Below, piece after piece: positions 1-36,785 of a stretch of DNA of 36,785 bases. The notes below the pieces were generated by a model. It ran no database searches. It worked only from the letters and a program-made list of their open reading frames with translations, and had not been told where the DNA came from. The stretch covers positions 1 through 36,785 of the IMG/VR virus record IMGVR_UViG_3300020119_000228; one strand, given 5' to 3'. Position numbers and translations under genes: made by a program. This DNA comes from a virus. How positions within the stretch are numbered: position 1 is the first letter of the stretch; every line of letters starts with the position of its first letter.

Positions 1-127
1 AACTGCTAGCCATGCAAAATTAATATTTCCAGCTAAATTAACGCTTCCTATTTCTTTTTTATTGTAGAATTTATCTATCTGGAAAACTCTTGTGCTATCT
101 ACAACATAAGAAAAATTAATGGTTTTA
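1..127. repeat. Terminal direct repeat, left copy (circular join)
   Basis: The first 127 bases are identical to the last 127 (36659-36785). A repeat of exactly 127 bases looks like the k-mer overlap left when an assembler closes a circular contig rather than a biological terminal repeat. The unique circle is 36,658 bp. The gp10-like reading frame continues through the join without a stop, which supports real circularity or circular permutation. Confidence 0.95.
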
Positions 128-333
128 AAAAATGCTCTAGGCTCATTATCAAATATAAGCCTGTTTTCATTTAAAAAATGAATATGCTGCCTTCCCATAG
201 CAGGGTACATTGCCTGCTTTTTCTTTCCATCAGGAACTGAAATTCCATACCAATTAGCACAATCCATAGCGCCAAATTGTGTAAAACGTTGCTTATCGTA
301 ATATGCAAATATGGGCAACTCTTCTATTGGCAT
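1..333 (-). CDS. P22 gp10-like packaged-DNA stabilisation / tail hub protein, N-terminal part
   Basis: This is the N-terminal 111 codons of the gp10-like gene whose remainder lies at 35228-36784. It starts at ATG 333 inside TAATG, so its start overlaps the stop of the gp4-like gene by one base, as expected for coupled tail-accessory genes. The protein opens MPIEELPIF; as I recall it, P22 gp10 opens with a similar MPIQQLP. Joining the two parts across the circle gives 587 aa, against 472 aa in P22. In P22, gp10 forms a ring below gp4 and plugs the portal channel after packaging. The identification rests on the N-terminal resemblance and on position after portal, scaffold, coat and gp4. Confidence 0.85.
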   Translation of the reverse strand, partial: MPIEELPIFAYYDKQRFTQFGAMDCANWYGISVPDGKKKQAMYPAMGRQHIHFLNENRLIFDNEPRAFFKTINFSYVVDSTRVFQIDKFYNKKEIGSVNLAGNINFAWLAV

Positions 334-1067
334 TAAATACCCGCCCTGACGCGCCAAGCGCCATTAAGAAGAGATTGCTCATCACCCATTATTGACAGAT
401 TAATTTCGCTTGCCGCTTCCATATTGTCTTTTAGCTCGCGATAATCTGCTTCTAATTCAGGCGTCCATGCTGCACTCCTTCCCTTAAACTTACAAACATA
501 ACGCATTACTGCATACATAAAGTACAAGTGATAATATTGAGGAACAATGCTCATATCATCATTTGCACTTAATGCATCTAACTGAAACTTACCCCTGCAA
601 TTAAACTGAAAAAACTGACTAGGCGCAGGGTATAGCCTTGCACGTACAATATTTGTATCTGGAAATGTAATGATGAAACGTGGCAATCCTTGCAAAGGTT
701 CATACTTCCATGCTGCCAAGTAATCATCGCGAGATTTATCTATCAATGGATATGTCACGCCACTTAATAGAAGCCACGCATTATCCATATTAGCCAATCT
801 ACCTTCTGCAATTTGAACCACTGATGGGTCAACAGGAGGCACATAATCTGTTGCTGTAAAAATAATCTCATTAATACCTAAATTAACATCAACAGAAACA
901 GTTTTTGCTATGGTCATTAGCAATCCAGAGCTTGCATAAGATTCTAGAAGTTGATTTAGAACCATTATTGCAAGTTGTTGGTCATCGCCATGCAATGGAA
1001 TCACGGGATTTGATGCATTTATTAAGCGATAAGCTTGGTATACGAAATCCCTTACTGTGAATGCCAT
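333..1067 (-). CDS. P22 gp4-like head-tail accessory factor
   Basis: A 244-aa protein opening MAFTVRDFVYQAYRLINA, the pattern of the P22_Tail-4 family (gp4), where an N-terminal helical region docks on the portal ring. In P22, gp4 is the first protein added after DNA packaging and extends the portal channel. The N-terminal half carries the family's conserved helices (LNQLLESYASSG, about residues 38-49). At 244 aa it is longer than P22 gp4 (166 aa), so the C-terminal third is phage-specific. A GGAG ribosome-binding site lies upstream of ATG 1067. It follows an 81-codon gene downstream of coat and overlaps the start of the gp10-like gene by one base. Confidence 0.85.
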   Translation of the reverse strand: MAFTVRDFVYQAYRLINASNPVIPLHGDDQQLAIMVLNQLLESYASSGLLMTIAKTVSVDVNLGINEIIFTATDYVPPVDPSVVQIAEGRLANMDNAWLLLSGVTYPLIDKSRDDYLAAWKYEPLQGLPRFIITFPDTNIVRARLYPAPSQFFQFNCRGKFQLDALSANDDMSIVPQYYHLYFMYAVMRYVCKFKGRSAAWTPELEADYRELKDNMEAASEINLSIMGDEQSLLNGAWRVRAGI

Positions 1068-1069
1068 AT

Positions 1070-1315
1070 TTACTCCGTTAAATCATTCACAACTCTTTCC
1101 AAAATGGAATCAGTTCCTTTTTTGTTCTTTTTTGTCTTATGTTCTTTTTCTTTTATTTCTGGATTAGAAAACCAATCTCCAGAATGTAGTGCTTTTTCGA
1201 ATTCTTCCCAGCTTTCAACTAATTTTTTTGTGTTGTTAGTTCCATAAACAAAGACTCTAAATGGTTCTTTAACAACCATTTGTCCGTTATATGAAACCAT
1301 TTGCGGTGAACTCAT
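1070..1315 (-). CDS. Small protein between coat and gp4
   Basis: Unrecognised 81-aa protein. The frame is open further upstream (to 1408, inside coat), but ATG 1315 is preceded by AAGAGG at good spacing, so I start it there, 49 bases after the coat stop. The N-terminal half is mixed beta (KEPFRVFVYGTNN); the C-terminal 35 residues are strongly charged and lysine-rich. It ends two bases before the gp4-like start. Position between coat and head-completion genes suggests a minor head or assembly role, but nothing in the sequence proves it. Confidence 0.7.
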   Translation of the reverse strand: MSSPQMVSYNGQMVVKEPFRVFVYGTNNTKKLVESWEEFEKALHSGDWFSNPEIKEKEHKTKKNKKGTDSILERVVNDLTE

Positions 1316-1364
1316 AAATAACCTCTTAAAATGGCGCGCATAGATAAGAGCGCGCCTATCTAGA

Positions 1365-2606
1365 TTAAGAACAAACTCGAACAGCGAACTCAGGGTTAAT
1401 GGCAACACCGCAAATTACGTCAATACGGTCTAATTGCTCATAGTTTCTGATGTCAGCACCTAATGAATAGGTCATTGAGAGTTTGTAAAGGTCAGATGTG
1501 CGAGTCACTGCTTCAACACCACCACGCAATTCCTTAATTGGAGGAGCTGCGAAAACAATGGCTTGTGTGTGATAAGCCAAGCTTACGTTATGACTATCAC
1601 GCAATAACATTTGAGCGCCGTTAGGAATGGCAGCAGAAATATTTTGACGTGCGCCGTCAATAACAATGGTTGGATTCACAGGGATATCAGCTGTACCACC
1701 ACCAGTTGCAATAACTTGCGAAGTAACTACGAACTGAGCTCTTTGCTGCAAAGGTTGGTATGTCAATGGATTCACCATGAATACGCCTGATGAGTCATCA
1801 ACCTCTATAATGTCACCTTCATTAAAGGCCACGACAGAAGGAACTAATCCTGTTACAGAAATAGTATTTCCGCCGATAATTGGGCCATTGGTTACAGTTC
1901 CAGCAAGCTTAAATCCTGTTGGAGGTGAACCACCGGCTTGTCCAGCACCTGCAATTTGGCTCAACAAGAAATTAGTCTTGAAGAAATCAAATCCAGACAA
2001 ATGACCGATAAAACCGTCAATTAATGCGCCTGTGTTTACAGTTGGATTAAAGACGTTGAATAAGTCATTGGAAAGATTTGCAGCACCTCTTGGAGAAATA
2101 CCGAAAAATCGCTTTCCATCTTCTGGGATAGCTAATTCAGTCATATAGGCGTCAGTTAGCAAAACTGTATTCAAATCGATAGGAACACCAGGTGTACCAA
2201 CTGCTTGATAAGTTTGCTTTTGGAAGTTTTCAGCTGCAATAAAGCTCTCAACCATATTAGCTAAGCGCTTAGCACGTGGTGCATTCGCCATTTCCAAATA
2301 GGGTTCATCTCGAGCACGATCAAATGTCAGGTTAAAACCTGTGTATTCAATCATAGTTCTGAATTGCTTGGTTATTGATAGAGGTCTAATAACCTGTACG
2401 CGTGCTTCAGCAGTAGCTGTAGCTCCCTCACCTGCCAAATAGCGCTCTTCCAAACGATAGTTAATTGTTTGACCGGTAGCGAATGTTAGGCTTTTGAAAT
2501 CTCCTTCAAGATTTCTATTACTTGTTCTTGCAAAAGATAAACTGTTCCAGAAACGCACAAATACGTCGTCCAAGACGTACTGGGTTTCTTTAAAGACGTT
2601 AGCCAT
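1365..2606 (-). CDS. P22 gp5-like major capsid (coat) protein
   Basis: 413-aa protein starting at MANVFKETQ. The frame opens nine codons earlier, but ATG 2606 has a GGAG ribosome-binding site and gives a coat-like N-terminus. The sequence follows the P22 coat family: an N-terminal arm (about 1-40), the VQVIRPLSITKQF beta element near residue 75, a helix-rich core, and a beta-rich insertion-domain-like stretch in the C-terminal half. P22 gp5 is 430 aa, so length agrees. It assembles the procapsid with the scaffold encoded just upstream. Unlike the genes before it, it has its own strong promoter (2725-2753) behind a terminator, as expected for the most abundant virion protein. Confidence 0.85.
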   Translation of the reverse strand: MANVFKETQYVLDDVFVRFWNSLSFARTSNRNLEGDFKSLTFATGQTINYRLEERYLAGEGATATAEARVQVIRPLSITKQFRTMIEYTGFNLTFDRARDEPYLEMANAPRAKRLANMVESFIAAENFQKQTYQAVGTPGVPIDLNTVLLTDAYMTELAIPEDGKRFFGISPRGAANLSNDLFNVFNPTVNTGALIDGFIGHLSGFDFFKTNFLLSQIAGAGQAGGSPPTGFKLAGTVTNGPIIGGNTISVTGLVPSVVAFNEGDIIEVDDSSGVFMVNPLTYQPLQQRAQFVVTSQVIATGGGTADIPVNPTIVIDGARQNISAAIPNGAQMLLRDSHNVSLAYHTQAIVFAAPPIKELRGGVEAVTRTSDLYKLSMTYSLGADIRNYEQLDRIDVICGVAINPEFAVRVCS

Positions 2607-2661
2607 GTTTTCAACTCCATGTAAGATAAACAAAAGTAATTTTTTAAACTCTCATTCGTCT

Positions 2662-2707
2662 TCGCGGGGAGACATGTACTCGCGATAGGTTCAAGCGACG
2701 GGGCTTG
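2662..2707 (-). other. Two hairpins in the coat mRNA leader
   Basis: On the minus strand the roughly 120-base leader between the coat promoter and the coat start can form CAAGC/GCTTG (2692-2707, 6-base loop) and then TCGCG/CGCGA (2662-2685, 14-base loop). The stretch is much richer in GC than its surroundings. It could stabilise the coat mRNA or tune its translation; function is inference. Confidence 0.4.
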
Positions 2708-2724
2708 TTTTACGCGTCATTTTT

Positions 2725-2753
2725 AGATTAGCTGGGATTCTTTATATTGTCAA
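2725..2753 (-). promoter_or_regulatory. sigma70-type promoter for coat
   Basis: On the minus strand a perfect -35 TTGACA (2748-2753) is followed after exactly 17 bases by TAATCT (2725-2730). It lies between the terminator after the AlpA-like gene and the coat start at 2606, so it can transcribe coat and downstream head/tail genes independently of the terminase operon. Confidence 0.7.
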
Positions 2754-2835
2754 TATTTCTACAATATGTTTAACTATGATACTTATAAGTATTAATTAAG
2801 CATTATTGATATGTATGAGTAATTAATTTGGACAT

Positions 2836-2858
2836 AAAAAAGGGGACATAAGCCCCTT
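2836..2858 (-). terminator. Intrinsic terminator after the AlpA-like gene
   Basis: Minus-strand AAGGGG, a 7-base loop, CCCC and a run of six T (2836-2841). It lies 22 bases past the stop of the AlpA-like gene and separates terminase-portal-scaffold transcription from the coat promoter. Confidence 0.7.
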
Positions 2859-2879
2859 GTAGATAAATTTTTATTGAAT

Positions 2880-3068
2880 TTAAATATCTTTGTGCTCAAT
2901 TTTTCTTGCTATCCATTCATCAACTTTCTCTCTTTCCCATGCAACTATATTTGGTCCGAGATTAATGCGATGGGGGAAAATCTCTTTCTCTTCCCATATT
3001 GTTAATGTATTTCTAGATACGCCTAAAAGTGCACTCAACTCAGGCCATCTCATAAACTTAGAATCCAT
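2880..3068 (-). CDS. AlpA-family helix-turn-helix DNA-binding protein
   Basis: 62-aa protein with the full AlpA/excisionase-type winged helix: FMRWPELSALLGVSRNTLTI (residues 5-24, helix-turn-helix), then FPHRINLGPNIVAW (31-44, the wing), then a helix VDEWIARKIE. AlpA proteins are small prophage transcription activators or excisionases. The start has AAGGGG upstream and lies 8 bases past the scaffold stop, so it belongs to the portal-scaffold operon and is its last gene before a terminator. A regulator at this place in a P22-type head operon is odd: P22 has none there, and no integrase is present for it to assist. It may activate the adjacent coat promoter; that is inference. Confidence 0.8.
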   Translation of the reverse strand: MDSKFMRWPELSALLGVSRNTLTIWEEKEIFPHRINLGPNIVAWEREKVDEWIARKIEHKDI

Positions 3069-3076
3069 GCTGCCCC

Positions 3077-3961
3077 TTATCTTCTTCTTAAGTTCATTTG
3101 AGCAATCTTTTTCTTTTGCGATTGCGCGATTAAATCCTCAATGGTGTCGTCTCTTTTTTCTTTTTTCTGAGGAATTGAAGTGTCTTCCTGCGTCCTAGAA
3201 ACAGGCTTTGGGGCTGACGTTGAGGGCTTTGTCTCTTTTATTATTTTTCCTTCAAGCTTTCCCATAGCAACAATTCTTGCATAAGGATCAGGAATTTTTG
3301 AAATGCGCTGCAACTCAGCAGGATATCTTGTGGACGCAGCATAAATAAATGCAGCAGGCTTATCCATTCCTCTTAGAGCCATTTGCATAGCCTCATCCAC
3401 AGGCTGCGCATTAACAATCTCACTGAAATTTTCAAATTCTCTTTCTGCTTTAGTAAATTCAGAAATAAGTCTTCTATGAGCAGCTTCTTCTATTTGTTGA
3501 AATTGTCTTTGTCGTTGGGAATGCTCTATGTCTGCAAAAGTTTCTTGTATTATTGGCTTAAGCAATTCCTTTATGTCTAGTTCATCATTGTTTTTATTTT
3601 GATTCTGTGAACTTGCATTATTTCTTGCGTACTCTTCTCTAAATTGTCTAAGCTCACTTAATTCTCTTTCATAGCTATCAATTTTCTCCTGAAACTTTTC
3701 TCCCTGACGAGCAAGTCTCTCCCTTATTTTTCTATTGTCATTTCCGAATTCATCGAAGTCATCATCAGTTTGTTTTTCAACCTCTTCATCAGAATCATCA
3801 GAATTCGAATCGCGCGCCTCATGGTCTTCTGCTCCATATATAGGTGAAGAATCCTCATTTTCGGTTGATGCATCATCATTATAATCCGCATCAATTTCAT
3901 TATCTTTGTTTAAAACACTATCTTGATTTAACAATAAATCATCAATACTTTCTATCGTCAT
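3077..3961 (-). CDS. Scaffolding protein (P22 gp8-like position)
   Basis: 294-aa, very charged, predicted mostly helical protein. The first 80 residues are acidic (many D/E, with NEDSS and SDDSDEE stretches), the middle (about 80-170) is a coiled coil rich in R, E and Q, and the C-terminus ends in the basic KKKIAQMNLRRR. A basic helical C-terminus is what P22 gp8 uses to bind coat; P22 gp8 is 303 aa. The start overlaps the portal stop by 20 bases and has GAGGG upstream. Identification rests on composition, length and position between portal and coat rather than clear sequence similarity. Confidence 0.7.
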   Translation of the reverse strand: MTIESIDDLLLNQDSVLNKDNEIDADYNDDASTENEDSSPIYGAEDHEARDSNSDDSDEEVEKQTDDDFDEFGNDNRKIRERLARQGEKFQEKIDSYERELSELRQFREEYARNNASSQNQNKNNDELDIKELLKPIIQETFADIEHSQRQRQFQQIEEAAHRRLISEFTKAEREFENFSEIVNAQPVDEAMQMALRGMDKPAAFIYAASTRYPAELQRISKIPDPYARIVAMGKLEGKIIKETKPSTSAPKPVSRTQEDTSIPQKKEKRDDTIEDLIAQSQKKKIAQMNLRRR

Positions 3962-6278
3962 AATTCCCTCTATGATTTTGTTGCATTTTATGCGTTAAGA
4001 GCTTTACAAGATTATCAGCATGCGACATATTGACATCGCTCTGAGTTCTTTCTGTTTCTGCCATGTAACGCAACTCTTGCTCTTGAAGCTTCCCTGCAGT
4101 TTCAAGTCTTTGTGTTTCTAGTTCCTGTATTTTGAATTGAGCTTCCATCATTATTTCTTGCTGCTTCATCTGGATTTCTTTTTCTTTAAGCTCGAGCTCT
4201 TTTTGCTTAAGTGCCCCTTCCTGCTGCATTTGCTGCATCTGCATCTGCATTTGCATTTGTTCTGGTGTTGGACCTTGTTGTTGAGGTTGTGATTTCCCTG
4301 TCTTTCCAGCTTCTATAATTTCAGGGGGAACCATTGTCTTAAAGCGATTCCTAATCTCAAGAGCATTCGCAAGAGGCAGGTTATCGGCAAATAAATCAGC
4401 CGTCATTCGGAATGTTGATGGGTCAATTTGATATACTTCTTTCAGAGAATCTAAAGATTCTTGTTTTTGAGCTTCATATGAAGGGCCTGCAACCAAACGG
4501 ACTTGGTAGGTACCTTTGCGAATATCATTTTGAACATTACCAAATTCATCCATTTTATTAACAGTGATATTTTTTCTGCCATCTGCTGTCATCAATGATA
4601 AAACGCGCTCTGTATCATAAACACGAGGAATCATTTCATTTATGACGATACCATCCGCAACAATAGCGCGCTTAATGGAATTAAACAGCACAGTAGTAGC
4701 ATAACTTCCCTGTCTGGTTCTAGCATTTATAGCCCTCCCTGAAGCTTCATCACCAGAGTTACCCATCCTTGCTGGGTACAAACCTGTGCAGGTATACAAA
4801 TCATCTATAGCAAGTTGATATTGCTGAAATAATGAAACCGACAATTCTGGCATTTTAACTTGTGTAGGAACTACTCCACTTGGTGACTCGTCAAAAGTTA
4901 GCAATCCTTGTATTGAATTTGGGTCGCTCCAGTTTCTACGTGTATCCAAGCTAGAAACATTCTTTTTACTACCTATCCATTGGTCATAGCGGCTTATTTT
5001 TAATATGTATGCAGATTGTGTTCTTAGGTAATTGATATACCTTTGCGTATCAACCGCGTCGCCAAAGAAAGAGCGGCATACTTGCTTGCCGCTTTTGTCA
5101 TAATAAGAATTGTTATCAACAAAAATACCAGGAAGATGAGAGCTAGGAAATTCTGATTTTTCTAGTATATAGTCGCCACATATCTTGTAATGCATTACTT
5201 TATACTTCTTAAAGTTTTTCTTATCAACAATGCGGACAGGTTCATCATCATCCCATATAGTCATCATTGACTCGTCTTCCTGAGGTTCTTGCTCTTCTGG
5301 CATCTGCGGATTCTGCGTATTCTGCGGATTTCCTTTTTCATCAGGCAATAAATCTGGAGAATTAGGTACGCCAAATCCTTGCTCAGTTTGTTCTTGAGGA
5401 ATTTGCTCAGAATTTTGCTGCATCATTGATTGCTGCATTTCCATAATCATATGCTGCATGTTTCTTTTTTTAGAGCTTTCTATGAGTTCGTCTAATTCTT
5501 CTTTCTCTACAGTTCTACCATTGGATAGTTTATAAAGAACGGTTGGAACATATTCGCGCTCGTAATGGTGAAGAATTGTAACCGATTCAGCATCAGCCCA
5601 ACTAAATGGGTCAAATCCTGCGGAGTCATTAGGCTGAGTAGCTAGGGCTATTTCTTCCTGAGTCTGTGTAATTCCAGAAACTTTAAGTATGTTTTTTTCT
5701 ACATCTTCACCATTTTCCTCCCTAAATTTTTTTCTAGTCATTCTAGTCTCATATCCGCATAATATTCCATCAATTTTGTTTGGATGATTGGCTCCTATAT
5801 CAAAATAGGATCTTGTTGAATCTCTAAGGCTATGTATAACAATATCCAAATCAAAGGAATTATCATGTGCATATTCAGTATCTATAAAATGCACTCCGAA
5901 ACCACCTATTGCGGCTTGTTGCGCTGATATTTGAGTCACTACATTTGCTTGATTGGAAAATAAGATTTCTTTAACAATAAGTTCGCGATATTTGGCCGTT
6001 TCCTCATCGCAATTAGTCATAGGTAAAACTTCTATTTGAGGGGTATTTTGCTGCTGCTCTCCAAGAAGTGTATTTGCCATGGTTCCTAACTTATTAGAGC
6101 ATAATGGCACCTTTCGGTAGGTTTTAATCATGTCATCTTCTTCGTCTTTATCCCATTGCTGGCCAAAAACGAAGGTATGCATCATGTGATACAAATCGAT
6201 ATTGCGTTTAAAATATGCGCGCCACTTTTCTAATGCGACGCGAGCGCGTCTAGAGACTTTCTTATTAATTTCTGCCAT
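3942..6278 (-). CDS. P22 gp1-like portal protein
   Basis: 778-aa protein (P22 portal 725 aa). The N-terminal region WDKDEEDDMIKTYRKVPLC leading to TMANTLLGEQQQNTPQIEV is typical of the P22-portal family, and the core carries the stem/wing regions followed by SGRAINARTRQGSYAT (near residue 513). The last ~150 residues are rich in Q, M, E and K and form a long coiled coil, equivalent to the P22 C-terminal barrel that acts as a headful sensor. A Q/E-rich insertion near residues 270-340 is low-complexity. It forms the dodecameric DNA channel at the capsid vertex and binds terminase. RBS AAGGA precedes ATG 6278, 40 bases after the terminase stop. Confidence 0.9.
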   Translation of the reverse strand: MAEINKKVSRRARVALEKWRAYFKRNIDLYHMMHTFVFGQQWDKDEEDDMIKTYRKVPLCSNKLGTMANTLLGEQQQNTPQIEVLPMTNCDEETAKYRELIVKEILFSNQANVVTQISAQQAAIGGFGVHFIDTEYAHDNSFDLDIVIHSLRDSTRSYFDIGANHPNKIDGILCGYETRMTRKKFREENGEDVEKNILKVSGITQTQEEIALATQPNDSAGFDPFSWADAESVTILHHYEREYVPTVLYKLSNGRTVEKEELDELIESSKKRNMQHMIMEMQQSMMQQNSEQIPQEQTEQGFGVPNSPDLLPDEKGNPQNTQNPQMPEEQEPQEDESMMTIWDDDEPVRIVDKKNFKKYKVMHYKICGDYILEKSEFPSSHLPGIFVDNNSYYDKSGKQVCRSFFGDAVDTQRYINYLRTQSAYILKISRYDQWIGSKKNVSSLDTRRNWSDPNSIQGLLTFDESPSGVVPTQVKMPELSVSLFQQYQLAIDDLYTCTGLYPARMGNSGDEASGRAINARTRQGSYATTVLFNSIKRAIVADGIVINEMIPRVYDTERVLSLMTADGRKNITVNKMDEFGNVQNDIRKGTYQVRLVAGPSYEAQKQESLDSLKEVYQIDPSTFRMTADLFADNLPLANALEIRNRFKTMVPPEIIEAGKTGKSQPQQQGPTPEQMQMQMQMQQMQQEGALKQKELELKEKEIQMKQQEIMMEAQFKIQELETQRLETAGKLQEQELRYMAETERTQSDVNMSHADNLVKLLTHKMQQNHRGNYDDRKY

Positions 6279-6318
6279 TTCACAAATCCTTGTGTTTTTT
6301 TGACATCATGTATTGTAT

Positions 6319-7842
6319 TTATACTAGCATTCTATTATGGTGTTCTGGAAGTCTATTTGGCTGATAATTACCATCATTCACATATTCGCCACCATAAAAT
6401 GTAAGCATTAATGCATCTGCTGTATCAGGGGACAAAAGACCTCTTTTCTTTGCGTCATCCTTTCCTTCTATTTGTAGCCTGCCGCTTGAATCATATTTAT
6501 AACCAAGGCCTGTTAAGTCGGTTTGTAGCTCATCACTATCAGGAACCTGAACAGGCATTTCTTGCGTAAACCATTCGAGCATTAAATCCCATAATTCTGC
6601 TCTTAGATTTTTATATTTATCGTATTCCTCTGCTCTTCTGGCCACATTAACGCCATGAACTATGTCATAACCAAGTTCATGGAGGCGGTCCACAATGCCT
6701 GCGCCAATGCCTATTGAATCAATACATACTCTACATGGATTTTCTTTGTCAATTATTTTTCTAATAATTCCGCAGAGGGCCATTGTGTCTATGTTGTAAT
6801 GAGTTTCTAAATCATAAGCTCTTCTTCCGCGTCGTCTAATGATTGAAATCCTATCGTCACCCATTCTTGCTGGGTCAATCCCTATTACTAAATTGGATTT
6901 GCTATCAACATTATTTTTTCTTGCTTTTTCCACATGTTCCTTGCTTATAAATACATCTGTGGTTGAGCTTAAGAATGCCTCTTCGTCAGTGAAAGGATAT
7001 TCCTGACGGAATCTGCGTCTTTTTTGCTCTCCATCACCTGAAAACTCCTCTAACTTTATTCTGCGCCATGCTAGATGACCTATAGTAAGTCCATCATCTT
7101 TAAACTTATCGAATAGCTCTTTTTCCTCATCTGTCAGAAGAAAGTCTTTTGGGATATCAATGCAGTATTCTTTTTGCCAATACCAGGGAACAAAAACAAT
7201 AATATAATTGCTTTCTCCATTCTTTGCCTTTTGCCACTCTTTGTAGAATGCGTTATCTATTCCATTTGCCGTTGTTTCTTCAACCAATTCAGTTCCAGGT
7301 ATGTAAGCTACTGTTTGCTTTAAACCAAGACTAATGCTCTCAGCTTTTTTGTAGAATGCATATTCAGAAAGATGCAGAAATTGATTGGTCATTGAACGAC
7401 CAATATTCTCATTTCCAGCTGTTCCTACGCGATAGCCAGAACCAAGGCCGTTATACATTAAAGTATTGTCATTCTTCTTATCAGGCTGAGGGAATATCTC
7501 AATAGGCAAATGCTCGCTATAACGTTTTGTCATATCGAACATGGATTTAGTTGCGTCAGACAAATGCGTCAGAATAAATGCCTTTTTTCCTTTCTGTGTT
7601 ATAACTTTGTGAAAAAAACGCGCACTAATATACGTTGATATACCTTGCTGCCTTCCTTTAAGAATTAAGGCTCGAACCATACCAGTATCTGCTAATTGCT
7701 TTTCAAGACGCTCATGTACATAATTCTGAGCACGATTGAATTCAAAATTTCGTGCCGTTCCAGATTTGTCATGTATGACAAGAAAATTCTTTGCGAATAA
7801 GGGCAAATATTTTAAGACACGTATCAACTTATCTTCTTGCAT
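6319..7842 (-). CDS. Terminase large subunit
   Basis: 507-aa packaging motor with both domains visible. ATPase: Walker-A-like GRQQGIST (63-70) and Walker B FLHLSE with the catalytic Glu at 160. Nuclease of the RNase-H fold: VIGIDPA (Asp323), VCIDSIG (Asp375) and SPDTADALML (Asp473 or Asp476). It translocates DNA into the procapsid through the portal and makes the headful cuts. AAGGA precedes ATG 7842. Unlike P22, the small subunit is not adjacent: seven small genes and a structured RNA lie between the two. All expected catalytic residues are present, so it should be active. Confidence 0.92.
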   Translation of the reverse strand: MQEDKLIRVLKYLPLFAKNFLVIHDKSGTARNFEFNRAQNYVHERLEKQLADTGMVRALILKGRQQGISTYISARFFHKVITQKGKKAFILTHLSDATKSMFDMTKRYSEHLPIEIFPQPDKKNDNTLMYNGLGSGYRVGTAGNENIGRSMTNQFLHLSEYAFYKKAESISLGLKQTVAYIPGTELVEETTANGIDNAFYKEWQKAKNGESNYIIVFVPWYWQKEYCIDIPKDFLLTDEEKELFDKFKDDGLTIGHLAWRRIKLEEFSGDGEQKRRRFRQEYPFTDEEAFLSSTTDVFISKEHVEKARKNNVDSKSNLVIGIDPARMGDDRISIIRRRGRRAYDLETHYNIDTMALCGIIRKIIDKENPCRVCIDSIGIGAGIVDRLHELGYDIVHGVNVARRAEEYDKYKNLRAELWDLMLEWFTQEMPVQVPDSDELQTDLTGLGYKYDSSGRLQIEGKDDAKKRGLLSPDTADALMLTFYGGEYVNDGNYQPNRLPEHHNRMLV

Positions 7843-7926
7843 GCAAATCCTTATGCAAATACAGAAAATGTTAATTGTTATTTATTACTATTAATTGTTA
7901 AGTTTTTGATTTAACTGGTATAAATA

Positions 7927-8172
7927 TCATAATGAGTTAATTCTTTCTTTTAATGAATTTATAGCCTCTTCTCTTGTTTTGAAAGCTTCATTCGGATAAA
8001 TTGATTCGATCCCTGTAGTTTCTGTTTTTAATGTGTCGCCAATACCCATTTCAGTAATTATTTCCGAGACAAGGTATAATTCATTTACATACAAAACATT
8101 GGTTTCATCACCAGGAGAAGCATAATATCTAAAGTACCAAATTTCATCGCCAACTTTTAATTCATCTGTCAT
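7927..8172 (-). CDS. Small GDEIWYF-type protein
   Basis: Unrecognised 81-aa protein starting MTDELKVGDEIWYF. ATG 8172 overlaps the preceding stop as ATGA, which decides the start over an upstream TTG. The N-terminus resembles an SH3-like strand pair (VGDEIWYF) and the C-terminus is a helix (FKTREEAINSLKERI). The same two-part layout is seen in the proteins at 15877-16206 and 20018-20299, suggesting a phage-internal family. It is the last small gene before the large terminase. Confidence 0.7.
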   Translation of the reverse strand: MTDELKVGDEIWYFRYYASPGDETNVLYVNELYLVSEIITEMGIGDTLKTETTGIESIYPNEAFKTREEAINSLKERINSL

Positions 8173-8441
8173 GTACAAATCTCGCAATCTATTATTACAT
8201 ACTCATTCTTTACTATTTTAGTGTACTTTTTAGTCCCAAAACATACTCGACATATTGTTTTATGAGTGGACACTAAAGAGCCATTGCAAACTGGACAAGG
8301 CCTGTACTCTATCCTTCTGGATTCGTCAACGCGCCTACGTAATGTTTCCTCGCTCATTCCTACATGATCAATCATGCAAGGACTTGCATACGTCTCAATC
8401 GGAATAAGGCCGGAAGCGCCGCATCTGTAACATGCGCCCAT
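8169..8441 (-). CDS. Cysteine-rich zinc-finger protein
   Basis: 90-aa protein with four CxxC pairs: CYRC near the N-terminus, CPVC, CRVC and CEIC at the C-terminus. CPVCNGS and CRVCFGT resemble the CxxCxGxG repeats of the DnaJ central zinc-binding domain. I use ATG 8441 because AGGA lies just upstream; another ATG six bases earlier overlaps that ribosome-binding site. It overlaps the next gene by four bases. Probably binds two zinc ions; partner and role unknown. Confidence 0.7.
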   Translation of the reverse strand: MGACYRCGASGLIPIETYASPCMIDHVGMSEETLRRRVDESRRIEYRPCPVCNGSLVSTHKTICRVCFGTKKYTKIVKNEYVIIDCEICT

Positions 8442-8448
8442 AAACATC

Positions 8449-8790
8449 CTATGTCATTTTGATATCTCTTATATTTAGTAAGCCAAGAAATCTTTTGAGC
8501 AAACTATTGCCCATAATTGTAAATACACTATCTTTGCATCCTAATGAGTCACAAATGAACATTATCAACACATCCGCCAAATATTTTAAATAAAAATCCA
8601 ATAAAACATTGTTATTATGTAAACATTCTGGATTTATATGAGCAAGATATAGGTCCAGATAATTTATGTAATAATAGTTAGTTTTTGTATTGTAATCACT
8701 ATCATTAAAAATTATAGAAAATTTTTCCATTAGTTTTTTGGCTTCGATGTCGTGCTTTTTGAGAATTTTAATCCATTGTCTTTTATTCAA
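8449..8790 (-). CDS. Hypothetical protein, TTG start
   Basis: 113-aa unrecognised protein, mostly helical, with aromatic segments (NYYYINYLDLYLAHI near 39-53; LADVLIMFICDSLGC near 71-85). It starts at TTG 8790, overlapping the stop of the preceding gene as TTGA, with AGAGGA upstream. No motif points to a function. Confidence 0.6.
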   Translation of the reverse strand: MNKRQWIKILKKHDIEAKKLMEKFSIIFNDSDYNTKTNYYYINYLDLYLAHINPECLHNNNVLLDFYLKYLADVLIMFICDSLGCKDSVFTIMGNSLLKRFLGLLNIRDIKMT

Positions 8791-9038
8791 TACCTAAATT
8801 CCTCTGAATATTCTCCATATGCATTTTGCTTTGCTGACATAGTTATATCAGAGCCAACCTTAATCTTACCTTTGCATGTGACCTCTCCTAGCTCTGCATA
8901 ATCACCAGGATAATGATGGGACAAAAAATAAAATATCTTGAGAGAATTATATTCTATATCTTCAGAACTTGGTCCATACTTACCAACCCAAACTTGATGC
9001 TTGCATTTGTCGCAATAAAGATAAGAGTGCACACCCAT
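8787..9038 (-). CDS. Small single zinc-knuckle protein
   Basis: 83-aa protein opening MGVHSYLYCDKCKHQVWVG, with one CxxC pair like half of a zinc ribbon, and a central YFLSHHYPGD. AAGAGG precedes ATG 9038. It is the first gene after the structured RNA at 9066-9174 and translationally coupled to the next gene. Function unknown. Confidence 0.65.
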   Translation of the reverse strand: MGVHSYLYCDKCKHQVWVGKYGPSSEDIEYNSLKIFYFLSHHYPGDYAELGEVTCKGKIKVGSDITMSAKQNAYGEYSEEFRY

Positions 9039-9065
9039 AAATACCTCTTAAATATAATCAGTGAG

Positions 9066-9174
9066 TGGTATGTGGTGGGAGTTGCACCCACATGCATGCT
9101 CTATTATGTCGCCACACTTGAATGTGTCATGCCTTGTAGGCGACCTCATGGTTTACTAATTTCCTACACATACC
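9066..9174 (-). ncRNA. tRNA-like cloverleaf RNA candidate
   Basis: Non-coding 219-base gap between two minus-strand genes, clearly richer in GC than its flanks. On the minus strand GGTATGTG (9174-9167) pairs perfectly with CACATACC (9074-9067) to close an 8-bp stem. Inside, GTGGG-TGCAACT-CCCAC (9091-9075) makes a T-arm-like 5-bp stem with a 7-base loop, and GGTCGCC/GGCGAC (9139-9144 with 9108-9113) makes a third stem that contains a smaller ACAC/GTGT hairpin (9114-9127). CATG elements at 9147-9150 and 9091-9098 could extend the third arm. At 109 bases with no clear anticodon loop it is not a normal tRNA. A structured, tRNA-derived or tRNA-mimicking RNA is the best reading. Confidence 0.5.
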
Positions 9175-9192
9175 ATAAACATTGGCGAATCG

Positions 9193-9209
9193 TGGGGATT
9201 TTCACCCCA
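9193..9209 (-). other. Second T-arm-like hairpin
   Basis: Minus-strand TGGGG-TGAAAAT-CCCCA, again 5 bp with a 7-base loop beginning TG and ending T, followed by CGATTCGCCA. It resembles the T-arm and CCA-ending acceptor of a tRNA, but no matching 5' acceptor strand is found upstream, so it may be the remnant of a tRNA or part of the same RNA as 9066-9174. Confidence 0.35.
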
Positions 9210-9257
9210 TTTAATAGGCTACAAGTCCTCGAATCTCATACCGCAGAGCAGATAGTA

Positions 9258-9689
9258 CTAACTGTCTGGTTTCACCTCTGGTGCGGCGTCTTGCGCATTG
9301 CTGCGCAAATCTTGTAAATAATTCTGAATATCATTGACGGCACTTAATGTATTGTGATTGCGCATATATAGTTCAGTAATTTCTTTTTGTAAGTTTTGAA
9401 TGGACGCAGAATAACTCGACATCCTCTGCTCAATAAATCGTTTAAAATAATCGAAGATTTCTTCTTTAATTGAATTAATAAGTGTGGAGGATAGATTGTT
9501 TATTGATTCTTCTGCATTTATTACTCTTCTTTGGACCTCTAAAATCTTTTCAATTCTATCGTTTAATGCAGATGTTATTGAATCAATAATATGATTCTCT
9601 ATTATTCGCAGATCTAATTCACTTAAACCTGTTTTTTTCATTACTTGTTCAAAATCATCATTTAGCTTTTCTAGGATATTACTCATCAT
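9258..9689 (-). CDS. Coiled-coil protein
   Basis: 143-aa protein, almost entirely helical with heptad-like I/L/V spacing from about residue 15 to 125 (IEKILEVQRRVINAEESINN; IQNLQKEITELY) and a flexible acidic tail ending PEVKPDS. I start at ATG 9689; a TTG 18 bases upstream is also possible. It overlaps the end of the preceding 50-aa gene. Probably oligomeric; role unknown. Confidence 0.6.
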   Translation of the reverse strand: MMSNILEKLNDDFEQVMKKTGLSELDLRIIENHIIDSITSALNDRIEKILEVQRRVINAEESINNLSSTLINSIKEEIFDYFKRFIEQRMSSYSASIQNLQKEITELYMRNHNTLSAVNDIQNYLQDLRSNAQDAAPEVKPDS

Positions 9690-9831
9690 TTTCCAAGTAT
9701 TTATCAATCAAATCCTGAACAAGATTTTGCGCAAATTCATAATTCCCGCAATCACTTCCAGGAAGTAATGACATTTGAAACAATTCATCACGAATTCTTT
9801 TTAGTTCTTTTATAACTTCAGATTTTTCCAA
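9679..9831 (-). CDS. Short helical protein, TTG start
   Basis: 50-aa frame (MEKSEVIKELKRIRDEL...) beginning at TTG 9831, immediately after the TAA of the DUF2829-like gene, and ending within the start of the coiled-coil gene. No strong ribosome-binding site is visible, so it would rely on coupling to the upstream gene; it fills the only gap in an otherwise overlapping gene run. Function unknown. Confidence 0.5.
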   Translation of the reverse strand: MEKSEVIKELKRIRDELFQMSLLPGSDCGNYEFAQNLVQDLIDKYLENDE

Positions 9832-10257
9832 TTATTGTTTCACCAGTTTATCAACAAAATTCAAAGATACTAGAAGCTCCATAATTTCCTTAGATATAGA
9901 AGAGAAGGGATTTAGTTTAATAAAGCAACTTTTAACCACGTCGTCTATAAGAGATTTAAGTAGATCGTATTTAGCGTTTGAAAGTATTGGGTAGTCAATT
10001 AAGTCACAATCAACCAATTCCCATTTATCTGATAATATGAGCATTATGGGAATTGCATAAGAATTTCTTGAAATTAATACTTTCCCATTTTCATCCAAAC
10101 AGCACATCGAAAGCCATTTTTCTTCTTTAGATTCTATAATTAAAGATTGCCAACAACATTGCCAAGTGCCTCCATACCAACAATCTTTGGTGTTAGGCTC
10201 ATTAACTCTTGCTTTTTTTCCCTCTTTAAGAAGAGGTAATATTTCTTCAAATCTCAT
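9832..10257 (-). CDS. Probable Tad2-like (DUF2829) anti-Thoeris protein
   Basis: 141-aa protein. Residues 1-83 follow the DUF2829 plan: MRFEEILPLLKEGKKAR at the N-terminus (FEEAL..LK.GKKV.R in the family), a Trp-rich strand (WYGGTWQCCW), then IPIMLILSDKWELVD matching the family's L...DWE.V ending. DUF2829 includes Tad2, a phage protein that sequesters the cyclic-ADP-ribose-type signal of Thoeris defence. Residues 84-141 are an extra helical tail not usual in Tad2, and the middle is unusually Cys/Trp-rich (CCW, MCCL), so ligand binding may differ. It sits between the small terminase and the coiled-coil genes. Family assignment is from pattern only. Confidence 0.5.
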   Translation of the reverse strand: MRFEEILPLLKEGKKARVNEPNTKDCWYGGTWQCCWQSLIIESKEEKWLSMCCLDENGKVLISRNSYAIPIMLILSDKWELVDCDLIDYPILSNAKYDLLKSLIDDVVKSCFIKLNPFSSISKEIMELLVSLNFVDKLVKQ

Positions 10258-10269
10258 AATTAACCATCG

Positions 10270-10740
10270 TCATTCTGTAACCAATTTATCAATTAACTTC
10301 TCAAACAGGCTGTCGCTTGCGCCTTTTTGCTCTTCAGCATGACTACCATATTGCTTTGGCAATAACTTTGAAGCAAGCCATTTTCGTGTGTCAATACGAA
10401 GGCGCGAGCGTGCAATGAACTCAACATTACAAACCTCTTCTCCATCTTGGTCGCATTTAGCATCTTCTGATGTGTCGTCAGCAATTTCAAGGCATTCTTC
10501 TGCTAATAAATCGGCCTGAAAGAGCTTAGCTTGCGCGTATTTGAGGGAAAATTCAGGGTGAGTCCAACGCCAAAGATTAACTGTAGACCTATCTGGCATA
10601 TCATCGTACATCTTGCATAGTATATTTAAACCAACAGTATGCGTAGCAGTTCTTTGACAAATGAGATTAGCCAACGTATCTGTATAAGTCGTTGGCCTTC
10701 CTCTTTTCTTAAGATCTTCTGGTCTTTTTTTAGCAGTCAC
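10270..10740 (-). CDS. Terminase small subunit
   Basis: 156-aa protein with an N-terminal helix-turn-helix region: KKRGRPTTYTDTLANLICQR, then DMPDRSTVNLWRWTHPEFS, the layout of phage terminase small subunits (homeodomain-like, residues about 12-65). It continues to LRIDTRKWLASKLLPKQYG (near 117-135), a signature of this family just before the C-terminal segment. It recognises the packaging site and feeds DNA to the large subunit. The start is GTG 10740, chosen because AAGGA lies at the right distance; no ATG fits. It lies 2.4 kb upstream of the large subunit, unusually distant. Confidence 0.85.
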   Translation of the reverse strand: MTAKKRPEDLKKRGRPTTYTDTLANLICQRTATHTVGLNILCKMYDDMPDRSTVNLWRWTHPEFSLKYAQAKLFQADLLAEECLEIADDTSEDAKCDQDGEEVCNVEFIARSRLRIDTRKWLASKLLPKQYGSHAEEQKGASDSLFEKLIDKLVTE

Positions 10741-10757
10741 GATAAATCCTTAGTTAA

Positions 10758-10940
10758 TTAAGGACCTTTTTGCTCATTTCTTTTTTCGCCGCGCATTTCG
10801 CCATCAGCTTCGCCAGGCATGCAATACTTAGGCTGCATACGCATTTGTTCAGCAACACGCTTGCCGTAAGTGCTTTCTACGCCATTATAGTGGGTATTTG
10901 TACCATCTTTTTCAGTTGTGTAGTCCTTTACGCTTTCCAT
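10758..10940 (-). CDS. Small hydrophilic protein, first late gene
   Basis: 60-aa unrecognised, very hydrophilic protein (MESVKDYTTEKDGTNTHYNG...; C-terminus rich in G, E, K). GGGAG lies 7 bases before ATG 10940, so it is likely translated. It is the first protein gene after tRNA-Val and is followed by the small terminase. Confidence 0.65.
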   Translation of the reverse strand: MESVKDYTTEKDGTNTHYNGVESTYGKRVAEQMRMQPKYCMPGEADGEMRGEKRNEQKGP

Positions 10941-10977
10941 AATTACTCCCTGTAATTAAGTTTTTGTTAGAAGTAGG

Positions 10978-11052
10978 TTGGGCGTGATGGATTCGAACCA
11001 CCTACCTTCAGATTGTGAGCCTGACGGGCTAGCCTTCATGCCCCGACGCCCA
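10978..11052 (-). tRNA. tRNA-Val (anticodon CAC)
   Basis: Complete 75-base cloverleaf on the minus strand: acceptor TGGGCGT/ACGCCCA (7 bp), D-stem GGGC/GCCC with loop ATGAAGGCTA, anticodon stem TCAGG/TCTGA (one G-T pair) with loop CTCACAA, variable AGGTA, T-arm GGTGG-TTCGAAT-CCATC, discriminator A. The anticodon CAC reads GTG. Oddities are a T-A first pair and C instead of the near-universal T at position 8. CCA is not encoded. It lies at the promoter-proximal end of the late strand. Confidence 0.85.
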
Positions 11053-11101
11053 ATAAATATAAAAAACCCCGGATTCATTACTTACCTTACAGATAAGTAG
11101 A

Positions 11102-11164
11102 GGAGTTGCCCAGGGACTGCGCTGTTGCGACACGGACGCACATAAAACCCACGGCTTGAAGCAA
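11102..11164 (-). ncRNA. GC-rich, possibly structured leader upstream of the tRNA
   Basis: The 347-base gap 11053-11399 has no convincing gene. Its tRNA-proximal part (about 11065-11210) is GC-rich and can nest three short helices: TTGC/GCAA (11106-11109 with 11161-11164), GGG/CCC (11113-11115 with 11148-11150) and TGCG/CGCA (11118-11121 with 11137-11140). Probably the leader of the late transcript; structure is weakly supported. The rest of the gap is promoter and operator sequence described separately. Confidence 0.3.
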
Positions 11165-11249
11165 TTATCACGATGGTTATGTTCTTTATGGAGAAAGACG
11201 CCCCTATACCCAAATAAATGCTTTTTGCTTTTCCATGTCGCATAAAAAG

Positions 11250-11277
11250 ATAGTAGCACAAAAGTTTGTAGATACAA
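11250..11277 (-). promoter_or_regulatory. Leftward promoter for tRNA-Val and late genes
   Basis: Minus-strand TTGTAT (11272-11277), a 16-base spacer and TACTAT (11250-11255). The -35 lies inside the operator-like palindrome TTGTAGATACAA (11266-11277), so a repressor bound there would block it. This is the only good leftward promoter seen upstream of the tRNA and terminase genes. Confidence 0.5.
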
Positions 11278-11308
11278 GAAAGATACAAGAAAAAGTTTGT
11301 AGTTACAA
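11266..11308. promoter_or_regulatory. Paired operator-like elements
   Basis: Two copies of a near-palindromic element, TTGTAGATACAA (11266-11277) and TTGTAGTTACAA (11297-11308), each preceded by AAAG and spaced 31 bases apart, about three helical turns. The half-site TTGTAGTTA recurs as an inverted pair at 15827-15849, so the same phage regulator, perhaps the Cro-like protein, may act at both control regions. Confidence 0.55.
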
Positions 11309-11338
11309 AAAAATAACAAAAAAGATATAATCTTTTTC

Positions 11339-11367
11339 TTGACATATAATCAAAAAATGATTATAGT
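11339..11367 (+). promoter_or_regulatory. Rightward early promoter
   Basis: TTGACA (11339-11344), exactly 17 bases, TATAGT (11362-11367), 33 bases before the first gene at 11400. The upstream block ATATAATCTTTTT..TTGACATAT is nearly identical to that before the promoter at 15808, indicating duplication. Confidence 0.8.
11346..11364. promoter_or_regulatory. Palindromic operator in the promoter spacer
   Basis: Perfect inverted repeat ATAATCA-AAAAA-TGATTAT lying between -35 and -10 of the rightward promoter and touching the -10. A dimeric repressor bound here would occlude RNA polymerase. Confidence 0.55.
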
Positions 11368-11399
11368 TAAATTAAATCAACAACAACTAAGGAAAAAAC

Positions 11400-11756
11400 A
11401 TGAACGACAAAGTAATAGACAATAGAGAAATAGATTTTGATCATTGGTTTTGGAGTGAAGAACCACATGAATGGTGCAAATCAAAACCAACAGAATCTCT
11501 GGAAACACTTACAGTAGAGCGTTTATCTGGAGAGGATTTGTATGTACATGTATCCTTAAATAAGTCTTTTGGCTTTGATCTTGAAATAGATGGCTGTGAC
11601 GGTGAGCCAATTATACGTCATATGGGACTAAATCCTTTAGCTGCTGATAGTTTGGCGCAATTTTGTAGTGCTTACCTGCAATCTTACAATCGATGCCTTA
11701 AACAACGCGAAAATGACTGCGATGAGCTATGGTGTAAAGTAAGGGGAAGAAAATGA
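11400..11756 (+). CDS. Hypothetical early protein
   Basis: 118-aa unrecognised soluble protein, first gene of the short rightward operon, with AAGGA before ATG 11400. The N-terminus is acidic and Trp-rich (FDHWFWSEEPHEW), the middle is predicted beta (LYVHVSLNKSFGFDLEI) and the C-terminus is helical with several Cys. It overlaps the next gene as ATGA. Confidence 0.7.
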   Translation: MNDKVIDNREIDFDHWFWSEEPHEWCKSKPTESLETLTVERLSGEDLYVHVSLNKSFGFDLEIDGCDGEPIIRHMGLNPLAADSLAQFCSAYLQSYNRCLKQRENDCDELWCKVRGRK

Positions 11757-11944
11757 AATCACTTAAGGAGGCATACGAATATCAAATTATGCGAGTAGAA
11801 ACACTTGGATGGTTTTTTAAGATATATGCCAAAGAAAAAAAGGATGTTTTACTTCATAAGTCCAAGGAGTTTTTTAAAAACAAAACCAAGGCATTTTATG
11901 CGGTTATAGAATATATAAACAAACTAGAAAAAGGAGAAATCTAG
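11753..11944 (+). CDS. Hypothetical basic helical protein
   Basis: 63-aa lysine-rich, all-helical protein (LHKSKEFFKNKTKAFYAVIE), coupled to the previous gene by an ATGA overlap. Unrecognised; the charge suggests nucleic-acid or membrane-surface contact, but this is inference. Confidence 0.6.
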   Translation: MKSLKEAYEYQIMRVETLGWFFKIYAKEKKDVLLHKSKEFFKNKTKAFYAVIEYINKLEKGEI

Positions 11945-11945
11945 C

Positions 11946-12092
11946 ATGCTAAGAAAACTACGCTGTTTAATAAAGGGACACCAATTCTTTTCAACACAAA
12001 AGATACGTGCGCGTTTTCAAATCCAGCATTTTTTCACCGAATGCAAATGCTGCAAAAAAATAAGGTTTGAGCATGGACCACAAAAAGTATAG
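11946..12092 (+). CDS. Short CxxxGH...CxxC protein
   Basis: 48-aa frame, MLRKLRCLIKGHQFF...ECKCCKKIRFEHG. It has a Cys four residues before Gly-His near the N-terminus and CKCC near the C-terminus, the layout of the small DUF1660-type zinc-binding prophage proteins. AAAAGGAG lies 9 bases upstream. It overlaps the next start by 20 bases. A second copy of the same layout, broken by a frameshift, is at 12254-12405. Confidence 0.6.
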   Translation: MLRKLRCLIKGHQFFSTQKIRARFQIQHFFTECKCCKKIRFEHGPQKV

Positions 12093-12252
12093 TGAATTTA
12101 AAGTTGTAGCTGATAACATGGCCTCTGCTATAGAGGCCTTTTTAGAGGCTCAGGAAGCGTTTCATACTTTACTGTGCCTCGAATGCGATATACCACTTTC
12201 GTTGAAGGATGAGATGATTAGAGACATTAATGGCGAAACAAGGAGTAAGTAA
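12073..12252 (+). CDS. Hypothetical acidic helical protein
   Basis: 59-aa protein (MDHKKYSEFKVVADNMASA...). ATG 12073 has AAGG seven bases upstream and is preferred to a TTG two codons earlier. Two predicted amphipathic helices; no known family. Confidence 0.6.
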   Translation: MDHKKYSEFKVVADNMASAIEAFLEAQEAFHTLLCLECDIPLSLKDEMIRDINGETRSK

Positions 12253-12253
12253 A

Positions 12254-12405
12254 GTGATTAAATGGTTAATTTGTTTTATTTTTGGTCACAAATATTGGGA
12301 CGATCGTACTGGCGTGGAAACTAGTACATACGAATGGGTGGGGGAACTATAGTTACTTCCTATTTAATTTGCAAAAAGTGCAACAAATTTAAGAAAATTC
12401 CATAG
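12254..12405 (+). pseudogene. Frameshifted CxxxGH...CxxC protein
   Basis: Starts at GTG 12254 (AGGAG upstream) as MIKWLICFIFGHKYWDD, but hits TAG at 12350-12352. In the adjacent frame the coding continues as TIVTSYLICKKCNKFKKIP and stops at 12405. The two halves rejoin at the run GGGGG (12340-12344): one extra G there would give a single 50-aa protein with CxxxGH and CKKC, like the gene at 11946. Either a real one-base loss, an assembly error in a homopolymer, or slippage during expression. Confidence 0.6.
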
Positions 12406-12452
12406 ATAAAAAACTCTGTAGACGCACCAAATTAGCAAGAGTAAAATAAGCA

Positions 12453-12540
12453 TTGAGAGTAAGTCCTGCAGTTCTCCTTAAGGGTCCTTCAATGAGTAGG
12501 GACATAACTTTAAGGATAAAAGATTCTGCAGGGTTCTCAA
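12453..12540. ncRNA. Long nested hairpin RNA candidate
   Basis: In the convergent gap 12406-12557 four helices nest in order: TTGAGA/TCTCAA (12453-12458 with 12535-12540), CCTGCAG/CTGCAGG (12465-12471 with 12526-12532), TCCTTAA/TTAAGGA (12475-12481 with 12510-12516) and GTCC/GGAC (12484-12487 with 12500-12503). Together this is 24 perfect pairs in an 88-base rod with internal loops. No T-run follows on either strand, so it is not a simple terminator. It may be a stable RNA, a 3'-end structure or a protein-binding site; strand is unknown. A weak 38-aa minus frame (MSLLIEGPLRR...) crosses it without a good ribosome-binding site. Confidence 0.5.
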
Positions 12541-12557
12541 ATTACAATGCTATATAA

Positions 12558-12761
12558 TTATCCAGCAAACACAGTAACATTCTTGGCAACATATCCCTTA
12601 GGAGAAGAAGTAGATTCAAACTCCACCTTCTCACCTTCTTTCAAAGTCTTGTAACCATTTCTATTTATGTCTTTGAAATGAACAAAATAATCAGAGCCCT
12701 TTGAATCAATAAATCCATACCCTTTTTTCTCATTAAACCACTTAACTGTTCCGTGTTGCAT
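12558..12761 (-). CDS. CspA-family cold-shock protein
   Basis: 67-aa single cold-shock domain: [18 protein letters not shown] with RNP1 KGYGFI (13-18) and RNP2 YFVHF (25-29), ending YVAKNVTVF. It has the full length and all aromatic nucleic-acid-contact residues of CspA proteins. It binds single-stranded RNA/DNA and melts structure. AAGGA precedes ATG 12761. It is the last gene of the leftward early operon, after the replication initiator. It likely acts as an RNA chaperone or antiterminator for phage transcripts. Confidence 0.92.
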
Positions 12762-12806
12762 TATGTCATCCTTAAATATCGAATTAAAGGCCTTTTTTAG
12801 GCCAAT

Positions 12807-12872
12807 TTAGAGCATTAAACCACAAACAAATACGAATGTAGCAGATAATACAATTATGTCGAAAATCATCAT
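12807..12872 (-). CDS. 21-aa membrane peptide
   Basis: Short frame MMIFDIIVLSATFVFVCGLML, one uninterrupted hydrophobic helix, with AAGG upstream at suitable spacing. It lies between the 67-aa gene and the cold-shock gene. Such tiny membrane peptides are common in phage operons; there is no evidence of function, and the short length limits confidence. A weak GGCC/GGCC hairpin follows at 12789-12804. Confidence 0.45.
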   Translation of the reverse strand: MMIFDIIVLSATFVFVCGLML

Positions 12873-12882
12873 AAAAACTGCC

Positions 12883-13086
12883 TTAAATCAAATTAACCAT
12901 ATCTTGCATGCCTGTTGACTTCCAAACACTTACATATAATTCCAGTATTTCTTCTGAAATTAGCCCCTCTAACATAGCTTTTTTATCTTCTTTGCTCAAT
13001 AGCTTAGTGGAAATTAAGCTTGGTGACACGCCTAGTTTAAATCCTATTTTTGAGAGGATTTTTTTGCATTCTTGTTCGCTACGCAT
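12883..13086 (-). CDS. Small protein coupled to the replication initiator
   Basis: 67-aa helical protein (MRSEQECKKILSKIGFKLG; SLISTKLLSKEDKKAMLEGL). ATG 13086 lies inside the last codons of the initiator gene (8-base overlap), so the two are translated together. In lambda the gene after O is the helicase loader P, but this protein is far too short and has no ATPase motif. It may be an adaptor; unknown. Confidence 0.65.
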   Translation of the reverse strand: MRSEQECKKILSKIGFKLGVSPSLISTKLLSKEDKKAMLEGLISEEILELYVSVWKSTGMQDMVNLI

Positions 13087-13936
13087 AAAGCTCCCTCACA
13101 CTTACAGGCTTACCTGAACCAAGTGATTTCTTGAGAGCACCAAGAGAATTCTTCCCGCTCTCAGAAATTATGTGTTTGATATTGTTCATCGATATGCGTT
13201 CTTGTTCATACTGCTTTTGTTTATGTTCTTGGCGAATGCGATCTTCTTCGGCTTGAGTTTTATCATTTCCCTTATATCCATATGGTTGGTTCCATTTACC
13301 TTCGCGAATCTTTTTGAGTGCTATGTTAATTTTTTTGTTTATTTCTTTCGGGTCTGATTCATTGCCGATATAAAATAATATTTGGTTTTGCAGCTCATCC
13401 TCAAGCACTATACTTTTATTTCCAATGGCTCTCAAAATATGGGTTTTTACTTCAACAGAAGAAGAAAGAACAGGAACAGTCTTTTGTTTTGTTTTATTAA
13501 TAATTCTTTTATTTATATTTATTCTTTTATTTATAGGTGCTTGAAAACCAGATTGTGGGAAACCCGTATTGTGGGTTTTTGATGACTTATCCACAGGAGA
13601 ATCACCACAATACGGGTTTTCCGTATTCTGGGTTTTTCTCCTCAAAATTGTCTGCCATTCTATAATTCTTCCTTCATCATCTCTCACAGAAGTAACTTCT
13701 AAAAGGCCAATATTTTTTAGATATTTAAAGCATGTATCAATATGCTCTCTGCCGCATTCAAAATGATTCTGAAGATGTTTTTTGCAAATGATAAATCCGG
13801 AGGGTTTGGAAGCTAAGTAGCAATACACACCAAGTGCACCAGTGTGTTTTATTTGGCAGATTGTTTCGTTTATGATTGTGGTAAAGCCATTTTCTTCATG
13901 CAATAAAGTATTTTTTGTATTTTTTTCAATACTCAT
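13079..13936 (-). CDS. Lambda-O-like replication initiator
   Basis: 285-aa protein. Residues about 20-95 form a winged helix of the phage replication-protein type: TGALGVYCYLASKPSGFIIC, then KHLQNHFECGREHIDTCFKYLKNIGLLEV. Residues 96-150 are low-complexity, with repeats rich in N, P and G and then NKRIN repeats; this stretch is encoded by DNA that looks like an origin (13503-13632). The C-terminal half has a helical NQILFYIGNESDPKEINKKI region and a Q/E/K-rich coiled coil, presumably for partner contact. This is the plan of lambda O, which binds iterons inside its own gene. AAAGGA precedes ATG 13936. It belongs to the leftward early operon begun by the Cro-like gene. No sequence match to a named initiator is claimed. 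Confidence 0.7.
   Translation of the reverse strand: MSIEKNTKNTLLHEENGFTTIINETICQIKHTGALGVYCYLASKPSGFIICKKHLQNHFECGREHIDTCFKYLKNIGLLEVTSVRDDEGRIIEWQTILRRKTQNTENPYCGDSPVDKSSKTHNTGFPQSGFQAPINKRININKRIINKTKQKTVPVLSSSVEVKTHILRAIGNKSIVLEDELQNQILFYIGNESDPKEINKKINIALKKIREGKWNQPYGYKGNDKTQAEEDRIRQEHKQKQYEQERISMNNIKHIISESGKNSLGALKKSLGSGKPVSVRELYA
13503..13632. other. Predicted replication origin inside the initiator gene
   Basis: Three parts lie side by side. Iteron-like 12-base elements of the form CC..ATT.TGGG occur at 13548-13559, 13564-13575 and 13621-13632, with an inverted copy at 13605-13616; two of these form a perfect 15-base inverted repeat (13560-13574 and 13605-13619). Between them lies a perfect consensus DnaA box TTATCCACA (13587-13595). 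Next to them is an AT-rich stretch (13486-13540) with a 15-base direct repeat (13503-13517, 13521-13535), a likely unwinding element. This is the layout of lambda ori. Confidence 0.65.
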
Positions 13937-14017
13937 GGTATAATTCCTTTGCTGTAGTTCCCTTCTAAAAGAACTGTTGTTGGACGTATCGCATTTGTTT
14001 GTCGCAAATGAATACTT

Positions 14018-14071
14018 GGGGCAGGATGCCCGCTGTTTATGTTACCATTTAGTGATTATGCACGAAATGGT
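14018..14071 (-). other. Structured leader of the initiator gene
   Basis: The gap 13937-14074 holds a perfect 7-bp inverted repeat ACCATTT/AAATGGT (14044-14050, 14065-14071) just after the stop of the 62-aa gene, and a GGGCA-TCC-TGCCC hairpin near 14018-14031. Further on are CATTTG/CAAATG and AGTTC/GAACT stems before the ribosome-binding site. None is followed by a T-run, so control of initiator expression or mRNA processing is more likely than termination. Confidence 0.35.
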
Positions 14072-14074
14072 ATT

Positions 14075-14263
14075 TTATGATTTGTTTTCTTGTTTTTTTA
14101 TTGGGCACCATTCTGGAATTCCAGGGAATTCTTCACCCTGAGCATAAATGATTGTATCTTCAAAAGTTACATTGCGATCTTCATGAGAGCAGCCATAAAT
14201 ATATTCACTTTTATTTAATTTTGGACAATCTCTGCAATCGTTTACTTCAAGTGTTAGTTTCAT
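14075..14263 (-). CDS. Small cysteine-containing protein
   Basis: 62-aa protein with CRDCPK near residue 10, YGCSHE near 25 and PEWCP near 53, four cysteines that could bind one zinc. Many phages carry short proteins of this C..C...C...WCP type with no assigned role. The start follows the previous stop by two bases, with GAGAG upstream. Confidence 0.65.
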   Translation of the reverse strand: MKLTLEVNDCRDCPKLNKSEYIYGCSHEDRNVTFEDTIIYAQGEEFPGIPEWCPIKKQENKS

Positions 14264-14264
14264 T

Positions 14265-14717
14265 TTACTCTCTCAATTGTTCAATTATTGATTTACATTC
14301 ATTTTCCATGAACTCATAAGACTTATGATCTTCTGAATCCCAAATATCATCTTTTAATAGATTTAGATAATAATCTTTTTTTTCTGGAAAATATTTTGCT
14401 GCTGTAGAATAACAAGGTGAATCATCACAATGCCCTGCATCAAATCCAATCCAAAAATCATTACAAGGCGAGCTCATAAATTCCTTAAGACGATGCCCTC
14501 TTCCTCTAAATGTAATTTCAACATAAGCATTTATATCGCGCTCAATATCTTCATCATTTATAGACACATATCCGCATCGAAATCCAAATATATTGAATGT
14601 AATTAAATATTCTATTTCTTTGTAAATGCCGCCCCCTTCAATAACCATTACACTATTTTCAGAGCGAAAAAATTCTTTCTCACCCTTTAATTTAAGTAAT
14701 TCACTAATTGAACCCAT
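14265..14717 (-). CDS. Hypothetical early protein
   Basis: 150-aa soluble protein. The first half is predicted beta (VMVIEGGGIYKEIEYLITFN; AYVEITFRGRGHR) and the second half contains FWIGFDAGHCDDSP and a charged helical end. FWIGFDAGHxxD resembles motifs of small phage proteins of unknown role. AAGGA precedes ATG 14717. No assignment. Confidence 0.65.
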   Translation of the reverse strand: MGSISELLKLKGEKEFFRSENSVMVIEGGGIYKEIEYLITFNIFGFRCGYVSINDEDIERDINAYVEITFRGRGHRLKEFMSSPCNDFWIGFDAGHCDDSPCYSTAAKYFPEKKDYYLNLLKDDIWDSEDHKSYEFMENECKSIIEQLRE

Positions 14718-14771
14718 TTAAATGCTTTCCTTATAAAAAAAACCTGATATAGTGATACTGCATTTATTCAT
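14718..14771 (-). CDS. Possible 17-aa leader peptide
   Basis: MNKCSITISGFFYKESI with AAGGA at good spacing, ending just before the start of the 150-aa gene, whose ribosome-binding site lies inside its last codons. It could be a coupling leader; length makes this uncertain. Confidence 0.3.
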   Translation of the reverse strand: MNKCSITISGFFYKESI

Positions 14772-14806
14772 AAAAATGCTTCCTTGGTAGTTGTAGTTGA
14801 TGTACT

Positions 14807-14849
14807 AAGGGCCGGTTGTGCCTCCACTAGCGGCCCTTTTAAGTTTTTT
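14807..14849. terminator. Strong hairpin, terminator-like on the plus strand
   Basis: Perfect 8-bp stem AAGGGCCG/CGGCCCTT (14807-14814, 14831-14838) with a 16-base loop. On the plus strand it is followed by TTAAGTTTTTT, a terminator-like tail, although all nearby genes are on the minus strand. It may stop antisense transcription, or act in the leftward mRNA as a 3'-stabilising or attenuating hairpin after the 70-aa gene. Confidence 0.45.
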
Positions 14850-15060
14850 AATCATCATCATCAATAAATAAAGTCTTAAGTCCATTTATAATAATTTTCG
14901 CTTGAGCTTTAGTTAAATGTAGGCATCCTTGCATTAAATCATCATTTTCTCGATCATAGACATAAAGCCTATAAAGTTGCTCATCATAAGCTGCAGATGA
15001 ATAGCTAATTACTATCCTTTGATCATTAAAATCAAAAAATTGTATGAACTTTCTTTTCAT
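14848..15060 (-). CDS. Hypothetical early protein
   Basis: 70-aa protein, MKRKFIQFFDFNDQRIVISY, beta-rich N-terminus, then a helix LTKAQAKIIINGLKTLF and an acidic IDDDD end. The ribosome-binding region is AGGATA. A short beta plus one helix fold is likely; no family recognised. Confidence 0.65.
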   Translation of the reverse strand: MKRKFIQFFDFNDQRIVISYSSAAYDEQLYRLYVYDRENDDLMQGCLHLTKAQAKIIINGLKTLFIDDDD

Positions 15061-15078
15061 AAATTATCCTTTCTTATA

Positions 15079-15273
15079 TTAATAAAAATTACCCTTTCTT
15101 AATCTGCGCATAAAATCAACAAGATAACTTTCTAATACATGAACTTCCTTTATATTAAAGGTAAATGGATTATCTTTATTAATCTCTCTCTCATGTATAG
15201 AGTTTCCGAGAATTTCTAATATATTTACTGCCTCAGAAGAAATGTCTATTTCGTCTATTAATTCTTCAGTCAT
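15079..15273 (-). CDS. Hypothetical acidic early protein
   Basis: 64-aa protein (MTEELIDEIDISSEAVNILE), mostly helical and acidic with a basic C-terminal MRRLRKGNFY. AAAAGGAC precedes the start. Third gene downstream of the Cro-like regulator; function unknown. Confidence 0.65.
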   Translation of the reverse strand: MTEELIDEIDISSEAVNILEILGNSIHEREINKDNPFTFNIKEVHVLESYLVDFMRRLRKGNFY

Positions 15274-15291
15274 AATTAAGTCCTTTTATAG

Positions 15292-15567
15292 TTAATTTTC
15301 CTTGTTTTTAAAAATATCAATCAATTCCTTATGTTCATTAATAGTTTCTGCAATGGTCTCATAAACACGCGATATAAATTGCATAGCTTCTTTTTTATTA
15401 TCTAAACTTGCGCAACATGATACAAGTGTATTCACTGCCAAATTGGTCATTAAATAAAATACTTGATTACCATTCATGCCATAATTTTTAACATAATCAT
15501 CTTTTATTGATTCCATTTTTTTTAGGAATTCTTCGATTATTTCTTCCTTATTTTCACTATAGTTCAT
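15292..15567 (-). CDS. Hypothetical helical early protein
   Basis: 91-aa all-helical protein. LAVNTLVSCCASLDNKKEAM followed by a FISRVYETIAETI helix resembles, in layout, the C-terminal half of the 101-aa protein at 19049 on the other arm. The start overlaps the Cro-like stop as ATGA, so it is co-translated with the regulator. Confidence 0.65.
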   Translation of the reverse strand: MNYSENKEEIIEEFLKKMESIKDDYVKNYGMNGNQVFYLMTNLAVNTLVSCCASLDNKKEAMQFISRVYETIAETINEHKELIDIFKNKEN

Positions 15568-15761
15568 ACATTGCCCTTATTTTCTTCCTTATTCCAATAA
15601 GCCTTAAGCTCTCCGTTAGTTAATTGTTCTAACCTTTTTTGTGAACATGGAGGGATATATCCAATATTTTTCCACCTTGTAAGAGTATTTTTCCCCATTC
15701 CAGTTTTTTTCTGAAAATTACCATAAGTCCCAAAGTATTTTTTTACATCTTCGAAATTCAT
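15564..15761 (-). CDS. Cro-like repressor
   Basis: 65-aa protein: FEDVKKYFGTYGNFQKKTG, then MGKNTLTRWKNIGYIPPCSQ, then RLEQLTNGELKA. The order K..V...FGT....K..G......W...IP....RLE.LT.G.LK is that of P22 Cro and related small lambda-repressor-fold proteins, with the helix-turn-helix near residues 13-33. It is the first gene of the leftward operon, transcribed divergently from the recombination operon, exactly where a Cro or repressor is expected. The operators are probably the palindromes at 15808-15849. No CI-type partner is found. Confidence 0.8.
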   Translation of the reverse strand: MNFEDVKKYFGTYGNFQKKTGMGKNTLTRWKNIGYIPPCSQKRLEQLTNGELKAYWNKEENKGNV

Positions 15762-15792
15762 TTCGTATACCCCTTAAAAAATCTTCATATAA

Positions 15793-15821
15793 AATATAAT
15801 CTTTTTATTGACATATGTCAA
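15793..15821 (-). promoter_or_regulatory. Leftward early promoter (Cro/replication arm)
   Basis: Minus-strand TTGACA (15816-15821), 17-base spacer, TATATT (15793-15798), near-consensus. Its -35 is the right half of the palindrome TTGACATATGTCAA (15808-15821). Confidence 0.75.
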
Positions 15822-15836
15822 GAAAATAACTACAAT
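15808..15836 (+). promoter_or_regulatory. Rightward early promoter (recombination arm)
   Basis: TTGACA (15808-15813), 17-base spacer, TACAAT (15831-15836). Its -35 is the left half of the palindrome TTGACATATGTCAA, whose other half is the -35 of the divergent leftward promoter, so two polymerases cannot bind at once. Confidence 0.8.
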
Positions 15837-15849
15837 TATTTTGTAGTTA
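15827..15849. promoter_or_regulatory. Operator over the rightward -10
   Basis: Perfect 9-bp inverted repeat TAACTACAA-TTATT-TTGTAGTTA covering the -10 and start region of the rightward promoter. The half-site TTGTAGTTA also occurs in the operator pair at 11266-11308. Confidence 0.6.
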
Positions 15850-15876
15850 AATTTACATATAACCAAGGAGGAAAAA

Positions 15877-16206
15877 ATGGATAAATTTGAAGATGGTCAG
15901 CTAGTATGGGGAGTACTTTATACGGACGGCTCTATGCCTTATACAGAATTGCTACCTTTAAACATAGCGAAATCTTTTACATATAAAGATAATAATTTTT
16001 GTATCGTTACTAACGAGATTAATTCAGAGATAGAAGCAATCTTCCCAACAAAAAACGAAGCCATAGATTACATTATTAAAAAATGGGAATCCTTGAAAGA
16101 TAAAAAAGAAGCTCCTAAAAAATATGAATACCCTTCAGAAGACCATAAGAAGATGTGTGATGCTGCTGGATTCTATGCTATGTCGTCAATTGGAGGCTTT
16201 AAATGA
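15877..16206 (+). CDS. First gene of the recombination operon, hypothetical
   Basis: 109-aa protein with a strong AAGGAGG ribosome-binding site. N-terminus MDKFEDGQLVWGVLYTDGSM and middle FPTKNEAIDYIIKKWESL share the strand-then-helix layout of the proteins at 7927 and 20018; a hydrophilic tail of about 30 residues is extra. It overlaps the nuclease start as ATGA. It may modulate the nuclease, but there is no direct evidence. Confidence 0.65.
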   Translation: MDKFEDGQLVWGVLYTDGSMPYTELLPLNIAKSFTYKDNNFCIVTNEINSEIEAIFPTKNEAIDYIIKKWESLKDKKEAPKKYEYPSEDHKKMCDAAGFYAMSSIGGFK

Positions 16207-17096
16207 TTAAATTCAGCGATGGCATACATAACATATCAAATGCGGAATATCATGCAGCAGAAGGCGTTTCACGTAGTAGTTTGATGCTCTTTAATAAAAG
16301 TCCTTATCATTATTGGTATAAAGTTATTTCTGGTTTGGCTACTAAGGAAGAGCCAACAAAATCCATGTCATTAGGGGATGCATTTCATGCTTTATTATTA
16401 GAGCCAGAAAGGTTTAAAACAGATTATTTAGTTTACCCAGAACTAGAAAAGCTTCCAGAAAAAGTTTTATTAAAGGATGTTGGTAAAGAGCAGTTTAATG
16501 CTTACAAGAAACTAGTAGCAGAAATAAAAAATAGAAATGATGCGTTGCTTGATGAGTTTTCAATATTATCAGAAGGTAAAACGGTTATTCCACAAAGTAT
16601 TTTTTTGGAAGCAAATAAAATGGTGTCTCTTTTTTACACACATACTGATGTATCAAATTATTTAGAAGGATGTGTTTTTGAACAATCAATATTTTGGACA
16701 GATGAAGAAACAGGATTGCAATTTAAGGCGCGTCCTGACGCATGGGGCGGTCAACTTATAATGGATATAAAGACGGCAAGAGATTTGTCAACGAGGCGTA
16801 TTGAATATTCCGCTATAGAATATGGATATTTCCTTCAATCTGGAATGATTCATGAAGGTTGTAAGGCAATTGGTATGCCAATTAAGGCTTTTGGAACGAT
16901 AGCCGTTGAAAATAAAGAACCTTATGTACCTAGATTCCTGCCAATGTCAGATGAGTCATTATCCATAGGTATAAATACTTTTCACAGGCATAAAAAGACT
17001 TTAAAGCGGTGCCTTGAAACTAATAGATGGCCAGCTTATGAACTTGAAGAACTTAACTGCCCAAGATGGTATACGATAAATGAAGAGGAGGAATAA
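16203..17096 (+). CDS. RecE-like PD-(D/E)XK exonuclease
   Basis: 297-aa protein of the RecE C-terminal / DUF3799 family. SLGDAFHALLLEPERF (56-71), then E160, RPDAW with Asp179 and MDIK with Asp188 and Lys190 give the PD-(D/E)XK active site; FLQSGMI (near 210) is the usual following helix with the conserved Gln. Such enzymes degrade the 5' strand of double-strand ends to give 3' tails for an annealase. The partner, Bet, starts two bases downstream, forming a classic two-component phage recombination pair. All catalytic residues are present. Confidence 0.87.
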   Translation: MIKFSDGIHNISNAEYHAAEGVSRSSLMLFNKSPYHYWYKVISGLATKEEPTKSMSLGDAFHALLLEPERFKTDYLVYPELEKLPEKVLLKDVGKEQFNAYKKLVAEIKNRNDALLDEFSILSEGKTVIPQSIFLEANKMVSLFYTHTDVSNYLEGCVFEQSIFWTDEETGLQFKARPDAWGGQLIMDIKTARDLSTRRIEYSAIEYGYFLQSGMIHEGCKAIGMPIKAFGTIAVENKEPYVPRFLPMSDESLSIGINTFHRHKKTLKRCLETNRWPAYELEELNCPRWYTINEEEE

Positions 17097-17098
17097 AA

Positions 17099-17992
17099 AT
17101 GAGCACAGGCCTACAAGCAATAAAGCAATCCCAAATAGATATGTGGGATTGTAAGGAAAAACGCGAAGAAATGAAAAAACTTATATGCAAATTTCCCCTA
17201 TCTGAGGTTGAGTTTGCGACATTCATAGAGATAGGTAAGGGTACGCAATTAAATCCTTTTCTACGCGAGATTTGGGTCGTTAAATACGATGAAAAATCGC
17301 CTGCCAGTATATTTATAGGAAGGGATGGATATAGAAAGGCGGCACAGAGAGACCCTGAATATGATTATCATCAAGTTGATGCGGTTTACTCAAATGATAA
17401 GTTTTCTGTATCAGAAGGATTGCCAAAACATGAATATAACTTAAAAGATAGAGGGGACTTAATAGGTGCTTATTGTGTTGCAAAAAGGCATAAGTCATCT
17501 AGGCCAATTTATGTATTCGCAGAATTACGTGAATATACCACCAACAAAAGCTTATGGAATTCTCAATCAGGAAAACCTGCAACAATGATAAAAAAAGTAG
17601 CAGAATCTCAATGTTTAAGAGCATGCTTTCAAGACCTTCTAGGAGGTACATATGCTGAGGAGGAAATGGAACGAGAACATACAGTAACAATAGATGCAGA
17701 AACAGGAAGAAAATTAAGCAAATCAGAGATTCTTGGAAAAAAATTAAAAGAAGCAAGAGGTACAGTAATTGATTCTACTCCAATTGAAAAAAAAGAAGAG
17801 CAAGAAGAAACCGGAGAAATAGCCAATCCAGAGCAAATGAAAGAACTACATGCTCTCTTAGCTGTTAAAGGATTTTCTAACGGAAGATTACAGAAGGCCA
17901 TGCAATATTATCATATTGAAACACTTGGTCAATTAACCTCGTCTCAGGCTGATCATTTTATTGGGATGCTTATGAAAGAGGAGGACAAATAA
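17099..17992 (+). CDS. bet: Bet/RecT-family single-strand annealing protein
   Basis: 297-aa protein of the Red-beta/RecT family: VEFATFIEIGKGTQLNPFLREIWVVKY (residues about 38-64), IFIGRDGYRKAAQRDPEYD, and MIKKVAESQCLRACFQDLLGGTYAEEEM, the family's most conserved blocks. It anneals complementary single strands exposed by the upstream nuclease. The C-terminal 60 residues (NPEQMKELHALLAVKGF...) form a small helical domain, which in Red-beta-type proteins contacts host single-strand-binding protein or the nuclease. RBS AGAGGAGG precedes ATG 17099. Confidence 0.9.
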   Translation: MSTGLQAIKQSQIDMWDCKEKREEMKKLICKFPLSEVEFATFIEIGKGTQLNPFLREIWVVKYDEKSPASIFIGRDGYRKAAQRDPEYDYHQVDAVYSNDKFSVSEGLPKHEYNLKDRGDLIGAYCVAKRHKSSRPIYVFAELREYTTNKSLWNSQSGKPATMIKKVAESQCLRACFQDLLGGTYAEEEMEREHTVTIDAETGRKLSKSEILGKKLKEARGTVIDSTPIEKKEEQEETGEIANPEQMKELHALLAVKGFSNGRLQKAMQYYHIETLGQLTSSQADHFIGMLMKEEDK

Positions 17993-18171
17993 TGAATGAT
18001 AATCAAATAAAAGATCACGTATGGTTATACCATAATGAAATTACTAAAAGTCCTGAATTTACTTGTCCATGTTGCCTTAGAAAATTCATACCTTATCTTC
18101 ATGAAAGTAAGAAATACTGCTCTAAATCTTGTAAAAATTCACATTTGAAAAAAAGGAAAAATAATGGATGA
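17992..18171 (+). CDS. Small zinc-finger protein after bet
   Basis: 59-aa protein starting inside the bet stop (TAATG), with AGGAGG upstream. CPCC (residues 25-28) and YCSKSC (42-47) give a CxxC...CxxxC site, with YCS resembling treble-clef zinc fingers of small DNA- or RNA-associated phage proteins. Basic C-terminus HLKKRKNNG. Probably nucleic-acid-binding. Confidence 0.7.
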   Translation: MNDNQIKDHVWLYHNEITKSPEFTCPCCLRKFIPYLHESKKYCSKSCKNSHLKKRKNNG

Positions 18172-18580
18172 AATAAAAACCCCTAAAAAAGAAAAAGGTG
18201 CGTCATGGGGAGAGTGCACGCACCACGACTGCGGAAAAAAGTGCACTTATATTGATCCCACACATAACTCCAAAGCAGGAATTGAAATTTCTGGAGTTGG
18301 AGTACCTAATAAAAGTGTTTGCATAGAACCCACTCATATTGTAGGAATATCAAGTGCTGGCGGTGGAATTAACATTAATAAAAAAAACAAAAACAAAAAC
18401 AAACAAGGAGTAGTAAAAGAAAGGTCCACTAGATACATGATATTAGATTCAATTTTTGATGATTGGTCCATAAGCCAGAAGGTATACTTTTGCGGATGCA
18501 TTCAAGTTAATAAATCACATAACATAACAAAGGAAGATGTGCGAACTTATAACAAATGTCAAAGTCATAAGGATAAATAA
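18164..18580 (+). CDS. Hypothetical cysteine-rich protein
   Basis: 138-aa protein. The N-terminus has CTHHDCGKKC (near 18-27), then a low-complexity linker with alternating N and K (near 72-80), and the C-terminus VYFCGCIQVNKSH...YNKCQSH. The end CGCI..(about 18)..YN.C..H recurs in the 66-aa protein at 18837. Two separate metal sites joined by a linker are likely. Overlaps the previous gene by 8 bases. Confidence 0.65.
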   Translation: MDEIKTPKKEKGASWGECTHHDCGKKCTYIDPTHNSKAGIEISGVGVPNKSVCIEPTHIVGISSAGGGININKKNKNKNKQGVVKERSTRYMILDSIFDDWSISQKVYFCGCIQVNKSHNITKEDVRTYNKCQSHKDK

Positions 18581-18837
18581 TGGAAAATAAAACCGAAGAA
18601 GAAATGGTTTATGTATTGGAAATTATACATAGGCTAATGGATATATATAAGCGTGGCACACAAAAAAAAGCAAACAATAAAGATTCATTAGGAAATTATG
18701 AGATAGTTGAGTTCATGAAAGCGACTTTACCTCTTATTAGGGAAATAGGAGTTGATGTCACATACATCATTAATGCAGATTTCATTGATCGATTCTTTAA
18801 AATACTATTTGAGCATGCTCCAGAAGAGGACAAATAA
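18580..18837 (+). CDS. Hypothetical helical protein
   Basis: 85-aa protein, MENKTEEEMVYVLEIIHRLM then a second helical region (IVEFMKATLPLIREIGVDVT), acidic C-terminus. AAGGA lies before ATG 18580, whose first base is the last base of the previous stop. Unrecognised. Confidence 0.65.
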   Translation: MENKTEEEMVYVLEIIHRLMDIYKRGTQKKANNKDSLGNYEIVEFMKATLPLIREIGVDVTYIINADFIDRFFKILFEHAPEEDK

Positions 18838-19037
18838 TGGAATTTGAACCAAAGGAAGTTTTGGATCAGTTTGAAAATAAAATTTGCGGATGTACTTCAA
18901 TTGCTAAATTAAATTCTGGTGGCACTGGAGGATGTGGATGCGTTTACACTCTAAAGGAATGTGGATGCATAGACATATTAAAGTTAAATGGAGATCAAGC
19001 AATTTATAATTGCTCAACACATAATGATTTATATTAA
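18837..19037 (+). CDS. Small CGC...CxxH protein
   Basis: 66-aa protein with three CGC groups (ICGC near 17, GCGC near 32, ECGCI near 42) and an ending AIYNCSTHN. The second half matches the C-terminus of the 138-aa protein at 18164 in spacing and residues. Probably zinc-binding; role unknown. Confidence 0.65.
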   Translation: MEFEPKEVLDQFENKICGCTSIAKLNSGGTGGCGCVYTLKECGCIDILKLNGDQAIYNCSTHNDLY

Positions 19038-19048
19038 AGGGGTAAATA

Positions 19049-19354
19049 ATGCCAGATTCAGAACAAAAATCATTAACTTTATTAGAAAAAAAGAAAATTA
19101 TGTGCAGTTTAATGCGTAAAATTATGCGTGTTACGTCTGAAGAGATAGATGACTTAGATGCTTCTCTTGAAGATAAAGTTGAAATATTCGCTAATACAGC
19201 AATATCTTTTGTAATGGACATGATTTCTTCATGCGTACAATCCTCAAATAAATCAGATAAAATCTCATACGCAAAGACATTCTCTGAGATAATGTTAGAG
19301 CAAGTAATAAAGGGAATTAATGCTGAGTTTGACTCAATTAAAAATGCACATTAA
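19049..19354 (+). CDS. Hypothetical helical protein
   Basis: 101-aa protein with AAAGGGG upstream. N-terminal charged helices (LTLLEKKKIMCSLMRKIMR), acidic middle, then a hydrophobic helix ISFVMDMISSCVQSSNKSDK and FSEIMLEQVIKGI. The latter part is similar in layout to the 91-aa protein at 15292, so the two arms may carry related genes. Confidence 0.6.
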   Translation: MPDSEQKSLTLLEKKKIMCSLMRKIMRVTSEEIDDLDASLEDKVEIFANTAISFVMDMISSCVQSSNKSDKISYAKTFSEIMLEQVIKGINAEFDSIKNAH

Positions 19355-19404
19355 TATGCGCAAGTTGTAGATGTATTTGTATTTATATTTTTAAGGTGAT
19401 AATT

Positions 19405-19812
19405 ATGTTTAATTTAGAAGATTTCGTACCAGTAAAACCAGGTAGATTTATTAATACAACTCCTGGTTTAAAAATGAATACCACAAAAAAATCTAGAATA
19501 TCTTTTTCAATAAGAGGATGTATGGCGGAAAAGCTTGGTATTAATGAATCAACAAAAATGAATTTTTTTAGAAATAAAAGAGATAAATTTACATTCGCTT
19601 TAGTAGAAGACCGAAAAGGGTTCAAGCTAACAAAAAGAAAAGATGGTGTTTATACATGCAACGTAAAAACTCCATTCGATGAAAAAACCACTATAAGATG
19701 TGTAATCCCAAGAGATGCGCTCACATTTGATATAAATAAGAAAGCCATTCTTTTCAATTTGTCCTCATCATTAGAGCCTGAAGAATTGGCTATGATTAAA
19801 TTGAAGGATTAG
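19405..19812 (+). CDS. Hypothetical protein
   Basis: 135-aa beta-rich basic protein starting MFNLEDFVPVKPGR; ATG 19405 is chosen for the AAGG nine bases upstream over a GTG three codons earlier. RISFSIRGCMAEKLGI followed by a basic segment and RCVIPRDALTFDI suggest a small DNA-associated fold, possibly AbrB-like, but this is weak. Confidence 0.6.
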   Translation: MFNLEDFVPVKPGRFINTTPGLKMNTTKKSRISFSIRGCMAEKLGINESTKMNFFRNKRDKFTFALVEDRKGFKLTKRKDGVYTCNVKTPFDEKTTIRCVIPRDALTFDINKKAILFNLSSSLEPEELAMIKLKD

Positions 19813-19872
19813 CAATGCCATTGTTTAGACTATCATAGAGGTAGACTCGAAGATTCCCTTTTAAGGAAAAAA

Positions 19873-20016
19873 ATGACTGAAAATTTGCTACTCATATTAG
19901 GCGCCATGATTATTACTATCCCTATATCTTTTCATTATAAATTTCCTTGGTATGTGACTTCTAGTTTTTGCTTTGTACTTGAGTTGTTCTTTTTACATGT
20001 ATTTCATAGGATTTAA
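19873..20016 (+). CDS. Small two-helix membrane protein
   Basis: 47-aa frame with AAGGA upstream. Two hydrophobic helices, LLLILGAMIITIPISF (5-20) and SSFCFVLELFFLHVF (30-44), joined by a short HYKFPWYVT loop. Size and topology would suit a small holin or an inner-membrane accessory protein, but it lies in the early arm, far from the lysozyme. Confidence 0.55.
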   Translation: MTENLLLILGAMIITIPISFHYKFPWYVTSSFCFVLELFFLHVFHRI

Positions 20017-20017
20017 T

Positions 20018-20299
20018 ATGGAAAAAATATTAATGAACGAAAAATGTCCATACAAAGAAGGTGATGAAGTATATTTTTTAATTGAAGAACTAGGATGGGG
20101 AAGTTTGCCATTGTCTGTTGGAAATCTCAACATAAGGAAAGAAAAAATAACTGAAATTGTCGATGGCTGGGATGATGGTTATATTTTGTCTACTGAAAAC
20201 ATATATGGTTCATTTAGGGGAGACTGCTGTGCTTTTTCAAGCAAGAAAGAATTGATTTACTATCTTAAATCAAAAATAAAGGAGCTGGAACGTGAATAA
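20018..20299 (+). CDS. Small GDEVYF-type protein
   Basis: 93-aa protein starting MEKILMNEKCPYKEGDEVYF. ATG 20018 with AGGA upstream is preferred over an in-frame start 45 bases earlier that lies inside the membrane-protein gene. Ends with a helix FSSKKELIYYLKSKIKELE. Shares layout with the proteins at 7927 and 15877. Unknown role. Confidence 0.65.
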   Translation: MEKILMNEKCPYKEGDEVYFLIEELGWGSLPLSVGNLNIRKEKITEIVDGWDDGYILSTENIYGSFRGDCCAFSSKKELIYYLKSKIKELERE

Positions 20300-20549
20300 T
20301 TACTTATCTTTAGTTTTATTTCCAAACATAAAAGATTTTATGATTATATTTGGGATAATAGGAATTATAATTAGTTTAATTATTTTTTATTGTTGGGAAC
20401 AATCTTGCTGTGAAGAGGAAAAAGAAGCATTTTGGAAAAAAGGTAATAAGTTTTTGCTTTCATCTATATTTATATTATTTATCACTTGTTTCATACCCAC
20501 ACAAATAGATATTTTGCAGTTAGAGGAAAGGTCTAGTTCATGTGAATAA
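20292..20549 (+). CDS. Two-pass membrane protein
   Basis: 85-aa protein with GTG start (AAGGAG upstream) overlapping the previous gene by 8 bases. Two clear membrane helices: FMIIFGIIGIIISLIIFYCW (16-35) and FLLSSIFILFITCFI (54-68), with a charged loop CCEEEKEAFWKKGNK between. Candidate superinfection-exclusion or holin-like protein; its early-arm position argues for the former. Unproven. Confidence 0.65.
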   Translation: MNNYLSLVLFPNIKDFMIIFGIIGIIISLIIFYCWEQSCCEEEKEAFWKKGNKFLLSSIFILFITCFIPTQIDILQLEERSSSCE

Positions 20550-20683
20550 AAAATAAAAAAAATAATTGATAAATTCGAACCCTAATTCTATCCAAAACAT
20601 TTATTGGAAAGTACCCCATACGGAGCCAATTCGAGATTAAGGTTCTCGGTAATTTTATTATAACAAAATAGGATATAAGTGCA

Positions 20684-20881
20684 ATGATAGATAAAAAAGA
20701 AACATCCTCAAAAGAGGATTGGAGTGACTTGGAATTTTATAATGGCAATAAAAAATCAAAACCAATTGAGGATATTTCAATTCCTGACTTGGAAAGATTC
20801 GATGGTAAATACAAAAAAAAGATGCGTGATAGTTTTGAATTTAAATCATCGACACATTTTTATAATGTGTCGATTTTATAA
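20684..20881 (+). CDS. Short hydrophilic protein ending in a terminator
   Basis: 65-aa hydrophilic protein (MIDKKETSSKEDWSDLEF...) with AGGA upstream. Its last 11 codons are the stem-loop of the operon terminator, so the C-terminus (STHFYNVSIL) is set by RNA structure. The gap before it (20550-20683) holds a CGAGA/TCTCG hairpin with a 7-base loop (20632-20648) and nothing else recognisable. Confidence 0.55.
   Translation: MIDKKETSSKEDWSDLEFYNGNKKSKPIEDISIPDLERFDGKYKKKMRDSFEFKSSTHFYNVSIL
20848..20878 (+). terminator. Strong terminator of the rightward early operon
   Basis: Perfect 10-bp stem ATCGACACAT/ATGTGTCGAT (20848-20857, 20865-20874), 7-base loop, then TTTATAATT. The complement is also AT-rich, so it may act in both directions between this operon and the minus-strand gene at 20904. 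Confidence 0.8.
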
Positions 20882-20903
20882 TTAATTTTAAACATATAAA
20901 TAA

Positions 20904-21053
20904 TTAATACTTCCTTTTTTTCTTTTTCTCTCCAGCCTCACTATATGCAATAGCAACTGCTTGCTTTTGAGGCTTTCCTGATTCCATTTCTTTTTTTACG
21001 TTGCTTGAAAATCCTTTCTTTGTTTTGGCTTTTTCGCCTTTAATTAGTGGCAT
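20904..21053 (-). CDS. DUF6496-like small basic protein
   Basis: 49-aa lysine-rich protein, MPLIKGEKAKTKKGFSSNVK..., with the segment GKPQKQAVAIAYSEAGEKK. This SGKPQKQAVAIA motif is typical of small proteins found in very many phages and environmental contigs (DUF6496), of unknown function. AAGGA precedes the start. It stands alone on the minus strand between two plus-strand genes, so it may be an independently acquired cassette. Confidence 0.75.
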   Translation of the reverse strand: MPLIKGEKAKTKKGFSSNVKKEMESGKPQKQAVAIAYSEAGEKKKKRKY

Positions 21054-21106
21054 TATATTATCCTTAATATATTATATAGTATTAAGTTACACTAGATCGT
21101 TACATT

Positions 21107-21400
21107 ATGAAATGGCACTCTGCAAAAGATTTTTTACCTGGCAATTCATACATGCCTAAAGATGGATTCGTAACGCCAGAGTTTTACGTCATATATCATC
21201 ATGGTGATAATGAATTAATGACTAACCTAGCATTTTGGGACGGTAAACAATTCATTTTAGGAACAACATGCTATTGTAATGAATGTGATTGTAACTGTGA
21301 TTATTGGCGTAAATATAGCGAAGAATGCATTATAACACATTGGGCACATTTAGATCTTCCAGATTTTGAAATGGAAATATATGAAGAAAATGAGTTATAA
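21107..21400 (+). CDS. DUF551-like protein
   Basis: 97-aa protein, MKWHSAKDFLPG at the start, FYVIYHHGDNELMTNLAFWD in the middle and CIITHWAHLDLPDF near the end. W..A...LP ... AxWDG ... VTHWxxLPxxP is the DUF551 pattern common in phages and prophages. An inserted cysteine-rich loop CYCNECDCNCDYW (near 55-67) is unusual and may bind metal. The ribosome-binding site is weak. Role unknown. Confidence 0.65.
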   Translation: MKWHSAKDFLPGNSYMPKDGFVTPEFYVIYHHGDNELMTNLAFWDGKQFILGTTCYCNECDCNCDYWRKYSEECIITHWAHLDLPDFEMEIYEENEL

Positions 21401-21484
21401 TAATTTATATTGAATTATTAATTTGACAATTGTCTCGACAGCGTTGAGAAAATCTCATGAGCATGAGCCTCACACATTAAACGT

Positions 21485-21521
21485 GATTATGACAATAATC
21501 AGACTTAGTGTTTTTGTTTTT
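21485..21521 (+). terminator. Probable terminator in convergent gap
   Basis: GATTAT-GACA-ATAATC stem (21485-21500), then AGACTTAGTG and TTTTTGTTTTT. The stem is AT-rich and separated from the T-run, so only moderately convincing. The gap 21401-21599 otherwise contains a TGAGA-AAA-TCTCA hairpin and no gene. Confidence 0.4.
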
Positions 21522-21599
21522 ACTTAAGTAATTGATTTATATATAAAAAAATTAATTGAGAAACTGTAAGGAATTGCCGAACAGTTCAAATTAGAAAAA

Positions 21600-21983
21600 T
21601 CATTGTTTAATATCTTCTCTTGCAGATATATAATCTTTCAAATAGTCTAATAATATTACTTTAGCCTCTTCGCATCCCCAGCAAAATTCAACTCTATATC
21701 CGCGCATTCTTTTTCTTTGTGCAAAGGCAATTTGAGATTTTGTGGGCTTGTTTTTTCCGAATTTAAGTTCTATCCATAAGCCAATGAATATATCTTGTCC
21801 TAACGCTAAAAATATATCAGATACGCCACTCTTAACTCCCATTGACTTTAAAAGAGCTCCGTACCTTAATGAGCATTTTCTTTCATTGGCAAAATGATGG
21901 ATGTCCTCTTGAAGCTCAGGAAAGATTTTGTTGAACCATTTAATAAGTTGAATCTGTTCGAATTGCTCTGGCTGTAAACGCAT
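21600..21983 (-). CDS. VRR-NUC domain nuclease
   Basis: 127-aa protein that is just a VRR-NUC domain: early His-Asn helix HHFANERKCSL, then MGVKSGVSDIFLAL with Asp56, LWIELKFG with Glu72 and Lys74, and the later QIAFAQRKRMRGYRVEFCWG. These give the PD-(D/E)XK catalytic set of the family. Stand-alone phage VRR-NUC enzymes are thought to cleave branched DNA, aiding packaging or recombination. AAGGA precedes ATG 21983. It is the last gene of the late strand. Confidence 0.85.
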   Translation of the reverse strand: MRLQPEQFEQIQLIKWFNKIFPELQEDIHHFANERKCSLRYGALLKSMGVKSGVSDIFLALGQDIFIGLWIELKFGKNKPTKSQIAFAQRKRMRGYRVEFCWGCEEAKVILLDYLKDYISAREDIKQ

Positions 21984-22009
21984 AAAAATCCTTTTTTATG
22001 GTAGTGTAT

Positions 22010-22033
22010 CCCGCAATTGCGCGCAATTGCGGG
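22010..22033. other. 24-bp perfect palindrome between lysis and nuclease genes
   Basis: A perfect 24-base palindrome built of two inverted copies of CCCGCAATTGCG. A partial third half-site, CCCGTAATTCC in reverse (22034-22044), follows. It is GC-rich in an AT-rich genome and lies in the 83-base gap between the 39-aa gene and the VRR-NUC gene. No T-run follows, so a protein-binding or processing site is more likely than a terminator. Confidence 0.6.
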
Positions 22034-22066
22034 GAATTACGGGATGAATGTTGTTCGTTCCGAAAT

Positions 22067-22186
22067 TTATGGTGGCGTATCTAATCCTTCTAATCCAATA
22101 AGATATCTTAAATATCGAAATGAACTTACTTCTAAAGCATGATCTTCACGATATGCTTTATATTCAATCCATGTGAGTTTACTCAT
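22067..22186 (-). CDS. 39-aa protein coupled to the lysozyme
   Basis: MSKLTWIEYKAYREDHALEV... through ...GLEGLDTPP. Its ATG overlaps the lysozyme stop as ATGA, so it is translated with it. Hydrophilic, no membrane segment, so not a holin. Unknown; possibly a lysis or packaging accessory. Confidence 0.6.
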   Translation of the reverse strand: MSKLTWIEYKAYREDHALEVSSFRYLRYLIGLEGLDTPP

Positions 22187-22593
22187 AATCCTTCCCTTAT
22201 CATGACAGCAACTTCATTGCTTCGTCCTTTGCCTACTTGTTTTGCCCATTGACTGTTTAAACATTCAATAGAAGCTAATGTATAATTTTTTTGTTCTAAT
22301 GCTTGAATCATCTTTTTAAAACCAAGAAGTTTCTCAATGCCCATAAAGCACATATTAATAAGAGCCATTTTTACATTATCTGGAGATATATTATACCAAT
22401 CATATTGTGACAATTCTTGTTCGCACTTCTTTATATCATTTTTAAGCATTAATTCTGCTTCGTCTGCTGAAATACCACAATCCTGTATATTTCTTCCATG
22501 CCCTAAAGTCCATTTACCTACAGTATCTTTTACAGGAAATTTATCAAATCCTTCATCCTTTTTTAACCATTGTTCAAGTATGTTATAATCCAT
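22183..22593 (-). CDS. T4-type lysozyme (endolysin, GH24)
   Basis: 136-aa protein with the GH24 catalytic triad at T4 spacing: Glu14 (KKDEGF), Asp23 (+9, VKDTVGK) and Thr29 (+15, WTLGHG). It cleaves the glycan of peptidoglycan at lysis. I start at ATG 22593, within TAATG overlapping the DUF1353 stop and with GAGG upstream; the frame is open ten codons further but that would add a hydrophobic-looking stub. No signal peptide, so it needs a holin. It lies in a cassette with DUF1353 and a 39-aa gene. Confidence 0.88.
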   Translation of the reverse strand: MDYNILEQWLKKDEGFDKFPVKDTVGKWTLGHGRNIQDCGISADEAELMLKNDIKKCEQELSQYDWYNISPDNVKMALINMCFMGIEKLLGFKKMIQALEQKNYTLASIECLNSQWAKQVGKGRSNEVAVMIREGL

Positions 22594-23048
22594 TAGCAAA
22601 AATCCTCGTTGTATGAATTCCAACCAAAAAGTCTAACTGAATAATACATAATCAATGCCTCTAAAGGTGATATTCCATCCTTAATAAGCATGTAATAGAA
22701 AATTAAATCAGTATCTTTTCTATTGAAATCACAAGTTTTAGTATAAAGATAGTCGTGTATTATGGCTGCACGAATCAATGAAGAATGGAAAGGAGATATA
22801 TAAGGCCAAACTATTCTTGGAATATTTGCTAAATCTGTTTCAAATTGTGCTGGTATTTGAAAATCCTTTCCATTTACCCTAAATTTAATTACATTGCACG
22901 TAGTATAATGATAATCAATCATAGGTTTTATGCAGGAATCATTTAATGCTTCTGCATCAATCTCGGCATTTTTATTATGAAAAGAATAATAAATCATAAA
23001 CATTGCATTTATCATAATAATAAAACAGAATCTGTATACTTTGTACAT
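22593..23048 (-). CDS. DUF1353 family protein with N-terminal membrane anchor
   Basis: 151-aa protein. FETDLANIPRIVWPYIS (near 69-85) and IRAAIIHDYLYTK (near 92-104) are the DUF1353 signature; DALMYY-like ISPLEALIMYYSVRLFGW closes the domain. The N-terminus FCFIIMINAMFMIYYSF is a membrane helix or uncleaved signal, an addition to the usual domain. DUF1353 genes commonly sit beside endolysins; the one-base overlap with the lysozyme fits a lysis-related or cell-envelope role, not established. Confidence 0.8.
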   Translation of the reverse strand: MYKVYRFCFIIMINAMFMIYYSFHNKNAEIDAEALNDSCIKPMIDYHYTTCNVIKFRVNGKDFQIPAQFETDLANIPRIVWPYISPFHSSLIRAAIIHDYLYTKTCDFNRKDTDLIFYYMLIKDGISPLEALIMYYSVRLFGWNSYNEDFC

Positions 23049-23060
23049 GTTATAATCCTA

Positions 23061-23085
23061 TTAAAGGCCCTAAGTTAATAGGGCC
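23061..23085 (-). terminator. Hairpin between tail array and lysis genes
   Basis: GGCCCTA/TAGGGCC (23066-23072, 23079-23085), 7 bp with a 6-base loop, followed on the minus strand by TTTAA. A modest intrinsic terminator that may lower lysis-gene transcription relative to tail genes. Confidence 0.5.
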
Positions 23086-23093
23086 ATATTAAA

Positions 23094-24005
23094 TTAAATG
23101 TACTCTGTAATTATTACGATACCACTTCCTCCTGTACCACCATTTGTAAGTGCACCAATAACGCCTTGAATTGCAGAACCTGAACCACCAGCACCTGTAT
23201 TTGCTGGAGCTGCGTTTCCTGATTGATTAGTCCCTGTAACTACTAATGCTAATCCTCCTCCTCCTAGTCTTGTCGATCCACCGGTACCACTTATTGATGT
23301 GGTAGCCCCAAATACAATTGCATATGATCCAGGAGCTCCAGCACCATTAACGGAACCTCCAGAACCAGGTGTTGCACCAGCACCACCTACGGCATTTCCC
23401 CAACCTGCTATAGCTGATACCATGGCACCGCCTCCCTGGCCCCCATTTACAGTAAGTAACGATCCTACAGTTGTTGTTCCTCCAGGATTGCCTGGGCTTC
23501 CACTTACTGTGCTTCCTCCGGCTCCAATTGTAATTATTTGTGAATCAGCAATTTGTTCTGCTGAATATAGACCTCTACCATAACCCCCTGATCCGCCACC
23601 ACCACCAGCCCATCCAGTCCCAGCAGCTGCAAACCCAGTGCTTCCACCTCCGCCTCCGCCTCCTAAGGCTTCAATCAAACAAAAATTCATATCTGGATTA
23701 GGAATATATGTTCCTGATGAGGTAAATACCCTCAATCCTATAACTACTGATGTTTCAGGAATTTGTTGATCAAATCTTTGTTCAGTTGCATTTCTAGTGA
23801 AGAATCCTTGACCGTCAGCATAGAATATATAAACACCATCTGTATTTTCCCATTCAAATTCCCCGTTTTGAAGAAGTTGTATGTTTTCATCTTGGGCTGT
23901 TAAATAACCACTTGTAGTTATTGCTACTAAATTATCAGTAGTAACAATCCTAATTATTCTTGGCTTTATTCCCCAATCGCTTGTAATATCGGTTATAGGC
24001 ATCAT
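23094..24005 (-). CDS. Glycine-rich tail/fibre protein, paralogue 1
   Basis: 303-aa protein in two parts. Residues 1-90 (MMPITDITSDWGIKPRIIRI...) form the N-terminal module shared by all four genes of the array, with TTDNLVAITTSGYLTAQ and FEWENTDGVYIFYADGQGFF. After FCLIEALGGGGGGG (near 108-121) comes a glycine-rich domain with many GG, GAGG and PGNPGG turns, ending IVIITEYI. Such glycine-rich C-terminal domains occur in phage receptor-binding proteins, where they form polyglycine-type sandwiches exposing variable loops. AAGGA precedes the start. Last of the array. Confidence 0.75.
   Translation of the reverse strand: MMPITDITSDWGIKPRIIRIVTTDNLVAITTSGYLTAQDENIQLLQNGEFEWENTDGVYIFYADGQGFFTRNATEQRFDQQIPETSVVIGLRVFTSSGTYIPNPDMNFCLIEALGGGGGGGSTGFAAAGTGWAGGGGGSGGYGRGLYSAEQIADSQIITIGAGGSTVSGSPGNPGGTTTVGSLLTVNGGQGGGAMVSAIAGWGNAVGGAGATPGSGGSVNGAGAPGSYAIVFGATTSISGTGGSTRLGGGGLALVVTGTNQSGNAAPANTGAGGSGSAIQGVIGALTNGGTGGSGIVIITEYI
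23850..23895. repeat. 46-bp exact repeat, copy 1
   Basis: Identical to 24812-24857, encoding DENIQLLQNGEFEW in two neighbouring paralogues that differ elsewhere. A sign of recent duplication or gene conversion. Confidence 0.85.
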
Positions 24006-24055
24006 TATTTCCTTATAATTAATTGTTTTAATTACATATCATTCATTGACATGTT

Positions 24056-24964
24056 CTAAATGTATTCAGTAATTAACACTACTCCTGAGCCGCCCGCACC
24101 ACCTAAAGTAGGCGCTCCAGTAACACCTTGTATTGCTGATCCTCCTCCTCCTGATCCAGTGTTATCTTGAGCAGGAGATCCAATGTTGTTTGATCCTATA
24201 GCCACAAGTGAGTTTCCTGATCCTCCTAACCTTGTTGCTCCACCAGCTCCACTAATAGATGCTGAAACACCAACATAAAATGAATTAAATCCTGGAGCCC
24301 CTCTAGAATTAACCGCTCCTCCAGTTCCAGCTGCACCTCCAGCTCCTCCTTGAGCTCCATTAAAACCTGCAGTAGCTACTCCTGTTGATAATCCTCCTAA
24401 TCCTCCATTGGCAACTAACAAAGTTCCAACGCTTGTTGTTCCTCCTGGATTACCATCGTCATTTGCTACTGGAGTACCACCTGCTCCAATTGTAACTACT
24501 TGTGATGTTCCAATCTGAGCAGCTGTATATATTCCTCTACCATAGCTACCCGCTCCACCGCCACCTCCAGCGTATCCAGTCCCAGCAGCTGCGGTGCTTG
24601 TTCCTCCTCCAGCTCCACCACCACCAATGGCTTCTATAATGCAAAAAGTCATACCTGGTGTAGGTATATAATTACCAGAAGCAGTTATTGTCCGTTGTGC
24701 AACTACAACGGTTTCAGTTGGTATTTCTACGTCAAATCTTTGTTCTTCTGCATTATGAGTAAAGAATCCTTGTCCATCTGAATAGCTTATTAAAACTCCA
24801 TCTGTTGGAAACCATTCAAATTCCCCGTTTTGAAGAAGTTGTATGTTTTCATCTTGGTCAACTAAATAACCAGATGTGGTTATTGTGTTAAAATCATCTG
24901 TAGTAACAACACGAATTATTCTAGGATTTATTCCTTCATCAGTTGTTATGCTTAAAATAGCCAT
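24056..24964 (-). CDS. Glycine-rich tail/fibre protein, paralogue 2
   Basis: 302-aa paralogue of the previous gene: MAILSITTDEGINPRIIRV at the start, QDENIQLLQNGEFEWFPTDG in the N-terminal module, FCIIEAIGGGGAGGG at the domain junction and VVLITEYI at the end. The N-terminal module and the FCxIEAxGGGGxGGG junction are conserved while the glycine-rich loops differ, the pattern expected of a receptor-binding set under diversifying selection. AAGGAG precedes ATG 24964. Confidence 0.75.
   Translation of the reverse strand: MAILSITTDEGINPRIIRVVTTDDFNTITTSGYLVDQDENIQLLQNGEFEWFPTDGVLISYSDGQGFFTHNAEEQRFDVEIPTETVVVAQRTITASGNYIPTPGMTFCIIEAIGGGGAGGGTSTAAAGTGYAGGGGGAGSYGRGIYTAAQIGTSQVVTIGAGGTPVANDDGNPGGTTSVGTLLVANGGLGGLSTGVATAGFNGAQGGAGGAAGTGGAVNSRGAPGFNSFYVGVSASISGAGGATRLGGSGNSLVAIGSNNIGSPAQDNTGSGGGGSAIQGVTGAPTLGGAGGSGVVLITEYI
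24812..24857. repeat. 46-bp exact repeat, copy 2
   Basis: See 23850-23895; identical over 46 bases, within the N-terminal module of the second paralogue. Confidence 0.85.
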
Positions 24965-24975
24965 TTTTTATCTCC

Positions 24976-25887
24976 TTATAAAAATTCGGTTATTATTACT
25001 ATCCCAGCTGATCCATTTCCTCCAGCAGATGCAGAAAAATCTATATTTTGAAGTGCTGCTCCAGAACCGCCAGAACCTGTAGAAGGTCTTGCCGCTATCC
25101 CTGTTTCACTGCTAGAAGATGCAATAACGGAAGCCCCTCCTCCCCCTAAATTCGTAGATGCGCCTGCACCACTTATGGCAAATACATTACCAACTACTAA
25201 TGAAGCAAATCCTGAAGCTCCGCGACCATTAAATGAGCCACCCTCACCCTGCGGTCCTCCTCCTCCACCATTCGTTGACCCAAAATTGTTAATATTAGAG
25301 GACATAAAATTTCCTCCATTACCACCGAATGCAGTTAATAAATCACCAAAAAAACTAAGTCCTCCTGGATCTCCTGGAGCTCCTGTTCTTCCAGTACCAC
25401 CTAAACCAACGCCAACTAATTGAGATGAACCTATTTGTGACGCAGTGAATAAACCAATGCTATAAGCTCCTGCTCCTCCTCCTCCTGCAGCGCTTCCAAC
25501 TCCTAAAACTGTAGAAAATTGCGTACCACCTCCAGCTCCACCACCTCCATAAACTTCAATGAAACAAAAATTCATAGAGGGAGTGGGGATATATGTTCCT
25601 GGAGAAGTAAATACTTGTTGAGCAACAATAATTCCAGCTTGATCTATAGCTTCATCAAATCTTTGATCTGCTTCATTATGTGTAAAAAATCCTTGTCCAC
25701 CATTGTAAAATATATATACACTGTCAGTTGGAAGCCATTGAAACAAACCATTTTGAATTGCTTTTATATTTGATATTTGTGTCGTTAAATATCCTGTAGT
25801 CGTAATTGCAGTAAATGTATCAGTTGTAACTACTCGTACAATTCTTGGATCTATACCTTGATCTGTAGAAATATTTGTAATAGCCAT
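24976..25887 (-). CDS. Glycine-rich tail/fibre protein, paralogue 3
   Basis: 303-aa third member: MAITNISTDQGIDPRIVRV, the module ending GQGFFTHNEADQRFDEA, then FCFIEVYGGGGAGGG and a glycine/serine-rich C-terminus ending IVIITEFL. More diverged from the other two than they are from each other. AAGGA precedes the start; 11 bases separate it from the next gene. Confidence 0.75.
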   Translation of the reverse strand: MAITNISTDQGIDPRIVRVVTTDTFTAITTTGYLTTQISNIKAIQNGLFQWLPTDSVYIFYNGGQGFFTHNEADQRFDEAIDQAGIIVAQQVFTSPGTYIPTPSMNFCFIEVYGGGGAGGGTQFSTVLGVGSAAGGGGAGAYSIGLFTASQIGSSQLVGVGLGGTGRTGAPGDPGGLSFFGDLLTAFGGNGGNFMSSNINNFGSTNGGGGGPQGEGGSFNGRGASGFASLVVGNVFAISGAGASTNLGGGGASVIASSSSETGIAARPSTGSGGSGAALQNIDFSASAGGNGSAGIVIITEFL

Positions 25888-25918
25888 TTTTTATATCCTT
25901 ATAAAAACAATGGTTTAA

Positions 25919-26923
25919 TTAAGATGCATTTCTTATTAATTGAAAATTAAAAATCGCATCATTTCCTGGATCTGCACTAAATATTACAGTAAGTGTATCA
26001 TCTGTGACTTGAGCGTATAAAATTGTTACATTATTTGTTCCATCATCAACCATTTGACAAAATGCGGTATCTGTTAATCCTAAAGCGCCTGTAACCGTAA
26101 ATGCTTCTGTTGGTGATCCTCCTACTGTAGTAAGTTGTCCATTGAATTTAATTAATGCTGAAGGAGTTATTCCAGAAGAAAGCATTGCCAAATTAATTGA
26201 GGAAGGTTGAATAGTTGTAAGACCTGAATTATCAATAGTTACATTTCCTGACATGGTTACTGAGGACGCAACATTGCTAGCATTACCCACAATTATATTC
26301 CCATCGAATAATGGTTCTAATTGGCTAAGTTGAATTCCTGCTGAAGTAGCTATTTTTGCTGAATCAATAACACCAGATTGAATTGTTGTTAATCCTGTAT
26401 TGTCTATATTGATATCACCTGTCATAGCTGTTGCAGTTGCTACATTCCCTGCATCACCAACTAATATTTGTGAAGAAGGTAAGGCTTCTAGTTTGCTAAA
26501 AGAAATTCCAGCAGAAGAATTAATATCTGCATTCATAACAACATTAGATGCGATATCAAAAACACCAGTATTAGTTAAAGTAATATCTCCTGAAGGAGAA
26601 ACACCAGTTGCTATATTTGATGCGTTTCCTACGAATATATTTCCATTGGAAAGAACATTAGATAAATCTCCTGGGGGCGCTAAAACATCAAACGAATCAT
26701 TTACAAAATCATATCTAAAAAATCCTAATTGATCTGGTGAATAATAGATTATTGTTAAATCATTTTTATTAAATACAAAATCTCCATTTTGTATCAAATT
26801 AATATTTGCTTTTTGAGTTGAGAAGTAACCAGCGGTAGTTATAGTAACCAAATCATCGGTAGTTATTATAAAAACAATACTATTTACTCCAACATAATTC
26901 CTATCAATTGCTGTAATTCCCAT
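25919..26923 (-). CDS. Tail/fibre protein with repeat domain, array paralogue 4
   Basis: 334-aa protein. The N-terminal module (MGITAIDRNYVGVNSIVFI; TTDDLVTITTAGYFSTQ) matches the three glycine-rich genes, but the C-terminus is different: three repeats of about 55 residues of the form GNASNVA..V.MSGDITLTNTG..TI (near 100, 155 and 210), then a beta-rich tip (TVGGSPTEAFTVTGALG...). The swap of C-terminal domain on a common base points to modular exchange. ATG 26923 is used, with GGAG upstream, rather than an ATG four codons earlier. Confidence 0.7.
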   Translation of the reverse strand: MGITAIDRNYVGVNSIVFIITTDDLVTITTAGYFSTQKANINLIQNGDFVFNKNDLTIIYYSPDQLGFFRYDFVNDSFDVLAPPGDLSNVLSNGNIFVGNASNIATGVSPSGDITLTNTGVFDIASNVVMNADINSSAGISFSKLEALPSSQILVGDAGNVATATAMTGDINIDNTGLTTIQSGVIDSAKIATSAGIQLSQLEPLFDGNIIVGNASNVASSVTMSGNVTIDNSGLTTIQPSSINLAMLSSGITPSALIKFNGQLTTVGGSPTEAFTVTGALGLTDTAFCQMVDDGTNNVTILYAQVTDDTLTVIFSADPGNDAIFNFQLIRNAS

Positions 26924-26970
26924 ATTAAACTCCATTTAATTAATAATACATCCTGTATTATTTTTGTTAT

Positions 26971-27168
26971 TTACATGGTCTTTCGTCTTCTTATTCTGTC
27001 TAAATCATCCATACCTAAGAATCCGACTCCTTCTGCTTCTGCATCAGAACGAACACCGTACTTGCAATATTCTTTTGCTTCATCAATTAGCGCATCATGC
27101 CCAGAAAAACCTTCATTTTTTCCTTCTCGTATGATTATTTTTTTTCTAGGTGTTTCATCATAAGCCAT
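26971..27168 (-). CDS. Small hydrophilic protein
   Basis: 65-aa protein, MAYDETPRKKIIIREGKNEG then DEAKEYCKYGVRSDAEAEGV and a basic end RIRRRK. AGGGG precedes ATG 27168. Sits between the fibre array and the DUF6582-like gene; possibly a minor structural or chaperone protein. Unknown. Confidence 0.6.
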   Translation of the reverse strand: MAYDETPRKKIIIREGKNEGFSGHDALIDEAKEYCKYGVRSDAEAEGVGFLGMDDLDRIRRRKTM

Positions 27169-27179
27169 GATTAATCCCC

Positions 27180-27389
27180 TTATTTTTTTCTGTTTAGAAT
27201 CTTATTTGCCTTAGCATCTATTTTTTCTTTGGTGGAAGAGGAAATTTTTCCTTTATTTTCCATTTGTGTGGCTCTTGCTTTAGCATTAGATGCATGTGAC
27301 TTATCTGGCATAGGATATTTTTTTGATCCAGGCATACCAAAATCAGATTTAGGTAATTTATTTCTGCTTTGTGTTGTTAGCTTGGCCAT
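27180..27389 (-). CDS. DUF6582-like small basic protein
   Basis: 69-aa basic protein, MAKLTTQSRNKLPKSDFG..., with KYPMPDKSHASNAKARATQM and a lysine-rich tail. This sequence type (LP..DF..P....YP..D..HA.NA..RA..) is widespread in phages and annotated DUF6582, role unknown. AAGGAG precedes ATG 27389, which lies inside the 58-aa gene. Confidence 0.75.
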   Translation of the reverse strand: MAKLTTQSRNKLPKSDFGMPGSKKYPMPDKSHASNAKARATQMENKGKISSSTKEKIDAKANKILNRKK

Positions 27390-27534
27390 TGTTAGCTACT
27401 CCTTGTTCAAATTCGTTAATAAGCATTTGTATAGATTGAAGTGCGCCAGTATATTGCTGAACCAAATTAAGTGCATTCTGCAATTGTTGATTAAAATGTT
27501 GAACTTTTTGTTTTAAATTATCCATTGTTATCAT
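27358..27534 (-). CDS. Small coiled-coil protein
   Basis: 58-aa frame MITMDNLKQKVQHFNQQLQN..., a Q/N-rich amphipathic helix to about residue 45, AAGGA upstream. It overlaps the DUF6582-like gene by 32 bases in another frame. Possibly a fibre chaperone, by size and position; not recognised. Confidence 0.55.
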   Translation of the reverse strand: MITMDNLKQKVQHFNQQLQNALNLVQQYTGALQSIQMLINEFEQGVANNGQANNTKQK

Positions 27535-27544
27535 TTTTATATCC

Positions 27545-29293
27545 TTATGTTGAGATGTAACTAGTTGCTATCGTGAATGAATAACTGCTTCCTGATACTA
27601 TTTCAGTAGTTGCTAAGTTAATTTGAGCCGTTGCACTTCCAAGTGCTCTTATTACAACTTGAGCTTGTCCTGGTGTATGTACAGGATTTAATTGAGTTCT
27701 TCCAGCTGGATAAGTTATACCTCCAGAAACAGGCCCAACAACAGCTATAACTGAAGATGGGAGCGTATGAAAAACAGGTATTGGAAGTGAAATAATGAAT
27801 TCACCTGAAGATGTTGTATAAGTTGGAGTAAAAGAAACAGTTAAATTTACCATTACTAATCTTCCAAGAACTTCATATGTGCCAGATTGAACCGTATAAA
27901 CTACTGATAAATCACCAGGTGTAGCAAAAGTAATCGTTGGAGTATAAGTCTGTGCCTCTTGAAATATAGTCCAAGAACCAATTCCTGAAGTATCGTAAGT
28001 AATTATTGAATTTGTTGATGGTGGAACTGCGCTAGGAAAAGTTAAATAATAAGATGCTGGTACTGTGGTTGGTGCTTTAAATCCAATATAATTAGTACCT
28101 GATAGAGGATCCTCTAAAAATTTCATGTATGCAGGTGCAGATGCACCACCAACCAATAGGGCTCCTGTTCCTCTTGGGGCAGCATGTACATCACCATTAT
28201 TTTTTCCTGACAATAGTAGTGTTACATCTGAATCAGTTCCATCTGCAACTAATGCAACAGGAAATCCTGTCAATGAATTTGATATATTTAAATGATTAAC
28301 TGCACCAGTTAGAGCGTCTAATTCGAGTAATTTATCCCCAGACGCTGCAAAAATTGTTCCTCCAGCATTTAAAGGACCAGTGAGTGTTATATCTTGGAAA
28401 GTAGGACTTGAAGTTAAGCCAATATCTTGTGGTGTTGTTAATGTTATTGCTCCCGTTACAGGAGCACCAAAAGTTCCATTTACCAGTACTTGGTTATCGG
28501 TTCCTTGTGCAGAGGTAACACCTCCTCCTGGTATGTCAGACAAATAAGCAACTGTACCGTCAAAATCTTGCCAAGTTACATTAACAGTATTGGGTGTGTC
28601 TGCAAATATAAAATTAGTATTATGCTGATTTGATGTTCCAGAATTAAATTGCATAGGAGTTGAATTTGTAGATCTAAAATTAAATAATCCAGCTCCTTGT
28701 GCCTGGAATGTTAAACCAATATCTGTATCAAGACCTTGTGCTCCAATATTTGGAGAAAATCCAGTAAATGCATTAGTTAAATATAATGAATTAGAAGCTA
28801 ATATAATTGAATGAAAATTAACAATGGGATTGTTAAGAAAATCCGATATTCCAGCAGGTGCGTTTATATATCCTGTAAATCCTGGACCGTAATAGTCTAC
28901 TCCATTAAGTGCTATTGAAGGTGTTGAAACACCAAGAGAAACTGTTTGTTTTAAAATTCCATCAGTCAAAGAACCCAAATCAAAAGAATTAGGTAATGAT
29001 GGTTCAATTTGATATGTAATAAAACTAGCATTTTGTACAGCAGAATTATCCAGTTGAATCCAAGCAGCAAATGAAGGTGAATAAAATTCATATATTTCTG
29101 TAGTTGTATTAAATCGCAAACGAAAATATATATCTGGCGTTATGGGTGGTCTATCTGCTGTGCTTCCAGGGGCAAGATTTGGCCATGGATTATTAAATAA
29201 AACATTATTTCCAGAAAGCAAACCAGGAGTCTTATCGTTAACATCCAAGTCACCGCCAGAGGTCATTTGACTAAATTTTATTGTAGATACCAT
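27545..29293 (-). CDS. Large tail-fibre protein
   Basis: 582-aa beta-rich protein. N-terminal part (MVSTIKFSQMTSGGDLDVND; LRFNTTTEIYEFYSPSFAAW, near 78-97) is followed by repeats with TLTTPQDIGLTSSPTFQDIT and GALLVGGASAPAYMKFLED, as in trimeric phage fibres with triple-beta shafts, and a C-terminal beta domain (TPTITFATPGDLSVVYTVQS...). It probably forms a trimeric side or tip fibre. Length and position downstream of the 115- and 679-aa genes fit adsorption apparatus. AAAGGA precedes the start. Confidence 0.7.
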   Translation of the reverse strand: MVSTIKFSQMTSGGDLDVNDKTPGLLSGNNVLFNNPWPNLAPGSTADRPPITPDIYFRLRFNTTTEIYEFYSPSFAAWIQLDNSAVQNASFITYQIEPSLPNSFDLGSLTDGILKQTVSLGVSTPSIALNGVDYYGPGFTGYINAPAGISDFLNNPIVNFHSIILASNSLYLTNAFTGFSPNIGAQGLDTDIGLTFQAQGAGLFNFRSTNSTPMQFNSGTSNQHNTNFIFADTPNTVNVTWQDFDGTVAYLSDIPGGGVTSAQGTDNQVLVNGTFGAPVTGAITLTTPQDIGLTSSPTFQDITLTGPLNAGGTIFAASGDKLLELDALTGAVNHLNISNSLTGFPVALVADGTDSDVTLLLSGKNNGDVHAAPRGTGALLVGGASAPAYMKFLEDPLSGTNYIGFKAPTTVPASYYLTFPSAVPPSTNSIITYDTSGIGSWTIFQEAQTYTPTITFATPGDLSVVYTVQSGTYEVLGRLVMVNLTVSFTPTYTTSSGEFIISLPIPVFHTLPSSVIAVVGPVSGGITYPAGRTQLNPVHTPGQAQVVIRALGSATAQINLATTEIVSGSSYSFTIATSYIST

Positions 29294-29321
29294 AACAAAT
29301 CCTTTTGAAAAAAATAAGTAA

Positions 29322-29669
29322 TTAATTTCCTGGAATTACATACAATTCAACGGATACTCTTGTTAATGCAAAGATATCTTCATTAACTAACAAATTTATA
29401 ACATCACCACCTCTAACATATTTTTTTTCAGGTCTTAAGCTAACAAAAGGCTGTATTTCTGGTGATCCTGTTACTGGATCATGTGGTACAACATTTAGAC
29501 CAACCCATACTGGAGAAATAATTGGAAAATGAAAAATAGCTGTGTAACTTACAGTTGATGGGCCTGGGATAGTAAATGACTCAACTACAGTTTGTGTTAA
29601 AGCAAAAGTAATAGATTGATCAGTAAATGGCATCGTGCCATTAAAATTACTATTATAAGTAGTAGACAT
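29322..29669 (-). CDS. Small beta-rich tail protein
   Basis: 115-aa protein, predicted all-beta (ITFALTQTVVESFTIPGPST; WVGLNVVPHDPVTGSPEIQP), no known family. AAAGGAG precedes ATG 29669. Between two large fibre/tail genes, so likely a small tail adaptor. Confidence 0.6.
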   Translation of the reverse strand: MSTTYNSNFNGTMPFTDQSITFALTQTVVESFTIPGPSTVSYTAIFHFPIISPVWVGLNVVPHDPVTGSPEIQPFVSLRPEKKYVRGGDVINLLVNEDIFALTRVSVELYVIPGN

Positions 29670-29693
29670 GAAGTAACTCCTTTATTTTATAAT

Positions 29694-31733
29694 TTATGTA
29701 CCCAAAAGTCCATTTGCTGTCCAATGGACACAGCATCTTTCTCCTACAACCGATCCGAATTGAGGCGTTCCTTGTGTGCTAAATCCCCATTCAGAAATTC
29801 CACTTACTGATGAACCGCTCCATGTAATACCTGGGGGATTTGTTTCTATTTGACTTACAGGACCTGCACCTGGTGTATATAGGAAAATAACAGGTGAAGA
29901 AGTTCGCATCATTACTGGAAATCTCACTAATGGACCAAATCCTGCAACACCTGAAGCGGTTGTCTGTACGCCAAAAGATGATGTTGTTACGCCTGTTCCA
30001 TGTGCTGGCAATACAGGTATTGGAAATGATTTCATATAATGAAATTGGCAGTTCCTCAGTGTTTCGTTGTATGTAAGAATGCTAGAGTCAATTGCAAAAT
30101 CATTGGGAACTAATGAAACTCTATTGAATAAGAGAAAATCAGGCGTTCCTGCTTGATTCATAGGGTCTAATGTATAAATGACTATTGCTAATGTCATATT
30201 GTCATTAGTGCTTGTTGGCAATTCAAAGCCATTAAAAGTTAATGTATTAGAACCTGATTTAAGATTATAAACAGGATCATTAATGGGCTTTAAAGCAGTC
30301 CACCCAGCAGCAAATACAGGCTCTCCTAAAGCTGTCCAAGACAAGATTGGTTCATTTTGAGCTAAACTTGGTGGCAAACTTGCGCGATAAATAAGTTTCA
30401 TTTTTAATCTTAAGTTCGCACTAGGACCTTGTTTCTGCGCCGTAAGATTAACCAAGCTGGATAATGTATTTGCCCAATATGGCCTTATATCTCTTGGGTC
30501 AATATATTGAATCATTGCAAATTGATTGGTTGCAGTGACAGCTTGAACTTTGCAACCATAATTTTCTGCGAATGTACCGCGTCCTACGCTTACATTGTTC
30601 ATTGTTGCGCTATCAACATAGGCCTGCTGAACAATAATTGTTTGGTCTGCTGTATAACCAAATGTTGATACATTTGTTTGTGATGTTGAAAAGAATTGCC
30701 AAGGATTCAAACCAAAATCCCAACCGGTAAGAATGCTGTCTTTAGGCTGCATTAGCAAACTTTCTCTATAATAATGGAAAGTATGATCCTGCTGACGTTC
30801 AATGGTATCTTGTTGGAATGGAGGCTCTATAGGCACTTCTGCATCGGTAACAATTAATTGAAAACTAGTCACATAAATATCAATTGCCGATTGTAAAAAT
30901 AATCTATATTCAATCCATGCATCAGGAGGTACATTCATATTTTTTGGGTCTGGCATTAATCCATGACCCGTATATTCATTGAATGTTCCATTTAATGTAG
31001 TAGTGTCTAGCACTATAGCAAGAGGAGTTCCGTCAGAAGCATCAATCCTTGCAAATATAGTAGTTGCCGCACCTTCTATTCTCGCAGTAATAGCACTTGA
31101 TACGTTTTTATCAGCCCATAACATGCCATTTTGATTGAATCTCTGGCTTAAATATGGAGTTGCTGACCAGGTACCAGTTAATGTAATTCTAAGCGCATAA
31201 GGCGCGTTTGATGGATTAATAAGGCCTGCTGTACCATATAAAGGAATTTTTGTTAAAGTTACACTTCCGGTTCCAGTTAGATTAAGAAACCAACCTGGAG
31301 CTACTTCAATAGGGTCAGGATTCGTTACATTTGTTAACGTAAATGGTGAATTGAAACTCACAAGAGAAAATTGTGGGTTTGTAATCTGATTTTCAGTAGC
31401 TAAGGTAATATCATCAATTGGTGTATTACCACCTTGACCAGGTCTATAGTTTTCAACAAGATAAATCAAAGGATCAGATTGAGTTGGACCATGCCTAAAT
31501 TCTAATCGATATACTACATCAGGATCCCAGAATATATCTTCAGGCAAAGTACCATTAGCCAAATATTGTATGGGTTGAGTCCAAGGAATATTACCAGAAG
31601 GATCATGAAACACAGTTGCTGGAAGATACGGCAATTCATTTTGCAAGACGAATAGATAAAATGTATCGTCAAATGCATGTGCCGTTAAATCAACGGTAAA
31701 CCATATTGGATTACTACCACGTATTAATGGCAT
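29694..31733 (-). CDS. Large tail protein, possible fibre or spike
   Basis: 679-aa beta-rich protein. The first ~95 residues (PIWFTVDLTAHAFDDTFYLF; IPWTQPIQYLANGTLPEDIF; YRLEF) look like a head-binding-type N-domain of podovirus spikes, which often runs P.(Q)PI....G.(L)P.....Y.L.. . Residues about 115-310 form a carbohydrate-binding-like jelly-roll (NPQFSLVSFNSPFTLTNVTN ... SFQLIVTDAEVP), repeated once more in the second half. No obvious catalytic site. Follows the ejection genes directly, where P22-like phages carry their spike. AAGGA precedes the start. Confidence 0.6.
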   Translation of the reverse strand: MPLIRGSNPIWFTVDLTAHAFDDTFYLFVLQNELPYLPATVFHDPSGNIPWTQPIQYLANGTLPEDIFWDPDVVYRLEFRHGPTQSDPLIYLVENYRPGQGGNTPIDDITLATENQITNPQFSLVSFNSPFTLTNVTNPDPIEVAPGWFLNLTGTGSVTLTKIPLYGTAGLINPSNAPYALRITLTGTWSATPYLSQRFNQNGMLWADKNVSSAITARIEGAATTIFARIDASDGTPLAIVLDTTTLNGTFNEYTGHGLMPDPKNMNVPPDAWIEYRLFLQSAIDIYVTSFQLIVTDAEVPIEPPFQQDTIERQQDHTFHYYRESLLMQPKDSILTGWDFGLNPWQFFSTSQTNVSTFGYTADQTIIVQQAYVDSATMNNVSVGRGTFAENYGCKVQAVTATNQFAMIQYIDPRDIRPYWANTLSSLVNLTAQKQGPSANLRLKMKLIYRASLPPSLAQNEPILSWTALGEPVFAAGWTALKPINDPVYNLKSGSNTLTFNGFELPTSTNDNMTLAIVIYTLDPMNQAGTPDFLLFNRVSLVPNDFAIDSSILTYNETLRNCQFHYMKSFPIPVLPAHGTGVTTSSFGVQTTASGVAGFGPLVRFPVMMRTSSPVIFLYTPGAGPVSQIETNPPGITWSGSSVSGISEWGFSTQGTPQFGSVVGERCCVHWTANGLLGT

Positions 31734-31778
31734 AATATGTCCTTATATTGCCGTATAGCTCAATCATTGAACTATTGA

Positions 31779-33038
31779 TTATTCACCTAGTAATTTTCTT
31801 AAATAATATGGAATTGGTACACCCAATGAACTTAATGCAGGTAATGTAGAAGCAGCTCCCAATGTTTTTGCCCATGTTGGTATATCATGAAGTGTTTTTC
31901 TGGCCTTATATCCTGGAATTTGTTTCGAAACTCCACTTTCAGAAAATTTTTCAGATTCTATGAGTCTTTTCCCTGCTTTTCCTGAAGATATTTTACCGGC
32001 CAATAATTTTTTAATATCAACATTTTTTAAAGGAGCAACTTCTTCACCATATCCTTTGGTAATATCAGAATATTTAGTCCCTAAATCATTCCTATTTACT
32101 TTGGTAAATGCATCTTGCATTGATCCTCTAATTCTTTTCTGAAGATTTCTAGCTATTTCTAAAGCATCATGCTGACCACTTGATAAACCACCTTCTTTTA
32201 TTCTATTTACCTCTAGTTTTCTTATGATTTTTCCTATGTCAGATTGTGCCTTGTGTGCATTTTCTATATTAGGATTAGTCATCAATCTATTAACAGATGC
32301 ATTTTTCTGGGATTCAGTATGTTTAAAAAACTTTTTCAAATCTTCTGAGTTTTCTTTAAGCATTGAAGGCAGTTTAAATTCTTTTGAAGCTCCTGATTTC
32401 TCAGCATCACCCAATAATTTATTATAAAGTTGCTCATATTTTTTTGAGTTTTCAGTGCTCATCTGTGCTGCACGTTTACCAATTGTGCTACTAGAAAGTC
32501 CACTTAATGCTGGAGCTGATGCACTCAATCCAAATCCCAAAGTTCTCCCACCTAATTGCTCTGGATCAGTTATTGCAGCTCCGCTAACACCACCTAGTAA
32601 TGAACGTAAAGCTAAAGGTGCTTTAGAGCCTAACTTTAAGGCATTTTCAGCTCCCTTATAGGCGCCTCCTCCTGAAATAAGATCTCCTAATACATCACCT
32701 GCAAATCCCATTGCTTCAGTTGTAGGTGTATGTCGCAATCCTGGAGAATTTATAGGATCTATATATCCAGGAACTTCAACTTTAGGTATATCCTTATCAA
32801 GAAATTTATTTGCTATTTCTCCAGGAACATTAGCCACATTTGCAGCTGCATGAAGTGGAGCAGATAATAAATGGGCAGATAAATTTGGAAGACCAGAAGA
32901 TTCAACTGCTTCATTAAACTTACCAGCAATATTACCGGCTTTTTCTAATAAAGAAGGATTTCTTTGTTTTTCAGGAACAGATATACCAGAACCAATTAAT
33001 GATTTTTTTATATCATCTGCTGTTAATTGATATGCCAT
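31779..33038 (-). CDS. Ejection (pilot) protein, gp16 position
   Basis: 419-aa protein. A flexible basic N-terminus, an alanine/glycine-rich amphipathic stretch (about 90-190: GDVLGDLISGGGAYKGAENA) and a lysine-rich helical C-terminal half. These features suit a protein injected with the DNA that crosses membranes. It is coupled to the preceding gene by TAATG and occupies the third ejection-gene place of P22 (gp16). No sequence similarity to gp16 is claimed. Confidence 0.55.
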   Translation of the reverse strand: MAYQLTADDIKKSLIGSGISVPEKQRNPSLLEKAGNIAGKFNEAVESSGLPNLSAHLLSAPLHAAANVANVPGEIANKFLDKDIPKVEVPGYIDPINSPGLRHTPTTEAMGFAGDVLGDLISGGGAYKGAENALKLGSKAPLALRSLLGGVSGAAITDPEQLGGRTLGFGLSASAPALSGLSSSTIGKRAAQMSTENSKKYEQLYNKLLGDAEKSGASKEFKLPSMLKENSEDLKKFFKHTESQKNASVNRLMTNPNIENAHKAQSDIGKIIRKLEVNRIKEGGLSSGQHDALEIARNLQKRIRGSMQDAFTKVNRNDLGTKYSDITKGYGEEVAPLKNVDIKKLLAGKISSGKAGKRLIESEKFSESGVSKQIPGYKARKTLHDIPTWAKTLGAASTLPALSSLGVPIPYYLRKLLGE

Positions 33039-34300
33039 TATCTTCCACCCATCATTTTTAATAGTTTTAATTTTTCTTGTGGGTTCATAGTTTGTAAAAA
33101 TTGTTGCGCTTCTTCCTGAGATTCAAATGAAGGAATTTTTCCATTAGAAATGGAATTTTTAATTTCTGCTGAACGAACTATTTTTTTATATTTATCTGTT
33201 ATTGGTTCTATTTTTGTTTGTTCCTGGGCTATTTTAAGCGCTCTATGTGGCGCATACCCTTGATGTAATAAATCTGCATAAAGTTCAGCGCGATGTTTAG
33301 ATAATTCAGTTAACTCGCCCATTCCTTTTAATTTACCTAAAAAAACTGGATAGCTATCACTCGCATTTGGCTTCATACTATTAATTAAACTTTGATCTCG
33401 TCCTGTGAATGCACCTTTAATATTTTTTGCAGCCTCTAGTACTACATTTCCAGTTGCTGCCATAACATCCCCAAGAATAGCTTTATCCTCATCACTTCCA
33501 AATAATTGAGTTAAATTCTTATTCATTGGACCAATTATTTCAGATGCATTTGGTTGATTTTCTAAAACAGTAACAAGGCGCTCTAGATTTGCTTGCTGAT
33601 CACCTAATGCCTGAGATGAATCAACAGCATTACTATAAGCATCTGCTTTATATTTTCCCATTGCAGTATTAGTTGCTATTTCTTCTGCACTTGATCCAAC
33701 TCTTTCTTTAGTAATGCGACCACTTGGAAATATTTTTATTAAGTTCCCATCTTTGTCTATTTGAGTCTCAACTTTAGGAACTCCAGGCATACCAGCTAAT
33801 TTATCAAGACCATATCTTCTTGGATCGCCCTCATTAATAATTTGCTCTTTTGGTTGTCCAATAGAAGTAGGTGTATTTTGTGTTTGTGATTGCAAAGCAT
33901 TTTGCAGTGAACTTGAGTTTTCTTGTTGCGTAACTTGAGGAACTTGTCCTTGACCTTCTAAAGGTGCTTGCATATTAGAGTTTTGTTGTCCACCAAATAA
34001 TTGGGACCACATTTGTGCTTTTTGAGCGTTAGCCATAGCTTGCTGTTGTTTTGCATTTAGAAGAGCCATTTGCAATGGTTGCAATTGATTTAATCTTGCT
34101 TGAGATTGTTTTTGTATGGCTAGATTATCCAAATGCTGTCTCAATTGTTGTGCGCGTTGTGCATCAGACAATTGTTTTTCTTGAGCTAATTGCTCCCTTT
34201 GCAAAATAGGATTCATAATTCGAGTGAACAGATTGGAACCCGTGTCTAATCCAGTTAAAAATGATTGCCCAGGTAAACCAGGCAATGGAATTCCTGCCAT
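33038..34300 (-). CDS. Ejection protein, gp20 position
   Basis: 420-aa protein: N-terminal MAGIPLPGLPGQSFLTGLDT, then a very Q/A-rich coiled coil (about 35-110, LRQHLDNLAIQKQSQARLNQ), a Q-rich linker and a helical C-terminal half (AAKNIKGAFTGRDQSLINSM). Gln-rich helical proteins after gp7 are typical internal DNA-ejection proteins. GAGG precedes the start; overlap with the next gene by one base. Confidence 0.55.
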   Translation of the reverse strand: MAGIPLPGLPGQSFLTGLDTGSNLFTRIMNPILQREQLAQEKQLSDAQRAQQLRQHLDNLAIQKQSQARLNQLQPLQMALLNAKQQQAMANAQKAQMWSQLFGGQQNSNMQAPLEGQGQVPQVTQQENSSSLQNALQSQTQNTPTSIGQPKEQIINEGDPRRYGLDKLAGMPGVPKVETQIDKDGNLIKIFPSGRITKERVGSSAEEIATNTAMGKYKADAYSNAVDSSQALGDQQANLERLVTVLENQPNASEIIGPMNKNLTQLFGSDEDKAILGDVMAATGNVVLEAAKNIKGAFTGRDQSLINSMKPNASDSYPVFLGKLKGMGELTELSKHRAELYADLLHQGYAPHRALKIAQEQTKIEPITDKYKKIVRSAEIKNSISNGKIPSFESQEEAQQFLQTMNPQEKLKLLKMMGGR

Positions 34301-34308
34301 AATCTACC

Positions 34309-34929
34309 TCATTTAGTAAACCATTTTGATATTCCAGAACCTAAAGCCCCTCCAATTGGACCACCCAATGCGCTTCCTAGTAATCCTGCTCCAGCACCTA
34401 ATAAATTACCAAACAAATTACCTTGTGCATTCTGCTGACCATAACCCATTTGCGCAGCATTATTCCCATAATTCATAGCATTTTGGCTCATTTGTCCTGC
34501 TGCATTAGCTCCTTGACCATAAATATTTTGACCTATTCCAGCTCCTGCCATGAGCTTTTGAAACAAATCATTCATATAATTTTGTCTGTCTTGCATTGCA
34601 ATATCTGATGTCCCAGCTTGTATCGCTTGCAATGGAATGCTTCCTCCCATTAATCCCATAGAGCTTGCAGCATTTAGACCATGTTCTTGAGCCATACCTT
34701 CTGCTTGTTTTGCAGCGGGACTTTCCTTATAACTTTCAAGCCATTTACTTTGTAAAGCCTGTGGGTCAAGCAATGATTGCATGGCGCCAAATAAAGGATT
34801 AAATGCCTGCTGTCCATTTTGATTATATGGATTCAAATATCCTTGAGCATTGTTATAACCCTGTTGATATTGATCCTGTGCAGTTTGATATCCCTTTTGC
34901 GGATGCAAGAAACTTGAAAGCCAACTCAT
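34309..34929 (-). CDS. Ejection protein, gp7 position
   Basis: 206-aa protein, rich in G, A, Q and N: MSWLSSFLHPQKGYQTAQDQ, YLNPYNQNGQQAF, and a C-terminal glycine/alanine hydrophobic segment LFGNLLGAGAGLLGSALGGP before a basic end SKWFTK. A glycine-zipper-like C-terminus is common in the smallest ejection protein (P22 gp7), which may form part of the trans-envelope channel. AGGAG precedes the start. Confidence 0.6.
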   Translation of the reverse strand: MSWLSSFLHPQKGYQTAQDQYQQGYNNAQGYLNPYNQNGQQAFNPLFGAMQSLLDPQALQSKWLESYKESPAAKQAEGMAQEHGLNAASSMGLMGGSIPLQAIQAGTSDIAMQDRQNYMNDLFQKLMAGAGIGQNIYGQGANAAGQMSQNAMNYGNNAAQMGYGQQNAQGNLFGNLLGAGAGLLGSALGGPIGGALGSGISKWFTK

Positions 34930-34940
34930 AACACATCTCC

Positions 34941-35228
34941 TTATGGATAAGCGGTGGTTGTGAACTTAACTAAGACTCCGCTTTGCTTCCCTACATATTC
35001 ATTATTAGTTGTATCGTATAAAAAAACTCCATTATCTAAATTTGCTGACATTGCAGCTATTTCTGCTGCTGTATAGGATGGCGCCGTTAAAAAATTAAAT
35101 GAATCCTGAACTGTTGGTATTATTTCGTTCAATGTATCAATCAATACCGATATCCATTGTCTGAATTCAGCACTTAAATCAGAGTCATTTAATGGAGCAG
35201 CATCAATTCTTTGTAGAAATAATGACAT
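34941..35228 (-). CDS. Small protein at the tail-needle (gp26) position
   Basis: 95-aa protein: N-terminal helices (SAEFRQWISVLIDTLNEIIP), then a C-terminal module DNGVFLYDTTNNEYVGKQSG followed by VLVKFTTTAYP, a short beta motif seen at the ends of small phage tail proteins. P22 gp26, the membrane-piercing needle, occupies this place but is 233 aa with a long coiled coil, which is missing here. The start overlaps the gp10-like stop (TAATG). Could be a reduced needle or a plug cap. Confidence 0.55.
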   Translation of the reverse strand: MSLFLQRIDAAPLNDSDLSAEFRQWISVLIDTLNEIIPTVQDSFNFLTAPSYTAAEIAAMSANLDNGVFLYDTTNNEYVGKQSGVLVKFTTTAYP

Positions 35229-36784
35229 TATCTTGCTCCCCCGCTAACCGGCCTTGTATTGCGAACAGCGCCCAATATCACAATAGGAGCAGAACTAACG
35301 CAAATTAGACGATAACAACGATTTCTGCTGACATCTAGCTCATACCAACGCATACGCCATCTGTATTCACCTAAAGGGCTAAATTCCCTGTTATCGGCAC
35401 TAACAAAAGTAACTCCCCCATCATCGCTATAATAAAGTTCGATATGTGGCTTAAATAATGCGTTATAATGATTATCATCGAATGCTGGTGTATCACTTCC
35501 TTCTGCAACAATAAATTCATCATCCTCTGTAACAATGTAAACAGGTATTTGTGGTGTACTAGACTCATCAATAATAAATTCAGCATTTAAAAAAGGTGCA
35601 TTACTTCTATAAAATGTCCTGTTACCAAATACAAAATCAATCTCAACCCAATCATCAATAAATTCAGAATAATCTGGTAAAAATATTTGCTGTGTCACAA
35701 GTTCATATCGCATTGGATATTTATTGAAAGCATCCGGAGCTTGTGGAAGTGCAGCAGTATTTCTCAATTCATTATGGTAAATATTTCCTGCCATTTCATA
35801 GATTGCAGGGTCATTTTGTACCGTTACCAAATGCTTATTATTAATATAAATATGATTTTGAATTCTGTTTCTTTCGCCATTTAATTCAATTACTCTGGAC
35901 CACGTTTGTGTCTCAAAATTGTATTCAATTGACGCTGAATTCTCTTGGATATCTAATTCACCAAAGTTAATGTATTCCCCGGCGCTTGCTCTATAAAAAA
36001 TGGTGTTTTCAAATTGATAAAGGAATCCCCTAGTTATTCCATTTAAAAACGGGCTTCCCGATTTTGTCTCGTCAAGCGTTCCTTCTAATAAAACATTGAT
36101 AGCCTGTGATGATATATTCTCAGGCTGGCCGCCGTTCGAAGCCATAAAGGCCACAAGCCCATTCCTATTTCGCGCAAGCCATACCATCCTGCCAAAATCG
36201 ACACTTAAACTAAATGAATCTGCAATGCCATAGTCCCAGTTGTATGATGTATTTAACTTCCACGGGAACTCACGAGTAACATTACCGACCGTTATTTGTG
36301 TTGGTATATTGGCCCAAATATCTGTCGTAAAATCACACATAATATATAGTTGAGCATGCAATACAGCCATTTGTAATATGATACTTGATGCCCTATTAAA
36401 TAAAGGAGAACCATTAATTGTGAAGCAATTAGTTAAATTTCCAGGACCTGGAGAATCTGAAAATAAATTAATCCTAGTCAGCGAATAATCTGGCGTATCT
36501 TTTGTGCTTACAAGAAATCTACTTCCAAATGAGGCCACAAAAGATGGCTTTTGAGGTGCATTAGGGTCGGTAACTACTCCATAAGTAACTGCTGTTCCAT
36601 TTTCAGTAATTACATAAATGTTGTGTTCATCAGTAAGTAATGCATAAACTAATGTACAAACTGCTAGCCATGCAAAATTAATATTTCCAGCTAAATTAAC
36701 GCTTCCTATTTCTTTTTTATTGTAGAATTTATCTATCTGGAAAACTCTTGTGCTATCTACAACATAAGAAAAATTAATGGTTTT
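35228..36784 (-). CDS. P22 gp10-like packaged-DNA stabilisation / tail hub protein, C-terminal part
   Basis: Continuation of the gene that starts at 333 across the circle join; within the window it is open at the right edge, with the last complete codon at 36782-36784. Bases 36659-36784 repeat the left end, so the unique part is 35228-36658. Frame and sequence run on without a stop through ...NFAWLAVCTLVYALL... at the join. Beta-propeller-like blades with FEWxx/GNTV-type turns (VNVLLEGTLDETKSGSPFLN) match gp10 family layout. In P22 this ring holds the tailspikes and needle and seals the channel. A GTG at 36538 should not be taken as the start. Confidence 0.85.
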   Translation of the reverse strand, partial: KTINFSYVVDSTRVFQIDKFYNKKEIGSVNLAGNINFAWLAVCTLVYALLTDEHNIYVITENGTAVTYGVVTDPNAPQKPSFVASFGSRFLVSTKDTPDYSLTRINLFSDSPGPGNLTNCFTINGSPLFNRASSIILQMAVLHAQLYIMCDFTTDIWANIPTQITVGNVTREFPWKLNTSYNWDYGIADSFSLSVDFGRMVWLARNRNGLVAFMASNGGQPENISSQAINVLLEGTLDETKSGSPFLNGITRGFLYQFENTIFYRASAGEYINFGELDIQENSASIEYNFETQTWSRVIELNGERNRIQNHIYINNKHLVTVQNDPAIYEMAGNIYHNELRNTAALPQAPDAFNKYPMRYELVTQQIFLPDYSEFIDDWVEIDFVFGNRTFYRSNAPFLNAEFIIDESSTPQIPVYIVTEDDEFIVAEGSDTPAFDDNHYNALFKPHIELYYSDDGGVTFVSADNREFSPLGEYRWRMRWYELDVSRNRCYRLICVSSAPIVILGAVRNTRPVSGGAR

Positions 36785-36785
36785 A
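36659..36785. repeat. Terminal direct repeat, right copy (circular join)
   Basis: Exact copy of bases 1-127; see there. Confidence 0.95.

What the first reader, a model, noticed from the sequence alone, without database searches (positions are those of the whole stretch)
13503..13632. Lambda-style replication origin embedded in the initiator gene
Four 12-base elements (three direct, one inverted), a perfect DnaA box TTATCCACA between them and an AT-rich tract with a 15-base direct repeat all lie inside codons about 100-145 of a winged-helix initiator, between its DNA-binding domain and C-terminal half. That is the layout of lambda O/ori, yet the protein is not recognisably O, and the DnaA box inside the iteron array is an extra feature suggesting joint use of phage initiator and host DnaA.
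Basis: partly seen in the sequence, partly recalled or inferred. Interest (0 to 1): 0.75.

Follow-up and report, generated by a model that had tools for sequence, protein, structure and literature searches.

The report
Phage origin inside its initiator gene
This bacterial virus appears to carry its DNA-copying start site inside the gene for the protein that recognises it, as phage lambda does; it is a new variant of a known design, with protein and start site inherited as one swappable cassette and, in some relatives, an added binding site for the host's own initiator DnaA.

Summary
Gene 13936..13079 (minus strand) encodes a 285-aa protein: a winged-helix N-terminal domain, a disordered linker and a helical C-terminal half. 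The linker DNA holds four 11-12-bp dyads in two pairs of 16-bp pitch, a perfect DnaA box between the pairs (the only one in the genome), and the least stable 50-bp stretch of the genome, containing a 15-bp direct repeat. Sixteen further initiator genes from 14-15 distinct IMG/VR relatives carry the same 16-bp CC-N7-GG arrays, in all three codon frames. Codons are frozen in the linker (77% identical at conserved residues; 41% in the wHTH region). A motif built without the window ranks its four sites top in the 36.8-kb genome. Initiators beside the same downstream gene but with unrelated N-terminal domains carry unrelated repeats at this place, so DNA-binding domain and repeats move as one module. 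A replication origin of lambda-O / pSK41-Rep design is by far the best reading, though not shown experimentally. The protein matches no lambda O or RepA_N model. The DnaA box is facultative: perfect in 6 of 16 genes, clearly absent in 7, so a role for host DnaA is plausible but unproven. Verdict: real; new variant of a known kind.

The parts
13079..13936 (-). Initiator gene, 285 aa: wHTH N-terminal region (about residues 20-100), disordered linker (105-159), helical C-terminal half
   Evidence: ORF; AlphaFold2 pLDDT about 93-96 in 31-100, below 40 in most of 105-159; weak PHROG hits: DnaD-like helicase loader 1.6e-7, replication initiation protein 3.9e-5; Foldseek best PDB match primosomal DnaB 5wtn, E 7e-4
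13621..13631 (-). Iteron 1, CCAGAATACGG (gene nt 306, codon frame 2)
13605..13615 (+). Iteron 2, inverted, CCACAATACGG on + strand (gene nt 322, frame 0)
   Evidence: 16 bp from iteron 1
13587..13595 (+). Perfect DnaA box TTATCCACA between the iteron pairs
   Evidence: perfect box in 6 of 16 linkers
13564..13574 (-). Iteron 3, CCACAATACGG (gene nt 363, frame 2)
13548..13558 (-). Iteron 4, CCACAATCTGG (gene nt 379, frame 0)
   Evidence: 16 bp from iteron 3
13486..13535 (.). Putative DNA unwinding element: least stable 50-mer of the genome, with TATAAATAAAAGAAT twice (13535-13521 and 13517-13503)
   Evidence: nearest-neighbour scan; sequence; AATAAAAG-rich tract at the same place in most relatives
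12883..13086 (-). 67-aa gene overlapping the initiator's end; conserved next to initiators even when their N-terminal domain differs; possible replication partner (inference)
   Evidence: no family hit
15564..15761 (-). Cro-like gene upstream of the initiator on the same strand (lambda-like order cro, then initiator with origin)
   Evidence: Pfam P22_Cro 9.9e-5, below cut-off; phrog_409 7.3e-9; Cro homologue upstream of the initiator in L009, L015, L016, L032, L034, L035
15793..15821 (-). Promoter-like site TTGACA-17-TATATT that would transcribe cro and run through the origin; a divergent one lies at 15808-15836 (+)
   Evidence: consensus scan, 11 of 12 matches each; consensus only, total promoter-like hits in the region did not exceed shuffles

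Best explanation
The segment is the replication origin of this circular 36.8-kb phage genome, placed inside the coding sequence of its own initiator. Proposed steps: (1) transcription from a PR-like promoter upstream of cro makes the initiator and passes through the origin (inferred); (2) its N-terminal winged-helix domain, probably as a dimer, binds each 11-bp imperfect palindrome CCASAWTMYGG, two pairs at 16-bp pitch (binding inferred; motif shown); (3) the assembled nucleoprotein opens the adjacent AT-rich tract (13486-13535) (inferred by analogy with lambda and pSK41); (4) the helical DnaD/DnaB-like C-terminal half, perhaps with the small protein encoded downstream, brings in the host replicative helicase or primase (inferred; no P- or DnaC-like gene was recognised among the genes tested). 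Host DnaA bound at the box between the pairs may help opening or helicase loading in this phage, but many relatives lack the box. The encoded peptide is only a flexible linker, which leaves its DNA free to act as the origin; wHTH and iterons stay in one cassette.
For: Four elements confirmed and top-ranked genome-wide by a motif built without the window. Sixteen related genes from 14-15 distinct relatives all carry CC-N7-GG-N5 16-bp arrays in the same linker: 41 pairs in 3.06 kb of linker against 0 in 11.0 kb of the rest of the same genes. Iterons fall in all three codon frames. Codon identity at conserved residues 77% in linker and 86% in the AT tract against 41% in the wHTH region and 45% in the C-terminal part; 44% expected in the linker from per-residue rates. 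Tandem iteron pairs occur nowhere else in five 35-40-kb relative contigs. The AT tract is the least stable 50-mer of the genome. Model: ordered wHTH, disordered linker, helical C-terminal half; best PDB match primosomal DnaB. Module swap: L034 and L035 carry the same downstream gene and C-terminal domains homologous to L030, L031 and L016, but unrelated N-terminal domains and unrelated linker repeats at 22-bp pitch. Precedents: lambda O (PMC5043065), Stx phage O (PMC7466680), pSK41 Rep and the pPR9 chimera in which N-terminal domain and ori were exchanged together (PMC5703833).
Against: No binding, replication or read-depth data. The iteron consensus was first seen in the window, although the motif excluding the window gives the same answer. 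The C-terminal assignment is weak (global TM about 0.26-0.29; PHROG E 1.6e-7). GC skew follows gene orientation and gives no independent support. L017-L019, L031 and L032 have diverged iteron cores. The DnaA box is not conserved across the family.
Confidence: 0.92

Rival explanations
1. The dyads are operator sites through which the wHTH protein controls transcription (autoregulation or a transcription road-block), not an origin.
For: A wHTH protein with dyad sites in its own gene fits an autoregulator; one terminator-like hairpin is scored at 13609-13627 on the + strand.
Against: Sites lie about 300 bp inside the gene, not at a promoter; the genome's least stable 50-mer adjoins them; an AT-rich AATAAAAG tract persists in most relatives and is codon-frozen; the swap pattern matches known origins (pPR9, lambdoid phages). 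The roles are not exclusive.
Confidence: 0.04
2. The repeats are by-products of a conserved peptide motif (QNTENPYCG and similar) needed by the protein.
For: QNTENPYCG is shared by several relatives.
Against: The same 11-mers are read in three codon frames; codon identity far exceeds the rate at the same amino acids in the wHTH region; synonymous recoding destroys the array; the peptide is predicted disordered.
Confidence: 0.01
3. Origin reading correct, but the DnaA box is fortuitous and host DnaA plays no direct role.
For: No perfect box in 10 of 16 genes, 7 of them without even a close variant. TTATCCACA shares CCACA with the iteron half-site, so the linker is biased towards such words; after conditioning on TCCACA the enrichment is modest (Fisher p = 0.024, sequences not independent).
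Against: Only perfect box in this genome, and in the origin; 6 of 16 perfect against 0.38 expected under synonymous recoding; found in different codon frames and both orientations, in four of the six cases between the first iteron pair and the next iteron.
Confidence: 0.45
4. The site serves another DNA transaction: partition site, recombination site or packaging (pac) site.
For: Iterated dyads are also found in partition and packaging sites; the head module is P22-like.
Against: No partition gene was recognised; P22-type pac sites lie in the small terminase gene (own knowledge), here at 10270-10740; the site segregates with the wHTH of the initiator, not with terminase.
Confidence: 0.02

Closest known systems
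Phage lambda O gene / ori-lambda and lambdoid (Stx) relatives
   Same: Iterons followed by an AT-rich tract in the middle of the initiator gene; Cro-like gene and PR-like promoter upstream on the same strand; four dyad iterons in this phage as in lambda (PMC5043065, PMC7466680)
   Different: Protein matches no Pfam or NCBIfam O model; 11-bp dyads at 16-bp pitch rather than 19-bp iterons; no P gene recognised, C-terminal half resembles DnaD/DnaB; DnaA box inside the array, whereas the lambda sites described lie downstream of promoter pO (PMC3985674)
Staphylococcal RepA_N plasmid initiators (pSK41 Rep) and pPR9-type hybrids
   Same: N-terminal wHTH binds four Rep boxes in the middle of rep; that DNA encodes a dispensable linker; C-terminal domain host-specific; structural similarity to DnaD; the pPR9 hybrid exchanged N-terminal domain plus origin for a phage-type HTH_36 domain (PMC5703833)
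   Different: No RepA_N match; phage, not plasmid; DnaA boxes have not been detected in staphylococcal plasmids (PMC5703833)
Iteron plasmids of Gram-negative bacteria (P1, pSC101, F, RK2)
   Same: Initiator iterons with DnaA boxes and an AT-rich opening region
   Different: Origin usually outside the rep gene (own knowledge); Rep_3-type initiator; this protein matches no Rep_3 model
Pfam HTH_36 (PF13730) phage replication proteins
   Same: 5 of 6 N-terminal domains match HTH_36 weakly (best 3.5e-4)
   Different: The window's own domain does not match HTH_36 at E 1, and full-length matches of relatives were below the curated cut-off

Membership tests
Origin embedded in initiator gene (lambda O / pSK41 Rep design) | Iterated initiator-type sites inside the initiator coding sequence | tested here: met
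Origin embedded in initiator gene (lambda O / pSK41 Rep design) | Adjacent AT-rich, easily melted tract | tested here: met
Origin embedded in initiator gene (lambda O / pSK41 Rep design) | DNA-level (synonymous) conservation of the sites | tested here: met
Origin embedded in initiator gene (lambda O / pSK41 Rep design) | Initiator N-terminal domain binds the sites | not testable with these tools
   Indirect only: domain and sites change together
Origin embedded in initiator gene (lambda O / pSK41 Rep design) | Segment supports replication | not testable with these tools
Lambda O protein family (Phage_rep_O) | Match to the family model | tested here: not met
   No hit in Pfam at E 0.5 or NCBIfam at E 0.05
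Lambda O protein family (Phage_rep_O) | P-type helicase-loader gene next to it | tested here: inconclusive
   The next gene is a 67-aa protein without family hits
RepA_N plasmid initiators | RepA_N domain (PF06970) | tested here: not met
HTH_36 (PF13730) | Match above curated cut-off | tested here: not met
   Some relatives match weakly, full-length scores below cut-off; the window protein does not match
DnaD/DnaB-type primosomal proteins | wHTH plus helical C-terminal domain of that fold | tested here: inconclusive
   phrog_186 E 1.6e-7; Foldseek 5wtn E 7e-4 but global TM about 0.26-0.29
DnaA-assisted iteron origin | Perfect DnaA box in the origin, conserved in relatives | tested here: inconclusive
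   Present here and in 5 other genes of 16; absent in others

The most novel reading that the evidence does not exclude
A family of phage initiators in which the DNA-binding domain and its 16-bp-pitch iterons form an exchangeable specificity cassette, and some lineages have independently added a DnaA box inside the iteron array, giving hybrid origins opened jointly by phage initiator and host DnaA without a separate loader gene.
Probability: 0.35. Interest if true: 0.55.

Novelty: new variant of a known kind. Interest (0 to 1): 0.42.

Why it matters
It predicts an exact, testable origin for a group of uncultured phages and a general way to find origins in phages with unrecognised initiators: look for codon-frozen, frame-independent dyads in the disordered linker of wHTH proteins. 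It shows DNA-binding domain and origin travelling together while the helicase-loading half is exchanged, which offers a natural series for studying protein-site co-evolution. The facultative DnaA box gives matched natural origins with and without it for asking what DnaA contributes.

Tried and rejected
Genome-contig scans with two alignments found no relative, so the bacterial host is unknown. Centring a genome-wide search on E. coli was not possible. The C-terminal half alone found no viral relative. The linker DNA has no match in INPHARED phages, and the downstream 67-aa gene has none there. Protein matches in named phages and plasmids are distant (about 25-38%); the Vibrio phage V039C homologue has no such array in the stretch inspected. 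PDB sequence searches found nothing meaningful. GC skew follows gene direction. An RNA hairpin or terminator reading was dropped because the second iteron pair is direct, not inverted. A structure job for the 67-aa protein did not finish.

Full report
Observation. The gene lies on the minus strand (13936..13079, 285 aa). Read on its coding strand, codons 102-130 contain CCAGAATACGG, an inverted CCGTATTGTGG, CCACAATACGG and CCACAATCTGG, starting at gene positions 306, 322, 363 and 379: two pairs with a 16-bp pitch. TTATCCACA, the only perfect DnaA box in 36,785 bp, lies between the pairs. Downstream, 13486-13535 is the least stable 50-mer in the genome by nearest-neighbour energy and includes both copies of TATAAATAAAAGAAT; in 60- and 80-bp windows it ranks lower. 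The record has a 127-bp direct terminal repeat, so it reads as a complete circle.

Chance and selection. Exact CCASAWTMYGG sites occur four times in the window, all here. With the protein held fixed and codons redrawn from the phage's usage, the mean is 0.31 exact sites against 4 observed, and none of 3000 recodings reached 4. A position weight matrix built from 12 relatives without the window ranks the four elements first to fourth in the whole genome.

Relatives. Searching IMG/VR with the winged-helix domain alone (no linker) gave 19 loci; with L014 and after removing near-duplicates, 17 genes including the window were compared (L017 and L018 are close to each other). All have CC-N7-GG units at 16-bp pitch in the segment just after the domain: 41 pairs in 3.06 kb of linker and 0 in 11.0 kb of the rest of the same genes. 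Because 16 is not a multiple of three, successive iterons fall in different codon frames; the same 11-mer is read as different peptides. At positions where two relatives share the amino acid, the codon is identical in 77% of cases in the linker and 86% in the AT tract, against 41% in the wHTH region and 45% in the C-terminal part; per-residue rates from the wHTH region predict 44% for the linker. Pairs are not independent, but the contrast is within the same genes. The tandem pair pattern occurs nowhere else in five relative contigs of 35-40 kb. In L031 and L032, where the putative recognition helix reads KGFDFIK instead of GR[DEK].I, iteron cores change to CCASAAGGTGG while pitch and CC/GG ends persist: a co-variation lead, not a test.

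Module swap. The 67-aa gene that follows the initiator is also found in L034 and L035/L036. Their initiators share C-terminal domains with members of this family (59% over 82 aa with L030, 45% over 143 aa with L031, 42% over 111 aa with L016), but their N-terminal domains are unrelated by sequence and so are the linker repeats: three ATTTCGGAAAATTCCGAAAT-type copies at 22-bp pitch in L034, TGACGTTA/CGTCA dyads in L035. DNA-binding domain and iterons are thus inherited together, as in plasmid pPR9, where the N-terminal domain and origin of pSK41 rep were replaced by a phage-type HTH_36 domain and the mini-replicon worked (PMC5703833).

Protein. AlphaFold2 gives a confident winged helix (residues about 20-100), a disordered stretch 105-159 (the origin-encoding part) and a helical C-terminal half. 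The best PDB match is primosomal DnaB of Geobacillus (E 7e-4, low global TM), the best PHROG a DnaD-like helicase loader (1.6e-7). No Pfam or NCBIfam O or RepA_N model matches; relatives match HTH_36 weakly. Upstream on the same strand is a Cro-like gene with a strong PR-like promoter consensus, the order seen in lambda.

DnaA box. Perfect boxes occur in 6 of 16 linkers against 0.38 expected by synonymous recoding. The iteron half-site CCACA is part of the box, so a stricter test conditions on TCCACA: 6 of 20 in linkers against 5 of 60 elsewhere, Fisher p = 0.024. The boxes appear in two orientations and different frames, and in four of six cases between the first iteron pair and the next iteron. 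Others (L016, L024, L025, L028, L030, L031, L032) have none; three more genes have one-mismatch versions. I read it as a facultative accessory, with about even odds that it is functional in this phage. In lambda, DnaA-protected sites lie downstream of pO (PMC3985674), so a box inside the array would be a difference.

What is shown and what is inferred. Shown: the elements, their non-random and DNA-level conservation, their linkage to the wHTH domain, and the AT-rich tract. Inferred: binding, melting, helicase loading, transcriptional activation and DnaA participation.

Noticed in passing
window 12883-13086 (-): 67-aa gene directly after the initiator, no known family, conserved next to initiators with different N-terminal domains (L003, L025, L031, L034, L035); possible replication partner.
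   Followed up: partly
window 11241-11330: AT-rich imperfect repeats (AAAGTTTGTAG, ATACAAGAAAG) upstream of the + strand gene 11400-11756; among the most self-similar stretches of the genome. Possibly an operator region.
   Followed up: no
window 10976-11052 (-): tRNA-Val (CAC) gene in the phage genome.
   Followed up: no
window 12558-12761 (-): Cold-shock-like gene (named from its sequence, not family-tested) just downstream of the replication operon; homologues also lie near the initiator in L015 and L016.
   Followed up: partly
window 23094-25887 (-): Three tandem genes of 302-303 aa, glycine-rich tail-fibre-like; the outer two are 52% identical.
   Followed up: partly
L009, L016, L032: Two Cro-like genes per locus.
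   Followed up: no
L034:2487-2558; L035:2224-2300: Further putative embedded origins with different iterons (22-bp pitch) in initiators with other N-terminal domains.
   Followed up: partly

What the first reader, a model, noticed from the sequence alone, without database searches (positions are those of the whole stretch)
13503..13632. Lambda-style replication origin embedded in the initiator gene
Four 12-base elements (three direct, one inverted), a perfect DnaA box TTATCCACA between them and an AT-rich tract with a 15-base direct repeat all lie inside codons about 100-145 of a winged-helix initiator, between its DNA-binding domain and C-terminal half. That is the layout of lambda O/ori, yet the protein is not recognisably O, and the DnaA box inside the iteron array is an extra feature suggesting joint use of phage initiator and host DnaA.
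Basis: partly seen in the sequence, partly recalled or inferred. Interest (0 to 1): 0.75.

Follow-up and report, generated by a model that had tools for sequence, protein, structure and literature searches.

The report
Phage replication origin inside initiator gene
A phage keeps its start site for DNA copying inside the gene for the protein that starts the copying, in the stretch encoding a floppy linker, and many related phages do the same; in some of them a landing site for the host's own starter protein DnaA is built in as well.

Summary
Four near-identical sites (CCASAATMYKG), one exact DnaA box (the only TTATCCACA in the 36.8-kb phage) and the least stable 50 bp of the genome lie in codons 102-150 of the initiator gene (13936..13079, minus strand), in a linker predicted to be disordered between a winged-helix domain and a variable C-terminal half. 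Relatives with 36-69% identical winged-helix domains keep the array: 25 of 36 inter-site distances are exactly 16 bp, with A-rich 5-bp spacers. The sites are read in all three frames, so selection acts on DNA, not protein. The DnaA box is exact in six arrays including this one (5 of the first 10; 0.017 expected), read as PVDK, SYPQ or LST. The sites are better described as imperfect dyads (CCAGA-A-TCTGG) than as direct repeats. It is most likely a lambda-style embedded origin: a known kind (lambda O, SPP1 gene 38, phage 80alpha ORF20), in a family with no Pfam or NCBIfam match, plus a plasmid-like DnaA box. New leads: the C-terminal half is swapped exactly at the origin, and DnaA boxes occur mostly in phages without a lambda-P-type loader (1/6 versus 7/9, p=0.04, not phylogenetically corrected). 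Replication and binding are untested.

The parts
13079..13936 (-). Initiator gene, 285 aa: winged-helix domain (residues ~30-100), disordered linker (104-154), helical C-terminal half (160-271)
   Evidence: ORF; PHROG 186 DnaD-like helicase loader E=1.6e-7 and PHROG 270 replication initiation protein E=3.9e-5; AF2 pLDDT ~90 for residues 31-100 and 32-43 for blocks 101-150; Foldseek top PDB hit is Gram-positive primosome protein DnaB N-terminal region 5wtn, prob 1.00, E=1.2e-3
13621..13631 (-). Iteron 1, CCAGAATACGG
   Evidence: conserved in relatives
13605..13615 (+). Iteron 2, CCACAATACGG, inverted relative to the gene, 16 bp from iteron 1, spacer AAAAC
13587..13595 (+). DnaA box TTATCCACA between iterons 2 and 3
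   Evidence: only exact copy in window; recurs in arrays of L003, L004, L010, L020, L036; P about 3e-12 for 5 of 10 linkers
13564..13574 (-). Iteron 3, CCACAATACGG
13548..13558 (-). Iteron 4, CCACAATCTGG, 16 bp from iteron 3, spacer GTTTC
13486..13535 (.). AT-rich tract, presumed unwinding element, with 15-bp repeat TATAAATAAAAGAAT at 13535..13521 and 13517..13503
   Evidence: least stable 50 bp of the window; gene minimum of GC lies just after the array in 9 of 10 first-set family members
12883..13086 (-). 67-aa gene directly downstream; in L047 and L052 a lambda-P-like loader gene sits between the initiator and a gene for this small protein, so the loader slot is empty here
   Evidence: ORF comparison, similarity by inspection; no lambda-P, DnaB or DnaC family match in the window

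Best explanation
This is the phage's replication origin, embedded in the linker-coding part of its initiator gene. The winged-helix domain, probably as a dimer, binds four imperfect-dyad 11-mers arranged as two 16-bp-spaced pairs. The resulting nucleoprotein complex, helped by host DnaA bound to the box between the pairs, strains and opens the adjacent AT-rich tract; host DnaB helicase is then loaded there by the C-terminal half of the initiator and/or through DnaA, since the phage has no recognisable helicase or loader. Shown: the sequence elements, their DNA-level conservation in relatives, the disordered linker (predicted), the weakest duplex, and no match to DnaB, DnaC or lambda-P families. 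Inferred: binding, dimerisation, opening, DnaA use and helicase loading. The confidence given is for the origin itself; for use of DnaA I put about 0.6.
For: Elements confirmed and unique in the window. Relatives found by protein similarity alone carry the same sites in their linkers: 5 of 6 in the first two searches, and L036, the L046 group and L047 in the third. 25 of 36 inter-site distances are exactly 16 bp with A-rich spacers. Sites fall in all three frames and are encoded as different peptides, which excludes a protein-level cause. A scan of IMG/VR with only the paired-site DNA pattern gave 9 hits, all in initiator-like linkers, while the 9 hits in 85,000 cellular genomes fell in unrelated regions, several of them in or near housekeeping genes such as accA and atpD. 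DnaA box exact in 5 of 10 linkers versus 0.017 expected, with different frames and strands. AT-rich tract is the least stable 50 bp of the window. Distant winged-helix initiators of Staphylococcus, Lactobacillus and Gordonia phages also carry repeated or palindromic sites at about 15 bp in the same linker. Embedded origins are established for lambda, Stx and SPP1 phages and inferred genetically for 80alpha.
Against: No binding, footprint, replication or read-depth data. GC skew does not mark a clear bidirectional origin here; it largely follows transcription direction. Some relatives (L009, L039, L040, L052-L055) lack this site consensus; their linkers hold other CC...GG repeats, judged by eye. 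The DnaA box is absent from most relatives, so it is not essential to the design. The codon-shuffle test on the window alone is only moderately strong (p about 0.0035).
Confidence: 0.86

Rival explanations
1. The sites are an operator: the initiator (or another regulator) binds inside the gene to limit its own transcription, and the true origin is elsewhere.
For: Winged-helix proteins often autoregulate (general knowledge); no experiment separates the two roles; an operator could also use dyad sites.
Against: The array lies about 300 bp into the gene, next to the weakest duplex of the gene in 9 of 10 members and of the genome, with DnaA boxes in six members; an operator needs neither. No second array of these sites exists in the window.
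Confidence: 0.07
2. It is an embedded origin, but the TTATCCACA is not used by DnaA in initiation; it is a by-product of the CCACA iteron core or serves transcription.
For: The box shares CCACA with the iterons and overlaps them in L036; most relatives lack an exact box. In lambda, DnaA is known to act through pR transcription (PMC7466680).
Against: The extra TTAT is not part of the iteron, yet exact boxes are about 300 times more frequent than expected and lie between iterons 2 and 3 in four of the five cases of the first set, in both orientations and different frames.
Confidence: 0.35
3. The repeats are a by-product of protein-level selection for a polar, repetitive linker.
For: The linker is predicted disordered and contains recurrent NT, NP and SG residues.
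Against: The same DNA word is read in three frames and on both strands as QNT, PYCG, STIL, NLE, PESG and others; a 16-bp period is not a multiple of three.
Confidence: 0.01
4. The repeats are a hot spot for module exchange rather than, or as well as, an origin: recombination at the array swaps C-terminal halves.
For: C-terminal halves change at the array: window and L001 share a 69% identical winged-helix domain but no detectable C-terminal similarity, while L001 and L054 share 69% C-terminal identity with only 36% in the winged-helix domain.
Against: Swapping would not by itself preserve 16-bp spacing, a DnaA box or the AT-rich tract. It is probably a consequence of a shared origin sequence.
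Confidence: 0.05

Closest known systems
Phage lambda O protein and ori-lambda (also Stx phages)
   Same: Origin in the middle of the initiator gene, four iterons followed by an AT-rich tract (PMC7466680), sites with dyad character (lambda iterons bind O dimers, PMC5043065)
   Different: No Pfam match to lambda O; 11-bp sites at 16-bp spacing instead of about 18-19-bp iterons (lambda figure from memory); DnaA box inside the array; no lambda-P-type loader found in this phage
SPP1 gene 38/oriL and Staphylococcus phage 80alpha ORF20
   Same: [quoted passage not shown] PMC5499656)
   Different: SPP1 has a second origin and its own helicase and loader; sequence relationship to gp38 itself was not tested; no DnaA box is described in the passages read
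DnaD-like phage initiators of Staphylococcus, Lactobacillus and Gordonia phages (PHROG 186, PHROG 270; 'RepA-like')
   Same: Weakly similar winged-helix domain (tblastn E 2e-5 to 0.5) and repeats or palindromes at about 15-bp spacing in the linker after it
   Different: Different site sequence and period; the Staphylococcus 459, Lactobacillus Lv-1 and Gordonia ObLaDi loci have a helicase or loader gene downstream
Iteron plasmids with DnaA boxes (P1, F, RK2, pSC101, R6K)
   Same: Iterons, DnaA box and AT-rich tract together in one origin (PMC5043065)
   Different: Plasmid origins usually lie outside the rep gene (general knowledge) and bind monomers through mostly direct repeats; here the whole origin is coding sequence with dyad sites

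Membership tests
Lambda O family (Pfam Phage_rep_O) | Sequence match to the lambda O family model | tested here: not met
   No lambda O family hit at E<=0.1 in Pfam-A
Lambda O family (Pfam Phage_rep_O) | Origin with iterons plus AT-rich tract in the middle of the initiator gene | tested here: met
   works like lambda ori, but is not a member by sequence
Lambda O family (Pfam Phage_rep_O) | Partner helicase loader lambda P encoded next door | tested here: not met
   No PF06992 match in the window; present beside the initiator in several relatives
DnaD-like phage initiators / replication initiation proteins (PHROG 186, 270) | Profile match and DnaD/DnaB-type winged helix | tested here: met
   PHROG 186 E=1.6e-7; top PDB structural match 5wtn, primosome protein DnaB, prob 1.00 but E=1.2e-3 and low TM-score
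Initiator-embedded phage origins | Repeated sites conserved at DNA level inside the initiator gene | tested here: met
Initiator-embedded phage origins | Initiator binds the sites and replication starts there | not testable with these tools
   Needs footprint, origin plasmid assay or read depth
DnaA-assisted iteron origins | Exact DnaA box beside iterons, beyond chance | tested here: met
DnaA-assisted iteron origins | DnaA binding and requirement | not testable with these tools
   No biochemical or genetic data

The most novel reading that the evidence does not exclude
In this family the DnaA box is a substitute for a phage-encoded helicase loader: phages that lost, or never had, the lambda-P-like gene next to the initiator place a DnaA box among their embedded iterons and use host DnaA to bring in DnaB, while loader-carrying relatives do without the box. 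Five of six boxed arrays lie in records without any recognised loader or helicase; seven of nine unboxed non-redundant cases have one (Fisher p=0.04). The tree allows too few independent comparisons (2 pairs) to test it, and L036 (box and loader), L002 and L017 (neither) are exceptions.
Probability: 0.25. Interest if true: 0.7.

Novelty: new variant of a known kind. Interest (0 to 1): 0.5.

Why it matters
It adds a clear, comparative example of a replication origin written into coding sequence, in an environmental phage family with no confident Pfam or NCBIfam match. The conserved array, its fixed 16-bp period and its DnaA box give short, testable targets. The variation among relatives (box or no box, loader or no loader, swapped C-terminal half) is a natural experiment on how phages recruit the host helicase. 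A pattern of paired sites in a linker can also locate initiators and origins in unannotated phage genomes: the DNA pattern alone found initiator-like genes.

Tried and rejected
Protein-level cause of the repeats: rejected by frame shifts. Hairpin/terminator: a terminator-like hit (13609-13627, +) exists, but three such hits were found in the 4-kb region against 1.8 expected, the T-run is absent at the equivalent place in L003 (by eye), and iterons 3-4 are direct in most relatives. RNA element: Rfam finds nothing at the locus. GC skew as origin marker: uninformative. First paired-site DNA scan used a mis-registered pattern and found nothing; corrected. Protein scan of cellular genomes found no relative, and the DNA scan there gave only hits in unrelated regions, so no host could be named. 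DnaB and DnaC searches in the first ten records were negative. PDB search by sequence gave only designed armadillo-repeat matches and weak noise. Phylogenetically independent pairs for box versus loader: only two, no power. Literature searches found no paper describing a DnaA box within an initiator-embedded phage origin, but the library is partial.

Full report
What was checked. The window is a 36,785-bp virus record with an exact 127-bp repeat at its two ends, so it is probably a complete, circularly closed assembly. Capsid, portal and terminase genes match phage families, and the portal is distantly related to those of Vibrio, Shewanella and Rhodoferax podoviruses. The initiator is the 285-aa ORF 13936..13079 on the minus strand. 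Every element in the finding is present at the stated place: four 12-mers with no further copy within two mismatches, the only exact TTATCCACA in the window, and a 15-base repeat in the AT-rich tract. The segment 13486-13535 is the least stable 50-bp stretch of the whole window by nearest-neighbour energies.

Is it chance? Holding the protein fixed and shuffling synonymous codons gave four such copies in 7 of 2000 trials. This is suggestive but not decisive on its own; the relatives decide it.

Relatives. Protein searches in IMG/VR found about twenty relatives with 36-69% identical winged-helix domains. Of the six found in the first two searches, independent of any DNA motif, five carry the site CCASAATMYKG in the same linker. 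Three further members (L017, L018, L020) were first retrieved through the DNA pattern, so for them one pair of sites is true by construction. Across the family, 25 of 36 distances between neighbouring sites are exactly 16 bp, and the 5-bp spacers are mostly A-rich (AAAAC, AAAAT, AAAAA, AAAAG and similar). Because 16 is not a multiple of three, successive sites are read in different frames and give unrelated peptides. Selection therefore acts on DNA.

Nature of the sites. The 38 sites of the first ten members average to CCAGA-A-TCTGG, an imperfect dyad: the outermost pair is complementary in 38 of 38 sites and the pair flanking the centre in 36 of 38 (part of this follows from the search consensus). 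Orientation is thus partly a matter of reading, and binding by dimers, as for lambda O, is plausible. Divergent members (L009, L039, L040, L052-L055) have other CC...GG repeats in the same place (by inspection). Distant winged-helix initiators of Staphylococcus, Lactobacillus and Gordonia phages have about 15-bp-spaced repeats or palindromes there too.

DnaA box. TTATCCACA is exact in the linkers of the window, L003, L004, L010 and L020 (5 of the first 10; 0.017 expected from first-order Markov sequences of the same linkers, P about 3e-12), and in L036. It is read as PVDK, SYPQ, LSTG or LSTD, in different frames and strands. In four of the five it lies between iterons 2 and 3. Relatedness among the members makes this probability too small, but the frame and strand differences argue for several origins; the tree needs four changes for five boxed rows.

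Protein. AlphaFold2 gives a confident winged-helix domain (residues 31-100), a disordered stretch 104-154 that coincides with the origin, and a less certain helical C-terminal half. The closest solved structure by Foldseek is the N-terminal region of Gram-positive primosome protein DnaB (5wtn; E=1.2e-3). Among predicted viral structures the matches are phage helix-turn-helix proteins, RepA-like initiators and a replisome organizer. The protein has weak but significant PHROG matches to DnaD-like helicase loaders and replication initiation proteins, and no Pfam or NCBIfam assignment.

Module boundary. C-terminal halves change at the array: window and L001 share 69% winged-helix identity with no detectable C-terminal similarity, whereas L001 and L054 share 69% C-terminal identity but 36% winged-helix identity. 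In L051 the winged-helix gene is cut short just before the array and followed by a different gene, which looks like a replaced replication module.

Helicase loading. None of the first ten records has a DnaB or DnaC family match. A lambda-P-like loader lies in 12 relatives, directly downstream of the initiator in those inspected. In the window that slot is empty: the initiator is followed at once by a 67-aa protein that in L047 and L052 follows the loader. Counting non-redundant cases, a loader or helicase is found in 1 of 6 boxed and 7 of 9 unboxed members (Fisher p=0.04). With two independent pairs on the tree this cannot be tested properly and stays a hypothesis; some records are fragments.

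Conclusion. The finding is a lambda-style, initiator-embedded origin with a plasmid-like DnaA box. The kind is known: lambda and Stx phages (PMC7466680), SPP1 gene 38 (PMC6316719) and 80alpha ORF20 (PMC5499656). DnaA boxes beside iterons are standard in plasmids (PMC5043065). I found no description of the combination in this protein family, in a partial library. Binding, opening, DnaA use and replication are inferred.

Noticed in passing
window 1-127 and 36659-36785: Exact 127-bp direct repeat at the two ends, consistent with a circularly closed complete phage genome.
   Followed up: partly
window 20574-20644 (-): Rfam DUF3800-IX RNA (RF02968) above its gathering score (42.2 versus 36.8 bits), an RNA of unknown function in this phage.
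   Followed up: no
window 18164-18580 (+): 138-aa ORF without Pfam or PHROG match whose middle encodes GGGININKKNKNKNK in an A-rich tract next to near-repeats GATCCCACACATA / GAACCCACTCATA; resembles an origin-like linker but was not tested.
   Followed up: no
window 12883-13086 (-); L047, L052, L002, L055 downstream of the initiator: Small conserved protein (KKILxKIGxxxxVSPxLISTRLL) recurring just downstream of the initiator or its loader in several relatives; function unknown.
   Followed up: partly
L051 4913-5600: Winged-helix initiator gene truncated at codon 101, just before where the origin would start, followed by a different gene and a lambda-P-like loader elsewhere in the record: apparent replacement of the replication module.
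   Followed up: partly
L016 363-1256 (reverse strand) and L022 3981-5249: Different winged-helix proteins (by inspection) with perfect CCAGAATCCGG/CCGGATTCTGG pairs in their linkers, suggesting the same site design in unrelated or very distant initiators.
   Followed up: partly
window 23094-25887 (-): Three tandem, similar glycine-rich proteins of 302-303 aa, possibly tail or receptor-binding variants.
   Followed up: no
window 10976-11052 (-): tRNA-Val (CAC) gene near the terminase small subunit gene.
   Followed up: no
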